From contig LDOQ01000021.1 in NCBI GenBank assembly GCA_001887945.1, positions 1 through 62,747 on the forward strand: a stretch of DNA of 62,747 nucleotides, in the 5' to 3' direction. Made by a program: the position numbers and the translations under genes. The notes under the pieces were generated by a model. It was not told where the DNA came from. It made no database searches and worked only from the letters and a program-made list of their open reading frames with translations. How positions within the stretch are numbered: position 1 is the first letter of the stretch; every line of letters starts with the position of its first letter. Of this stretch, positions 1-62,747 are shown one piece after another. The stretch comes from Spraguea lophii. Its lineage: Eukaryota > Microsporidia > Spragueidae.

Positions 1-127
1 GCATATCTGTAGCGAAACCAGTTAGTACAAGTTTAATTTCGCTCGAGGAACCGAAGGTCACAGACCATGGTAGGCCGCAACCGGCCAGGAAGCTTTGATA
101 AATAAAAGTTTCATTCGTAAAAAAAAA
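1..127 (+). mobile_element. tRNA-derived SINE, 3' part (cut by window edge)
   Basis: This is the last part of the interspersed repeat defined at 4759-5249, in plus orientation. It is nearly identical to 16906-17030 and to the reverse complement of 4759-4885. It ends with the family tail: GATAAATAAAAGTTTC followed by an A-run. The 5' part lies outside the window, so neither the head nor the target-site duplication can be checked. Its GC content is clearly above that of the flanking DNA, as in the other young copies. Confidence 0.88.
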
Positions 128-185
128 ATCATATTTAAGTTATGTAATGATATTATGTATCTACTATTCTGAAATTTATAATACG

Positions 186-295
186 TTGAGATTAATGTGT
201 AAATACAATGAAACCAATTAGTACAAAATATTCATGTTTTGAAGGATTAATAGTCTCAGATCATTATGATGACCCTTCGTTAAATAATTCCAATT
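186..295 (+). mobile_element. decayed SINE fragment
   Basis: This is a diverged copy of the same 3' region as 1-127. It keeps recognisable blocks: GAGATTAATG, GAAACCAATTAGTACAA and TAGTCTCAGATCAT. Most differences are toward A or T. It has no head and no clear tail. It could be an old independent insertion next to the young copy. The rest of 296-607 is AT-rich with no gene visible. Confidence 0.6.
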
Positions 296-607
296 AAAAT
301 AATTGAATATAAAATTAATGATTTAAATATAATTTCATTGATAATTAAATATAATATTTATGTTTTATTAAAGCTAACCTATATATTATTAATATTCGCT
401 TAAACTTTAAATCATTATCATGTATTTACGCATCAAAGTATATTTTTTATTGAAATTTGTAAACTTTAAATCATTATTATGTTTTAATTTCCTTGAATAA
501 AAATATTCATCATATATTTTAATCAATAAAACACCTATTATAAAAAACTGATTGAAATCTCTTACATTTTGCTTGATTATTATAAATACAAAAATACTGC
601 GTATAAT

Positions 608-1522
608 ATGATAAATAAGAATGTGTTGAGACTTTATAATAATAACACCATACCTATTGTAGGTTTGGGTGCATGGAAAACCACGGATTTAAATGATGTT
701 GAAAATGTATTTAACACTGCATTAGAATTAGGTTACAGACATATAGATACTGCGTATAATTACAAAAATGAAAAATTTATAGGAATAGTTTTAGACGAGG
801 CATTTAAAACAGGTATTGTGAAAAGAGAAGAACTTTTTATCACGAGTAAATTATGGAGTGGTTGTCATAATGATCCAGAAAAATATTTAGATGAAAGTTT
901 AGAAAATTTAAAATTGGATTATTTAGATTTATATTTAATACATTGGCCAGTGACAATAAAAGTAGAAAATGGTGTGGAATTAACAGATAATGATGGCAAT
1001 TATATTACCGAAGAATTCCATCCGATTAAAATTTGGAAAATAATGGAAAGTTTCGTTAAAAAAGGAAAAGTGAAAAATATTGGAGTATCCAATTTTGGAT
1101 TTGATAACCTAAATCTAATTTTAAAAAATTGTGAAATTCAACCTGCAGTAAATCAAATAGAAGTACATCCATACTATCAAGAAAAAGAATTAATAGAATT
1201 CTGCACGAATCACAATATAAAGATAATAGCATATTCACCATTAGGTTCATATGCAGAAGAAACTGGATTTAAACCATTAAGAGAAGATCCTATAATATGC
1301 GATATTGCTAAAAAACACAATACATCACAATCAAAAGTATTATTAAATTTTTTAACACAACAGAATATAGCAGTAATTCCTAAAAGTTCATCACGAAAAC
1401 ATTTACAAGATAATATAGAAATATTGAAATTGGATGAAGATGATATGGAGAGAATCAAAAATATACATATAACACATAAATATAGAGATCCTGTTTTTAT
1501 GGGACCTAATAGATACAAATAA
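608..1522 (+). CDS. aldo-keto reductase (aldose reductase-like)
   Basis: NADPH-dependent carbonyl/aldehyde reductase of the AKR superfamily, 304 residues, predicted cytosolic. The catalytic tetrad is visible: Asp47 and Tyr52 in HIDTAYNY, Lys81 in ITSKLW, and His112 in LIHWPV. The NADPH-binding region follows with NIGVSNF, PAVNQIEVHPY, AYSPLGSY and the C-terminal VIPKSSS. The length fits the family at about 300-320 residues. The open frame extends upstream only through a TTG; the first ATG in frame is at 608, and it lacks a CCC motif. The substrate cannot be told from sequence. A polyol or glycerol role is usual for the family, but that is inference. Confidence 0.93.
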   Translation: MINKNVLRLYNNNTIPIVGLGAWKTTDLNDVENVFNTALELGYRHIDTAYNYKNEKFIGIVLDEAFKTGIVKREELFITSKLWSGCHNDPEKYLDESLENLKLDYLDLYLIHWPVTIKVENGVELTDNDGNYITEEFHPIKIWKIMESFVKKGKVKNIGVSNFGFDNLNLILKNCEIQPAVNQIEVHPYYQEKELIEFCTNHNIKIIAYSPLGSYAEETGFKPLREDPIICDIAKKHNTSQSKVLLNFLTQQNIAVIPKSSSRKHLQDNIEILKLDEDDMERIKNIHITHKYRDPVFMGPNRYK

Positions 1523-1729
1523 ATATTTTTATCTCCTTATAATCTTTGTACATACTAGTGTTTTCCATTTATTTCATAGCAATTATCATATAATACATAG
1601 AATACAATATAATATCAATAGAATGAGTGTAATATAATATATAATCCATAGAATAATATAGATTATACAGTTATCATATAACTATAATATATATAATATA
1701 TATTTTTTTAATTATAAAACAATATCCCT

Positions 1730-1975
1730 ATGGATAATATATTTAGCTTAGAACAAGATTTATATGATTTAGAAAACTTTATACCATGCAATAAAAAATC
1801 ATTTATAAAAATATCAGATAATATTTATATAGAATCTACCATTGAAGATATATTGGTAGAAATGGATGATGAAATATTAGTTAAAATGGAAGAAAGGGAA
1901 TTAGAAGCATTTATATACGAAGAGAAAAATAAAATAAAAAAAGAAATACATAAATTAAATAATTCTATGATATAA
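1730..1975 (+). CDS. small prefoldin-like protein (tentative)
   Basis: 81 residues. The start has the microsporidian CCC context (ATCCCTATGG). After a short N-terminal segment it shows the pattern of alpha-type prefoldin subunits: a strand pair (SFIKISDNIYIES, then DEILVKMEERELEAFIYEEK) leading into a charged helix KNKIKKEIHKL. This resembles the C-terminal half of PFD3/PFD5/UXT-type proteins, while the N-terminal coiled coil is much shorter than usual. If correct, it would belong to a co-chaperone that hands tubulin or actin to CCT. The gene is well supported; the family is a guess from the hairpin pattern. Confidence 0.6.
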   Translation: MDNIFSLEQDLYDLENFIPCNKKSFIKISDNIYIESTIEDILVEMDDEILVKMEERELEAFIYEEKNKIKKEIHKLNNSMI

Positions 1976-2399
1976 AAATTCTATTGTTATAGTATTTATA
2001 TTCGTATTATAATATTATCTATATTATTTATAACATTTATATTATCTATAATTTTATATTGTATGATAATATTATCCTATAATATAAAATCATTTTTACG
2101 TTAAATATATTAATACAATCTAATTGTTATAACCATTACCAGCAGAATAAGAAGGATATTATCTTTTTAAAAATAAATTATATGAAATTATAATCTTTCA
2201 AATAATACAATAAATATATATCTATTGTAAATACATCGTTTAATTTTAAATAACAGATTAAAATATATCTATCGTAAACACGTATAAAATATTTGATAAT
2301 AAACTAATATATTATTTCCAATGTAACATTTAATCTCTGATGTTTATTTTATTTATCAAAATACAAATATTTTTTCTTTATTCTATTTTCCCTTCCCTT
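1976..2399. other. AT-rich spacer, no gene seen
   Basis: About 420 bp of very AT-rich DNA with simple ATAT and TTATA runs. I see no reading frame, RNA gene or repeat copy that I can support. It ends in the pyrimidine-rich TTCCCTTCCCTT directly in front of the EFL1 start. Confidence 0.6.
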
Positions 2400-4745
2400 A
2401 TGCCGGATATTGTAATTTCCATTGTAGCACATATAGATCATGGAAAAACCACAATAATTGATAGTATAATAGCACATGGTGGACGTATATCAAAATCGGT
2501 TGCCGGGTCTATCCGTTATTTAGATAATAGAGAAGATGAACAAATACGTGGTATAACATTAAAACTGAGTTTTATAAAATATAAAAATCTAATATTTATA
2601 GACACACCTGGCCATGTAGATTTTGAATCATTAATTGAATGTAGTAGTATACTTAGTGATATATCTATTGTGGTTGTTGATATTAATGAATTTGTAACAC
2701 CACGTACTATAACAATACTTCAATATATAAAATATAATTCTATTCTTATAATAAATAAAATGGATAAAGCGGAAGAGGATGTACAAAGGGCAGTAGAAAG
2801 AATTAATAGTTTGTTGAAACGAGAAGCATTTAGTTGGAAGAAAAATAATATAATATTATGTTGTGCGACACAACAATATGGAATAAATTATCAACGCTTG
2901 GTTGCATTGGTGGGAGAAAAGAAGGCTACTATAAATAATGGTGCGCAGTTTTTAAAAATATTAAAAAATAAAGTTGATAAGAATGATGTAGAGAAAATAA
3001 GAATCAAATATCAATTAAGAAGTAGAAATTTGTTGAATGAACTTTTACCGTTGGCAGAAACTATATTGGATTCTATAGACAGTGTAAAAAATAATATTCA
3101 AATATTTGGTAAAGATATCCTAAGAAAATATATAATTGAAAATAATTTAAACAGTGAAAATAGTGAAGATGATAGTAAAAGTGATTTAAATAATCTAAAT
3201 ATTAAAAATAATAGTAATATTGAAGATAACAATAATATAATACTCGATATTAAAGATAATTTAAATAATCTAAATATTAAAGATAATAATACAATACATA
3301 ATATTAAAAATATTGAAAATAATAAAATATTACCACAGAATAATCTTTTATTCGGAATATCTACGTATGCTATAAAACATTTTGATAAAATATTATTTGT
3401 TCTGAAAATCCTAGAAGGTAAAATAAAAATAAATAATAAAATCTATAGTATAAACAATAATAGAAAAGAATCTATTATAGAAGAAATATATATTTTAGAT
3501 ATGGATAATCTTATATCTGTAGAAGAAGTAGAAGGTGCTACATTATGTTTTATTAAAGCAGATATTTTAAAAAATAGTATTATCACAGATTCATTATATA
3601 AATACCATAAAAATGATTTTTATGGTATAGATCTTTATAATATTGAATTTAATTTACAATTAACAAGATTACCATTATATAGATGTAAAATATATACAGA
3701 AGATATAGATATAGTAAAAAGAGAATTGAAAATGTTATCGTATACAGAAACTAATCTTAAAGCAAAAGTCAATAAATTTAAAGAAATAGAAATATTGTGT
3801 GAAGGTAGTATGCAGAAAGAGAAAATATTAAATGATTTAAGAGAGAAGTGTGATATAATAGAAAAAGATTTTGTAGAAACTTATATGGAATCTGTAACTA
3901 ATAGAGTGGAGAAGATGTTTGAAGAAAATGGTATTAAAGTGAATATTGTTTTAGATAGTAATAATAATTTAGATAGTAATGTGGTAGAAGGTAATAAGAA
4001 TAATTTAGATAATAATAATGAGATAGAAGGTAAAAATAGTAATCTAGATCGTAACACTAAGATAGAAGATAATAATTCAAATAATAATAATGAAGATAAT
4101 AATCTAAACACTGAAATAGAAGATAATAATTCAAATAATAATGAAGATTATAATATTTATCATTTTGATAATAATAATCTGTTAAAAATCAATAAAAATA
4201 GATTTGAAGATATAATTCTAAATGCAGTACAATATTTCTTAGAGAATGGATCATTGCTGAATGAAAAGATATTTTCTATTTTTATCGAAATATTATTTAT
4301 AGATAATAATATTAAAATATCAGAAAATATATATTATGATGATAATTTATATTATTTTATTAGGAATAGTATTTATTCGTTGTATGATGATGCTAAACCT
4401 ATTATAATACCATATTTTTATGATTGTAAAATATTTATTCTTTCTTTGAATATTTACACTGTATTACAAAAATATTATTATATTTTATTAAATGAAGATT
4501 ATGATGAAGATACTGAATTTTATGTTCTTAATATTTTAATACCTAGATTTTGTTATGATGATATGGTTGAAGAATTAAAAATTAAAAGTAAAGGATGTTT
4601 TTATGTTAAGGTAAGAGAAATTGGATATATGGTGGAAAATGGAAATTATAATAAATATAATCATATTGTAGATAAAGTAAGAAAGGAGAAAGGATTAGTG
4701 AGTGAGGAGAAAGAAGAAAAACAGAAAATATTAAGAAAACAGTAA
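2400..4745 (+). CDS. RIA1: EFL1/Ria1-like ribosome-assembly GTPase
   Basis: EF-2-related translational GTPase of about 781 residues. GTPase motifs: G1 AHIDHGKT, G2 RGIT, G3 DTPGH and G4 NKMD. The switch region SIRYLDNREDEQIRGIT matches EFL1/Ria1 rather than EF-2. Ria1 acts with SBDS to release eIF6/Tif6 from pre-60S subunits in the cytoplasm. I chose the ATG at 2400, not 2340, because it follows the CCC tract and starts right at the conserved MPDIVISIVAHIDHGKT. Two Asn/Asp/Glu-rich low-complexity insertions interrupt the fold, encoded by about 3140-3330 and 3940-4150. The protein is shorter than yeast Ria1 (about 1,100). A SINE is inserted directly behind the TAA. Confidence 0.88.
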   Translation: MPDIVISIVAHIDHGKTTIIDSIIAHGGRISKSVAGSIRYLDNREDEQIRGITLKLSFIKYKNLIFIDTPGHVDFESLIECSSILSDISIVVVDINEFVTPRTITILQYIKYNSILIINKMDKAEEDVQRAVERINSLLKREAFSWKKNNIILCCATQQYGINYQRLVALVGEKKATINNGAQFLKILKNKVDKNDVEKIRIKYQLRSRNLLNELLPLAETILDSIDSVKNNIQIFGKDILRKYIIENNLNSENSEDDSKSDLNNLNIKNNSNIEDNNNIILDIKDNLNNLNIKDNNTIHNIKNIENNKILPQNNLLFGISTYAIKHFDKILFVLKILEGKIKINNKIYSINNNRKESIIEEIYILDMDNLISVEEVEGATLCFIKADILKNSIITDSLYKYHKNDFYGIDLYNIEFNLQLTRLPLYRCKIYTEDIDIVKRELKMLSYTETNLKAKVNKFKEIEILCEGSMQKEKILNDLREKCDIIEKDFVETYMESVTNRVEKMFEENGIKVNIVLDSNNNLDSNVVEGNKNNLDNNNEIEGKNSNLDRNTKIEDNNSNNNNEDNNLNTEIEDNNSNNNEDYNIYHFDNNNLLKINKNRFEDIILNAVQYFLENGSLLNEKIFSIFIEILFIDNNIKISENIYYDDNLYYFIRNSIYSLYDDAKPIIIPYFYDCKIFILSLNIYTVLQKYYYILLNEDYDEDTEFYVLNILIPRFCYDDMVEELKIKSKGCFYVKVREIGYMVENGNYNKYNHIVDKVRKEKGLVSEEKEEKQKILRKQ

Positions 4746-4758
4746 TAAATTTTTATAA

Positions 4759-5249
4759 TTTTTTTATGAATGAAACTTTTATTTATCAAAGCTTCCTGGC
4801 CGGTTGCGGCCTACAATGGTCTGAGACCTTCGGTTCCTCGAGCGAAATTAAACTTGTACTAACTGGTTTCGCTACAGATATGCATTAATCTCATCTTACC
4901 TTATGCTCCAGAGTGTTAGGATTTTGCGTATGGTGCGCGTCGCCGCCCCCACTTCCAGCTCTTAAGGAATTCCCAGCCTCTTTCGTTGCATAGTATTGGC
5001 CGAGTCACTAATCAATACAGGGATTGCAACTACATCAGCTGAACACTACTTTAATCTAGTAGCGGGGCCGTCATACAAGGCACAGCTATGCTGCGCTATC
5101 GAAACCTCACCCACTCAACAACCTTTTTCTTCTCTTCTCCGTTTATTATTATTCTTTTTTTGTTTTGAAAATTTTTCTGGATGAGGGATTCGAACCCGCC
5201 AGGCTTGGGGTTTGGTTACCACCCCACGACCACTGGGCCAGACGGGACT
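4759..5249 (-). mobile_element. full-length tRNA-derived SINE (reference copy)
   Basis: 491 bp, minus orientation, flanked by a perfect 13-bp target-site duplication TAAATTTTTATAA at 4746-4758 and 5250-5262. From its 5' end (5249) it reads: a tRNA-like head with box A and box B; an A-rich linker; a unique body of about 400 bp with GC-rich stretches and small palindromes (GGTCTCAGACC, GGCCGcaaCCGGCC); and a tail GATAAATAAAAGTTTC plus a short A-run. This architecture defines a tRNA-derived SINE mobilised by a LINE reverse transcriptase. It has no coding capacity: the 62-codon frame at 4996-5184 is incidental. It lies 1 base after the EFL1 stop codon, antisense to that gene. Confidence 0.92.
5185..5240 (-). 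promoter_or_regulatory. internal Pol III promoter (box A + box B) of the SINE
   Basis: On the minus strand, TGGCCCAGTGG (5240-5230) fits the box A consensus TRGCNNAGYNG. GGGTTCGAATCCC (5197-5185) is a perfect box B core. The spacing is that of a tRNA gene. The region folds only partly as a tRNA: there is a GGGGT/ACCCC anticodon-like stem and a T-arm with one mismatch, but the 5' AGTCCCG is not complemented at the 3' side. It is therefore a tRNA-derived head rather than a functional tRNA gene. I did not assign an anticodon. Confidence 0.87.
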
Positions 5250-5312
5250 TAAATTTTTATAAAATGATTAAAAGATTTTAAAATGGTTTTAAACGATTAA
5301 GATTTATAAGAT

Positions 5313-5760
5313 AATTTTTTAATGGAATTTTTATTTATAAAATATTATTGGTTGGATATAATTTATTATAAGCTTATTATATATTCTAATTTCTAAAGAA
5401 TATTTAAATTTATATTAACTAGTTTCACTAGAGATATATATGTTTATCTTATATTACATTATTTTACATTATGGTATAGAGCATAAGGATTTTGTGTGTA
5501 ATATACGCCATCTTCTTTTCTCAACTTCTTAATTATTTAAAATATTTTTCTAAGATTATATTAACTAGATCATTAATAAGTATTGTAATTACAATAGTTA
5601 AACATTACTTTAATTAAACAATATGGTTGTTATACAAGACATAACAAGCTATATCATCAAAATTCTATTTTTCATTTATTCACATATATATTCTTATTTT
5701 AGTGATATATTCACAAATACTTACGAATTTAAGAAACAAATAAATTAAATCTATGGTAAT
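5313..5760 (-). mobile_element. old SINE copy, heavily AT-decayed
   Basis: It starts with the tail complement (TTTTTTAATGGAATTTTT) and follows the body of 4759-5249 in the same order: TTAACTAGTTTCACTAGAGATATAT, GCATAAGGATTTTGTGTG, AGTATTGTAATTACAATAG and AACATTACTTTAATTAAACA. The head is no longer clear, so the right end is approximate. It lies only about 60 bp from the younger copy. Confidence 0.7.
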
Positions 5761-5946
5761 TTAGTTCATGATACCTATTATTATTATTGTAATTAATAAA
5801 ATCAATTTATTTTTATTTAATTTCAAAGTTTTTTAAAAAAATATCTTAAAATAAATTTTCTTTATAAATAAATATCTTAAATAAATTTTCTTTAATAAAT
5901 AAATATTTTAAATAAATTTATATAATAATTATACCCTTTTTTTCAT

Positions 5947-6231
5947 ATGGAAATATTCTTTGAAGGTGGAGCTGAACAAATAATCGGTACTAAAAAAATA
6001 ACATTTTCTGAAGATGATATAACAAAAAACAATATAAAAATTATTAAAGATATTATAAAATATATATCATCTACTTATACAATTAACAATGATTTATTTA
6101 AAGATAATACATTAGCACCAGGAAATTTATGTGTAATAAATGAAGAGGATTGGGAATTGTTGGAAGGTGAAAATACTAAAATAAGAAATAATGATAAAAT
6201 ATTTTTTATATCAACAATACATGCAGGATAA
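5947..6231 (+). CDS. URM1: URM1 ubiquitin-related modifier
   Basis: 94-residue beta-grasp protein. Family signatures: N-terminal FEGGAEQI, central LAPGNLCVINEEDWELLEGE (family form RPGILVLINDxDWELxGx) and C-terminal DKIFFISTIHAG. Urm1 is activated at its C-terminal glycine by the E1-like/rhodanese protein Uba4. It then acts as sulfur carrier for 2-thiolation of U34 in tRNAs, and can also be conjugated to proteins. Here the terminal pair is Ala-Gly instead of the usual Gly-Gly. The start is the only ATG at the family start position and has CCC about 10 bases upstream. It is flanked on both sides by old SINE copies. Confidence 0.92.
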   Translation: MEIFFEGGAEQIIGTKKITFSEDDITKNNIKIIKDIIKYISSTYTINNDLFKDNTLAPGNLCVINEEDWELLEGENTKIRNNDKIFFISTIHAG

Positions 6232-6329
6232 GAATTAAGATGGTGGTGATAGTATAATTTATTAAGAAATTAAATTATATGGTAAGAAATCATATTCAAT
6301 TTTTTTAAAAATATAATTATTCTTTATTT

Positions 6330-6690
6330 TTAAAAATTTTTATATTACATTGTAATTATAGTTAAAATATTCTTTTTAGTTCTGGATAATCATAGCTTGT
6401 TATGGTTAACTTCTTAATATTAAGAGTAAATATGAGTCGGATGATTTTATGGAGTATCCATAATAATTTTATCTTACTCTTTGTTACAGAATATTAAGAT
6501 TTGTATATGGTGTAATTATCATTTTATAAACTTTAATAATATTTTTATTTTATTTTTACCGTAATATTAGTTATATTATTTATAAATTGCAATTACATTG
6601 TTTAAACATTACGTTAATCTATTAATATAACTATAATACAATCAAACTCTTATTTATTCAACTTATTTTATTTTTCCCGTTTACATTACC
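6330..6690 (-). mobile_element. old SINE copy, heavily AT-decayed
   Basis: Collinear with the body of 4759-5249. Matching blocks include ATTAAGATTTGTATATGGTG (for TTAGGATTTTGCGTATGGTG), AAATTGCAATTACATTG, AACATTACGTTAATCTATTAATA and TCAAACTCTTATTTATTCAAC. Almost every change is to A or T. Ends are approximate and no head boxes survive. It sits about 130 bp upstream of the next gene start. Confidence 0.65.
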
Positions 6691-6824
6691 ATATACATTA
6701 AATGATATGTAAAAAAGATTAAAAATTAAATGATATATAAAATATTCTATATGTAAAATTGAATATCATTATAAATAATATCGTATGTAATATTAAATAT
6801 TTTAAACATAATTATTTTGGTACA

Positions 6825-7181
6825 ATGAAAAAATATAAAATTTTCCATCCTATGAAAATTGTATATACACCAACATTTACTTCTGTAGATACAATATCTG
6901 ATTTAATATTAGAGAATTTATTAGATGAAATAAAGAAAACAAAATATTTAACTTATAATAGGATTATAAAAGCAGAAGAAAATATAATTATTTTTATGAT
7001 GAATAAAAAATCTATAATTTATGATTTCTTACCTCTTTTTGCTTTAGAGAAGAAATATAGAATATATAAAATAAGTAGAAAAATGGAAGATAAAATAGAT
7101 AATATGTTAGGAAGAAAGATATATTGTTTTGGTATTAATATAAGTGATAATATTATTGAGAAGATAGATAATATATTGTAA
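6825..7181 (+). CDS. unknown small protein
   Basis: 118 residues from the ATG at 6825. A second candidate ATG at 6852, 9 codons on, follows TTCCATCCT and may be the real start. The protein has charged helices and hydrophobic strands (ENIIIFMMNKKSIIYDFLPLF), no signal peptide and no transmembrane segment. I recognise no family. Codon use matches neighbouring housekeeping genes, and the gene sits 160 bp before eL34 on the same strand, so it is probably real. Confidence 0.68.
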   Translation: MKKYKIFHPMKIVYTPTFTSVDTISDLILENLLDEIKKTKYLTYNRIIKAEENIIIFMMNKKSIIYDFLPLFALEKKYRIYKISRKMEDKIDNMLGRKIYCFGINISDNIIEKIDNIL

Positions 7182-7344
7182 TATAAATATTTATTATGTT
7201 ATAAAAAATATATAAAGATAATAAATACTAATATATTGCAATATAAAAATAAATAATATTATATTTCAACATAATAATTAAGATAATAAATAATAATATA
7301 TTTTATAAAAATATTTTTTTTATTTTTTATTCTACCCTTTAACC

Positions 7345-7665
7345 ATGGTAGAAAGACAAGTAGTACGTAGAGGAAGTACATTTAATACTCGTAGTAATAA
7401 AAGAAAGAAAGTAAGAACACCAGGTAATCGTTTGGTTTTCCAGGATGTTAAGAAGAAAGGAAAGGGACCAAAATGTGGACAATGTGGTATTAAATTGGCT
7501 GGAGTAAAGGAGGCTAGACCTGCTGCATTTTCTAGAATGAGAAAATCTTGTAGGAAGGTTAATAGAATTCTTGGTGGTGTTCAGTGTGCTAAGTGTGTTC
7601 AGGAGAAAGTTTTAGATGCATTTTTAAATGCAGAAGAAAAGAGAATGAAGGAATTAGAGGTTTAA
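7345..7665 (+). CDS. RPL34: 60S ribosomal protein eL34
   Basis: 106 residues; the complete eL34 family protein. The N-terminus is basic (VVRRGSTFNTRSNKRKKVRTPGNRL). A zinc-ribbon pattern follows with CGQC near residue 46 and CAKC near residue 83, and the sequence KLAGVKEARP...RKSCRKVNRILGG between them. The start has the strong context CTACCCTTTAACCATGG. It uses more GC codons than its neighbours, as expected for a highly expressed gene. No intron is needed: the N-terminus reads through normally. Confidence 0.97.
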   Translation: MVERQVVRRGSTFNTRSNKRKKVRTPGNRLVFQDVKKKGKGPKCGQCGIKLAGVKEARPAAFSRMRKSCRKVNRILGGVQCAKCVQEKVLDAFLNAEEKRMKELEV

Positions 7666-8029
7666 TAAAATATTTTATTGCATTTATTTTAAAATTTATA
7701 TTTTTATTATTTTTATTTATATTTCTAATATTTTTGTTATCAGTGGAAAAGAAAGGATGATAAATTTTAAATAAATAAATTATGATTTTAAATATATTTG
7801 CTATAAATATATATTTTGGTTTTCTATTAAAGAAGAAATTATAATTATGTATTACTATTAAGTATGTGAAATTAAACGTAAATACTATTTTATATATAAT
7901 TTATCAACGAAATTTTAAATTTGATATGATATTATATCATAAATAAAACATTGTTTTATTATTTATCATAAGGTACAGATCTGTAACGGTTTTATATTTT
8001 TATATAAATTATATATCATTGTATTTTCT
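7666..8029. other. AT-rich spacer, no gene seen
   Basis: About 360 bp between eL34 and LCB1. I see no ORF, RNA gene or repeat copy here. Confidence 0.6.
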
Positions 8030-9313
8030 ATGTATCAATATTTTTACGATATTCTTACGAAATATTATTTTGAAATATCTCGAACAATATTTGAAATATT
8101 AATTTTATATTTCTATATTATATTACGCACTAAGAAGAAGCATAATGATTTGGTTCTTTCAGATTCTATGATGGATAAGCTTATTGATGAATTTCAACCA
8201 GAACCTATTGTTCCAAATATATATTATAAATCGGTAAATTTTTCATTGAATAATGAAAAGACGAAAAATTTTGTGGATTATGATTTATATGATATAAAGA
8301 ATAAATTTAAAAATGAAATGAAGGAAACCATTTTAAAATATGGAATTGGTACGTGTGGGCCGCCGGGATTTTATGGGACGTTGGATTTACATTTGGATTT
8401 GGAGAGTAAAATAAGCGAAAAATTGGGTATGGAGAGTTCTATAATATATTCTAATTATTTTACATGTGTAAATAGTGTGATTTCTTGTTTTTGTCGATCA
8501 AATGATGTTATTTTTTATCATAAAGATTGTAATGAGGCTATATTAAGAGGTATATTGGTTACTAAATCAAATTCTATTCAATTTACTAATTTTGATGATC
8601 TTAAAAATTCATTACAAGAAAATTATAATGAAGATAATAGAAATTTTGTTATTGCAGAAGGTTTATTTAGAAATAGTGGTAAAATATTTAATATTCAAGA
8701 TCTTTTAGAATTACAAGAGGATTTTCCATTTAGAATAATATTAGATGAAAGTCTATCATTTCCTCTACTCGGTACCAGAGGTATTTCATCATTCTTTCAT
8801 ACGGATATAAGCAAAATAGATCTAATAATTGGCACATTTTCCCATATTTTTTGCTCGAATGGTAGTTTCGTAAGCGGCAGTAAAACTGCTGTAGATTATC
8901 AACGACTATTAGCCCCTGGATATTGCTTTTCAGCATCACTTCCAGGATTTTTATCCCGATTCGTATTAGAAGCTTTAAAAATAGATTATTCAAAATATAA
9001 TTTTGATGAACTTATAAAATATTTCCACCATAATTTCAATGTAAAAGATTATCAGATTCTATCGGATATTAAATCTCCATTGATATTTATTTCCCGAAAA
9101 GTCAGTGTTGTTAGTACGAATGACCTATCACAAAAAGAAGAAATAAAAAAATTGGAATATACAAAATTTAAATTAATGAATAAAAATATTGTTATAGGAT
9201 TACATCAAAATCCAACACCAAGATTAAGAATATGTTTAAAATATAATCACACTAAAAAAGATATTGCTTTGTTGTTAAGCAAATTACAATATTATTTAAA
9301 TAAAACAGAATAA
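8030..9313 (+). CDS. LCB1: serine palmitoyltransferase subunit LCB1
   Basis: 427 residues. PLP-dependent alpha-oxoamine synthase fold, the non-catalytic SPT subunit that pairs with LCB2 in the ER membrane to make 3-ketosphinganine from serine and palmitoyl-CoA. A hydrophobic anchor near residues 17-33 (ISRTIFEILILYFYIIL) is followed by GIGTCGPPGFYGTLDLHLDLE, typical of LCB1. LDESLSFPLLGTRG is the LCB1 equivalent of the cofactor loop. GTFSHIFCSNGSFVSGS occupies the position where LCB2 carries the PLP lysine; its absence here identifies LCB1. The start at 8030 lacks a CCC motif but precedes the membrane anchor correctly. LCB2 is not in the window. Confidence 0.93.
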   Translation: MYQYFYDILTKYYFEISRTIFEILILYFYIILRTKKKHNDLVLSDSMMDKLIDEFQPEPIVPNIYYKSVNFSLNNEKTKNFVDYDLYDIKNKFKNEMKETILKYGIGTCGPPGFYGTLDLHLDLESKISEKLGMESSIIYSNYFTCVNSVISCFCRSNDVIFYHKDCNEAILRGILVTKSNSIQFTNFDDLKNSLQENYNEDNRNFVIAEGLFRNSGKIFNIQDLLELQEDFPFRIILDESLSFPLLGTRGISSFFHTDISKIDLIIGTFSHIFCSNGSFVSGSKTAVDYQRLLAPGYCFSASLPGFLSRFVLEALKIDYSKYNFDELIKYFHHNFNVKDYQILSDIKSPLIFISRKVSVVSTNDLSQKEEIKKLEYTKFKLMNKNIVIGLHQNPTPRLRICLKYNHTKKDIALLLSKLQYYLNKTE

Positions 9314-9344
9314 CGTTTGTTAAATAATTCATAAAAAATTATAA

Positions 9345-9755
9345 AATCATATTTTTTAATAAAGTTTTTATTCCTATAAAATTTATGGGTTACCATGGTT
9401 TGTAACTTTTAATTCTTGAAATACATTTTGATTTGTATTTATTAGGTGTTATAATAGTTTTATTAATATCATGTTAGATTATATTTTAATTTTAGAAAAT
9501 TATGTATATGGTGTACATCATTACCATTCAATGATTTTAGGAGATTCTTAATCCCTTTGTTAATATAATATTAACATAATCACTAGTCGAGATAATTTTT
9601 TTTCATAAGCAAACAAACATTGTTCTAATATAATAATGAAAACAAATACAAACACATAATATCAAAATAGTTATTCTGAAGGATGCGAACAGATGAAATT
9701 CAGATATTTTTAAATCTGATTGCCATTACAACACGGATACTTGTGTAGTATAAAA
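9345..9755 (-). mobile_element. old full-length SINE copy
   Basis: It starts with the tail complement (TTTTTTAATAAAGTTTTTATT), then GGGTTACCATGGTTTGTAAC, AATTATGTATATGGTGTAC and GGAGATTCTTAATCCC in family order. It ends with GGATGCGAACAGATG, a mutated box B region, and a remnant of box A. It is directly followed by the next copy, so two elements lie head-to-tail between LCB1 and the HIT gene. Confidence 0.68.
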
Positions 9756-9762
9756 AATATAA

Positions 9763-10230
9763 TTTTTTAAATGGAACTTTTATTTATAAAAATTCTCTGG
9801 CCGGTTGCAGTTTACCGTGGTCTATGTCCTAGTTCTTAAAGCACCCCTAAACTTATACTAACTGGTTTTGCTACAGATATGTATTAATCTTATACCATAT
9901 TCTAGGTGTTAAGGGTTTGCGTATAGTGCATGTTACCACCCCTCGTAGCTTTTTAGAGATTCCCAACTTCTCTCTTAGCATAATATTGACCAAATCACAA
10001 ATCAATATGGGAAATGCAATTACATTAGCTGAACATTATTCTTTAATCTGGTAGTGGGCCTTCATCACAATTAATGCTGCGCTATCGAACACTCATCCAC
10101 TCAACAACCTTTCTCTTCTCTTCTGCCTTCTATTATTATTATTTTTTGAAAATTATTCGTTGTGTGGGATTCGAACTCGCCAGTTTGGGATTTGGTTACC
10201 ACCTCACGACCGTTGGGCCAGGTGGGCTCA
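9763..10230 (-). mobile_element. SINE copy with intact Pol III boxes, upstream of HIT gene
   Basis: Intermediate-age full-length copy, minus orientation. The tail complement TTTTTTAAATGGAACTTTTATTTATA is followed by CTGGCCGGTTGC, ACTGGTTTTGCTACAGATATG, GCTGCGCTATCGAA and CACTCAACAACC. Box B (GGGATTCGAACTC on plus, 10166-10178) and box A (CCGTTGGGCCA, 10210-10220) are still recognisable. The head ends only about 24 bp before the HIT start codon, so a Pol III unit would fire away from that gene. An imperfect flanking duplication (AATATAATT / GATTTATAATT) is possible but not certain. Confidence 0.85.
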
Positions 10231-10254
10231 AAGATTTATAATTCTTCTCACCCC

Positions 10255-10647
10255 ATGGCATCTTGTTTATTTTGTACTCTTGCACATTCAAAAGACGCTA
10301 TAATTTATGAAAATGATGAATGTTCTGTTCTACTTGATATTAATCCTATATCAAAAGGCCATCTACTTATATTACCTAAGGTACATGCAGAATATTTACA
10401 TCAACTAGAAAACAAATATTTAAGTTCTATGATGATATTAGCAAAAGATATTGTTAATAAATTAAATATTAAAAAATATAATATATTACAAAATAATGGT
10501 AATATACAAGAAATATTTCATGTGCATTTGCATGTAATACCAGTAGATGCAGAAGGTAATAAATTTAAAATAGTAGGAGGTCATCTTAATTATAAGGATG
10601 GTGAATTGGAAGAAATAAAAAAAGAATATAAAAAATTACTTAATTAA
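10255..10647 (+). CDS. HIT-family nucleotide hydrolase (HINT-like)
   Basis: 130 residues. The histidine-triad motif HVHLHVIP has H89, H91 and H93, with the middle-region signature GHLLILPKVHAEYL and an N-terminal CLFC that could bind zinc. Such proteins hydrolyse AMP-lysine, AMP-NH2 or dinucleoside polyphosphates; the substrate is not predictable here. I take the ATG at 10255 because of the strong CACCCCATGG context. The longer frame (from 10162) runs into the adjoining SINE head and is an artefact. The promoter therefore has only about 24 bp of non-SINE DNA. Confidence 0.93.
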   Translation: MASCLFCTLAHSKDAIIYENDECSVLLDINPISKGHLLILPKVHAEYLHQLENKYLSSMMILAKDIVNKLNIKKYNILQNNGNIQEIFHVHLHVIPVDAEGNKFKIVGGHLNYKDGELEEIKKEYKKLLN

Positions 10648-10910
10648 AATGTTTCTATGTGATTTTTTTGTTCTAAAAAATAATAATAAAATTATCATTG
10701 TTTTAAATAATTACTATCCCTCTAATACATGGATTTGTATTAACTTACTCATATATATGACCAAATGGTAAATAAAGGAATATTTAAATGCGACAATAAT
10801 CATAATTAAAAATAAAGTTATTTTTTATAATAATTTAATTTTATTTTATTAAAAGATTATTTTATTTTTTATTCTTGACTATTTTTTAATTTCCCATAAT
10901 ACCGTTTTTC

Positions 10911-10988
10911 TCATAATTGTCTTTTTCTTTAAAACTCTCACAGCATCAGTTTTTTCATAACTGTTTTTTTCTTTAAAATTCCATTATC
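10911..10988. repeat. short direct repeat at the 3' end of the helicase gene
   Basis: Two copies of a block of about 27 bp (plus strand CATAATTGTCTTTTTC... and CATAACTGTTTTTTTC...) lie about 50 bp apart. One is inside the last codons of the helicase gene, the other just past its stop. The outer copy looks like a duplicated gene end now outside the reading frame. Confidence 0.6.
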
Positions 10989-13900
10989 TTCTAAGACTAT
11001 CATATGATATTTAGAATAAAACAATAATAATTTATTCCACGGTGTAAATTTTCTATTGACATCTCTATTTCCTACAATACATAGAAAATATTTTGCTCTA
11101 GAGAGTGCTACACATATAATATTTTTATCATCGTAATAAAAATCCTTATCCGTTCGTACAGTAGAAATCAATACAACCTCAGATTCTTTTCCTACAAAAT
11201 TATCAAATGTACTGATAATAATGTTTTTATCTAAGTTTTTTTCATTTAATAGATTTTGGATCAGACTACATTGTGCTGGGTATGGTGTAAGCACAGCAAT
11301 CTTATAATTTAATAATTTATTTTGTATATTAGATATTATACGAATTATACAATTCGCTTCATTATAATTAATATATCCGTTGTTTGCTACAAATTCTTCC
11401 GTTCCTTCTATATCTACGTAGGTATTAATTAGAAAATTTCTTTTATAAAGATTTTTTCTATTTTTTAACATTTCTTCATCATACATCATTTTTCCATCAT
11501 AAAAATATCTGCTAACAAATCTCATCATTGAATAATCCATTCTTTGTTGAAAGAAAAGAGAGCTCATTGGGAATTGCAAAGACATCCTATTGAATAAGTT
11601 CAAACCTTTAAATGTTGGATCTCCTACTAAAATTATTTTATTCGGTGATAAAATAAGTGGTTGGAGAGTATCTAATTCATCGCATAACGAAGCATCCTCT
11701 ATTATTAAAATATCTATTTTTTTCTTTATTCCGCCTAAAAAAAATCCCGTCAAAGATAAAATTATTGATGGATTTTGATTATCAATCTCCTGAGGTGTAT
11801 TATTTAATACGATATTATATTTCTTATTTTTTATTCTACCGTATAATTCATTCAATGAAGATGGATATTTAGCACATACTAATATATTTTTATCTTTATT
11901 TTCTGCTAATATACATTCAATAAGCTTTGTCTTTCCAGTACCTGCCATACCACCTATTAAACTAATATTATCTTTATTATTCAGTGCAAAAGATAATGTT
12001 ATTTCTTGTGATTTATTAAGCTTATATTCTGGATATTCTTTGGTTGGTATATTTCTATCAAAAATATAATTATTTTTATTTTCTAATATTGGTAAATATG
12101 GATTTTTTATGAAAAGTATAATATTGGTGTAATCAGCAATATATTGTTCCATGTTTTTTATATTCATAAATTTAATAGATGTTATTGTTTTTTCTTCGAT
12201 CTTTTGATTTGTTATTATTTCTATTTTATCACCTACAGTTTTTACATATCCAAAGAAATTACCGGAATTATTTTTAAGATAAATAAATAATATATCCATT
12301 TGATTTATACCTTCTTTGGGTTTAACCGTAATTATTTTATCATTTATTGAAATTACCTCTGCTTCATATGTTATTTGGTTCTCTTGTAATTTCTTTTTTA
12401 TATCTGCTCTATATTTTTGAAATAAAATATTTATAAGATATTTAAAGTATGAGTCTATGGTATATTCCTTGGAAAATTCTATATCAGAATGAATAGAAAA
12501 TATAAAATCCGTTTCTATTAAAATATTCAATAAATCATCCACTGTTGTTTGTGGTGTAATTTTATGAGAATATTTTATTTTTTTAATATCCTGTCCTAAT
12601 TTAATTTCTGATACAAAATTATCTATTGTAGACAAAGAAGGTTCAACAGTTAAATCTTCTTTTACTTTTCTTCGATTTCTTCCTCTCGTATTGTTTCTAT
12701 TGTTATTTTCTTCTTTTCCATTTTTTATAATAATACTTTTTCCAAGTCCTTCTTTTTCATCAATCTTATAATTATCACTTGCATTTGGTAAATTCTTTTC
12801 TATGTTTTTTCCTTTTGTGACCTGTTCTTTTAATTTAGTCTCAAATTTATTAGAAAAATAATTTCTTGCTTTTCTGATTCTAACTGGTTTTATTTCTAAT
12901 CTTTTACAGAAATCATTAATTTTAACTATTACTGAATCTTTCTTTAAACCTTTTTCTTCTAAGAAATCATTAAGTTTATAAACAAAATCATAAAAATACG
13001 GTCTTATGTCAAATTCCATTTTTTCTAATACACTTATCCATTCACCTTCTTTAAGAAAAGAATCCTTTTTATTTTCTTCATTCATAGTAACAGAACCTAT
13101 TTTCTCTAAAATCAATAAAAATACTTTCTCGTTTAATGGATCATTAAATATTATGTTGAATAATTCTAAGAAAAGCTCATAACGTACAAATGTAAATTTT
13201 TGTATGTAATCTAAGAGTATGGTGAGCAGGGGTGGATATTTTCTAAAACGAACGAAAAAGCTATTCATTCTTTGAAATATATTAGATACCAACAATTGTT
13301 GTTCATTAAGAAATTCTATCTTTTCTATTCCATTTATATAAGGAAGATTTACCCACAATGTAATATATAATATTTTTTCATCTGGTAATTCAGATATTGC
13401 ATTATTTTTTGCACAAAATATTCTTTTGATTCTATTTTTTATGTGCATATATAAATTTTTAACTTTTTCTTCTTTTATGTATTCTTCCAAATCAAATACA
13501 AACAAATTAATTAAATTGGCTAATGGAGAGACATTTATTTCTTCATTGATAGATTCTATATTTATAAGGATAGAATTAAATATACATAGCAGTTTATACA
13601 TTCTATCACTACTGGCTTCTCTATCTGCTGAATTTAATAAAAATCCCCATAGACTGTCTATGCATTTCTTAACGAAAGTTGAATTTATATTCTTTTTTAT
13701 GCATGAAATCATCATTTTTTCAAAATACGGATAATTGATCATAAAATTTATAATATTGAAGATAAGATGGTGGTTTTCATAGATAACTGATGATATATCA
13801 CAATTAATAGTATTAAAATGTGATAGATATTCATCTTCTAATCTTATTCTACAAAAAATATCAAAGGAGTTTACGAAAACACGCGTTTTGTTCATAAAAA

Positions 13901-14795
13901 GTAAAATATCCTGTTTTTCTTTTAGTTCTTCTTTTTCTAAACGTATTTCATTTAAAAGCTTAATAAACAATGATTTAAATTTAAGTTCCCATGATTTTTT
14001 CCTTCTGCACAACATAATTGTCAATCTAAAAATTAATTCTTTTTCTTCGATATTGTTACATTTCCTGTATGCATTTTCTACTGCTGGTATAATAGATTCA
14101 TCAAAAAAGGATCCATCAAGAGCAATATATAAGAGTGTTATCATAAGCCATTTAGACGGTTTTATATCTGTATACGCACTGTTTTGAGTATTTGAAAAAA
14201 TGGGATGCCCTAGTATATACTCATATTCATGTCTTGAGCTGTGGAGATAAGCATCATCTTTTAATGAAAAATGATATATTGTTTTAATAGATCTGGATAC
14301 AAGTTCTTTGTACTCTGAAGTACAAAATAATATTATAGAAAACGTTATTTTCAAAAATAATTTTTTCTCTTCTGATACAAATTTATGTAGTTGCTTAAAA
14401 ATCTCATCTCTTATAATAGGATCTTTTAATGCCATCCAATTATACAGAATTACTTCAGGGATCATATTTACAAAATCATCTTTTTGTAACGATTCTTTAA
14501 TTCTTTGATTATCTAGAAGCTTTATGTATTCTATACGTTCATAAGACAATATATCTTTTTTACATTTGTAATATCCTTCCAAACACTTAACACAACTATT
14601 AATTTCATTAAATACCAATTTTAAAATAGACTCGATTCGTTTTGTATCTTTGTAGGCGAAAAGGCTGTTGAGCACAAAAATAGAACTGCTGTAATCCTCG
14701 CACCATAAATGAGGCGTATTGATTTTTTCCATCAGTAGATCATCAAGATCATCTATAAATTTTGTTTTGCTGGTTGTAACGAAATTTTGTTCCAT
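10938..14795 (-). CDS. SEN1: Sen1-like superfamily 1 RNA/DNA helicase
   Basis: 1,285 residues. A helical N-terminal region of about 700 residues, like the ARM/HEAT domain of Sen1, precedes a basic linker and an SF1B helicase core. Core motifs in order: Q-like LNKSQEITL; Walker A GGMAGTGKT near residue 945; motif II region IIEDASLCDELDTLQPLI; motif III VGDP; QQRMDYSMMRFVSRYFYDGKM (family QYRMHP...S..FY.G); STFDNFVGKESEVVLISTVR; and VALSRAKYFLCIVGN. ELDTL.PLI points to Sen1/senataxin, which ends Pol II transcription and removes R-loops in the nucleus. I use the ATG at 14795, preceded by GGG. Odd: motif II reads Glu-Asp-Ala-Ser instead of Asp-Glu-Ala-Ser, and the Gln after VGDP is missing. Confidence 0.85.
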   Translation of the reverse strand: MEQNFVTTSKTKFIDDLDDLLMEKINTPHLWCEDYSSSIFVLNSLFAYKDTKRIESILKLVFNEINSCVKCLEGYYKCKKDILSYERIEYIKLLDNQRIKESLQKDDFVNMIPEVILYNWMALKDPIIRDEIFKQLHKFVSEEKKLFLKITFSIILFCTSEYKELVSRSIKTIYHFSLKDDAYLHSSRHEYEYILGHPIFSNTQNSAYTDIKPSKWLMITLLYIALDGSFFDESIIPAVENAYRKCNNIEEKELIFRLTIMLCRRKKSWELKFKSLFIKLLNEIRLEKEELKEKQDILLFMNKTRVFVNSFDIFCRIRLEDEYLSHFNTINCDISSVIYENHHLIFNIINFMINYPYFEKMMISCIKKNINSTFVKKCIDSLWGFLLNSADREASSDRMYKLLCIFNSILINIESINEEINVSPLANLINLFVFDLEEYIKEEKVKNLYMHIKNRIKRIFCAKNNAISELPDEKILYITLWVNLPYINGIEKIEFLNEQQLLVSNIFQRMNSFFVRFRKYPPLLTILLDYIQKFTFVRYELFLELFNIIFNDPLNEKVFLLILEKIGSVTMNEENKKDSFLKEGEWISVLEKMEFDIRPYFYDFVYKLNDFLEEKGLKKDSVIVKINDFCKRLEIKPVRIRKARNYFSNKFETKLKEQVTKGKNIEKNLPNASDNYKIDEKEGLGKSIIIKNGKEENNNRNNTRGRNRRKVKEDLTVEPSLSTIDNFVSEIKLGQDIKKIKYSHKITPQTTVDDLLNILIETDFIFSIHSDIEFSKEYTIDSYFKYLINILFQKYRADIKKKLQENQITYEAEVISINDKIITVKPKEGINQMDILFIYLKNNSGNFFGYVKTVGDKIEIITNQKIEEKTITSIKFMNIKNMEQYIADYTNIILFIKNPYLPILENKNNYIFDRNIPTKEYPEYKLNKSQEITLSFALNNKDNISLIGGMAGTGKTKLIECILAENKDKNILVCAKYPSSLNELYGRIKNKKYNIVLNNTPQEIDNQNPSIILSLTGFFLGGIKKKIDILIIEDASLCDELDTLQPLILSPNKIILVGDPTFKGLNLFNRMSLQFPMSSLFFQQRMDYSMMRFVSRYFYDGKMMYDEEMLKNRKNLYKRNFLINTYVDIEGTEEFVANNGYINYNEANCIIRIISNIQNKLLNYKIAVLTPYPAQCSLIQNLLNEKNLDKNIIISTFDNFVGKESEVVLISTVRTDKDFYYDDKNIICVALSRAKYFLCIVGNRDVNRKFTPWNKLLLFYSKYHMIVLEDNGILKKKTVMKKLML

Positions 14796-14879
14796 ACCCT
14801 GCGAAAAAATTAAAATAATAAAATCGAAAAATTTATGCCGAAAAAAACAAATTCTATTTTTGGCCAACAAACTGTATAT

Positions 14880-15940
14880 TATGGATGTTTTTTAGATAGA
14901 TTTCTATTTGATTTACGTTTTGATTAAAATATGATCGTAAAACAGATGAAATAAAAAATCGTTAATTACAAAAGATGAAAACAATAAATTGTTCAAACAT
15001 ATCAAAAATATTTATTAACGAAATAATACTATAATAATAATGATTGCCTTCAAAGGTAAACATCTACTATAAGATAATAGTTATTTATATAGGATTTGGG
15101 GAGGTACGGTTTTAAGTGTTTTTATAATATTGTATATGAGAACTTCGTAAATATAATTTTCCTTTTATCGAAAAATTTCATTAAATTCAATGAAAAATAT
15201 TAAAAATCGAAAAAACATAAAATAAGATGATATTAATATATACCTATAAAACTAATTAATATAAATTTATTCATATTTAAAAGAATCAAATATTTCGATC
15301 ATGATGTGCTTAATTTAGTTACAATTCTTTGATGTATAATAATCATATTATTAAAAAAATTGGTAATATGATTATTGTACATCAAAGAGGCATTATAACT
15401 TGGATTTATGATTTATTTTGATTGTTATCGAATTATATTCATATGCAATGTTTTTTAGCGGCTTTAATTTCTTATGACTATAAAGGAAACATAGCAATCG
15501 AGTATATAAAAGTCATAAAATTTTAAGGATATTCGTAAATTTAACACAATTCAAATTTATATATTACAATTATTAACATATAATAATATCGTTTAACAAT
15601 ATATCATCATTTTTTCGATCCCGTTTTAATAAAACAAATTTAAACATATCTGATCGATCTTAGTCTTGTTCTTTTTTTTGCTTTCCATCGGAGAGTAAAA
15701 ACCCGTTTAATTTGCCTATTATTAGAAGCTTACGACTACTACATCCCCAGGCATAATGGTTGAAGCTGCTCTTATTATAGATTATATAACATATTAGTCT
15801 GTTTCGCTTTATTTATATATATATTTATATCCGGTAAAAATTATATTAAGCACACAGTTTTGATTATTTTTATAATTCATAAATATATCAATTGAAATAA
15901 TTATAATTATCATATTTTACGCAAAATATTTATCATATCT
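14880..15940. other. gene-poor AT-rich region
   Basis: About 1 kb upstream of the helicase. Apart from the inverted repeat at 15327-15387 I see no gene. A small higher-GC patch near 15690-15790 (CATCCCCAGGCATAATGG) holds only a 13-codon frame and stays unexplained. The 5' flank of the neighbouring Merlin remnant may reach into it. Confidence 0.5.
15327..15387. repeat. near-perfect inverted repeat (26-nt arms)
   Basis: Arms 15327-15352 and 15362-15387, with two mismatches and a 9-nt spacer. Both ends are CTTTGATGTA / TACATCAAAG. It could be the ends of a tiny palindromic MITE or a long hairpin RNA. No family is recognised, and the same arms do not recur elsewhere in the window. Confidence 0.75.
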
Positions 15941-15949
15941 TTTAATGAG

Positions 15950-16680
15950 AAATATGAAATATAGGGTTTATATAAAGGTTTTTATTACCGATTGATTTTA
16001 AATGAGACCAGAAACTTTCAGTTGTGCTTATATAATCATCATGATCGGTTATAAACTTCCGATTGTGGTTTAACAATTATATGACTAAAACAGAAATTTG
16101 AAGCAATTACTGAATATGAAGGATATCAATCATTACATAAAATATTTCCTATTCTTACCACTTCTTATAAAACATAATTCAGCGTATTTACCCTTTGATT
16201 TATTATTCTTTTAATAAAAAGCTATCTGATATTACGGGGATCAACAATACACAAAACCCATATTATATCAGTTACATCATAGGTAGCCTTATGGCGTTGG
16301 AAATTCTACCTCCTTTAGAGAGAACAGTCACGTTTACTTCTAGCAACAATCTTGTCCATATAAAACCAAAGGGCTGCTTCTTAAATATGTACCATATACT
16401 GTTATCAACTTATTTTTTATTAACAGTATATTGTTATCAGTTATATTTAAATATATTTTTATTTGCCAATAACTGGGATCAAATATAATAGAATATAACA
16501 ATTTGATATATGTTAAAATATCAATCCATGTTTTTTAAATAGTCTTTCTTTTCTGATATCCTTTACACCCACATCTATGTGTCATGTACTTGTTTTTCGG
16601 TTTGGTTATAGGTGATCGGCTTTGATGGACAACCACCGAAAAGCATATAACCTTTTTATATAACATTATTATCTCAAAAA
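15950..16680 (-). pseudogene. decayed Merlin (ISXO2-like DDE) transposase
   Basis: The minus strand, read in shifting frames with several stops, gives the signatures of Merlin/IS1595-type transposases. They are IIWVLCIVDPRN (rc near 16270), then LFIKRIINQRVNTLNYVL, an SDGW-like block (ILCND-YPSYS), and near 16040 STTESFWSHLKSI, which corresponds to the family HTNxIExxW block carrying the third acidic residue. A possible Zn-type N-terminus (THRCGCKGYQK) lies near 16570. The plus-strand 97-codon frame at 16195-16488 is its antisense. No terminal inverted repeats were found, so this is an old remnant. Confidence 0.65.
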
Positions 16681-16799
16681 AGCTGTTTAATGTTTTCAGC
16701 TGTTTTGAATAACTTATTCTTCAAGGAAAAAGGACATTGGTTGTAAATTTTTTTCCCTTTTTATACTGATGATTTTATCTGGTATTTTTAATACATTAT

Positions 16800-17031
16800 G
16801 CAACGAAAGAGGTTGGGAATTCCTTAAGAGCTGGAAGTGGGGGCGGCGACGCGCACCAGACGCAAAATCCTAACACTCTGGAGCATAAGGTAAGATGAGA
16901 TTAATGCATATCTGTAGCGAAACCAGTTAGTACAAGTTTAATTTCGCTCGAGGAACCGAAGGTCTCAGACCATGGTAGGCCGCAACCGGCCAGGAAGCTT
17001 TGATAAATAAAAGTTTCATTCATAAAAAAAA
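16800..17031 (+). mobile_element. young 5'-truncated SINE with target-site duplication
   Basis: A 232-bp copy, nearly identical to 4759-5249. It begins inside the body at GCAACGAAAGAGG and runs to the A-rich tail. It is flanked by a perfect 14-bp duplication TTTTAATACATTAT at 16786-16799 and 17032-17045. 5' truncation inside a target-site duplication is the signature of target-primed reverse transcription that stopped early. It lacks the Pol III head and so should be immobile. Confidence 0.93.
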
Positions 17032-17045
17032 TTTTAATACATTAT

Positions 17046-17845
17046 TTTAAATATTTATTATTCAGAAAGAATCTTTCCTTCTTTTCTTTAAAAACCATCG
17101 AAAAAATGATTTCTCAAACGAAAAATTTTTATTATAACATGATTTTTTATAAAGTTTCTTTATTCTATATTTTAAATTTTAATTATTGTTTTTAAGTGAG
17201 ATTTTAAATGGATACCAACTCTCTTTAATTTTATCTCATATTTTTAATTATTAATCCAAATATTTTCGATTGTTGTTTGTACATTATTCACTATTTAATA
17301 GAAAAGAAATTATTAGATTTTCTTAACATTTAAAAAGAATAAAGAAACTACTTAATTATATCTTGTTTGTATGCATTATTTTCTTAGCTTTTTTAAAAAT
17401 CAACAGATACATAGTCAAGCGAAACTTCGTAAAAAGGGGGTTAACTGTTGTCATTTTATAACAGTATGCGTCGTTAATAAATAATAAAACTTATGCCTTT
17501 GTTTATTACATTCATAATCTATTACAAATATTGTATTTTAAAATTATTTATTATCAAGAAGAAATATTTATGACTATAAAATAATGTCATAATTATTTTA
17601 AGCTTTTTAAATAATGAATTATTTAGTATGAACTGTAATCACATGTCATAATACATTGAAATAGAACATGTCATATATATAAAGATAATACTAGTTTGAT
17701 ATTAAATAATAACTATGATAACATAACTGTGAGTTAATAATTAAAATATTCATTATTTTATATAATATTTTTTTTCATAAAATATTTGATAAAAAAATTT
17801 TCGATTTTTTTTTAAATATAAAATAAATTTTTCTTATTCCCCATA
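17046..17845. other. AT-rich spacer upstream of the nucleolin-like gene
   Basis: About 800 bp with no supportable gene. It ends in TTATTCCCCATAATG, the CCC start context of the next gene. Confidence 0.55.
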
Positions 17846-18892
17846 ATGACAAAAAACTCAAAGAAAATAACGAAAAAAACAAAAGAAATTTCGGAATCTT
17901 CTATTAGTGAAAGCGAGAATGAATCATCTGTATCCGAACAACAAAGTAGCTCAGAAGAACAAACTGTAGCACAAGAAAAAGAGCAAACTCCAAAAGAGAC
18001 GAAAGAAAATGAAGAAAGTACTACAACAAGTGTAGATAACGAATCAGAAGAATCTAGTGATGATGAAAGTAAAGAATCCGAGAAAAAAGAAGAGAAAGAG
18101 AAGATTGTAAAAGATTCAGACGATTCTTCATCTGAATCTTCATCATCAGAAGAAGAAAGTGATGCTGATAGCGAATCATCAGAAAAAGAAGAAAAGAAAA
18201 AAGTAGACGATAGTAAAGAAAGAACACTTTTCATAAAAGGATTTGATAGAGATTATACTGAAATTATGTTGGAACAAAAATTAGAAAAATTTGGTGAAAT
18301 CGTAAGTGTTAGAATGCCACGTGATAGACAAAGAAATGTTAACAAAGGATTTGCATATGTTGAATTTAAAAATAAAAAATCCGCAGAAAAAGTATTACAA
18401 CACAAAGATAATCTTTCTCTTGGACTTGATGCTGTGATAGACGTACCAAAAGAAAAAACTGAAAGTACCGGAAAAACAATATTTGTTAAGAATCTACCAT
18501 ACATCTGTGAAGCAGATTCAGTAAAAGAATATTTTAGTCAATTTGCCCCAATAAAAAATATTAGATTACCAAGAGATTATGAAGATAAAACAAGAATTAA
18601 AGGGTTTGCATTCTTAGAAGTCGAAGAAGAAGATGTTAAAAAAATTTTAGGAAAAAAGCATGTATTCGAAGAAAGAGATCTTACAGTACAATTATCTAAC
18701 CCTAATAGAGGAAATGATCGTAACCAAGATAATAACCGCAATCAAGATAACAGAAGAGATAGAAATTTCAACGGTAGAAAAGAGAATAATTATAGAAATA
18801 ATAGATCTTTTAAAAATGATTATAATTCAAAAGATAAGAGAAAGAGTGAAAATACCAGTTCTAAAAAAAATAGAATAGAATTTAGCGATTAA
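17846..18892 (+). CDS. nucleolin/Nsr1-like RRM protein
   Basis: 348 residues. An acidic, Ser-rich N-terminus (about residues 14-120, with runs of S, E and D) is followed by two RNA recognition motifs: RRM1 about 123-205 (RNP2 TLFIKGF, RNP1 NKGFAYVEF) and RRM2 about 210-290 (RNP2 TIFVKNL, RNP1 IKGFAFLEV). A basic Arg/Asn-rich tail replaces the RGG tail of yeast Nsr1 and vertebrate nucleolin. The layout indicates a nucleolar protein for pre-rRNA processing. Start context CCCCATAATGAC. The identity of the two-RRM acidic protein is clear; the exact orthologue is inferred from layout. Confidence 0.87.
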   Translation: MTKNSKKITKKTKEISESSISESENESSVSEQQSSSEEQTVAQEKEQTPKETKENEESTTTSVDNESEESSDDESKESEKKEEKEKIVKDSDDSSSESSSSEEESDADSESSEKEEKKKVDDSKERTLFIKGFDRDYTEIMLEQKLEKFGEIVSVRMPRDRQRNVNKGFAYVEFKNKKSAEKVLQHKDNLSLGLDAVIDVPKEKTESTGKTIFVKNLPYICEADSVKEYFSQFAPIKNIRLPRDYEDKTRIKGFAFLEVEEEDVKKILGKKHVFEERDLTVQLSNPNRGNDRNQDNNRNQDNRRDRNFNGRKENNYRNNRSFKNDYNSKDKRKSENTSSKKNRIEFSD

Positions 18893-19181
18893 AAATAATC
18901 CTAAGAAAAAAATCTTAAAATAAAGTTTATTTTAATAGAAAAATATATTATAACTTCATAACGATTTTTTACCATATTTAGAATAATAACTTTATATTAA
19001 TTCTTATATTAATAATTTATTATATTATTTTAAACTTCATATTCTTTATTAAATCTCTGTTTATCAAACACAGAATGAAATTTATTGCAATAATCATATT
19101 ATTATATTTGTAATAACGATTATTGTAAAATATATTTCTACCACATAAAATATTTATATGATTTTGTTTAATAAACACCCT

Positions 19182-19334
19182 ATGAATGATAGAAGAAAAA
19201 ATTTATTACTAAGAATACAAAGATTAGAGAATATAACAGATGAAGCAATATTATATACAATAGAAGAGATAAATAAAAGAAATAAACAGGAAGAAAACAA
19301 AGAAGATGATAAGGAAGATCTTTTACGTTTTTAA
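19182..19334 (+). CDS. unknown 50-residue protein
   Basis: A small frame of 50 codons starting in the same context as the housekeeping genes (ACACCCTATGAATG). It is a single amphipathic, highly charged helix (RRKNLLLRIQRLENITDEAILYTIEEINKRNKQ) with an acidic end (EDDKEDLLRF). The CCC tract and coding-like composition argue that it is real. Size and shape recall small helical subunits of larger complexes (for example kinetochore or BLOC-type), but I cannot name one. Confidence 0.55.
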   Translation: MNDRRKNLLLRIQRLENITDEAILYTIEEINKRNKQEENKEDDKEDLLRF

Positions 19335-19627
19335 AAAAATATGTATAAATAAATTATTATATAGATATATTAATATAACGGTATAAATAAAATAATAAAT
19401 TATTATCATGTGGATTAACAACGAAGCAAATAATTATTTTTTAAATTTGTATATTATTTATAAAAATATCATTAAAAATATGAATTATTTGATTTCTTTT
19501 TTTTTAGAAGAGAAAAAACTTTAAGTTACTTATAAAAATAGGATATTCAGGGTGAAGTTTAGACTTCCCAACTGTAACGTATCTCGTTTATTATTATACT
19601 TTGTATTGAAATATAAAATTTAAATAA

Positions 19628-20110
19628 ATTTTTTTAAAATGAAACATTTATTTATAAGAGTTATTTGGACTATTGTGGTCTATGAACTTTAGTTCCTAAA
19701 GCATATTTAAACCTATACTAACTGGTTGCGTTACAGATTTATATTAATCTCATCTTACGTTATGCTCCAGAACGTTATGATTTCGCGTATATTCACATTG
19801 GGAATTGAAATGTAGAAAAATTAATTAAAAGTCTAGAAAAAAGTAATTTATCTTATTTCCTTATGTTAAAAAAATTTGTGTATGTCGTCACACCCTCTCA
19901 GCTTCTTAGAGATTTATAACCTCCTTTTTAGCATAATACTAATTAAGTCACAAAGTAATACAGGGATTGCAACCACATCGGTTGAATACTGCTTTAATCT
20001 AATAATAAAAACGACATACAAGGTACATACAAATCCATGTCATTAAATCCTACCCGCTCACTCAATTATCTTTTCTTTTTTGGTTTCTTCGAAATTTTAT
20101 AAAATATCCT
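19628..20110 (-). mobile_element. SINE copy upstream of the THADA-like gene
   Basis: Intermediate-age copy. The tail complement TTTTTTAAAATGAAACATTTATTTATA is followed by TGTGGTCTATGAAC, ACTGGTTGCGTTACAGAT, CATCTTACGTTATGCTCCAG, CAGGGATTGCAACCACATCGGTTGAA and CATACAAGG in family order. An extra segment of about 85 bp (about 19795-19875), flanked by similar GTGTATGTC-like blocks, interrupts the body. The tRNA head is lost or unreadable. The element ends about 50 bp before the next start codon. Confidence 0.8.
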
Positions 20111-20160
20111 GTAAATAAAAATTTTTATATATTTTATAAAATTATCATAATAATTGCCCT

Positions 20161-23100
20161 ATGACGTCCAATAATAAAATATTATATGATATATTTCATA
20201 CATTAAATATAAATATGAAAGATATACCATTATTACATCACTTACAAGATATTTATCATACCATAAAAAATGAATATAATTTTAATGAAAACGATAAAAA
20301 TAATGATATATTTAACGATAATACTAATAAATACAACGATAATAAAAATAAAAAGAATATAAATATATTTAATGATATAAAAATATCTTTAAATAATATA
20401 ATTACTAATAAAACGACATCTACTGCTATATCTTATAATATATCTTCAATAGAATTATATATACTAAATAATATAAACTATATAATATTATATACTATAG
20501 AATTCTCAAAAGATAAATTTAAGATAAAAAATATTATAAGATATAGTAATAAAGAAGATAAAATTAAATTATTAGAAATAATATATAAAAAATATCATCG
20601 AATAGAAGATAAAGAGAATATAACAATAATATTAAAAGAATCTAAAAATATTGGTAGACATGTAAAAAAGATACTGAAGAAAATATCTTTAAATAACAAT
20701 GATAAAAATAATAATAAAGGTAAAAATAACAATGACGACAGAATAAACAATAATTCTATCAATAATACCATTAACACTAATAATGTTTCTTCTAATAATT
20801 TGTTTAAGAATATAAATATAAGAGGTAATAGAGAATATTATATGTCTTTAGATAAAAATAATACGTTAAAGAATATATTATTAAATATAAAATATATTAA
20901 TAGTGAGAGTGTATTCTTTATTAAAAAGATAATAAAATATTTTAATATTAAAAAATTAATAGAATATAGAAATATCTTAAAAAATAATGATATAGTATTA
21001 TTTATAAAAAATAAAATTATATCTGATAATAATAATTGTAATGATGGTTGTAATATAAATATATCCAATGATAAGGATAATGCTTATAAAATTTTACATG
21101 ATATTAATAATAATTATAGTAAACTTATATCTGATGATAATAATATGAATAATATATGTAATGATATCCTGACCTATACTAACCTTGATAATTTGTCTAA
21201 GAATGATATATATTATTTATTCCATTCTAATGAATATATACGTATAGAATATTTTAAATGTATTAATTCTATAGAATTATTATATTATTTTATAAAGATA
21301 AATCAAGAAATAGAAAATAAAGAAAATATAATAGAGATAGAGAAAGAAATAAAGAATAAATATTATTTATTTCATTGTCAAACAATAAGTCATAATAATG
21401 ATAATGATAATAATGACAACAGTAAGAGTTATAAAGATATTGATAATAAAGATGATAACAACAATAAAGAATATAATATAGATAATAACGAAGAAGATAA
21501 AAGTAATAATAAAGATGATGTTATTAAGAGTATAATAGATATAGTTATAAATATGCTACGTAGTAGTATTATGGTGAAAAGACATTTGGGAATAATATAT
21601 ATTAATTTTATGTTGGAATATAATATAATAGATATCAGTAGAGTAAAAGAATATAAGTATCTAATTTATGATAGTTATGAAGAGATAAGAAATAAAATAT
21701 TAAATAAATATATTAAACTTATAAATGATAATAATTGTAATGATGGTAATGAAAATATAAATAATAATAGTAATGAGAATGATGATAATATATATACTAA
21801 TAATAACTGTAATATAAACATAAATAATTATAATTGTATAACAATAGAAGAAATATATAATAAAATATATTCAGATAATTATAATGATGTATACGGTATC
21901 ATAAATTATTTAAAATATTATGATAATTGTATTTCTATACAATTAAATATAAAAAATAATAAATATAAAAATACTTGTAAAGACGTTATAGATAATTATT
22001 CTTCTATTTATTATAATGATTATAGAAAATATAATAGAAATAATCATACGCATATAAATAATGGTAACCTGACCTACACTAACCCTAAGGATATTAGTAA
22101 TAATTATAATAATAAAATAATAATTACAATAGATAGCATATCATTTGGATCTATTCTTCTTCTTTCTTCCCTTAATATATATAATTTATCAGAAGAACAT
22201 ATAATATATTCTCTTAAATCTAAAGACTGGAGAATGGTGAAAGAGGTAAGTGTATATATAAAAAAATATATAATAGAATGTAAAGATATATCATATATAG
22301 TATATTTAGAAGATATATTATATAAATGTAAACATTTGGGATTGGTTTATTCAGTAGGACAGGATATTATAGAATTGTATAATAATTATGGTAAAGATGA
22401 TAACAATAGAGTGAAAGGTTATAATAACAATGAATTGAAAGGTTACAATAAGAATAATAAAGAAAGTAATATTATTGATAATAACGATATTACTGGAGGT
22501 GATAATATATCTGTTAAATATGACTTTCCTTTAGATAGAATAAAATATAATATTACCAGAATAAAGAATATAAAGATTTCTGTGTTTAGAATATGTGGTA
22601 TACCATATTTATTTTTATGTAAAAAATATTACAGTTATATTTTATATCAGATATATAGGTTATTAGCAGAGGAAGAAGATAATGAAAGAATTATATTATA
22701 TTTAAATATCATAAAAGAAATATTTAAAAGAAAGGATATAAAAGAATATTATGAATATAACCATAATAAAGATAATAACAGAGGAAATATAACCAACATA
22801 ACCCATACTGACCCTAATAATACGGAAAACAAGACTGATATAACTTATACTAACCCTAATGATATTAAGAAAATAACCGAAGATATCCATAATCTTAATA
22901 TAACAACCAATGATACATTATTGGTATCATTATTTAATAACATTTTATCTAAGATAGATTATAAATGTTGGAAAGTTAAAAATAATGCTATATCTACATT
23001 AATAGTCATGTTTAATAGTATTCTTATAAATGTAAATGATAAATCATTATTTAAGAAAATACTTTTGGAACATAAATATTTAGGATATGTGGTAATATGT

Positions 23101-23235
23101 TTATTGGAGAGAATAGGATTAGAAAATAAAGAAATTATAGAGTTGAGAAAAATATATAAAGAGGATAAATATATAATATTTAAATTAGATAAGATAGAGA
23201 ATAAAAAGAAAAAGAGTATATTTATAGAGGGTTAA
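20161..23235 (+). CDS. TRM732: THADA/Trm732-like (DUF2428) tRNA-methylation factor
   Basis: 1,024 residues, helical-repeat type, interrupted by many Asn/Asp/Lys-rich insertions. Three blocks near the C-terminal half match the THADA family: SKDWRMVKEVS, then the LEDILYKCKHLGLVYSV block (family LLxxRHxGAF), then ISVFRICGIPYLFL (family TRRSAGLP). YKCWKVKNNAISTLIVMFNSIL follows. In yeast Trm732 partners Trm7 for 2'-O-methylation of position 32 in the tRNA anticodon loop. Start context TTGCCCTATGACG. A short peptide motif, (L/I)TYTNP or close, recurs four times inside the insertions. The low-complexity content makes homology weak outside the named blocks. Confidence 0.72.
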   Translation: MTSNNKILYDIFHTLNINMKDIPLLHHLQDIYHTIKNEYNFNENDKNNDIFNDNTNKYNDNKNKKNINIFNDIKISLNNIITNKTTSTAISYNISSIELYILNNINYIILYTIEFSKDKFKIKNIIRYSNKEDKIKLLEIIYKKYHRIEDKENITIILKESKNIGRHVKKILKKISLNNNDKNNNKGKNNNDDRINNNSINNTINTNNVSSNNLFKNINIRGNREYYMSLDKNNTLKNILLNIKYINSESVFFIKKIIKYFNIKKLIEYRNILKNNDIVLFIKNKIISDNNNCNDGCNINISNDKDNAYKILHDINNNYSKLISDDNNMNNICNDILTYTNLDNLSKNDIYYLFHSNEYIRIEYFKCINSIELLYYFIKINQEIENKENIIEIEKEIKNKYYLFHCQTISHNNDNDNNDNSKSYKDIDNKDDNNNKEYNIDNNEEDKSNNKDDVIKSIIDIVINMLRSSIMVKRHLGIIYINFMLEYNIIDISRVKEYKYLIYDSYEEIRNKILNKYIKLINDNNCNDGNENINNNSNENDDNIYTNNNCNININNYNCITIEEIYNKIYSDNYNDVYGIINYLKYYDNCISIQLNIKNNKYKNTCKDVIDNYSSIYYNDYRKYNRNNHTHINNGNLTYTNPKDISNNYNNKIIITIDSISFGSILLLSSLNIYNLSEEHIIYSLKSKDWRMVKEVSVYIKKYIIECKDISYIVYLEDILYKCKHLGLVYSVGQDIIELYNNYGKDDNNRVKGYNNNELKGYNKNNKESNIIDNNDITGGDNISVKYDFPLDRIKYNITRIKNIKISVFRICGIPYLFLCKKYYSYILYQIYRLLAEEEDNERIILYLNIIKEIFKRKDIKEYYEYNHNKDNNRGNITNITHTDPNNTENKTDITYTNPNDIKKITEDIHNLNITTNDTLLVSLFNNILSKIDYKCWKVKNNAISTLIVMFNSILINVNDKSLFKKILLEHKYLGYVVICLLERIGLENKEIIELRKIYKEDKYIIFKLDKIENKKKKSIFIEG

Positions 23236-23268
23236 AGAAAAAGATGATAGTAGAGAACATAGCATAAT

Positions 23269-23289
23269 CATAATAAAAAATTTATTATG
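23269..23289. terminator. small hairpin between convergent genes
   Basis: CATAATAAA-AAA-TTTATTATG, a perfect 9-bp stem with 3-nt loop, lies 34 bp after the THADA-like stop and about 245 bp before the stop of the convergent repeat protein. It may be a transcript-end or mRNA 3' structure; function is inferred from position only. The rest of 23236-23532 shows nothing. Confidence 0.35.
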
Positions 23290-23532
23290 TTTTATTGTTT
23301 ATATTCTAATTATTGTTTTTTAGCAAAATCAGCTTGATAACAATCTTTATTTATTTCTCAATTATAGATTCAAGTATATAAAAAGTAAATATATTATAAT
23401 AAAGACATATTACCTAATGTAGCGATTATTATAAATACAATTTCTAAATCGAATACAAAGAAAAAAAGACAATGTCATTGAAAATTAAAATGAATCATTG
23501 AAAAACAATTTCGATTAAAAACATTTATTGTT

Positions 23533-26500
23533 TCAACCTACAATAAGATTTCCAGATATAGCCATGCCATTATGTGTAAACTTCTCTTCTCTTATATATC
23601 CCACAGAATTACAATTGCTGCATTTGTATAAGCATGGTAGTTTCTTTTTCTCCATTATATGCACGTTATCAGTAAATTCCATTGGACTGCCTATATCGCC
23701 AAGTTGGCTATTCATCGATTCACTAGATTTTGGACTTCCTAGACTTCCTGAGTTTCTAGAATTATTTCGATCTTCCGACAAGACGCGGGATTTTTCTTCT
23801 AGGTTATTTGATAAATCGTCACTAAAGTATTCTTTTCCAGTTTCTATATCATCTGATGATAAATTACTTATTGATTGTTGTGGTGAGGGAACATCTGTAT
23901 TAGGAATTTTTTCAGTCTTTTCGGTTTTTTCTTCGTTATCAAATTCTGATTGTATTTTAGTATTCTGATCATCAACATTTTCTTGGGGTAGAGGACATTC
24001 ATTCTGTAATGATGTATCTTCGTTGACTATTATCTGTTCAGGAACTGCATTATCTTCTGGGGAAGTAACTGATTCTTCTATATTTTCGAGATCTTTATCC
24101 TTCTTTGATGGTCTATTAAACATTTTATTGAATGCTTTTTTTATTGTAGACATACTTTTATTAAGTCCGCCCATATTTCTTTGTTTTGAACCATCATTTG
24201 CAGATAAATCTAACGATGTAGATGGTGTAGTACTTTCATGGCCATTAATATTTTCGTCGCCTGGAAGAGATGATTGATTATCTAATGATTCTTGAGGATT
24301 AGAATCAATATTGTCAGAATTTTCATTTTCTTTATCTTCTGAGTTTGATCTTCTTCTATTAATATCATCGTCACTTCTTGTGGTTTCCAAAATTCTTCTT
24401 TCATCCTTATCCTGATCATCGACATTTTCTTGAGATAAAGGACATTCATTTTGTAAAGAGGTATCTTCGTTGACTACTATCTGTTCAGGAACTGCATTGT
24501 TTTCAGAAGAATTAACTGATTGTTCTATATTTTCCTCATGATCTTTATCCTTCTTTGATGGATTATTAAACGCTTTATTAATTGCTTCGTCCATAGTAGA
24601 GATATGTTTATCAAGTTCGTCCAGTATTTTTTGATTCAAAATTTCATCTACAGGTAAATCTAACGATGTAGATGGTGTAATACTTTCACGTTCATTTTTC
24701 AAGTCCGAATTATGTTTTTTATTTTCATTAATATTATCGTCACTTGAAAGAGGTGATCGGGTATCTAATGATTCTTGAGAATTAGAATTAACATTGTCAG
24801 AATTTCCATCTTGTCTATCTTCCAAGTTTAACCTTCTTTTATTAATCTCATCATCATTTCTTGCGGTTTCCAAAATTCTTCTTTCATCCTTATCCTGATC
24901 ATCGACATTTTCTTGAGATAAAGGACATTCATTTTGTAAAGAGGTATCTTCGTTGACTACTATCTGTTCAGGAACTGCATTGTTTTCAGAAGAATTAACT
25001 GATTGTTCTATATTTTCCTCATGATCTTTATCCTTCTTTGATGGATTATTAAACGCTTTATTAATTGCTTCGTCCATAGTAGAGATATGTTTATCAAGTT
25101 CGTCCAGTATTTTTTGATTCAAAATTTCATCTACAGGTAAATCTAACGATGTAGATGGTGTAATACTTTCACGTTCATTTTTCAAGTCCGAATTATGTTT
25201 TTTATTTTCATTAATATTATCGTCACTTGAAAGAGGTGATCGGGTATCTAATGATTCTTGAGAATTAGAATTAACATTGTCAGAATTTCCATCTTGTCTA
25301 TCTTCCAAGTTTAACCTTCTTTTATTAATCTCATCATCATTTCTTGCGGTTTCCAAAATTTTTCTTTCTTCATTATCTTGAGGTAAAGGACATTCATTCT
25401 GTAATGATGTAGCTTCGTTGACTATTATCTGTTCAGGAACTGCATTATCTTCTGGTGAATTAATTGATTGTTCTATATTTTCCTCAAGACCGCCGTCTTC
25501 ATTTGATGAATTATTAAACGTTTCGTCCATTGTAGGCATATTTTTATTAGGTCCATCCAGTATTTTTTGATTCAGGATTTCATCTACAGGTAAATCTAAC
25601 GATGTAGATGGTGTAGTACTTTCACGTTCATTAATATTTTCATCGCTTGAAAGAGGCAATTGATTATCTAATAATTCTTGAGGGGCAGAATTAACATTAT
25701 CAAAGCTTTCATTTTGTTTATTTTCTAAACTAGCCGTGGGTTGCATTTCTTCGGTAGAATCTCTGGTTACTGCTTTCATATCTTTATCAATGTTCATACG
25801 TTCATACACTGGTATACTTGAAGATGGAATCATATGTGGAATGTCTTCTGTTGTAGCTATTTGACTTTCGTCTTCTATTTCTTGATCTACATCATTCAAA
25901 GGAATATATTTCTTTCCTATATTTTCTTCTTTTTGTGAAATGTTAGACTCCTCATCTTCCCAAGAAGAATTCTTGTCAGAAATTTCCGAAACAATTTTAT
26001 CGGATTCGTCGGGAACGACCTCCACTCTCGTCAAAGATGTTTTTTCTTGTGGATTTTGTAATACATTCGAATTATTTGGATTCATATTATCACCATTATT
26101 TTCATCTTCTAGGGAACCCTTGTCTTTATTCTTTAAATCATTGGTTCTATCATCGGTTGTTTTTTGAGGGAAAGAACCCTGTTCTTTTGAATCTAAATCA
26201 GATTGTGTAACTTCTGAATCATCTAATCTTTGTCTAATAGGGTTAATATTATGTTGTATTTCAGAGTTTATTTCTGGTATAATTAAATTATCAGAATCAA
26301 TCATTTCATTTTCCATGTTTTCATCGTTTGTATTATTATTATTATTTTCTTCTTTATTGAATATTGAACTTTCATCTAAACTATCATTATCTATTTTACT
26401 GTAAAATGTAGTATCCTTAGAACTACTATGCTCATAATCTTTTTCATTCTTTGATAACAAAGATTTCATGAAAGAAGGTGATGTATTATCCCTTTGCGAT

Positions 26501-27267
26501 TCGTTGTCGCTTGATACACTATTTGTTTCGCTTTCTTTGATTATTCTTGAAGATGTTTCATCATCCGATTGTTCTATTATTAGATCAAGAGGAATTGCAA
26601 ATTGGTGATTCATACTTTCATCTGTGGTTTTTATTTCAGAATCATCGGAACATACTGAGTTTTCTAATTCATTTGTTTCTGTCTGATTAATATCTTTAAC
26701 ATCTTGAGAATCTAAATTATCTTTACTGAGATTGGACTGGGGTTTAATTCCAGTTTCTGGTTTGATTTTTTTATCCTCTAATATTCGACTTGTATTTTTC
26801 TCTCCTTCTATTTCGTTGACATTCAAATTATTTTCTATCTCTGGATTCAAAACATTGGTGTGAGGAATGCGTGCGTCTGTTTGATCCACTTCCTCCCCTG
26901 GTGTCTGGCCGTCAATATTTTGAGGAGTTATAGTCTTTTCTGTATTTTCTTCATCCCCAGTATTTTCTACATCAGTTCTATCATCAGCAGAAAAAAATCC
27001 TCTTAATCTTAATATGATAACAGAGAAAAACTTTTTTATCTTATTTTCACTTTTATCTGGAAGTTCCACATCATCATAAACATAATCTTCCATAGATTTA
27101 AAATCTTCATCACTGAACTGATTAAATTCTTTTTTAACATCCATGTAGAAATCTTGAAGAGCATCTGGATTGACTAAGTTATCATATGCTCGAACATGAT
27201 TTCGTAGCATATTTTCAGTAGCTAATACATTAAACAAATATAAAAAATATATCATTGTTTTTGACAT
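23533..27267 (-). CDS. large acidic secreted protein with 161-residue tandem repeats
   Basis: 1,244 residues. The N-terminal MIYFLYLFNVLATEN looks like a signal peptide; an ATG 4 codons downstream is an alternative start. The mature chain is rich in Ser, Glu, Asp, Asn and Thr and is probably disordered. The C-terminal half is built from units of 161 residues (483 bp). Two central units appear identical and two flanking ones are diverged. Each unit carries a TPSTSLDLPVDE-like segment, a basic DEINKRRLN segment and a VPEQIVVNEDTSLQNECPL segment. The C-terminus has a Cys cluster (LPCLYKCSNCNS). No enzymatic domain is seen. Candidate spore-wall, polar-tube-associated or host-exported protein; this role is inference. 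Confidence 0.85.
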   Translation of the reverse strand: MSKTMIYFLYLFNVLATENMLRNHVRAYDNLVNPDALQDFYMDVKKEFNQFSDEDFKSMEDYVYDDVELPDKSENKIKKFFSVIILRLRGFFSADDRTDVENTGDEENTEKTITPQNIDGQTPGEEVDQTDARIPHTNVLNPEIENNLNVNEIEGEKNTSRILEDKKIKPETGIKPQSNLSKDNLDSQDVKDINQTETNELENSVCSDDSEIKTTDESMNHQFAIPLDLIIEQSDDETSSRIIKESETNSVSSDNESQRDNTSPSFMKSLLSKNEKDYEHSSSKDTTFYSKIDNDSLDESSIFNKEENNNNNTNDENMENEMIDSDNLIIPEINSEIQHNINPIRQRLDDSEVTQSDLDSKEQGSFPQKTTDDRTNDLKNKDKGSLEDENNGDNMNPNNSNVLQNPQEKTSLTRVEVVPDESDKIVSEISDKNSSWEDEESNISQKEENIGKKYIPLNDVDQEIEDESQIATTEDIPHMIPSSSIPVYERMNIDKDMKAVTRDSTEEMQPTASLENKQNESFDNVNSAPQELLDNQLPLSSDENINERESTTPSTSLDLPVDEILNQKILDGPNKNMPTMDETFNNSSNEDGGLEENIEQSINSPEDNAVPEQIIVNEATSLQNECPLPQDNEERKILETARNDDEINKRRLNLEDRQDGNSDNVNSNSQESLDTRSPLSSDDNINENKKHNSDLKNERESITPSTSLDLPVDEILNQKILDELDKHISTMDEAINKAFNNPSKKDKDHEENIEQSVNSSENNAVPEQIVVNEDTSLQNECPLSQENVDDQDKDERRILETARNDDEINKRRLNLEDRQDGNSDNVNSNSQESLDTRSPLSSDDNINENKKHNSDLKNERESITPSTSLDLPVDEILNQKILDELDKHISTMDEAINKAFNNPSKKDKDHEENIEQSVNSSENNAVPEQIVVNEDTSLQNECPLSQENVDDQDKDERRILETTRSDDDINRRRSNSEDKENENSDNIDSNPQESLDNQSSLPGDENINGHESTTPSTSLDLSANDGSKQRNMGGLNKSMSTIKKAFNKMFNRPSKKDKDLENIEESVTSPEDNAVPEQIIVNEDTSLQNECPLPQENVDDQNTKIQSEFDNEEKTEKTEKIPNTDVPSPQQSISNLSSDDIETGKEYFSDDLSNNLEEKSRVLSEDRNNSRNSGSLGSPKSSESMNSQLGDIGSPMEFTDNVHIMEKKKLPCLYKCSNCNSVGYIREEKFTHNGMAISGNLIVG
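23900..25750 (-). repeat. 483-bp tandem repeat array within the secreted protein gene
   Basis: Homologous positions fall at 24383, 24866 and 25349, exactly 483 bp apart. The two units 24383-24865 and 24866-25348 look identical base by base. The unit at about 23905-24382 and the partial one at 25349-25750 are diverged and carry small deletions. The period is a multiple of three, so the frame is kept. Confidence 0.9.
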
Positions 27268-27744
27268 TGCAGGAATATATATACCTTTAATTAAATGCTA
27301 TCAGATATTTTTTTATTAAATATTTTAATTAAAGAATTTTAATTATTTTCATAAAAATGATTCCAGAATTTAAAAGACCAAAATTTTATTACCAAAACTT
27401 TTATTTGTATAAAAAAATTATAATTTAGAGATTGTTATTTTTTTTATATTTTTAGAAAATATAAAATTTTCTCTTTGAAAACATGTTTTAGATATTAAAT
27501 GTCATATATTTCAGCTTTGTTATTAAAAATATTAAATGTCATATATGTATCAATTTTGTTATTAAATATATTTAATAAATTAAATCTAGATCGAATTAGG
27601 ATAATTTTTATTCTAATTCTTTTAAAATAAATTTCTTTTTAAAAAAATATTTTAATTAATAAAATTTAATAAAAATTTTATAAGAGGTTCTAGAGTTATA
27701 AATATATTGAAAAAGAATGAAATCAAAGAGTTATAGATATTTAT
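27268..27744. other. AT-rich spacer, no gene seen
   Basis: Spacer 5' of the secreted repeat gene; extremely AT-rich. ATTAAATGTCATATAT occurs twice (27497 and 27532 region), a short direct repeat. No gene or element is supportable. Confidence 0.5.
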
Positions 27745-28600
27745 TATGTTTAATTATTTATTAAAAATATAATTTAAAATAACTAATTAAACTATTAAAT
27801 AAACGCGGCTTATATTTTGGAAATCTAAAAATAGCAAATGCTATTCTATAAAATATTATTTTAATTATGTATATTGAGATAATACTTAGAAAGTCAATTA
27901 TTTTAAATTTTTATTATTCAATAATAACATTTAGAATTAATTTTGAAGTTTTGTTTTAAATTTTGAAAAAAATTAACTTCTTTATTTTTTATATTTAACA
28001 TTATAAGTAAATTATAAAATATTTAAATGATTGTTATTGTATGATCATGATATTTTTCCCATTGGCAATATTATTATTTCAAAAATCATTTCAAACCGAA
28101 ACTTTAAAAAGCTCGCAATCATCCTCATTGTTAAAGACAGAAAAAAAGTCTATAAGAAAAAACTCTATTGGGGAGCATAAAGTTTTTTATCAAAACGATA
28201 ACCAAGAAAATGGGAAATATTCAAAGCCATTGTCAAGAATTCAAAAGGTAATAAAAAATATGGACAAAATCAACCCTGTAGAAGTCCCAAAAAATTATAA
28301 ACTTCCTGTGTCTGAACTTCGCCGCCCAGGCCCAAAGTTTGTAAAAATTCTATCTAGTTTATCATGTGCTTGCATCAAAAACGATGAAAATGATCCTAAT
28401 AATGAGGAAACTTCATATTGTTTTAAATCAGAAACTGAAGAAGATGATAATGGACTTTATGAAAGACACGAATGGACAGAATCATTCGATAGATCAGCAC
28501 TTCATATAAAAGAGGATGAAACTGAAAAATTAATGAAATGATAAAAAACAGTGTTATTAGTTATTAAATAAAGATCTTGATTATGTCATTGGTACAATGA
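27745..28600 (+). repeat. segmental duplication, copy 1
   Basis: This block and 29480-30330 are alignable from about 240 bp upstream of the secreted-protein gene through its coding region to TCATTGGTACAA past the stop. The duplication therefore includes the putative promoter. The copies differ by many substitutions and small gaps. Confidence 0.85.
28041..28541 (+). CDS. secreted protein family member 1
   Basis: 166 residues. The N-terminal hydrophobic segment MIMIFFPLAILLFQKSFQTE is a likely signal peptide. The mature part is polar, with conserved blocks KVFYQNDNQE, KFVKILSSLSC and FKSETEEDDN and four Cys. It is paralogous to 29747-30244. This copy has lost the upstream start codon used by copy 2 (ATA instead of ATG). 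Instead it has a 5-codon upstream frame at 28027-28044 whose TGA overlaps the real ATG. No CCC motif is present. Function unknown; probably exported. Confidence 0.8.
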   Translation: MIMIFFPLAILLFQKSFQTETLKSSQSSSLLKTEKKSIRKNSIGEHKVFYQNDNQENGKYSKPLSRIQKVIKNMDKINPVEVPKNYKLPVSELRRPGPKFVKILSSLSCACIKNDENDPNNEETSYCFKSETEEDDNGLYERHEWTESFDRSALHIKEDETEKLMK

Positions 28601-28609
28601 GAGGCTAAA

Positions 28610-29469
28610 GGATACCCTACGTATGCCCCTGTCATTAATTTTTTTTACCCTTGCAAATAAAACATTAAGCAATGAATAAAAGTTTAATTAATTTATTAAA
28701 AACATTATTTTCTTCATTTTTCATAAATATAAAGAGGTTTAAAAAGAATTGTAATTTGTTGAAATTAAAATATCTTTTGCTGACAAACTTTTTTACGCCA
28801 TATCAAGTACATTCCATTGAGTTACTGTGTACAATAATTTCAGAATCTTTGAAATTATTGTTGTAGCTTACAATGTAATGTTTCATCTTTACATCTTTTA
28901 TATTATATCCTTCTAACAATCTGAATATAATCAGAATTCATGCCTAATATGAGTTTTTGTAATATTTGAGGTTTTTTAACTGGATTTCCAATTATTTTTA
29001 AGAATAATAGCCTGTTGTTCTCTCTATATCATCCACTTCCCGACGACCCTACATCCCTGTTATATTTCCTCTCATCAAATTTTAACTCATATATTTCTAC
29101 AATTATATTTTTTCCTTCTGTTTTATAGGGGTTTTTAAATAATAATTGTCTACTTTTCTTCTAATTTAATTATTATCTTCTGCAGCGTTGATTTCAACAA
29201 GATTATGATATCATTTCTTATATAATTTGACGATAACTGAAATAAATTTTGTTTTTCTGTATTTTTTTCTATAATATTTTTTCCTATAATATTTCTTTAT
29301 TTTTTATTTACTTCATATTACCAAACAAAAAAACATTTTTGAATATTTATAAACTTGTTTAAAAACGAATTGAATACGTTTTTCACATCTTCCAACTTAA
29401 TTTTTTTGTTCAGCAGCAAGGGTAAAAAAAATTTAATGACTTCCAAAAGTGGCATATGTAGGGTACCCC
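28610..29469 (-). mobile_element. decayed Merlin-type DNA transposon with terminal inverted repeats
   Basis: Left end 28610-28654 and right end 29416-29469 are inverted repeats of each other. They share ACCCTAC(G/A)TATGCC, GTCATTAA and TTTTTTACCCTTGC, with a 7-8 nt gap. Between them the minus strand holds fragments of a Merlin/ISXO2-like transposase: a VEI-E-KFDERKYNR block near 29090, an IERTTGYYS block near 29000, and near 28820 HSNSMECT-YGVKKFVSKRYFN, matching the HTNxIExxW block. Frameshifts and stops show it is dead. No target-site duplication is visible. It sits between the two copies of the secreted-gene duplication. Confidence 0.78.
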
Positions 29470-29479
29470 AACTCCATTT

Positions 29480-30330
29480 ATTATTTTAATAATAAATAAA
29501 TAATTTAAATAACCAATTAAACTATTAAATAAATGCGACTTGTATTTTGAAGAAATCTAAAAATAACAAATGCTATTCTATAAAGCATCCTTTTAATTAT
29601 GTATATTGGGATAATACTTATACAGTTAATTATTTCGGGATTTTATTATTTAATAATAATAATATTACTAATTAATTATAAAGCTTTGTTTAAATTTGGA
29701 AGAAATTAACTTCTTTATTTTTTATATTTAACCTTATAAGTAAATCATGAAGTATTTAAGGGATTGTTATTATATGATCATGATATTTTTTCTATTGGCA
29801 ATGTTATTATTTCAAAAAACATTTCAAACCGAAATTTTAGAAAATCCGCAATCATCCTCATCGTTAAAGACAGAAGACAAACCTATAAGAAAAAATTCTA
29901 TTGAGGAACAGAAAGTTTTTTATCAAAACGATAACCAAGAAGGAGGGGAATGTTCAAATCCATTAAAAAATATGGACAAAGTCGAACCTGTAGAAGTTCA
30001 AGAAGATGATAAACTTCTCTTGATTGAAATTCCTCACCCAGGCTCAAAGTTTGTAAAAATTCTATCTAGTTTATCATGTAATTGCATTGATTTCGATGAA
30101 CGTGATCCTAGTGATGAGGAAGTTTTGTATTATTTTAAATCAGAAACTGAAGAAGATGATAATAGACTTTATGAAGCACAAGAATGTATAGAATCATCCG
30201 ATACATCAGCACTTGTTATAAAAGATGATGAAACGAAGAATTAATGAACCGATAAAAACTGTGTTATTAGTTATTAAACGAAAAATTTGATTATGCCATT
30301 GGTACAACGAGAAAGAAGAGCAACAACAAA
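29480..30330 (+). repeat. segmental duplication, copy 2
   Basis: Partner of 27745-28600. Upstream blocks ACTATTAAATAAA, CAAATGCTATTCTATAAA, TTAATTATGTATATTG and TTAACTTCTTTATTTTTTAT are shared in the same order. Confidence 0.85.
29747..30244 (+). CDS. secreted protein family member 2
   Basis: 165 residues and paralogous to 28041-28541. It starts nine codons further upstream with MKYLRDCYYMIMIFFLLAMLLFQKTFQTE, a signal peptide. The acidic mature chain keeps KVFYQNDNQE, KFVKILSSLSC and YFKSETEEDDN. Cys positions are only partly conserved. No known domain. The pair suggests a lineage-specific exported family under diversification. Confidence 0.82.
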   Translation: MKYLRDCYYMIMIFFLLAMLLFQKTFQTEILENPQSSSSLKTEDKPIRKNSIEEQKVFYQNDNQEGGECSNPLKNMDKVEPVEVQEDDKLLLIEIPHPGSKFVKILSSLSCNCIDFDERDPSDEEVLYYFKSETEEDDNRLYEAQECIESSDTSALVIKDDETKN

Positions 30331-30644
30331 TTAAAATTATTCGAATATAATTCATTAAAAAATAAGATTTAATTAAAAATTGTTATATATAACATTATGT
30401 ATTTTATAAGCTCTTTTTTTATTCAAATAATTTTGACAAGTTAAAGCTGATATTGTGATATTTGGTAATAATCACAGTTGTATTATTTTCTGTTGTTTTT
30501 TTAAAATGATAACTGTTAAGAAATTCTTGAATACATAATATTTATAGTTCTTTGATTTGGGACGAATCCAATGAATTTTTTAGAAATAAATGAACCTGTC
30601 GTAAAAAAACTATTTATTTAATTCTTTTAATGACTTATATTCAT

Positions 30645-30740
30645 TTTTTAATAAAGTTTTTATTTATAGAAGTTTGTTATCCGGTTGAAGTTTACGTGAT
30701 CTTGTCCTTTTGTTCACGAAGCAATATTTATATATATATC
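30645..30740 (-). mobile_element. SINE 3'-end fragment
   Basis: Tail complement TTTTTTAATAAAGTTTTTATTTATAGAAG followed by ATCCGGTTGAAGTTTACGTGATC and TTCACGAAGCA. This equals the last 100 bp of the family in minus orientation. No body or head follows, so it is 5'-truncated or deleted. The rest of 30245-31464 is AT-rich without a gene. Confidence 0.65.
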
Positions 30741-31464
30741 AAAAATTTATTCGAGTTATCCTTATTATAAAAAGAACAAAATTTTGTAAATATTTGTTTA
30801 AAATATCCTTATATTTACCATATGTTATTCTTTAATAAAAATAAACAGGCATTTTATAACTATTTATTTTTAAAATTTATATACTTTATAAACAATATAA
30901 ATTCGATTTAATTATTTTAGATATATCTAAAAAATAAATCAATTATTTTATATTCACTTCAATATATTTTTAGTTTAAATCAGTTTGTAAAAAAATATAT
31001 GACATTTATCGTTTACATTAAAACTATATTTTTAAATAATAATTCAATTTGTAACATGAAGAGTTTAAAAAGTATAGGCTAAGCATTTATTATTAAATAA
31101 ATTACCATTTTTAAAATTTTTAGAATTATAACAATTTAGAAATATTTGCTAATTAAATAATTTTAGTAAATATAAAAATAAAAAACTTTATATTAAAAAA
31201 GTAACAATAATATTAAATTATAATTACTCATTTTAATGTTTCCAAATTATCAATATATATTAAATCTATTGTTTTAAACAATATTCATTATAATAGTTAT
31301 TATAGTATTCATTTATATTATACAATAAATTTTTAAAAGCTAATTTAATTAATTTTGTTGGAATAATATTACTTCAAGATTTATTTAAAGTTATGTTTGT
31401 AAAACTATTTTATATACTTTTTTATTTCTTCTTAAAAAAAACAAAATCATCCTTTTTAATCTTT

Positions 31465-31510
31465 TTATTTTATATTAAAAGTAAATTTGATGAATATTTA
31501 AAGTCTTTTT
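31465..31510 (+). promoter_or_regulatory. conserved block upstream of three secreted genes
   Basis: TTTTTATTTTATATTAAAAG, then TAAATTTGATGAATATTTAAAG, resembles the block at 27977-28018 and at 29708-29750 (CTTTATTTTTTATATTTAA...TAAGTAAAT...ATATTTAA). In all three cases it ends 20-40 bp before a signal peptide coding sequence. This suggests a shared promoter or 5' leader distinct from the CCC-type starts of housekeeping genes. Confidence 0.5.
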
Positions 31511-31521
31511 TTTGTTAATCT

Positions 31522-32058
31522 ATGATATTTATTTCAGTAATAATGTTATTTATTCAGACATCGTTTCAAGCAGAAGGATTTAAAGAAACTGACCTTTCCC
31601 GTGTGTTAACTACAACCGCAATGTTTGAAGCAAAAGAGAATGCTCCTCTGTATGAAAATATGCCTTTACAATACGGTGTCGTTCATTCAGAATTTCTAAA
31701 AAATATAATGTCGATTCATTCTTTTATATGTCAAATCAAAGATATTGACACATCCGATAATTCCGCGCCTCCACAAACATTTATTACGGAGTTCGGGATT
31801 TTTGAGTTGGAAAATATTAAGAAATTAAAGAATTTAATCATTCAATGTGAAGAAGAGGATGAAAGTCAGTTACCGGACTTTAGTTATTCTGAAATGTATG
31901 ATGTGGCATTCGGTATGGATGTCTCTATGAGCAGTTTAATACGAAGAATTGGTGGATATTCCGAAAATAAACGTCTAACGAAGGATGATACTGACAATGG
32001 AAATTGCGATCAACTTGATTCCAGTTCAATCTTGCAACAGTCTGAAGATGAAAAATAA
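31522..32058 (+). CDS. secreted protein, related leader to the tandem pair
   Basis: 178 residues. Signal peptide MIFISVIMLFIQTSFQAEGF closely resembles those of the two upstream paralogues (..LLFQKTFQTE..), and the upstream DNA is similar. The mature sequence is unrelated by eye: LKNIMSIHSFICQIKDI and MYDVAFGMDVSMSSLIRRIGGYS, then an acidic tail. It could be a fast-diverging member of the same exported family, or a different gene that captured the same leader. Function unknown. Confidence 0.75.
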   Translation: MIFISVIMLFIQTSFQAEGFKETDLSRVLTTTAMFEAKENAPLYENMPLQYGVVHSEFLKNIMSIHSFICQIKDIDTSDNSAPPQTFITEFGIFELENIKKLKNLIIQCEEEDESQLPDFSYSEMYDVAFGMDVSMSSLIRRIGGYSENKRLTKDDTDNGNCDQLDSSSILQQSEDEK

Positions 32059-33587
32059 TATCAATAAACACGGAATAAGGTATTTATGAAATTTGTATTA
32101 GTAAATATTTAATTATATGGAAAGAATAATTATTAAAATTAATTGATTTATTTGAATTTTGTAAATTACTTTTTTTTTAAATATAAAATTTTGATGGTGC
32201 TGTTTAACTAAACTTTTTAAATACATTATGTCAGCCAAGTATAGAAATTTTCCCTTAAAGAAAATTTTAGATTTGTGGTAATTAAAACATAATAATATAA
32301 AATTTTTCTCGGGAATATTTAATTTTTTTGAAAAATAGCTTGGTTATGAAGTAAATTTGTTTCTAAAGACCAAAATTCAGCTTAGATCTAATACAATTTA
32401 TTTTTATTGTAATGAAAAATTTATATTGATAAATATTCAAAAATAACTGATGAAGTTGTGTGGACGTGTGATAAGTTCTATATTAAAACATACATCGTAA
32501 AATTTCTTTGATATATCATTCTTATAAAGTTTTAATATTTAATTAAAAAAAGAAGTACATCCGGGTTATCTATAGTACAAAGCGAATAAATTTGAAGATT
32601 CTTTCGAAGGAACACAATTGGTCAAAAAACAATAGTCAAATTCTATTAAAAAATAATAGAAAAGATTGTAATATATTATAACAACAATTCAATAAGAACA
32701 GGTGAGTATTGGAAGCAGTTCAAATCGACAATAATATGTTTCGCACAGGTTTAAATGTAATTTAAACGAGGTTATTAAGTAAAAAATTTGGGTGTTTAAA
32801 ATACCTGATATAAATCATTATTATGCTAAAATATATACACCGATACGTGTATACTTTTTCAGCGACAATATTTATTAAAAAAATCAAAAATCAACGAAAC
32901 AAAGTAAATTTTAGTTTTTTGTCAAGAAATTTAAAACAATCTTTGTATTCTCCCTGAAGGAGTAGATATCAAGATAATTAAGATAAAGAGAGAAAAGTTT
33001 CTCTACCTATTGTAGTATAAATACGTGAATTTGTACCATTATACACTCAAATCAATAGATAAATTATAGAAATATATTCGAAGATATTGTATATAAGCAT
33101 AATACAGTAAATCATAACTCAATTTTGTTTATCTAGTGACTAGAATTAATTCTGGCCAATAAAATCTTTTGAGTCAAACAAAAATACAGAATAAGATTAA
33201 AAAAAGAATACTTATCAGAATATTTAAAAAAGTGAATGTTTGGAAATAACACAACGAAAAATATATATACAAATCATTTGATGTTTTACAATTGAATAAT
33301 TAAAAGTTATTTATTCAGATCCTGATTTCTAAAGATATTTTACATTTACAGTAAAAATACAAAAAAGATAATTAAGAAATAATAAAACTAAAAAAGATAA
33401 ATATAAGAAAACATTTAATAATTTATTAAATGAATTTTAATATTTAAAAAAAAAGATATTTATCGAAGGATTAAAGTTTATTTTGAAATTTCTAATTTTA
33501 AATCTAAATATGCTTTTTAAAAAACATTAAAATAATATATTTTAGGAATATTTATAAAAATATTTAAAGCAAAATTTTATATATTTT
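32059..33587. other. 1.5-kb AT-rich region without a gene
   Basis: Low-complexity AT-rich DNA. No ORF longer than about 50 codons with coding character, no SINE or Merlin block, and no RNA gene that I recognise. Composition is slightly less AT-rich near 32560-32760. Confidence 0.5.
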
Positions 33588-34241
33588 ATGTTTACATTTA
33601 AATTGTCGTATGTTTTATTATATTTTTTAGATATTAACTGTACTATCCAACAAAGATCACCATTATGTTCTTTAGAGGAAATCGGTCCACGAGTAGCTTC
33701 TATTTTAGATTGTAAAATTGTGACTGCTTTTGTTGCAAAGATAAATTTGGAAAGTAACAAAGAATTATTGAATAAAATGCCGGATAATTACATATCTCAA
33801 CATTACTCTTTACTCGTGTATACAGGAAAAATATTGAATTTTCTTGAATGTTTTAGAAAATATCATTTACCAGAAGATACTTTTCCTGTTGGTAAACCTA
33901 TGGATAAAACCGTATCAATTCCAGATAAAATAGAAACAGAATTGGGTGAAGTAGATGGTAACGACGCCGAGAAAATAATACGAAATATGAGATTTAATAT
34001 CTATTGTATAAAAGAATATAGGAAAAGAATGATATTGTCTTGTTTAGATTCATTAAAAACTGTTCATAATTTTTTCCAGAAACTTGAGATCGCAGGAGAT
34101 AAATTAGATTTAGTTAGGAAAGAAAATAAATCTGAAAAAGAAGTTGAAGAAGATATTGGTAACAAAAATATGCATGAACCTTTTCACGCTTCAAAAGGTT
34201 TGGAGAGTTTGAAAGATTTGCTAAAAAATAAGAAAGAATGA
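33588..34241 (+). CDS. unknown secreted protein
   Basis: 217 residues. N-terminal MFTFKLSYVLLYFLDINCTIQ is a likely signal peptide. The mature chain is helical and has several Cys (PLCSLEE, ILDCKIV, LECFRKY, YCIKEYRKRMILSCLDSL), with a Lys/Glu-rich C-terminus. No family recognised. It is the last of four plus-strand secreted-type genes in this block and has no CCC motif. Confidence 0.75.
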   Translation: MFTFKLSYVLLYFLDINCTIQQRSPLCSLEEIGPRVASILDCKIVTAFVAKINLESNKELLNKMPDNYISQHYSLLVYTGKILNFLECFRKYHLPEDTFPVGKPMDKTVSIPDKIETELGEVDGNDAEKIIRNMRFNIYCIKEYRKRMILSCLDSLKTVHNFFQKLEIAGDKLDLVRKENKSEKEVEEDIGNKNMHEPFHASKGLESLKDLLKNKKE

Positions 34242-34992
34242 GAAAGAAGGTGATAAAAATTTATTATTCAGTAAACGCTATTTGGAAACTCTGTTTTTTT
34301 ATAAATTATATTCTTAAATTTATTTTAATTTTATTGCTTTAATTAGACCATAGCATTTTAGTCGATTGCGACTTTTTATAGTATAATAAGATAGTTAATC
34401 CATTAAAGTATACGATCTTCATTTATCATTGATTTTATTTACATATAGTAATTTCATATTTACTTGTACTCATTGTAATAGAAATTTATGTTTGAATCAA
34501 TCATCATTTTTTCACTCTGATAAAATTACTATATCTTTATTAATATAGCAATATTATAACATTTATATCATTATATAAAATATAATTAAGTGGTAGTCTC
34601 TTATTTACTCAAATTCATGATTTTTTCATGTTTTCTTCGTTTTTTTATTCGTATTTTTTTTTGTTTTGAAATTTTTGTTTTGAATAAGTAATTCAAATAT
34701 ACAAGTTTTAAAAATTGACTATCACAACATTGTTATCAGGTTGAATAAACTTATTCGTATGTCAATTATTTTCATAAAAATGACCATTTTAATATAATTA
34801 ATTTAAAAAATTTAATTAACTTGATTATGATAATCATTAAGAGTGCTCCTTTTTTTCTCTTATAAATTTTGATAAAACAAACAAAAATATTCTATCTCCT
34901 TATAAAAATTATGGTAAAACAAACAAAAATATCCAATATATTTATAATTTATAAAAATTTATTTCTATTTATGCATAATATATTCGTACCCC
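34242..34992. other. AT-rich spacer upstream of the CH-domain gene
   Basis: About 750 bp. ACAAACAAAAATATTC and ACAAACAAAAATATCC with flanking CTTATAAA blocks form a short direct repeat near 34855-34935. No gene seen. Confidence 0.5.
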
Positions 34993-35517
34993 ATGCCTAA
35001 AGAAATCGAAGAACTAAAAAACTGGATGGAAGCAATACTTGGTGAAGAACTTACAGATCCCAACTTTGAAGAGAATTTGCGAGATGGTGTAGTACTCTGC
35101 AAATTTATGAATAACATAGAGCCTAGCTCATGCAAATATAAGATATCAAAAGGTCCTTTTATCCAGAGAGAAAATATTTCAAGTTTTCTTTCTGCAGCCA
35201 GATCCATGGGTGTTCCAGAATATGAGTTATTCCAAACAATAGACTTACTTGAGATGTCTAATTTTAAACAAGTAATAATATGTTTGTATTCTTTAAGCAG
35301 ACAATTACAAAAAAATAAAAAATTTGGAGGACCATTTATTGGACCAAAGCTTGCTACTCAGAATAAAGCAGTGTTTAGTGAAGAACAATTGGCAGAGGCA
35401 GATGCATCTATTAGTGGAACAATGGGAGAATATAAAAATTTTTCAAATTCTTTTATAGGTAGAGATGTGAGAAAGAACATTTATGATGAAAAAGAAAATA
35501 ATTCTTCAATGAACTAA
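34993..35517 (+). CDS. transgelin/Scp1-like calponin-homology protein
   Basis: 174 residues with start context GTACCCCATGCC. A single CH domain (about residues 3-110: LKNWMEAILGEEL, LRDGVVLCKFMNNI, FIQRENISSFLSAARSMGVPEYELFQTIDLLE) is followed by one calponin-type repeat: FIGPKLATQNKAVFSEEQL (family IGxxxAxQ..F). This is the layout of transgelin/SM22 and yeast Scp1, which bundle and stabilise actin filaments. Length compares well with the family (about 200). Partner is presumably F-actin. Confidence 0.93.
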   Translation: MPKEIEELKNWMEAILGEELTDPNFEENLRDGVVLCKFMNNIEPSSCKYKISKGPFIQRENISSFLSAARSMGVPEYELFQTIDLLEMSNFKQVIICLYSLSRQLQKNKKFGGPFIGPKLATQNKAVFSEEQLAEADASISGTMGEYKNFSNSFIGRDVRKNIYDEKENNSSMN

Positions 35518-35717
35518 AAATATATTCTTTATTAAAAATTATTTTTACTTTGATTTGATGTTTTTAAACAATGATTTTAACAATAAAATAAATATTTAGT
35601 AATCTAAAGAAGTAAATATGATATTTACTACTTTATAATTTTAATAAATTTTTCATTTATCATAATAGATGCATATTATGTATTAAATTCCAGATCCACC
35701 ATATTATTAAAAAGGGG

Positions 35718-35783
35718 TATCAATAAGAAGATCTCTATAAAATACACAATGTATTTTCATTTGAACTATGTTTCTTATTGATA
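35718..35783. terminator. nested inverted repeat between convergent genes
   Basis: TATCAATAAGAA (35718-35729) and TTCTTATTGATA (35772-35783) form a perfect 12-bp stem. Within the loop AATAC/GTATT forms a second small stem. It lies 200 bp after the CH gene and 174 bp after the convergent membrane-protein gene. It may be an mRNA 3'-end structure; inferred from position. Confidence 0.4.
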
Positions 35784-35956
35784 AAGAAAATCCATTTAAC
35801 CATTTAAAAAAACAATAAATAAAAATTATATTATTCTCTTTCATAAATTTAATTTTACGAGAAGCAAAACCAATTGATGAAATTAAAAGAATTTAAAATA
35901 TAATAAAATATTTTTAAGTAACCAGTTTATTTTACATATTTTACTTTTCATATTTT

Positions 35957-36851
35957 TTATTCTTCATGTAATGTCAATCGCGTTAAAGACGGTTTAAAAT
36001 TATCTATATCATAAACCATCGTTCTAATATAAAAATCTTTTATAGCTGATAGTAATGCTATTATTGAAAAAAAGAATGTAGATGGATTAATCTTTGATGC
36101 TTTCCTAAAATTAAAAAAAACTTACATTCCTATGAATTCTGTTTTATCTTTACAAGAAAATATAAAATATAAACTATGTTTCAATACAGAAATAAGGCAG
36201 ATGGTGACTGATATGATATTTCCTCTTCTTGTAAATCCGAATATTGATGCTATTAGAAGTATTATAATAGGAATAGTATTGTCATATGTAAAAGATAGAT
36301 TTACCTTTTTAGAAATATCTACATAACAAGTAAGTATGATATAAAACATAAATACATAGTAGGATAGAATATGTCTTTCTCTTGCATTATATGCATCTAA
36401 TTAATATAAACTTACTTCTTTTTATAGGATCTGTGCCAACTTTTCGTCGCAGACTTAGAGAATCGCCGGCTATACGGAAATAATATACATTAAAAATTAT
36501 TTGTATACTTGCGATTATTATACCTTCTATGAGTTTTGATGTAAATTTTGATTTGTCTTGTGTCTCATATGTAACAATGATAGCTTTCGCAAAATGAATA
36601 GCGGTGAAAAAAGTGTTAGCCAATACCATGATTACTAAGCCAGCTTTTGATTTAAATGTTATCGAATATATAAATACAATACATTCTATCATAAAGCCGA
36701 AACAACATCTTTTAAAAATTCCATTGGATATTTTTTGTGTTATTCCAGATACTTTCGTAAAACAAGTTTTATATAAAAACATATAATAAAAAAGTCTTAA
36801 TATCATAAGTATGAAGAACATTATTTGCATGAATAATAGACTTGGTTTCAT
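35957..36851 (-). CDS. multi-pass membrane protein, three exons with two ultra-short introns
   Basis: Exons on the minus strand: 36851-36416, 36396-36126 and 36104-35957 (436, 271 and 148 nt; 855 nt in total, giving 284 residues). The introns are at 36397-36415 (19 nt) and 36105-36125 (21 nt). Both begin GTAAGTTT and end with TTAATTAG or TTAATTTTAG. Splicing is in frame at both junctions (codons A|AT and AT|G) and extends the protein to a terminal LTLHEE. Unspliced, each part ends at a stop within a few codons. About eight hydrophobic segments are visible, such as LLFMQIMFFILMILRLFYYM, LIEGIIIASIQIIFNVYYF, TIPIIILLIASIFGF and STFFFSIIALLSAIKDF. Family not recognised. Confidence 0.85.
36105..36125 (-). 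other. spliceosomal intron 2 (21 nt)
   Basis: Minus strand GTAAGTTT...TTAATTTTAG. It has the microsporidian arrangement in which the branch-point motif TTAAT is fused to the 3' splice site. Removal restores the reading frame (phase 2). Confidence 0.85.
36397..36415 (-). other. spliceosomal intron 1 (19 nt)
   Basis: Minus strand GTAAGTTTATATTAATTAG. The donor is identical to intron 2 over eight bases, and TTAAT lies 4 bases before the final AG dinucleotide. Removal joins exon 1 and exon 2 (phase 1). Without splicing, translation ends 8 codons after the donor. Confidence 0.82.
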
Positions 36852-36959
36852 AGCGAATTAGTATTTTTTGTTTATAAAGTGGTGTTAAATTAATAATCAA
36901 ACACGAAAATAACTTCTAGAAGCTAAAATTTTTTATAAAAATGATAATCTGTGGAAATT

Positions 36960-37390
36960 AATCTTGAGGTCAGTGATGTAATAATCAGCAGAATTAAAAT
37001 ATTTTTTGAGAATTCTGATTTGAGTCTTTTTAAATACAAAATCGGTAGTATGATAATCCGTAATATTACGTACGTGTATACAGCCTTGTTATTAAATTAG
37101 AACAACGTCTGGTCAACTATATGAAAATCCACTGTATTGACCAGATCCAATATTATATTCTAAAGAGAAAGAAAACAAATAGAATATAAAAGGTGACAAT
37201 GATATACATCATACACCCAATTTAATACTCTTTAGTATAAGACAAGATGAGTTTAATTATATCACCGAAATACCCAGAGAATACAAGTCAAAATAGACCC
37301 TAAAGAACTTGATGTTACAGAGACCACGGTAGATCCAACATGACCAAAAAATTCATATAAATTTAGTTTCATTAAAGAAATAAGAGTAAT
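36960..37390 (+). mobile_element. old full-length SINE copy
   Basis: Plus orientation. Body blocks occur in order: CAGCCTTGTTATTAAATTAGAACAACGTC (for GGCCCCGCTACTAGATTAAAGTAGTGTTC), TCCACTGTATTGA, CCAATATTATATTC, AAGACAAGATGAGTTTAAT, GTTACAGAGACCACGGTAG and TTTAGTTTCATTAA. A weak head (TTTGAGAATTCTGAT for box B) may remain at about 37005. It is about 500 bp upstream of the Sac1 gene. The rest of 36852-37908 is AT-rich with nothing recognised. Confidence 0.68.
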
Positions 37391-37908
37391 TTTGTCTTTA
37401 AACAATATTTTAATGTAATAATTAAATTTTTTTATTTCTATTTTACAAAGAAAAAAGTATTCAATGAAAATTACAAATCTTCAAAAGCGAAAACATTTTA
37501 TTCAGGATACCATGAATAAAATTTTCATAAAGATTAATTTTAAAAAAAATATTTTCTCCAGATTAATTATTTATTCCATTTAACCTATTTTAATAATTCA
37601 ATTACTTTTAATTTTTTATTATTTAAATTTTTCTATGAGCAAAATATTCTAATTTGTCATCATCATGTTTTGATTATCACTAAGACCACTAAACTAAATA
37701 ATCTAAATAAATATTAAATTTCTTTAATAAAAGTTATTTATCGATATAAAACATTTATAATTATTCTATAATTTTTTTATAATTCTCTAATTATCTTTAT
37801 TTAGCTTTAATAAAATTTATTGATCAACAACAAAACATTTATGATATTCTTATCCATTATAAAAATTTTATGCCAATGTATATTTTGTTTTTAATTTTTA
37901 TTAACCCT

Positions 37909-39456
37909 ATGCAAATAACAATAAAATACAATATTGAATATCTTCAAATATCCAATGATATACAAGAAGAAACCATACTTCTAAAAGATAATTCTATTAT
38001 TAAGAATGATAATAGTATTAAGAATGATAATATGATACCATCATCATATTCTTCTATCAAAGCATATGGTGTATATGGTATTATAAATTTATATGGTAAA
38101 TATCTATTAGTGGTAAAAAAAGCAAAGAAACTTTTTGAAATTGAAAATAATCCAGTATATGAAATAGAAAGAATAAAAATTATTCCATTGAAATCTGATA
38201 GGCGAGATAGAGAGGATTTAAGATTGATAGTAGATTTTTTTTATATACCAGGAACATATTTTAGTGAATATAAACTTTATAATAACCATTACAACGATAA
38301 AGAAGATATAGATTTTATTTTAAATAATAAATTATTACAAAATTTTAATAAAATATTTCAGCATGCAAATACTTTTGCTGTAAAATGCATACAAGGATAT
38401 GTAAATCTTAAAAAAATAAAAAATATAGAAATAATATTGATATCAAGACGATCTAATAGAAGTATAGGCACCAGGTATAATCGAAGGGGTGTTAATAATG
38501 AAGGATATGCAGCAAATACAGTAGAAACAGAACAAATAGTTTCAAAAGGAAATAATAAATTATATTACATCCAATTGAGAGGAAGTATACCATTAAAATG
38601 GAAACAGAGTATAGGAATAGAATATACACCAAGAATAAGAATTTTAGATGCAGAAATATTTTCTATAGCAAATACTTTATTAAAAGAAAAATATGATAAT
38701 ATTTTTTATATAAAATTAACAAATACAAAAAAAATAGAAAGACACCTTTCCACCATCTACGAAATCCAATTGAAAAAACACAAAATAGATCATTTCTGGT
38801 TTGATTTGGCAAAAGAAAATATAAAAAATAGTTTAAAAAATATTTATAAACTTACAAATAAAATAGAAGAAATAAATAATTTATTTTACAATGATGTTAA
38901 TAAACAAACGGGTATAATACGATCTAACTGCCTAGATTCTTTAGATAGAACAAACATAACACAATATTTTATAAGTGAATCCGCATTAAAAAAACAATTA
39001 TCAAAACTAAACACAGAATACAATGAAGAAATAAAAAATACATTAAAACAATTATGGATAGAAAACGGTAATAATATTTCACAACAATATACAAGCACAC
39101 CATTTCTAGCTTCTGGTGTAATATCAGGTAAATATACATTACTAGGAAAAATAACAGATGGATTTCACAGTATTAAAAGATATTTTATCAATAGATTTTC
39201 TGATGGAAGAAAACAAACATCATATGATCTTATAACAGGTAATTATATTGATTATAAAAATAATACAACCAATATTTTCTCTATAAAACATTTATTGTTA
39301 TTATTTTTTATATTCGTAACAATAGCATATCATATTTTTTATAAAAATATAAAAATGTTTAAAATTGTAAGTGTAACGATGGTAGTAGTGTTTGTAATGA
39401 TATATTATCTTTGTTTTAATTATCTTATGGATTTACCAGATTATGTTGAAAAATAA
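37909..39456 (+). CDS. SAC1: Sac1-like phosphoinositide phosphatase
   Basis: 515 residues. Sac domain with the catalytic CX5R(T) motif in SNCLDSLDRTN near residue 340, preceded by family blocks (YYIQLRGSIPLKWKQ, FWFDLA) and followed by ENGNNISQQYTST and ITDGFHSIKRYFINRF. Two C-terminal membrane spans (LLLLFFIFVTIAYHIFY and FKIVSVTMVVVFVMIYYLCF) anchor it, as in yeast Sac1, which removes the 4-phosphate from PI4P at the ER/Golgi. I prefer the ATG at 37909 because it follows AACCCT directly; an upstream ATG at 37870 adds 13 hydrophobic residues. Confidence 0.92.
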   Translation: MQITIKYNIEYLQISNDIQEETILLKDNSIIKNDNSIKNDNMIPSSYSSIKAYGVYGIINLYGKYLLVVKKAKKLFEIENNPVYEIERIKIIPLKSDRRDREDLRLIVDFFYIPGTYFSEYKLYNNHYNDKEDIDFILNNKLLQNFNKIFQHANTFAVKCIQGYVNLKKIKNIEIILISRRSNRSIGTRYNRRGVNNEGYAANTVETEQIVSKGNNKLYYIQLRGSIPLKWKQSIGIEYTPRIRILDAEIFSIANTLLKEKYDNIFYIKLTNTKKIERHLSTIYEIQLKKHKIDHFWFDLAKENIKNSLKNIYKLTNKIEEINNLFYNDVNKQTGIIRSNCLDSLDRTNITQYFISESALKKQLSKLNTEYNEEIKNTLKQLWIENGNNISQQYTSTPFLASGVISGKYTLLGKITDGFHSIKRYFINRFSDGRKQTSYDLITGNYIDYKNNTTNIFSIKHLLLLFFIFVTIAYHIFYKNIKMFKIVSVTMVVVFVMIYYLCFNYLMDLPDYVEK

Positions 39457-39725
39457 TAAAATAATAATAATCAATAATAACAATCAATAATAAAATCAAT
39501 AGTAAAATAAATAAAAGTTTTTATGTGTTAATATTCTGTGTTAGTATTCTGTGTTAGTATATATAAGATTATTTATCATTACTACTTTTTACCATTGCTA
39601 TCTTTTATGATTATATGAGATTATCTATCACTGCTATTCTTATATCCACTTTATTACATATCACCTACTATATACTCAATCTCTCTACATATAATCTACT
39701 ATCCATTTTACTATATCATTTCCTA

Positions 39726-40022
39726 TTAATTATTCATGTACTGAATGAGTGTTGGTTGTTTATTTTTCTTCTTATCGAATATACAATCTAAGATATTTTC
39801 TTTTATTAATTTTAATTCTTCTTCTATATTTGTATTATTTTCATTTTTAAAAATATAAATATTTTCTTCTATTTTTTTATTATCAATATAAAAAGATAAT
39901 GATGTATTTAATTTATATTTTGTATATTCTTGTCCTCTTATGGTTATTTTGGAATCTGTGTTAAATTGTTCTGTGTTATAAATATTTTCATAATCTGTGT
40001 AAAATGGAAGAAGATAGGCCAT
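39726..40022 (-). CDS. unknown small protein
   Basis: 98 residues with the clear start context ACACCCTATGG, so a real gene. Contains a strand-rich middle (SKITIRGQEYTKYKLNTSLSFYIDNKK) and a C-terminal helix (EEELKLIKENILDCIF). No signal peptide or membrane segment. Family not recognised. Confidence 0.72.
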   Translation of the reverse strand: MAYLLPFYTDYENIYNTEQFNTDSKITIRGQEYTKYKLNTSLSFYIDNKKIEENIYIFKNENNTNIEEELKLIKENILDCIFDKKKNKQPTLIQYMNN

Positions 40023-40084
40023 AGGGTGTAATAATTAAGAAATATAAAAATATTATTTATGAATAAACCATTTTAATAAGATAA

Positions 40085-40571
40085 TAAATAATATTGATAT
40101 GGAAGTTGTAATAACTTATTTATAGGATTGTTTTTAAATATTATTATTATTTATATCTTATTATAATCTAAGATCTTTGGTTCTTAGATTAGATTTAAAT
40201 TTGTATAAGTTTATTTTGTTATAAATATACATTAATCTTGTATTATGTTCTGGTTGTTGGAATTTTGTGTATGATGGATATAGTTATTATCCTTGGCTTT
40301 TTAGAAAATACCCAATCTTGTTCTTGGTATAATATCAATCAAACATAAATAAATACAAAGATTAATGTATATCTGATAAACACTATTTTTATCTAACACC
40401 TGTGTTGTATCCAAAGTATAACTAATGTTACGTTCGTGAACCCTCACCTGCTCAATAACGTTTTTATTCTTCTCTTTTTATCTTTACTTTAAAAAATATC
40501 CAAGTATACAATTCGAACCTCCTACCCCATAATTTGATATTACTCCACGACTACCCAGATAAATAGGATAA
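40085..40571 (-). mobile_element. old SINE copy upstream of beta-tubulin
   Basis: Full-length but strongly decayed. In family order: ACTTATTTATA, AAGATCTTTGGTTCTTAGA, ATACATTAATCTTGTATTATGTTC, TTGGAATTTTGTGTATGATG, CCCTCACCTGCTCAATAACG, and a remnant head with AATTCGAACCTCC (box B region) and CCACGACTACCCAGA (box A region). The head ends about 70 bp before the beta-tubulin ATG. Confidence 0.75.
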
Positions 40572-40640
40572 TTTTATTTTTTATTTATTTTTTACTTTGA
40601 AATATTTTTGTTTATTTTTTATTTTTTTTATGCCCTAAAT

Positions 40641-41969
40641 ATGCGTGAGATTATTCATCTTCAAACTGGACAATGTGGTAATCAAATAGGTACCAAATTC
40701 TGGGAGGTTATTAGTGAAGAGCATGGAATAAGTAATACTGGAGAATATATAGGAACTAACAGTAATCAGTTGGATAGGATAAATGTGTATTATAATGAAT
40801 CTAGTACTAAAAAATACGTTCCAAGAGCAGTATTAATAGATTTGGAACCTGGAACGATGGATTCTTTGAAGCAGGGACCATTGGGAGAATTATTTAGACC
40901 GGATAATTATATCTTTGGAAGATCTGGTGCAGGAAATAATTGGGCTAAGGGTCATTATACTGAGGGTGCTGAACTTATTGATTCTGTAATGGAGGTAGTA
41001 AGAAAAGAGGCAGAAAATTCAGAATCTTTGCAAGGATTTCAAATAACACATTCTTTAGGTGGAGGTACTGGTGCAGGTATGGGTACTTTACTCGTATCTA
41101 AGATCAGAGAAGAATTCCCTGATAGAATGATGTGTACTTTTTCTGTTGTTCCTTCTCCTAAGGTAAGTGATACCGTAGTTGAACCATACAATGCAACTCT
41201 TTCTATACATCAGTTGGTAGAAAATGCAGATGAAACATTCTGTATCGATAATGAAGCATTATACGATATTTGTTTTAGATCTTTAAAACTTACAAATCCA
41301 GGATATGGTGATCTTAATCACTTAGTATCTTTGGTTATGAGTGGAGTAACAACATGTTTAAGATTCCCAGGTCAATTAAATTCAGATTTAAGAAAACTTG
41401 CAGTAAATATGATACCATTCCCACGTCTTCATTTCTTCATGGTAGGATTTGCACCCTTGATTGCAGCAGGAACAGCACAATACAGAAATTACTCCGTATC
41501 AGAATTAATTTCCCAAATGTTTGATTCCAAAAATATGATGGCAGCCAGTGATCCAAAGCATGGTAGATATTTAACAGTAGCATCATTTTTCCGAGGAGAC
41601 GTATCCATGAAAGAAGTAGATGAGCAGATGCTTAACATTCAATTGAAGAATCCTGGTTATTTTGTAGAATGGATACCTAATAACGTAAAAACAGCAGTGT
41701 GTGATATTCCACCCACTGGATTAAAAATGTCATCTACGTTTATAGGTAATTCTACAGCAATACAAGAATTGTTTAAGAGAGTATCCGACCAATTTACAGT
41801 GATGTTTAGAAAGAAAGCTTTCTTACATTGGTATACAGGAGAGGGAATGGATGAGATGGAATTTACAGAAGCAGAATCAAATATGAATGATTTATTAACA
41901 GAATATCAACAATATCAGAATGCTACACCAGAGGATGATGAATATAATGAATATGGAATGGAAGAATAA
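40641..41969 (+). CDS. TUB2: beta-tubulin
   Basis: 442 residues. It begins [15 protein letters not shown], with the MREI autoregulatory N-terminus, and has the [13 protein letters not shown]-binding loop at 141-149. Partner of alpha-tubulin in spindle microtubules. Positions linked to benzimidazole action are Phe167, Glu198 and Phe200, the combination associated with sensitivity in fungi. It ends in an acidic tail ([12 protein letters not shown]). The start at 40641 is preceded by GCCCTAAAT; the longer frame from 40608 is not expected for tubulin. Codon use is more GC-rich than in its neighbours, consistent with high expression. Confidence 0.98.
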
Positions 41970-42089
41970 TTAAATGTTTTAATTTGATTGAGTAATATAT
42001 TTTTATTATATTTTATTTTATAATGATAAATATTTTTTATGAATGATATTTTATAATGATAAATATTTTTTATTAAGTTTTACGACAAT

Positions 42090-42220
42090 AAAAGAGTATT
42101 CTTTTAAAAAAATAATTATATTAAAATGAATAATACTCTTTTTATAAACAATAGAATAAAAGATTATTGTTTATATTTATATATGAAATAATATTTTAAT
42201 TATTTATTATATTATTTCAT
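42090..42220. terminator. three consecutive hairpins between convergent genes
   Basis: Perfect inverted repeats follow one another. AAAAGAGTATT/AATACTCTTTT is at 42090-42100 and 42132-42142 (11 bp). TATAAACAAT/ATTGTTTATA is at 42143-42152 and 42166-42175 (10 bp). ATGAAATAATAT/ATATTATTTCAT is at 42183-42194 and 42209-42220 (12 bp). They fill the 295-bp gap between the 3' ends of beta-tubulin and the P5 ATPase. Role as bidirectional 3'-end signals is inferred from position. Confidence 0.5.
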
Positions 42221-42264
42221 AACATTTAATTCTATTATATTTTATTATATTTATTTCAATTATG

Positions 42265-45200
42265 CTATCTATGACTATTTAATCCCATTTCTCTATTTAC
42301 TATAATGCTATACATAGTCATTCTCCTCATATCCTCATCTATTAAACTATCATCTTCTCTTCTTCTTTTTATTTCTTTTTCTTCTTTATTACTCATCCAC
42401 TTTTCTATATAATTTTTAATGAATAAATCTCCTAGAAATAATACAATACCATTACATATTATTATTATTCCTAAATATTTTATTTTATTCAATGGAATAA
42501 TCTCAAATTCATATAAATTAAGAATGTAATTGATAATCTTATTATCTAAATTTCTTATTCTTTGTAGGTTAAGTATAAATAATAGAGAAATAATAAGAGG
42601 TGATATTATTATATGTATTATAAAAGATTTAAACTTCCATTTGTTTTTTCTATGTGGTTTTCCTTCGATAAGAAAAATACTAAGTATTATACATTGTATA
42701 GAAGTTAGAAAAAATAATACAGTCGATATTGTTGCTTGGGTTTCAAAAGATCCTTCAAATTTAAGATTATTTTTTATAAGATTAGGGACAAATATAAGTG
42801 TCGCAATAAATACAAATAATGCATTGATGAATACCATAATAAATATCTGTGGCATATAAAATAATAGGCCTTTAACTTTTTTGTCTGAAATATTCTTTGA
42901 TGGTAAAATGCTTGTCATAATTAACGTTGATGGGAAAACAAGAGCAATATCATAATGTAGTGTTTGAATATCTGAAAGAAATGAAAAACAAACGGATAGG
43001 AGTGTTAGAGTGATGTATTGTGTAAGAGATGTAATAATTATAAATTTAAAATTTGAAAGACTATTAATCATCGCAGCTCTTCCATCACTGATTATCGATT
43101 TTACAGATGAAATATTGGGAATACTTGATACAAAGGGGGAAGTTACGGTAGCTTCATTTTCAGAAATTGTAATTCCTACATCAGATGCTCTTATAGCACC
43201 ACAATCATTTGCTCCATCACCACAAAACGTTGTGGTGTATTCTAAGTGTTTTTTAAGATCTTCTACTAAAAGGGCTTTTTGTGTAGGATTCATTCTTGAG
43301 AATATTACTCCTTTTCTTAGTACTTCTTTGATTTCTTTTTCTTCTCTAATATTTTCATAATGCTTACCGTCTACGCAATAAACAACATCTGAGCATTCTT
43401 CATCTTTATCCAGAGGATTGTATGCTATGTTATCATTTGCTGTTACTTCATAAATATTGTATCTGCTATTTTCATGGCTTAATTCAGCACTATCTTCATT
43501 TTTTATGAAAGGATGTACTTTGCCTTGATCGTTGGCTTTCTTTGTCAAATCGCCTATTATTCCACATTCTTTAGCGACTGCTATGGCTGTTAGCATATTA
43601 TCTCCTGTAGAAATTATAGTTCTTATACCTGCTTTTTTAAGTTCAGTAATAACATTGGTTGTATTTTCTTTAAGTTTATTCACAAAAACTAAAAATGCTA
43701 AGAATGTTAGTTCATTTTCATTGTGTTTTCTTATTTTTTCTTTATCCATTAAAAGATTATTTTTTGTATTATCTTCTGTAATTTTTTTGTATGCCATTGC
43801 TAAAACTCTATAACCATTTTTTGCATATTTTTCTACTGTATACTGATATTCATCTGGTATTTCTGATAAAAGACCTTTTATAGATTCTGCAGATCCTTTA
43901 CAAAAAAGATAAGTTTGCTTACCATCACTAACCTTAACACTCATTCTCATTATTTTTGAATTGAATTCATGAACTTCTAACATCTTTAATTCTATTTCTG
44001 TATTATCAAAATCACTGGTAATAATAACACTCTTCTTATCGGTCAATTCTGCATTAGCCATCTCTAACATTTTAATTTCCATACCATCACCCATCACATT
44101 ATCTTCTACTTTAATAAGTGTATGACATGTAGATAATCCATATTTAACAATATCATCTCTTACAGGACATTTCTTTGTTAGAACATCATCTATGCTATCT
44201 AAATATTTTAATTCTAATTCATTTTCAGTTAGAGTACCTGTTTTATCAAAGATTGCGATATCACATTTACCCGTAAGATTTATTCTTTCTGGTTCATTAC
44301 AAATAATTCCTTTATTTCTCAATCTTTTAAGAGTAACACTAAGACCTAATTTCATACTAACTGGTAATACAGGTGCTATCAATGATGCAAAGAGATCAAA
44401 AATATAAACGAATGACGTATTAATTGGAATTCCTTTGAGATAAAAATAAAGAAAAGTAAATATGGATAATATCACACCAAGAATTATCAAGGTACAGATA
44501 AGTTTAAAACAATCCATATAAAATTGATTATCTCCAGCTCCACTCACTAAAATATTTCTTATCATTTCTCCTCTTACAGTTTTAAATCCTGTTGAAACTA
44601 CTACACCAACAGCAGGAAATTTTTCACCTGGTGGTAAAATTAATTTCTCATTTTCTTTAAAATAACTATCTCCGTACAATCTTCCATAACTTTTACTCAT
44701 AATTACTTTAGTTCCACTAAAAACCATAGCACCACTTTTCTCTTTTCCCATAATTTTATATACTGGTGTACTTTCACCCGTCAAAAAACTTTCTTCTACA
44801 ACAGCCTCACCATCACATAGTTTTACATCACAATTAAATATCTTACCTTCTTCAACCAATACTAAATCTCCAGGATAAACATTTTCAGAATCTACTTTTA
44901 CCCATTCTATTCCAATTGTATTTTGTTTTGGACGTATCCTCCTTCTTAACACATAAATCATATCAGATTTCCCACCGAGATCTATTTTACTCTTCCTAGC
45001 CTCAATATCTCCATCTATTTCACCATAAAGAATTATTAGCGTAGTAATAAATATAGCACTTGCATAAAGTTTATAATTTATATTTATCCAAACGATTATG
45101 CAAGCAAGAGTATAAAATACAAAGACAGAAAATATATTATCTAAGAATATTTCAAGAATTGTCGGACATTGTACTTCTGTTGCATTCTTCCCGTACATTA

Positions 45201-45672
45201 TACTACTTTCATACGCACTAACTGTCAAGATACCATCATCTGTACATATTACATTTTCTTCTGAAAGCTCATTAAGAATAATATTTAAATTATGATTTTT
45301 ACCTTCTTCTGGATAATGAAAAAGATCATCAACAAAATCAAATATCAATCTTCTATAAAAAACCGATACCACCCTAACTGTAAAATTTTGTATATGCCTA
45401 TCCAAAAGATTAATATCATTTTTCATTTCCTCATTTACATGAATTTCTTCTATCTTTTTTACTTCTATATCTTTATATTGATTTTCTGCTATAACATACT
45501 GTGCATTTCTCAAACGTGTTGGTATTGTTCTTAAACGAATACGTATATGATGTTTATTTTTGAGTATAAACGGTATTATACCAAATGAGAGTGTGCATAT
45601 TATATAATACATTATTTCTCTACCAATACATTTTTTTCTTCCTTCAAGTGATATTGTCTCTTCTATTTTCAT
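42265..45672 (-). CDS. P5B-type (ATP13A2/Ypk9-like) P-type ATPase
   Basis: 1,135 residues. P-type ATPase hallmarks: FLTGES actuator loop, phosphorylation site IFDKTGTLTEN near residue 475, nucleotide-domain KGSAES, and hinge FCGDGANDCGAIRASDVGI. The M4 segment reads LIAPVLPVSMKLGL followed by GIICNEPERINLTGKCDIAIFD, closest to the P5B group (family PPALP...), with Ala-Pro-Val in place of the usual prolines. Family members export polyamines from acidic compartments or reside in vacuole/lysosome membranes. There is a short N-terminal hydrophobic segment and further spans at about 185-230, 390-440 and in the C-terminal third. The exact substrate is not predictable. Confidence 0.9.
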   Translation of the reverse strand: MKIEETISLEGRKKCIGREIMYYIICTLSFGIIPFILKNKHHIRIRLRTIPTRLRNAQYVIAENQYKDIEVKKIEEIHVNEEMKNDINLLDRHIQNFTVRVVSVFYRRLIFDFVDDLFHYPEEGKNHNLNIILNELSEENVICTDDGILTVSAYESSIMYGKNATEVQCPTILEIFLDNIFSVFVFYTLACIIVWININYKLYASAIFITTLIILYGEIDGDIEARKSKIDLGGKSDMIYVLRRRIRPKQNTIGIEWVKVDSENVYPGDLVLVEEGKIFNCDVKLCDGEAVVEESFLTGESTPVYKIMGKEKSGAMVFSGTKVIMSKSYGRLYGDSYFKENEKLILPPGEKFPAVGVVVSTGFKTVRGEMIRNILVSGAGDNQFYMDCFKLICTLIILGVILSIFTFLYFYLKGIPINTSFVYIFDLFASLIAPVLPVSMKLGLSVTLKRLRNKGIICNEPERINLTGKCDIAIFDKTGTLTENELELKYLDSIDDVLTKKCPVRDDIVKYGLSTCHTLIKVEDNVMGDGMEIKMLEMANAELTDKKSVIITSDFDNTEIELKMLEVHEFNSKIMRMSVKVSDGKQTYLFCKGSAESIKGLLSEIPDEYQYTVEKYAKNGYRVLAMAYKKITEDNTKNNLLMDKEKIRKHNENELTFLAFLVFVNKLKENTTNVITELKKAGIRTIISTGDNMLTAIAVAKECGIIGDLTKKANDQGKVHPFIKNEDSAELSHENSRYNIYEVTANDNIAYNPLDKDEECSDVVYCVDGKHYENIREEKEIKEVLRKGVIFSRMNPTQKALLVEDLKKHLEYTTTFCGDGANDCGAIRASDVGITISENEATVTSPFVSSIPNISSVKSIISDGRAAMINSLSNFKFIIITSLTQYITLTLLSVCFSFLSDIQTLHYDIALVFPSTLIMTSILPSKNISDKKVKGLLFYMPQIFIMVFINALFVFIATLIFVPNLIKNNLKFEGSFETQATISTVLFFLTSIQCIILSIFLIEGKPHRKNKWKFKSFIIHIIISPLIISLLFILNLQRIRNLDNKIINYILNLYEFEIIPLNKIKYLGIIIICNGIVLFLGDLFIKNYIEKWMSNKEEKEIKRRREDDSLIDEDMRRMTMYSIIVNREMGLNSHR

Positions 45673-47180
45673 TATGTGTTAGGATGGAAAAAAATAAATA
45701 GAAAAAAATGATCGATTTGGAAAATGCATTAAAGGGGTAAATTGTTTGGATGCGAAGAGATGGTGATAGCATAATTTTATTTTTTAAAAAACAAAGAATA
45801 TTTTCTTTAAAAGTAAATTATATCTTTAAATTATTTATTTGTTAAAAATTTGTTTTCATATCAAAATGAATTTAAATGATATAATTGAAATGAGTTAGTG
45901 TTATATTTGATATGTTCATTAAATATTATTATTTTATTATAGTATTGTTAAATAATAATATTATTATATTATAGTATTGTTAAATATAATATTATCATAT
46001 CGTTATATGTTTATTAAATAATAACACTCCTTTTAAAAAATGTTATATATTTTTATAAAAAAAGTATAATTATAATCATCTGAGTATAAAAATCAATAAC
46101 TGAAATATCAAAAAAGTATAATTATTATCACTTAATGATAATATTAAAAATTATATCTATAATAAATTTTATTATAAAAAATATTCTAATCATCGTAAGA
46201 ATAATAATAAAGTATCTAGAAATAAATTTAAATGTAGAACTAAACTTATTTCTAGATACTTTATTATGAATTAAATTATGCATTATATAATTGGTATGTG
46301 TTCTATCTTTAGATACCAATGTTTGAATATTTTATTGTATATGGATAAATCTTATAGAAGTTAAAATAATTTACTATTTATAACAATCTGTATGTATTAT
46401 TGATTTAAAAAGAATCTAAATTGATATAATATTATATGCCTATTTGTAATAAATGATTTGTCGAAGTGTAAAATTATATCATTATTATTTGTGTTAATGT
46501 TTTTGATACGTATATTTATATCATTATAAAAAATTTATAATTGTAGAGTTGTGATGTTTTATTGTTATCATGATATATGAAAGTCTTTATAAATTTAAAA
46601 ATTAGCAATTACAACATACATAAATATATTGATGTATTCTAATAATGAAGTGAAGATATATTAATTTCTGATAATTAATAATATATATGTATATTGAAGA
46701 AAATTGTATTTTTTCTATAAAGGAAATATAGTATTTTTATTAGATAAATATCTCTTTTTATCATTCAATATATTTATATACATTATAATTGATAGTTTTT
46801 AAATTTATAGAAGTTTTTATATACCATTTTCGTGTGATATAACCAGGAGTTTACTAGTTTTATTTAATAATGAACGCAATATATTTTTATACTTTGAAAA
46901 TAATCTTTTCACACACATAATACTATGGTCTTATGACTATTGCAATTTATACTTAGAATTATTATAATATAAAATTACGTATGTTTTTTATTAAGTAAGG
47001 TCATGAATATAATTAGGAATTCAAATATCGGTGACGTATACGTTTACTATTTCTAAATGTTCATTCATTCTCAGAAACATATTGAATAAGATATACGTTT
47101 TCTATGTAAATATTTTTATTGAAATCTCTTGAAATTAACCAATTTATTCTGAATAATTACAATTATTTATTTTAATTCTT
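45673..47180. other. 1.5-kb AT-rich region without a gene
   Basis: Very AT-rich. It contains near-duplicate TTATTATAGTATTGTTAAATA blocks at about 45935-45990 and the inverted repeat at 46204-46267. The 63-codon minus frame at 46128-46319 overlaps that inverted repeat and is not coding-like. No gene supported. Confidence 0.5.
46204..46267. repeat. perfect 22-bp inverted repeat
   Basis: Arms 46204-46225 and 46246-46267 are exact complements, containing GTATCTAGAAATAA and TTATTTCTAGATAC, around a 20-nt spacer. Perfect arms in a rapidly decaying spacer suggest a recent MITE-like or hairpin origin. No second copy seen in the window. Confidence 0.8.
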
Positions 47181-47189
47181 TTGATATGG

Positions 47190-48690
47190 TTTTGGTTTCT
47201 TAATAACACTCACTTTTTTATTTTTTATATAAAATATTTTATCAAATATTTTCAAATACTTTTTATTATGTGTTACCATCAGAACAATTCTATCTTTCAT
47301 TCTTTCTGCTTTAAAAGATATTTTATCAGTGGTTTAGTTGTATTTCTATCCAGATTGATGTAGGTTCATCCAATATATAAATATCCGATTTTTTTATTAA
47401 ACTTTTGAGTAATAATATTTTTTTTGTATCTCTACTAACTTTATTATCCATTTCACCTACTATAATATCATAGCCTTTTTTAATCTCAAAATATAATTGT
47501 GAATGTTAAGTGCTTTTGAAATCTCTATATTTTTTTTATTCTTTATTTCTTTAATATATTTTATGATTTCTTTTTTTTCAAATTATTTTCCTCGATTTCA
47601 TAAAAATCTATTTTACCATTTGTATTCTTTTTACCGTGCTATTTCATAATATTTTTTACCATTTATATTCCCTTTATTAAAATTTTCATAATATTTTTTA
47701 TCATAATTATAGCTTTTACTCGCTATACCATATTTTCTATTATACATTATATTGTTATTAAATAATATTAAATCTTGTGATGTATATGAAAACATATGTA
47801 AATATCTTTTATATCCTATATCTTTTATGTTTATACTATCTAAATATATATTTCCTTCACATTCATAAAATTTTGATAATGTTTTTATTAAACTGCTTTT
47901 TCCATAACTATTATTTCCTATAATAGCTACGTTAACTCCTTTTTCTATTTTTAAAATAATATTTTCAAGAATCACATGATCGTAAAACATTACAGCAACA
48001 TTATCAAATAAAATATTGCTATTAAATGTTGGTGAAAGATCATATTTGTTATCAGAAATGATATTTATATTTTTTGTATTCATTTTATATTTTAATATTT
48101 CATCTAAAGTAACTAATCTGGATTTTAATAAAATTATTATTTGTGGTAATCCATTTAAACTTATTTCTATTCTATCATACAACATTATAATAAAAGATAT
48201 TTTTATAATTCTATGATAATTAACATTATTATAGATACCATAGTATAATGATAATATTAAATACAATTTAGATATAATATTCTGTATAAAATATAATATA
48301 ATATGGAAATTAAGCAATATAACTCTCTTTTTGAATAATTTTTTAAAATATTCATTATATTACTTGATTTAGAATTTTCTATGTCATATATTTTATATAT
48401 GATTTTTGAAATATTGGAATAAAATATTAAGAATGATAGAATATTGAATAAATTATTAAATGTTCTATTATTCAATCCTATCAAATATATTAAATTTATA
48501 ATTCTTTTTAATACCTTTTCAAATATCTTCTGAAATATATGCTCTAAAGTTACTATGGTAGATTTAGAATATAAATTAAGTTTTACAAACTTCTGTCCAA
48601 TATCTGATTTCTTGAAATTATCATATTTAAGTGAAGTTAAAAATTTTAAAATATCTTTTTCTGACGCCTGTCGTGCATCACATATAATAT
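47190..48690 (-). pseudogene. ABC half-transporter pseudogene (ATM1-like)
   Basis: The minus strand carries, in order but with a frameshift near 48290 and later stops, a DARQASEKDILKFLTSLKY block, hydrophobic membrane spans, then an ATP-binding domain. The Walker A region reads IIGNNSYGKSSL, lacking the second conserved Gly. Next come YTSQDLILFNNNIMYN (Q-loop region), then IIVGEMDNKVSRDTKK where LSGGQ is expected, and Walker B IYILDEPTS, after which two stops follow. Closest to mitochondrial/mitosomal Atm1-type half-transporters, which export a sulfur compound for Fe-S assembly. Loss of the signature motif and the frame breaks mean it is inactive. Confidence 0.83.
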
Positions 48691-49201
48691 AATATTAGTA
48701 ATAAAATTTTATATTACGTAATATTGAAGAGAAAATCTTTTGAAGAAAAATAATATAAGAATATATTTTATACTCTCTGTAACATCTGTAATTTTTGGTA
48801 AATTTATAAATTTAATAAGGCAATATTGTTAAGGTATACTTCAAAAAATAGAAGAAACATAAATATTATGTAGAGTAAGATGGTGAGGTATGAAGATAAC
48901 ATATATTTTATAATCACGAAAAGAATAACAATATCTCTCATTTAGGATAATAGAAAAAAAATTACATTTCTTTGTAAATTATAATTAAATTTTTTTTATT
49001 CTTAAAATGATTATCATATTTAAAAATATTTGAAAAAATTATAAAAATTTTAATATTCGTAAAAATCATGATTAAAAATATTTTTTATTAATTATTTCAA
49101 TCCTCAATAAAAAATCTGAAATTTTAAAATTAATATAAAATAAAAATTTATCATTACATTTAAAATACAATTGATATTACAATAAACTTTTGAAATAATT
49201 T
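48691..49201. other. AT-rich spacer, no gene seen
   Basis: About 500 bp between the ABC pseudogene and the 3' end of the 14-3-3 gene. No ORF, repeat or RNA gene is supportable. Confidence 0.5.
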
Positions 49202-49969
49202 TTATTGATATTCATTTTCTCTTTCCATTGCTTCTTCTTCCTCTTCTTCTTTATTAGACCATAATGTAATATTATCTCTTAATAATTGCATAATAAGTGT
49301 TGAATCCTTATAATTTTCTTCGGACAATCTATCTAAATCTGTTATAGCTTCATCAAATGCTGCTTTAGCTAAAGCACATGCTCTTTCAAATTGTTTTAAT
49401 ATTTCATAGTAAAATACTGAATAATTGAGTGCCAATCCCAATTTCACAGGGCTTGTAGGTGGTAGTGTTACGGCTATTTCCATAGCATCTTCATATGCCT
49501 TTCCAGATGCATTTATACTGATGGTTAATTCTTCTCCAGTTTCAACTTCTGCTTTATATCTATGGTAATCACCTTTCATTTTCAAAAAATAAACAGTAAG
49601 TTCTTTATCATTTATCACTTTATTAGAATTCAAAATATAATTTTCTAATAAATCTAATACATCATCACAAATATTTTTCAATTCTGTTTCTATATCAGAA
49701 ATATAAGTTATTAGCTTGTTACTTCTCTCATCAGATGAATTCTCTGGTTTCTGTCTTTCAGCGCTCAATATTCTCCAACTAGCTCTCCTAGCACCAGCCA
49801 TATTTTTATATGCTACAGAAAATAGATTTCTAGTCTCTGGACCTATAGCCAAATCACCTTCTTGTGTTAATTTTATAGCCTCTTTCATACTCTTAGCCAT
49901 TTCATCATACCTTTCTGCCCTCTCAGCCATCTTTGCACAGAAAATGTAATAATCAAATGTTTTTGTCAT
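49202..49969 (-). CDS. 14-3-3 protein
   Basis: 255 residues; the nine-helix 14-3-3 family. Signatures: AKMAERAERYDEMAKSMKEAI, RNLFSVAYKNMAGARRASWRIL (family RNLLSVAYKNVVG), YYKMKGDYHRY-type FLKMKGDYHRYKAE, LGLALNYSVFYYEIL, and SEENYKDSTLIMQLLRDNITLW. Dimeric adaptor that binds phospho-Ser/Thr partners in the cytosol. The C-terminus is short and acidic. Start context on the minus strand: TAGGGGTTAAGATG, the GGG form of the start motif. Confidence 0.97.
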   Translation of the reverse strand: MTKTFDYYIFCAKMAERAERYDEMAKSMKEAIKLTQEGDLAIGPETRNLFSVAYKNMAGARRASWRILSAERQKPENSSDERSNKLITYISDIETELKNICDDVLDLLENYILNSNKVINDKELTVYFLKMKGDYHRYKAEVETGEELTISINASGKAYEDAMEIAVTLPPTSPVKLGLALNYSVFYYEILKQFERACALAKAAFDEAITDLDRLSEENYKDSTLIMQLLRDNITLWSNKEEEEEEAMERENEYQ

Positions 49970-50522
49970 CTTAACCCCTAAAAGTATTTTTTATCAAATA
50001 TTTTTAGAAAAAAGGAAATAATAAATAAAGAGGATCGAGAATTATTATCATTCATAGATTATAAAACAATTTATATCATTTATAATCTACGAATTATTTT
50101 CTTATTTTCTTTAAAATAGCTTATTACATTATAATGATATTATTATTTTTCTCAGTTACTTTTTTTATCTTCTTATAAAATAAAGCCAATATATTTTTTA
50201 TAAAAATATTTTTTTATCAAACCCCTATCACTGAGTGATCACTTAAAGTTTTGAGTTATTCACCTTAATGGATTATCTAACAAGGTTTCATGCCTCAAAC
50301 ACATTTTAACTTTAAATAAATTATTATTTTTTCATATTATTGTATTGTAACTGTTATTATCTATTGTTACTTTCATCTTTAATCATTTACATTTTATTAT
50401 TATTTTCGTTATCATTTATATCATTAATCCAATCTATGATATTGTTTCATACATATTCTGATATGAAATATTGTTTTACTATTGTTATAATTCTATAATG
50501 TATAGCAATCAATAAGAACATT
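49970..50522. other. AT-rich divergent promoter region
   Basis: Lies between the 14-3-3 gene and the CAP-domain gene, which diverge. Contains the palindrome AGTGATCACT near 50234 and a higher-GC patch around 50220-50310. No gene or repeat copy recognised. Confidence 0.45.
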
Positions 50523-52637
50523 ATGCCATTATTTAAAAATAGAAAAATCTTATATAAGCATATATTATGTAAGATGCATAGAATAGATATTACTCTATAT
50601 AGAATATACATGGATAAATTTATGCCAAACAAACAAACTATAATAGGTAGAAATAGGCGTAATAACGTTGAAAAAATATTATGTATAGTAACACAAATAT
50701 TATATTTGTTTTATATTCTCGGTATACCAGTGTATATATCTTCTGCTGAACATTCTTCAGCTCTTTCTTTAAAGTTAGAATTATTTCAGCTTACTAATAG
50801 CTGTAGAAGAAATAATAATCTAGAAGGATTAATAGAGTTGGAAAGCATGGATAAAGCTGCACAGGTATTGGCCGATGATATGTGCTATTTGGAGATGTTA
50901 TCACATTATGGGTATAGAAGAGAATATAGAACACTCTCAGATAGATTGAGAATGAATGATTTTATAGGTGAAAATATTGGAGAAAATATTGCAAGACAAC
51001 AAGAAATTAATGATAATTCCTATAGCAGTACAAAGGAGATATTTGATGTTTGGAAAAATTCTACTGAGCATAGAAAAAATATTTTGGGTGATTTTGTATA
51101 TACTGGTATAGGCACGTGTAAAGATAGGAATGGATATAGATATTGGGTACAGGTTTTTGGTAAAGAATATAATAATAAAGATTTAATGAAATTCAAAATG
51201 AATGGTAAAGGAAAGATAAAAGAAAAATGTGATGAAGATGGTAAGAATGGTTGTGATAACAATGGAGATAATGGTAAAAATAATAGTAATAATATGGAAG
51301 AAAATAATAATAATGATATGAAAGAAAACAATAATAAAGATAACAAGAAGGATGAAAATAAAGATAACAATGATGATAATAAGAAGGATAAAAATAAAGA
51401 TAACAATGGAGATAATAAGAAAAATAATATACCTAAAATAGAATTTATAATAAATTCTAAAGACGGTAAAATAACACCACCAGAGAACCTACCTGATATA
51501 TTAAACAACATCTATGACTATTTTAAAGAAAAAGAAAATAATGGCGGAAAAGATAAAGGCAAGGAAAATAAAAATAATAAAGATACTAAGTACGATAAAG
51601 ATAGAAATAATAATTCTATAGAAGATATACAAACAATAACAATAGCTATACCAAATAACGATAAAGAATCAATAAAAATAGATACCACTAAAGATAATAA
51701 AGATAACCCTAATATATTCCAACAAAAGAAAGATAAGGCGCCTATATCCATTGTTACCATAACACAACCAACATCACCAGTAGATACAAATAAAGAAAAA
51801 GATAAAAAAATATCTTCCATTATACCTAAAGATAATATTTTTAAGAATAAAGATTCTGATATGACTGATAAACTAACAGATAGTCTTAGAGAATTAAAAG
51901 AATTAATTTCTTCTTTAAAGAATGATAAGAACATAGATATTTTCAATAAAATAAAAAATAATCTTAATAATAATAATATAGATGATAAAGATAATAGAAA
52001 TAGAGATAATGATCCTTATAAAAATATAGGTAACAATAGAGATATCAGAAATGAAAATAATAATCCTATGAGTAATAGAAATAATGATCCTTATAAAGAT
52101 AGAGATAATAATTTTATGGATAATAGAAATAATGATACAAATATTAGAAATGGAAATAATAATCCTATGAATAATATAAATAATCATACAGATAATCGTA
52201 GAGACAATAATCCTATGGAAAATAGAAATAATAGAAATAAAGAAAATGTTTTTAAAACACCTATCTCTATAATAAATGAATATCCTGGAGAGATAAAGGT
52301 TGTACCAATAGAAGATAAGGAAAAGAAAGAAAATGGGAAGAATATAAAATTATGTAAATATTTAGAAGATGAATATAAGAATTCTTTACCTTTATCTATA
52401 TTAGAATTTTATACTAAATATTGTAATACATACAAAAATAAAAGAACTGGAAATAATTATACTAACGGTAATAGAAATATTAATAACAATAAATTAGATT
52501 TTAATATCATAAAACCTAATCAATGGAATACTAAGAATAATCCTTTATTTCATCATATGGAATTTTCTAATGATCCTTGTAAAGGGAAAGATAATATAGA
52601 AATAGGATTACCTTTGTATTACGGAGTACATCAATAA
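50523..52637 (+). CDS. CAP/SCP-domain secreted or membrane-anchored protein
   Basis: 704 residues. A hydrophobic segment at about residues 49-73 (ILCIVTQILYLFYILGIPVYI) serves as signal or anchor. The true start could be one of the Met codons 18, 30 or 34, nearer to it. It precedes a CAP (PR-1/CRISP) domain at about 80-215 with LSHYGYRREYRTLSDRLR, GENIGENIA, FDVWKNSTEHRKNIL and YRYWVQVFG. Some CAP proteins bind sterols or lipids. The rest is an Asn/Asp/Lys-rich, largely disordered region with degenerate N-N-K-D repeats, ending in a short folded tail (CKYLEDEYKNSLPLSILEFYTKYC). No CCC motif at the start. Confidence 0.82.
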   Translation: MPLFKNRKILYKHILCKMHRIDITLYRIYMDKFMPNKQTIIGRNRRNNVEKILCIVTQILYLFYILGIPVYISSAEHSSALSLKLELFQLTNSCRRNNNLEGLIELESMDKAAQVLADDMCYLEMLSHYGYRREYRTLSDRLRMNDFIGENIGENIARQQEINDNSYSSTKEIFDVWKNSTEHRKNILGDFVYTGIGTCKDRNGYRYWVQVFGKEYNNKDLMKFKMNGKGKIKEKCDEDGKNGCDNNGDNGKNNSNNMEENNNNDMKENNNKDNKKDENKDNNDDNKKDKNKDNNGDNKKNNIPKIEFIINSKDGKITPPENLPDILNNIYDYFKEKENNGGKDKGKENKNNKDTKYDKDRNNNSIEDIQTITIAIPNNDKESIKIDTTKDNKDNPNIFQQKKDKAPISIVTITQPTSPVDTNKEKDKKISSIIPKDNIFKNKDSDMTDKLTDSLRELKELISSLKNDKNIDIFNKIKNNLNNNNIDDKDNRNRDNDPYKNIGNNRDIRNENNNPMSNRNNDPYKDRDNNFMDNRNNDTNIRNGNNNPMNNINNHTDNRRDNNPMENRNNRNKENVFKTPISIINEYPGEIKVVPIEDKEKKENGKNIKLCKYLEDEYKNSLPLSILEFYTKYCNTYKNKRTGNNYTNGNRNINNNKLDFNIIKPNQWNTKNNPLFHHMEFSNDPCKGKDNIEIGLPLYYGVHQ

Positions 52638-52707
52638 AAATACAATAAAAGTTATTTATAATATTATAATAATATATTTCTAATGGTAATTAATTGTATT
52701 TCTTATA

Positions 52708-54570
52708 TTAACCGTCTAATGTATTTATCATAGATTTTATAGTTTCCTTTACATTCTTATATAATTCTGCACTGCCTGATAATCTTTTTAATGATAGAAA
52801 ATATTTTCTAAATAATAGATTATAATATAATGATAACTTAAAGTTACATTCATGTGTATTACTTCTAACACTGCAATTATAACTTTTTTCTTTTATTTCA
52901 TAACCTATATTTTCTTTTGCAAGAAATTCTGTAACACTCTTACGTACGTTTGTATGGTCTAAGGATGTTTTAAATGTTAAATGATTGAAAATACCTTTGA
53001 TAAATGTATTCTTTACCTTAGGATGGTTAGTTATACAACTACTAAAACTATTATCATTATTACCACATTCATTATCATTACTATCATTACGAATACTATC
53101 TAAACTTTTATATTCTTCATTTTCTGATTCTTCCACGAAAACTGTTGGTTGAAAATATCTACTAAATGACTTTTTTCTATCTTTTTCAAATATCAATGAT
53201 ATAAATTTATGTATAATTTCATCTCTACTTTTTTCTTTATAATCTTTTATTTTAAGATTGTTTATTTTTTCTATATTATTTTTATAATCTACTGTAGAAT
53301 CTTCTAAACTTTCTATGAATAAATAATATAATGATACTGAAGGTCTATTTATTGCTATTGTAGAATTAAGTGATGCTTTAGATATTTTTTTATATTGTAT
53401 AATATCATTTTTTAATTCTTTAAATTGTTTACCTGCAACCAACTGTAAAAATCTTATTGCATTTTCATGTAATTTTGATATTTTTCTATCCAAAAAATAA
53501 TTATTGTAGGAATTATAATTAATTTCCAATCTGTTATTTCCTTTCTTGTCATTTACCCATTCACTTTTAATAACATCTTCCAATCCATATCTTATTTCTG
53601 TATCAGTGCATATCATTTTCTTTAATAAAAATTTTGCTTCATCGGATATTTGCCCGTATATTTTTAATTCTCCTTTTTTTATTTTCAGATGCAGTTGGTG
53701 TATATTTTGATCATCAAAAGGTACTCTTCCCTGCAACAATACATATAATATTACACCCAAGCTCCATACATCTATCTCAGGCCCTCTGTATTTTATACCC
53801 TTTAGTAGTTCTGGTGCTGCAAAATACAACGACCCGCAAAATGTATTTAGATATCTACGCTCATCAAAAAAGTTTGACAATCCAAAATCTATGAGTTTTG
53901 CATTCCCTTTGTTATCTATAAGTACATTTTCTATTTTAAGATCCCTGTGAACTATAGAGTATGAGTGTAAATATGATAAAGCACTGAGTATCTGATTAAA
54001 ATATCTTCTTGCTTCGTTTTCTGATAATACATAATTTTTTCTTTCTTTTTTTGTGATTAAATCTAAAAGCATCACACCATCGACATATTCAAAAATCAGA
54101 AAAAAATGTAATTCATTATAATAAAAATTTTTCAAACGCACAATATGCGGATGTTTCATTAATGTAGAAATTATCACTTCTCTATACGTCCTCTCATCAC
54201 GTCTTTCCTGCGACTCTTTAGAATAAGTTTTTGGTGCAGTTTTTCTTCCAACTATTTTTATAGCCACTTTCTCACCTGAAGAAGATATTCCCAATCGTAC
54301 TTTACTGGAACTACCTTTTCCCAAAGACGATGTTATTTTGTATTCACCTACTCTACCATATTCTAAAAATATTTTAGGAGAAACATAACCTTCCAAAGAA
54401 TTCTTTTTCTCACCAATAATATTATATTTATTATTTTGTTTATATCTATCATCTACGTTGCCTATATTCTGATCTATCTCTTTTAAATAATTTCTGGTAT
54501 CTTCTATCTCAGTGTCTAAACTTGTAAGAGTTTCTATAGAATGGTTGTTGTGTAGATATTTATCATCCAT
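52708..54570 (-). CDS. KIN1: KIN1/KIN2-type Ser/Thr protein kinase with KA1 domain
   Basis: 620 residues. Kinase domain at about 75-345: glycine loop GKGSSSKVRLG, catalytic Lys in VAIKIVG, HRDLKIEN, DFG in LIDFGLSNFF, APE in FAAPELLKG, and the YRGPEIDVWSLGVILY block. The C-terminus from about 520 on is KA1-like (TNVRKSVTEFLAKENIGYEI...YFLSLKRLSGSAELYKNVKETI). The combination points to Kin1/Kin2/MARK kinases, which act at the plasma membrane on polarity and exocytosis. An Asn/Asp/Ser-rich linker separates the domains. It is convergent with the CAP-domain gene, with only 70 bp between stops. Confidence 0.92.
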   Translation of the reverse strand: MDDKYLHNNHSIETLTSLDTEIEDTRNYLKEIDQNIGNVDDRYKQNNKYNIIGEKKNSLEGYVSPKIFLEYGRVGEYKITSSLGKGSSSKVRLGISSSGEKVAIKIVGRKTAPKTYSKESQERRDERTYREVIISTLMKHPHIVRLKNFYYNELHFFLIFEYVDGVMLLDLITKKERKNYVLSENEARRYFNQILSALSYLHSYSIVHRDLKIENVLIDNKGNAKLIDFGLSNFFDERRYLNTFCGSLYFAAPELLKGIKYRGPEIDVWSLGVILYVLLQGRVPFDDQNIHQLHLKIKKGELKIYGQISDEAKFLLKKMICTDTEIRYGLEDVIKSEWVNDKKGNNRLEINYNSYNNYFLDRKISKLHENAIRFLQLVAGKQFKELKNDIIQYKKISKASLNSTIAINRPSVSLYYLFIESLEDSTVDYKNNIEKINNLKIKDYKEKSRDEIIHKFISLIFEKDRKKSFSRYFQPTVFVEESENEEYKSLDSIRNDSNDNECGNNDNSFSSCITNHPKVKNTFIKGIFNHLTFKTSLDHTNVRKSVTEFLAKENIGYEIKEKSYNCSVRSNTHECNFKLSLYYNLLFRKYFLSLKRLSGSAELYKNVKETIKSMINTLDG

Positions 54571-54762
54571 ATAAAAAATAGAAATCAGAAAAATATCAAA
54601 GAGATGGTAACCAATCAGAAAAAAGGAGATGATGGAAATAAAAAAATATAAAATGATATTATAATTATTGTCGTTATAAAAATATAATTTATTTTACTTT
54701 GTTATGGAATTATAAATACATTATCCCTATTTTAAAGAATAAAAAACAAAAAATTGTTATAT

Positions 54763-55767
54763 CTACATTCTATTCTTCTCCATCTTCTTTAATATTTTTA
54801 TTCCTGATATATCCAGTGGTGTATAATATCTGGATACGTCTGGACTTATTTTTGAGAGGGTGTTGTGGAATGATGAGTGAATTATGTTGTTTTTTCTTCC
54901 TAAAGGGAATGTAAGCCGTGTGCTGGACGACTTATTTTGGGATTTTTCAAAATATTTATTGTATTTTTCTATTAGTTCAGAATCTATCATTTCTTCTTCT
55001 GGTAATTCCGGCTGTTTGGGAGTGGTGGTAGTATTTTTGTCTATTTTGTAAATTTGGATATTCTTATCTTCGAATAATATTTTATGTTTGTTTTTTAATT
55101 CTTCTAGGACTGTGTTATATGTGTGTTTAAATGTATTTTTTATTTCTATTTTATTCTTTTTTCGTAATTTTTTATATTTTTTAAAAAATTTAATAAATTT
55201 TTTTTCTTCTTTAGCAAATTGTATTTCTTCTATGGTTTTAATTTCTTTCGTATTTTTAAGAAGATGGAAAAGTGGAAATTGTGTGGCCATATTATAATAA
55301 TGCTGTGCTAATTGAAGTTTGTTTTTCATTTTTGTAAATGTGCTATTAAAATCTTCTATAGGTAATTTTTTATAATTGAATATTCTATATTGTGTAATAT
55401 TTTTATTTGATAGATTATGTAATTGTCGGTTATGGTTGTTATTTATAAAATCATCATTATTTCCTTGATTGTTACCTTCATGCTCCTTCTTATCCTTTAT
55501 CCCAATCTCATCACCATCTATAACCTCATTTTCAGATTTCAAATCTTCATAAAATAATTTATTATTTTTTTCAACAAAATATTTTTTTTGTTTGTTTTCC
55601 ACTTCTTTAACCAATCTTGGAATGTTACTATATTTCTGTGAACGCTCTATTTCACTCTTTAATATCTCTATATCACATTCTAAATCATTTAAATATCTAT
55701 TTGAGATGTAATTATTGTCAGTATTTGACTCTTCTCTTTTATCACTCCAATTATTTGTTTGTTGCAT
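54763..55767 (-). CDS. unknown coiled-coil protein
   Basis: 334 residues. Two charged helical regions likely form coiled coils (LNDLECDIEILKSEIERSQKYSN; and FAKEEKKFIKFFKKYKKLRKKNKIEIKNTFKH), separated by an Asn-rich linker. The C-terminal part is Ser/Thr-rich. ACCCTTTTT lies about 30 bases before the ATG, compatible with the CCC start signal. It shares the minus strand with the kinase gene, starting 193 bp upstream of it. No family recognised. Confidence 0.75.
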   Translation of the reverse strand: MQQTNNWSDKREESNTDNNYISNRYLNDLECDIEILKSEIERSQKYSNIPRLVKEVENKQKKYFVEKNNKLFYEDLKSENEVIDGDEIGIKDKKEHEGNNQGNNDDFINNNHNRQLHNLSNKNITQYRIFNYKKLPIEDFNSTFTKMKNKLQLAQHYYNMATQFPLFHLLKNTKEIKTIEEIQFAKEEKKFIKFFKKYKKLRKKNKIEIKNTFKHTYNTVLEELKNKHKILFEDKNIQIYKIDKNTTTTPKQPELPEEEMIDSELIEKYNKYFEKSQNKSSSTRLTFPLGRKNNIIHSSFHNTLSKISPDVSRYYTPLDISGIKILKKMEKNRM

Positions 55768-55849
55768 AAATTAATTTTTTAAATTGAAAAAGGGTATTTT
55801 TTTATTTATAATCCGCAAAATAAAATAATCAACAAAATGATATTTAGAG

Positions 55850-56930
55850 ATGGATTATAAGATTATATGTAATATTATATGAAATAAAAAAGTTATAAGC
55901 ATTATAAATTTAATAAAATTATATTCTTGTATTTATTAAAATAATAATGAGGTATATCACGTAAAAAGTCGTAAGCAAAGTAATATTCTATATATAATGT
56001 TTATCTTTTTATTTTATATGTTTTTAATAAAAGTAAAAAAGATGTTGGATTCATTAGTAAGATCTATGATCTTTAATTGTGTTTAGTTACTGATGGATTC
56101 TTTATTAATGATAATTTATAATTGCTTTCGTTAATAATATGTAATTTGATACATATTATGATTTACGATACGATACAAAATATATTTATTCCTAGTCAAA
56201 ATATATAAGAATTGAAATCTAAATAAATTATGTCTTCTTCCAACCAACTTTTATAGTCTCATTACCAATAAAATCAACTAAATATATTAATTTCTTTATG
56301 AAAATTCTATAAAAATATTTTAGGAATAAATAAAAAGATTATGTATAAAATGTTCACACTCGTGAAGAATACTGCGTTTTTAAAAACTATAAAATAGATA
56401 TCTCCTTTTAATTAAGTAAAAAAATATATTTTTTGTTATAAAAGAATAATTTCTTTACGCAAATTTTAAAGATTTGAATATTTTTTTTGTTAGAAATACA
56501 ATCAATTGTGAACTTACAATTTAATTTGCCTTAGGGATAGATTATATATAACAATGTAATGTATGAATTATGCAAGGGATATATGAATTTGATTATTAAA
56601 TAAAGAAATGTATAAATGAGTATAAGTGAAAGTTTATAAAAAAGTTTTTCTGGGATGAATACACAATATTTCGTTTGGGTTTGAGTCATTATTTATTCTT
56701 TGTTGAATATTAAAACCCTGGTGGTTCATATTAACATGAACAAAAATATTTTTTCAAATAAATAAGTTTTTGTGAAAAAAATATAGTGTTAACACGAAAT
56801 AAAATGATAAAGCGTTCCTTTATATAAACTAGAAAAACACCCCTGTGGAAGAAATAAAGATCACAACATTATAATAATTGTTTAATCTATTTAAAAAATC
56901 AGGTAAATTGTTTAATTATCCAATGTTCTT
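55850..56930. other. 1-kb region without an intact gene
   Basis: AT-rich. No coding frame, SINE or Merlin block that I can support. A patch near 56700-56760 is slightly more GC-rich (AAAACCCTGGTGGTTCATATT). Confidence 0.45.
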
Positions 56931-56934
56931 AAAA

Positions 56935-57450
56935 ATTCTTGCTGAAAAAGCCATGTAAAAGATGTAAGGTGTGTATAATTTTAGAAATTTCTGACAATAT
57001 ATCTACGTTTGGGTGGGGATGTAATAAAAGTATCATATCAATCAATGAACATACTTTTCTCGAGTATTAAGTTATTCTTTGAAAAAATATTTCATGTTTT
57101 ATACAAAAAAATCAACAAGTAAAAGAAGATATAAAGATTGGTAAAAGCATAGGTAAGATGAGTTTAATGCATATTTGTAGTGAAAGTAGTTAGTACAAGC
57201 TTAGATTCGCTTGAGGAACCGAAGGTCACAGACCATGGTAGGCCGCAGTCGGCCAGGGAACTTTGATAAATAAAAGTTTCATTAATAAAAAAAAATAAAG
57301 ATTGGTAAAGAATGTTTAATTTCTATTTTTAAAAAATTAGATGAAAATACTAAAAAATAAAAAGGAAAGTACACAAGAGGAAAAGGCATTACAAATATAG
57401 ATAAATTGGTTTTCACAAAATTCAGTATCATATATGAGGAACATATAAAT
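56935..57450 (+). pseudogene. decayed transposase remnant, probably Merlin N-terminus, split by a SINE
   Basis: Reading 56940-57070 in shifting frames gives CKRCKVCIILEISDN, then GWGCNKSIISINEHTFLEY. This looks like the N-terminal Zn-ribbon of ISXO2/Merlin transposases (CxxC...WxCxK...SIxxxTF). Stops follow. The frame runs into the SINE at 57146 and seems to resume behind it (GKECLISIFKKLDENTKK, then KGITNIDKLVFTKFSIIYEEH). The DDE part is not recognisable, so the family is tentative. Confidence 0.45.
57146..57294 (+). mobile_element. 5'-truncated SINE with perfect 15-bp target-site duplication
   Basis: 149 bp, beginning in the body at AGCATAGGTAAGATGAG and ending in TAAATAAAAGTTTC plus an A-run. 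It is flanked by ATAAAGATTGGTAAA at 57131-57145 and 57295-57309. It differs from the young copies at a few sites (for example CGCAGTCGGCC versus CGCAACCGGCC), so it is slightly older or belongs to a subfamily. It has no head and is not mobile by itself. Confidence 0.93.
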
Positions 57451-58090
57451 AATTTTAGGCAATCGGTTGTATAGAAAGATCAACTAAACAAATATTTTTT
57501 CATGTTGAAAATAAAAGAAAAACAATGTAGAAACAGAATTAACCAGAATAACAAATGGTTGAAAAACGTATTCATATGTTAAAACGGAGCTATAACTATT
57601 TCCAAATTAATGACAAAATTAGCTTTGTTTATAGTAAAAACAAGAGCCCCGCCCCGAAATATTGAAATGACATGGATATACATGAAAAAATATATAAAAC
57701 AGACAACCAATATTTAATGGATATAATTTTAAAAGGGAAATGTGATTATACTTTTTCCTAGAATTTAATAATAATAAATTATTTATTAAAATAAAAAATC
57801 TGTTTTTGTAATCAAAAGAATGAATGCAAATATAAAGGAATATAATGTTTCCAAAGATAAAAAACGGAAATAAAACACCTAAAGATACAGAAAATCAGAA
57901 AAAAAATAAGGTGTTTTTGCGCGCATAAGGAAGTTCGGTAAATGGTCCATGAAACATAGCTTATTTAAACAACAATATACATCAATATATTGATTGTGTT
58001 TTATTAATCATATATATGATTAATGTCAAAATTGGGTCGAAATGTTCTTTTATGAAAATTTCTAAACAATGGAATTTTTTATAAAAAGGT
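57451..58090. other. region of broken frames, no intact gene
   Basis: A partially readable frame around 57540-57720 (for example KLALFIVKTRAPPRNIEMTW) is interrupted by stops. It may continue the transposase remnant or belong to another dead element. A palindrome ATTAATCATATATATGATTAAT lies near 58005. Nothing can be named. Confidence 0.4.
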
Positions 58091-58140
58091 AACATTAAAT
58101 TAATACATATATGTAATAAAATTAGTTAATGAACTTTTGG
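58090..58140 (+). mobile_element. possible SINE fragment
   Basis: TTAATACATATATGTAATAAAATTAGTTAATGAAC resembles TTAATGCATATCTGTAGCGAAACCAGTTAGTACAAG of the family body. It is short and AT-rich, so chance similarity is not excluded. Confidence 0.35.
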
Positions 58141-58369
58141 TAATTATAAAATTTAGAAATTTGTTTAAATTTATATTCAGTTACTATTTAAACTGATTCG
58201 TTTAAGAAAATTAACAAATATAATAGTTTTAATTGTTTCATAATACTTATTATTCTGAATTGTAAGATTACACAATCAATTAAAATAATAAATAATTATA
58301 ATTTCTATATAATTTATAGATTAAAAGAAATTTTGTGATGACTCTGTCAATATTATATCAAGAAAGGAG

Positions 58370-58575
58370 TTGAATCACGCTAACACAAAAAAATAATTAC
58401 ATCATACGCAAAACCCCAATATTTCGATAAAATATAAGATCAAATTAATGCATATATTTAGCAAAAACAATTATGATAATTTAATCATGTTTTAAAGAAG
58501 CGGTTGTTTATACCGTGACGGGCTCGATCTGCCAAGTGCTTTGATGATAATTAAGGTGTTATTTGAAAAAAACTT
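58370..58575 (+). mobile_element. old SINE copy, 3' half
   Basis: Plus orientation. Family-order blocks: CATACGCAAAACCCC, ATAAGATCAAATTAATGCATAT, ACAATTATGATAATTTAATC, GAAGCGGTTG, CCGTGACGGGCTCGATCTGCCA and GTGCTTTGATGATAATTAAGG. No head and no clear target-site duplication. Confidence 0.65.
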
Positions 58576-58624
58576 GAAATAAACTATAAAAACTTTACTG
58601 TAATACATTAAGAATTTTTTTAAT

Positions 58625-60034
58625 TTATTTAACATTAATTTCCTTGCGTTTAAATTTATATATTCTATTTCCTTTTCCTAACCAATTGTTCTTTAAATTA
58701 ATTATTATATCCTTATTGATATTTATATTAAAAACGTCGATTATATTGTTATAAAGATTTAAATATTTTAAATTCGGCATTTTTAAAATTTTTGTAGGTA
58801 TTTTTCCTATAAAATTATTTATCATATGTATTTCTTTTATACTTTTTATTTTGGCGATTGTTGTTGGAATCCTAACAAAACATTGCATAATTGTTAATTT
58901 CCATAGTGTATCGATTTTAGAAAGTTTTATAAATACTTTTTTAGCTGTGTTTGTATTGAAATAATTATCACTGGAAATTGATAATTCTTCTAATGGAACA
59001 TCTATTTCGGGGAAAATCGAAAATGAAAGTAAATGGATATGAAGTGATCGAAGATGTGGAAATTTTTTAAGATCGGGTTTTTCTGATGTTTCCGTACAAT
59101 CTATAAATAAATGTTTTATAGCTAAAGGTTGTATTTCAAGAATATTATTTAAACTAATAGCAAATGCTTTTATATTTTCTGATCGTTCTATGTTTAATCT
59201 CATAAGATTTTTATTATCGTTTAAAAACAACCTATTTAAATTAATTATATTTATATGAACTATTTCTAAACGATTACTAGCTAGAGACAACTCTTCCAAT
59301 TTCATCCTACTAAAAAATGGTGGAACGACTGTAAGGTCATTTTTATCTAAAACCAATATTCGTAAATCTTTTAGATTCAAAATACTGTCAGCTATACTAT
59401 TTAAATTATTATAAGAAAGATTCAAAGAATGAATATGTGATTCGGGATATTCCATAACTATTCTAGACAAAAGATTATTTTCCAAATTTAAAACTGTCGT
59501 TATTTTCATTAAATCAAAGATAGTTTTAGCGAATCTCTCATATAGTCCCTCGTGATTTTGTGCGACAAAAAAATAGCGAAGAAATATATTATCTATAAAA
59601 TCCAATTTATAAATATTCAAATTAAAAAAATTAGCGTGTAGACAACATTTATCATATCTTCCGATATACAAATATTTTAAACTTTTCAAATTTTCTATTC
59701 CAACCAGGCTATAACATAAGTCAGGTATTATCAATATTTTTAAATTTTTTAAAAAAAATATATTCTGAAATTCATTACTTTCAAAACGTGATTGATTAAT
59801 GTTTAGATATTCAAGGTTATTGAATATAGTAGAAACATTAATTTTAAAACATCCTCTTAAAAAAATAGCTTTGATATTTCGCATATTATTTAATTTCGGA
59901 AAATTATTGTTATTACTTATCTCTAAGCATATATTATTTATTTGCAATAAAATATCATCACATTTTTCTAATAATTCAAAGCAGTTATTATTATTTATAA
60001 AGAGAATGAAAAATATCGTAGAATAAAAAAGCAT
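58625..60034 (-). CDS. secreted leucine-rich-repeat protein
   Basis: 469 residues. N-terminal MLFYSTIFFILFINNNNCFE is a signal peptide. About 14 irregular leucine-rich repeats follow (for example IHSLNLSYNNLNSIADSILNLKDLRILVLDKNDL, LEELSLASNRLEIV, LKYLNLYNNIIDVF), with a few Cys near the N-terminal half. It ends in a short basic tail. Secreted LRR proteins are a large, variable family in microsporidia and are thought to face the host, but the ligand is unknown. No CCC motif at the start. It is isolated between repeat-rich segments. Confidence 0.87.
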   Translation of the reverse strand: MLFYSTIFFILFINNNNCFELLEKCDDILLQINNICLEISNNNNFPKLNNMRNIKAIFLRGCFKINVSTIFNNLEYLNINQSRFESNEFQNIFFLKNLKILIIPDLCYSLVGIENLKSLKYLYIGRYDKCCLHANFFNLNIYKLDFIDNIFLRYFFVAQNHEGLYERFAKTIFDLMKITTVLNLENNLLSRIVMEYPESHIHSLNLSYNNLNSIADSILNLKDLRILVLDKNDLTVVPPFFSRMKLEELSLASNRLEIVHINIINLNRLFLNDNKNLMRLNIERSENIKAFAISLNNILEIQPLAIKHLFIDCTETSEKPDLKKFPHLRSLHIHLLSFSIFPEIDVPLEELSISSDNYFNTNTAKKVFIKLSKIDTLWKLTIMQCFVRIPTTIAKIKSIKEIHMINNFIGKIPTKILKMPNLKYLNLYNNIIDVFNININKDIIINLKNNWLGKGNRIYKFKRKEINVK

Positions 60035-60859
60035 AAGATTAGTTTACACATATTTTAATAATATTTATAGTAACATTCTATTTATGATTATAACTCCTAA
60101 ATTATTATATAATTTTTAAAAATGTTTTATTGAATCATTGAATAGAAATAAAAAAAGAGTCATACAGAAATTATATAAAAAAATGTATATTTGATGTTTT
60201 TTTTATTACATATATTTCTTAAAGAATATGGTATATTTGGTAAAAAGAGAATATTGATAAAAATAAATACACTTTTATAAATGTGTTTTTTCTTGATACA
60301 AAAATTATAGTGATTTTAGTTTTTTTCTTGTTCTGTATAAGGAAATAAACAAATACAATTGTTTTTATTAGTTTCAGATATGAAATGTAAAATTATATAA
60401 CCAATTAAAACAATGAATAACAATTGAAATAAGATGGTACATTTTTTATAAAAATAGAATAAAAACAAAAAACAGGTCAATATTTTTAATTAATAGTATA
60501 AAGTTTCATAATAATCTTATTTATTTCATAAAAATATATTTCAACTTTTTTCCTAAAAATAAATTCTCCTATATATTCTATGGCATTGTTATGAATGTTT
60601 CCATTATTAGATCCCAAGTATTTTTTTAATGCTGGCCATCTCTATATTTTGGATATTTATTTTTTGTTTTATTGGTTTATTGAATGATTAACTTTATAAA
60701 GTATGAAACCAATTTTAGCAATATCATTGTAGAATTTTCTTAACTTTAATATAATAATATTCACTTTATTAACGTTCTTTCGGTTTTTTAACAATGTTCT
60801 TTGTTTTATATTAGGATATTCTTACATCATCAGAATCCATTTTGTTTTAAATATCTATT
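60035..60859. other. AT-rich spacer, no gene seen
   Basis: About 825 bp between the LRR gene start and the Merlin element. No supportable feature. Confidence 0.5.
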
Positions 60860-60867
60860 AAATTTTC

Positions 60868-61851
60868 GGTAAAAGTTGCTTTGAGGACCCCCCTTTTGCG
60901 TTTATATAGATAAAAAAGGTTTAATTAGTGTTTATTTGTTATATCTTTCCCTTTTTATCGTGTGAAATTTTCTCAAACGGGCTCATATGAAATTTAAAAA
61001 ATTTAAATTCCGAAATATGCAATGAAAGATTTTTTTAACATTAGTTCCTCGTGTTTTAACATATTTCTTTAGTTTACGTCACAGATTTTCAATGTTCTGA
61101 GTGTGTATCTCTTTGTTTTCCGGGGACGCAAAATTTATTTTATGATTTACCCAAAAATGTTTAAATCCTATATTTTTAAGGCTAAGATACCCTTTCCAAC
61201 CATCTGACATTATCGTAGAATTCTTTTTTATATTTTTTAAAACTATATTTTCAATGGGTTCACGGTTTCTTGTATGTACCATTTCAAAAAACCATCGCCT
61301 GGAGGTTAGTTATATTCCAACAATGCACCATAATTGCTTAAAACATCGGTCAACATTATACTTTCTTCTGCTAAAGCAACTTTCATCAACCTCCACTATG
61401 CCTTTATACCCACCTATTTTTTCATATTCAGTTTTATTAATAACAAGTTTTATAAGACCCATAATTTTGTTAATTAGTTTGCAGTCGACTTCAAGTTCAT
61501 GTTTAATGTCTTTTATTCATGTTTCACGGGACCACTCATATATTATAAAAATTATATTTTTTAGTGAGGTCCGTATACCTGAAAATACAGAACCATCTCG
61601 TATCGAAATAGATGTGTTATTACATCTTTTGGTTTGACAATCCCATATTAATCTATCCGATACCTTTTTACTCTTTAAATACATTTCTTTTTTGCATTTT
61701 TTACATCTTCTTATTTTATAAATTACTCCTACATTGGAGGAGAAAGTAAAAATTTTATTGATAAATTAAGTTGTTCGTACAAGCTAATCTTGTAAACATG
61801 TGTTATGTTTTATATAAACGCAAAAAGGGGGTCCTCAAAGCAAGTTTTACC
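60868..61851 (-). mobile_element. Merlin-family DNA transposon with intact ends
   Basis: 984 bp. Terminal inverted repeats of 41 bp (60868-60908 and 61811-61851) differ at only two positions; both have the core GCTTTGAGGACCCCC. They are flanked by the 8-bp target-site duplication AAATTTTC at 60860-60867 and 61852-61859. TIR plus an 8-9 bp duplication plus a DDE transposase of ISXO2 type define Merlin. The transposase is on the minus strand and is broken by in-frame stops, so the element is non-autonomous now, but its ends look usable in trans. Confidence 0.92.
61010..61770 (-). pseudogene. Merlin transposase with in-frame stops
   Basis: The minus strand reads through in a single frame without frameshifts. 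A Zn-ribbon-like N-terminus comes first (CKKCKKEM ... CQTKRC near 61650), then VEVDES (first catalytic Asp, near 61385), MSDGWKGY (second Asp, near 61205) and VNHKINF...HTQNIENL (Glu, near 61085). Three stops interrupt it: TGA near 61519, TAA near 61308, and TGA at 61079-61081 exactly where the family has Trp (HTNxIExxW). No ATG is evident at the expected N-terminus. Catalytic residues are still present, so inactivation looks recent. Confidence 0.88.
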
Positions 61852-62633
61852 AAATTTTCTTTTAGCAATTACTGATTCATCTATTTCAAAATTTCCAGGA
61901 GATTTGAATTTTCATTATCTTTTTTACAAAAACATAACAGAATAAAACATTTTTATTTAAGATTCATTCTTATATATTTATTTTTATATTTATTATTAAT
62001 CATAAGTCCCTTATTTGTTCATTTTTTCATACGACTCAACAAAATCACCAAATTTTCATTGCACGATATATTAGATATCCATCCATAAAGAATAATTATT
62101 AAATATTTGAAAGGTATTCTTTTCTTATACAATAATTTTTAATTTATAATTATTACATTTATTGTTAGTTTCACATCTGAAATAACTTTTTTATAGAATC
62201 TATTTTTATATGAAATACTTAGATATTATAATATTATAAGAACAAATTTATTATTTGTAATTTTTAAATAAAAAATAATAATATTCTTATAAAAACCTTC
62301 TTCTGCTATTATTATTTAATAAGGCGTCTATCTTTTTATTTTTATATGAATAACTAATTTTATATGATTTATAAATTAAAAGAAATCCTAAAAAACAAGT
62401 TTATTTCAAATCATCTTATTATATCGTTTATATTCATGTTATAATTATTACTTACAATAAATGTAATTATAAAATATATTTTTTTATATAGATAAGATTA
62501 ATAATCGTAAAAATATTTTATTTAATTATGGAAATCGAATATTTGTTTATTTATTTTCAAGAAAAATAATATATTTAAAATATAAAAAGTATACAAAAGA
62601 AATTTATTCTTTTTTTTCAGTTACATTTATATT
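61852..62633. other. AT-rich spacer, no gene seen
   Basis: About 780 bp of AT-rich DNA between the Merlin element and the gene at the window edge. No supportable feature. Confidence 0.5.
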
Positions 62634-62747
62634 TTACCATTCCAATTCTCCTATAGCACTATTGAATGCATAATCTCTATTACCCAAATTTATAAAACCA
62701 TGTTTAAATGTACATCTCCATTTATTTTTAGTTTTGGATACCTTTTC
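62634..62747 (-). CDS. TOA1: TFIIA large subunit, C-terminal end (partial)
   Basis: 37 residues before the stop; the 5' part lies beyond the window. The sequence KNKWRCTFKHGFINLGNRDY ending in AIGELEW matches the conserved C-terminal beta-barrel of TFIIA alpha/beta (family RxxNKWKxxLKxGxxxINGxDYxFxKAxGExEW). TFIIA stabilises TBP on promoters. The match of the terminal block is strong despite the short length. Confidence 0.85.
   Translation of the reverse strand, partial: EKVSKTKNKWRCTFKHGFINLGNRDYAFNSAIGELEW

Follow-up and report, generated by a model that had tools for sequence, protein, structure and literature searches.

A tRNA-headed SINE and its candidate LINE partner in a microsporidian genome

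Can a member of the Microsporidia, a model for extreme genome reduction, harbor a tRNA-derived SINE family that parasitizes a LINE? The question is raised by a 491-bp element at positions 4759 to 5249 of the window, the 62,747-nucleotide stretch of DNA analyzed here, which is contig C25 of a 5.27-Mb genome in 73 contigs. A preliminary description of the sequence had proposed such a family and had assigned the DNA to a microsporidian. The host assignment held: the protein encoded at 8030 to 9313, which has an aminotransferase class I/II domain and is a serine palmitoyltransferase by its named matches, finds its best named matches, behind five nameless ones, in Trachipleistophora hominis (49%) and Vavraia culicis (47%), and the beta-tubulin of the window has named microsporidian matches of up to 85% (among the matches listed, from the best 8,000 candidates by shared words). 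For either protein, the 120 matches listed include none that is both named and closely related. We consider it very probable that the element belongs to a tRNA-headed microsporidian SINE, probably still or recently active, that is mobilized by an endonuclease-bearing LINE of the same genome. Pol III would start at the head via boxes A and B and read through the SINE, and the LINE reverse transcriptase (RT) would recognize a folded 3′ region common to the SINE and the LINE 3′ UTR. The LINE endonuclease would nick A/T-rich DNA, copying would start at the A tail, and this target-primed reverse transcription would leave target-site duplications of 11 to 16 bp.

The element is real; it lies on the minus strand with its head at 5249 (Table 1). 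Read 5′ to 3′, it consists of the head, an A-rich linker with TTTT, a body, a LINE-like stretch of ~100 bp, AATAAA, and an A run. The AATAAA-bearing A-rich tail and the 13-bp target-site duplication were both found as described, the duplication being exact; its left copy starts immediately 3′ of the stop codon (4743 to 4745) of a gene with a GTP_EFTU domain (2340 to 4745). In all, the element is short and noncoding and is dispersed in copies with shared ends, Pol III boxes, duplications, and an A tail, which identifies it as a SINE.

Table 1. Parts of the young element and other SINE copies in the window.
Feature	Position	Strand	Remarks
Full-length SINE copy	4759–5249	−	5′ end at 5249, 3′ end at 4759; 491 bp
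tRNA-like head, carrying both Pol III boxes	5186–5249	−	
Box A TGGCCCAGTGG	5240–5230	−	Fits canonical motif
Box B GGTTCGAATCC	5196–5186	−	Fits canonical motif
TTTT	5168–5171	−	Longest T run 3′ of box B; possible weak Pol III stop
A-rich linker and body	4890–5167	−	No Rfam family at gathering score
Region homologous to LINE 3′ UTR	4787–4889	−	Core 4794–4842
Terminal tail	4759–4786	−	AATAAA (4783–4778) and poly(A), A run 4765–4759
Target-site duplication TAAATTTTTATAA, left copy	4746–4758	n/a	Exact repeat of 5250–5262
Target-site duplication TAAATTTTTATAA, right copy	5250–5262	n/a	13 bp
Young SINE copy, 3′ part	1–125	+	Cut by contig end; 97.6% identical
Weak old SINE remnant	182–264	+	E 1.4e-4; enlarged profile only
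Old SINE remnant adjoining young copy	5393–5647	−	Profile
Weak old SINE remnant	9387–9590	−	E 2.9e-7; enlarged profile only
Older near-full-length SINE copy	9770–10226	−	~76% identical
Young SINE copy, 5′ truncated	16793–17020	+	98%
Old broken SINE copy	19638–20083	−	Two matches; profile
Old SINE remnant	37192–37372	+	Profile
Old SINE copy	40166–40554	−	Profile
SINE copy, 5′ truncated	57148–57283	+	89%
Old SINE remnant	58336–58547	+	Profile

The putative promoter was compared with the canonical box A and box B motifs. Both boxes are present in tRNA-like order, ~33 nt apart, and none of 20,000 dinucleotide shuffles of the element held box A followed by box B. The exact pair occurs only once in the window, in the element itself. 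Across 29 aligned copies, the 22 box letters are identical in all 29, except at position 1 of box A (93%).

The head may derive from a tRNA. When the head was compared with the 57 tRNA genes of the genome (48 distinct sequences), its best score was 16.8, versus at most 13.8 for 200 shuffled heads. The best match, to Arg-tcg, covers 49 of 65 aligned bases, with Leu and Ser nearly equal, and no single parent tRNA stands out. An Rfam scan of 4700 to 5300 returned three weak matches (E 0.094 to 2.6), none of them to tRNA, rRNA, or 7SL; the box B hairpin gave one of the three, a match of 13 bases to tmRNA (9.7 bits; E 0.094). ARAGORN found no tRNA in the window. The head might come from another Pol III gene or from convergence, in a SINE that is one by structure and would be named solely for its Pol III-type promoter. 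The missing Rfam and ARAGORN matches and the lack of a clear parent favor this account, which we nevertheless regard as improbable given two perfect boxes at a tRNA-like distance and a score above all shuffled heads; moreover, decay of the head is common in SINEs. We conclude that the head of the SINE is tRNA-like by virtue of its two boxes and its modest similarity to tRNA, which is not decisive. An origin from rRNA, 5S, or 7SL was rejected, there being no Rfam match at gathering score anywhere in the window, the SINE body included. The predicted stability of the whole SINE RNA is unremarkable (z −1.75; 6 of 100 shuffles equally stable).

Would Pol III reach the end of such an element? Beyond box B, T runs reach a maximum length of 4 in 27 of the 29 copies, of 3 in one, and of 5 in one. 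Downstream of the tRNA genes of this genome, the first run of at least four T's is T4 in 5 of 57 cases and T5 to T9 in the other 52. Because T4 is the first run at just 5 of the 57 genes, reading through the TTTT of the SINE is plausible, and this run, ~80 nt into the SINE, may stop Pol III in part of the transcripts.

A search of the whole assembly with the element, as had been suggested, revealed near-identical copies genome-wide. From 451 first-look candidates, 40 were scored; they gave at least 40 near-full-length matches that are 97 to 100% identical, and 6 matches of lesser length or similarity bring the total to 46. A 20-nt head pattern with up to 3 mismatches was found at 180 places in the genome and a 24-nt tail-core pattern at 151, while both reversed-pattern controls gave 0; these totals are tool counts, with positions listed for 100 places each. 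The copy number of the SINE in this genome is well over a hundred. Among the places listed, contigs C15, C25, C54, C56, C58, and C60 start at one SINE position, within one base. Six contig starts at one point inside the SINE are typical of a repeat break, and the assembly therefore probably undercounts the family. Viral contigs and prokaryote genomes held no exact match to the SINE sequences; microsporidia are hardly expected there.

Common to the copies are a 5′ start within a few bases, a 3′ A tail, and perfect Pol III boxes. A majority sequence was built from 29 copies, that is, from the 30 best-scoring loci of the 40 scored copies minus L024; in the comparison of shared ends, L012 and L024 showed one and the same copy. 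The 29 copies diverge from the majority by 0.21 to 1.88%; as the best-scoring copies were chosen, this divergence and the conservation of the boxes describe the closest copies and not the whole family. The G+C content of the majority sequence is 46.6%, and that along the window is 16 to 31%.

In the window itself, a profile of the SINE gave 13 hits, or ~12 insertions, which comes close to the ~14 related copies first reported. They cover 3,101 of 62,747 bases, or 4.9%, so that the earlier figure of nearly 8% was too high at this sensitivity. The profile was made from the 29 copies and enlarged once with the window's own hits of >100 bp, which match by construction; the first, unenlarged profile had 11 window hits, and the reversed window gave zero. 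Window copies that are ~75% identical point to a long earlier history of the SINE. Besides the insertion behind the GTP_EFTU-domain gene, the head of the copy at 9770 to 10226 ends ~28 bp before the likely start codon (10255) of a gene that we take to be of HIT type, and the copy at 40166 to 40554 ends ~86 bp before the likely start codon (40641) of the beta-tubulin. Lying directly at gene ends, after a stop or before likely starts, window copies may alter promoters and 3′ ends in this gene-dense genome.

The flanks of the copies bear the marks of insertion. Among the 30 best-scoring loci of the 40, 26 have exact target-site duplications of 11 to 16 bp, and L006 and L024 have a duplication with a single mismatch, for a total of 28 of 30 loci read directly; at L016, only 7 bp are exactly duplicated. 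As a control, flanks were paired between mismatched loci: 6 of 870 pairs reached at least 10 bp, the longest being 12 bp, in a set that includes mis-cut flanks of L024, whose true flanks were read separately. At L022 (contig C45, ~92.4 to 93.7 kb), two inverted SINE copies lie 250 bp apart with their flanking duplications exchanged crosswise, as expected from an inversion between both copies or from an assembly mis-join. The base preceding the duplication is T at 18 of 26 sites, and bases 4, 5, and 6 of the duplication are A at 15, 19, and 13 of 26 sites, respectively. In an A/T-rich genome, this pattern would suit a nicking endonuclease that prefers T/A steps but does not prove one.

A preference for insertion near tRNA genes was considered and is not claimed, the excess being about twice expectation on small numbers. 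Of 100 listed copies, 4 lie within 500 bp of a tRNA gene, versus 1.7 expected. A recount of the 139 distinct listed places from the tail core gave 4 versus 1.6 within 500 bp and 7 versus 3.1 within 1,000 bp; a single tRNA gene accounts for two of these seven.

Which enzyme could have copied the SINE? A reverse-transcriptase search of the genome gave nine matches. Four are Ty3/gypsy-type elements (L061, L062, L063, and L066, typed partly by eye), some with long open frames and some broken by stops; two (L065 and L068) represent a telomerase-type RT with the telomerase RNA-binding domain; and three (L064, L067, and L069) are LINE-like pieces, classified by eye, L064 and L069 being linked by sequence searches. 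In L065, on contig C2, both the RNA-binding and the RT domain of the telomerase type lie in an asparagine-rich open frame that is at least 851 aa long.

With Ty3/gypsy-type and telomerase-type RTs present in the genome, one of these rather than a LINE might mobilize the SINE. We find this scarcely credible: duplications of varying length (here 11 to 16 bp), an A tail, and loss of 5′ sequence typify LINE-type copying, no SINE-like stretch was found in the LTR loci (3- to 8-kb pieces) and telomerase loci examined, and, as set out below, the SINE 3′ region matches a LINE of which at least one copy has this same form. That the element is itself an LTR retrotransposon or a fragment of one was rejected on the same duplications and on the lack of a SINE match in those LTR pieces. 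The preliminary description had named as contrary outcomes an absence of copies elsewhere, a head unrelated to any tRNA, and identity with a known LTR, LINE, or rRNA fragment; none came true, with a reservation on the tRNA point.

Mobilization by a LINE, the reading we favor, directs attention to the LINE pieces. The best one lies at the start of contig C72 and has a 479-aa open frame, with an RT that runs off the contig. Its Exo_endo_phos_2 and RVT_1 profile matches (E about 0.002) are under the Pfam cutoffs. A protein search with the 479-aa frame yielded 20 relatives, the top one showing 31% identity across 95% of the query; endonuclease domains are present in the closest relatives. The 5′ endonuclease part of the C72 piece is in a frame other than the 479-aa frame, and this copy may therefore be broken. 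The first 3 kb of the piece have a G+C content of 40 to 47%. Per 300- to 500-bp step, the LINE pieces L070:1–3000 (C72) and L081 (C21) show ~34 to 51% G+C, versus 16 to 31% in the window.

The 3′ parts of LINEs were found at the beginning of contig C21, where one family ends at position 1155 of L081 and a second at ~2004. Outside C21, the match to the second family runs through to the query end (2004, an A run) at 11 places. Their 5′ limits differ: three lie at 1154, where the query changes family, and eight at different points between 1278 and 1926. Two more places stop matching near 1927, and one at 1838. On contig C8 (L113), a 5′-truncated LINE copy extends from CTCC to a long A run and has TTAGAATAA on both sides.

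No complete LINE is present in the assembly, the 5′ piece on C72 and the 3′ part on C21 are joined by no contig, and several LINE pieces carry stops or frame changes. The SINE could accordingly be of the proposed kind and now inactive, its amplification having ended with the loss of the LINE. We think this unlikely, though it deserves weight: one LINE piece does retain the 479-aa open frame, and contigs start inside LINE and SINE copies at equal offsets, so that the missing LINE parts may be an assembly effect.

The link between a LINE and the SINE that is probably copied by it lies in the 3′ region. SINE positions 361 to 463 align with the LINE 3′ UTR at L081 1781 to 1882, with a score of 80 versus at most 35 in 300 shuffles. 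Within this region, a core is identical at 41 of 49 positions in the SINE and the C21 LINE, and at 44 of 49 in the L002 SINE and the C8 LINE; SINE copies at other loci match the same LINE place with up to 85.7% identity. The LINE parasitism foreseen for this family thereby gained a concrete counterpart, and the SINE has the 3′ sequence common to a LINE of its genome that characterizes LINE-paired (stringent-type) SINEs. Downstream of the core, the LINE continues for ~130 nt and the SINE for 35 nt. The resemblance between their final ~25 nt was equaled by 34 to 49 of 3,930 control windows ending in AAAA and by 11 to 22 of 3,989 random ones (~0.3 to 1.2%), so it is suggestive at most and is not claimed.

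Sharing ~100 nt of 3′ UTR with the LINE, as well as ending in AATAAA and an A tail, would also suit a deletion derivative of the LINE made by Pol II, as opposed to a Pol III SINE. This is highly improbable, since the element begins with a tRNA-like head that has both boxes, and its body resembles none of the LINE pieces above chance, the C72 piece included (the middle part of the LINE, where the body might have its origin, is absent from the assembly). The body also has no match in the other RT loci, save one SINE copy inside L064. Taken together, these comparisons indicate a real, multicopy, and probably recent SINE that probably has its LINE partner identified.

Folding predictions gave the same three-way shape with two hairpins for the LINE and SINE cores, the outer stem being built from other bases in the SINE than in the LINE. 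Core fold energies are unremarkable (z −0.86, −1.90, and −1.50). The loci examined contain 13 distinct core sequences; all 8 standard pairs of hairpin A are intact in 7 of them and all 5 of hairpin B in 9, retention that says little by itself because most pairs are invariant. By eye, a 22-nt stretch of the other LINE family corresponds to hairpin A, with identical outer bases and equal spacing; inside it, two pairs are altered on both sides and one pair is lost. Folding a longer stretch of this family did not return the shape, and stability was like that of shuffles (z 0.12), so a module common to both LINE families is treated as a lead.

Short matches of the other LINE family on contigs C20, C47, and C42 start at one LINE position, and that on C16 starts two bases later. 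A second SINE family built on the 3′ end of this LINE was considered and, on the flank at C20, set aside: neither box A nor box B occurs in the 243 bases upstream of that fragment, which we read as a truncated LINE copy. The flanks of such clustered-start matches were read for C20 and C8. As a separate observation, the short matches of the two families (L081:955–1155, C20, C47, C42, and C16; L113 on C8, and a match on C6) start near one 3′ UTR position. The clustered starts coincide with the foot of the predicted structure or lie close to it, a pattern that an RT prone to stopping there would give. A tentative reading, attractive but one we would not yet back, is that a single 3′ RNA module, kept by paired changes between the two LINE families, is common to both of these and the SINE, in a living system whose reverse transcription would be stringent despite the poly(A) ends; the module would comprise a CUCC/GGAG-type closure in the LINEs, the 22-nt hairpin A in all, and hairpin B. 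An RT stopping at the foot of the module could explain how a tRNA-headed transcript gained its tail, via template switching.

How does this pair compare with known ones? The eel LINE UnaL2 has a SINE partner named UnaSINE1. SART1 is a target-specific LINE, unlike the SINE here, whose insertions lie in varied A/T-rich sites. Pairs of the stringent type described in passages of PMC3747384 are the eel UnaL2 pair and plant and green-algal pairs of the L1 clade. There, as here, the SINE 3′ region comes from a LINE 3′ UTR, in their case with a stem-loop thought to be recognized by the RT; here, however, the core lies ~130 nt from the LINE end, poly(A) terminates both partners, and the pair resides in a microsporidian. 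A similar case in the same source is SART1, of the R1 clade, whose 3′ UTR is essential although it ends in poly(A). The AfuSINE2 families of Aspergillus fumigatus, as presented in part of PMC5063351, are likewise tRNA-related fungal SINEs of 140 to 493 bp with duplications, one of them similar to a LINE-like element. They are low in copy number, whereas here there are >100 copies and a junction-shaped 3′ region common to a LINE.

The claim of novelty was upheld only in part. At the level of titles and abstracts, subscription papers being mostly outside this scope, the literature on microsporidian and Nosema SINEs and on LINE or non-LTR elements held no described microsporidian SINE family. The words SINE and SINEs are absent from the main text of the survey PMC4202319 and of PMC3486916, as is the word SINE from the main text of PMC3749934; non-LTR elements are mentioned in these texts for Anncaliia algerae, T. 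hominis, and Spraguea lophii. On the other hand, a repeat table for Nosema bombycis has a SINE row of 28,669 bp, or 0.18% of the genome (table in PMC3614468). It concerns the same phylum and bears the same class label, but its description there, unlike the present one, gives no structure, promoter, duplication, or LINE partner. The SINE class is known, and a member with a LINE partner is unusual for a microsporidian host and hardly described there.

If true, the presence of many SINE copies and their LINE partner in a genome of 5.3 Mb would show that nonautonomous retroposons can thrive despite reduction. Copies of the SINE would serve as markers for insertion polymorphism, and the pair would offer a 3′ RNA recognition module distant from those of animals and plants.

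Elsewhere in the window, positions 23533 to 27267 and 28041 to 30244 include a repeat-rich open frame of 1,244 aa with internal repeats ~483 bp apart; behind it come two small open frames that form a duplicated pair.
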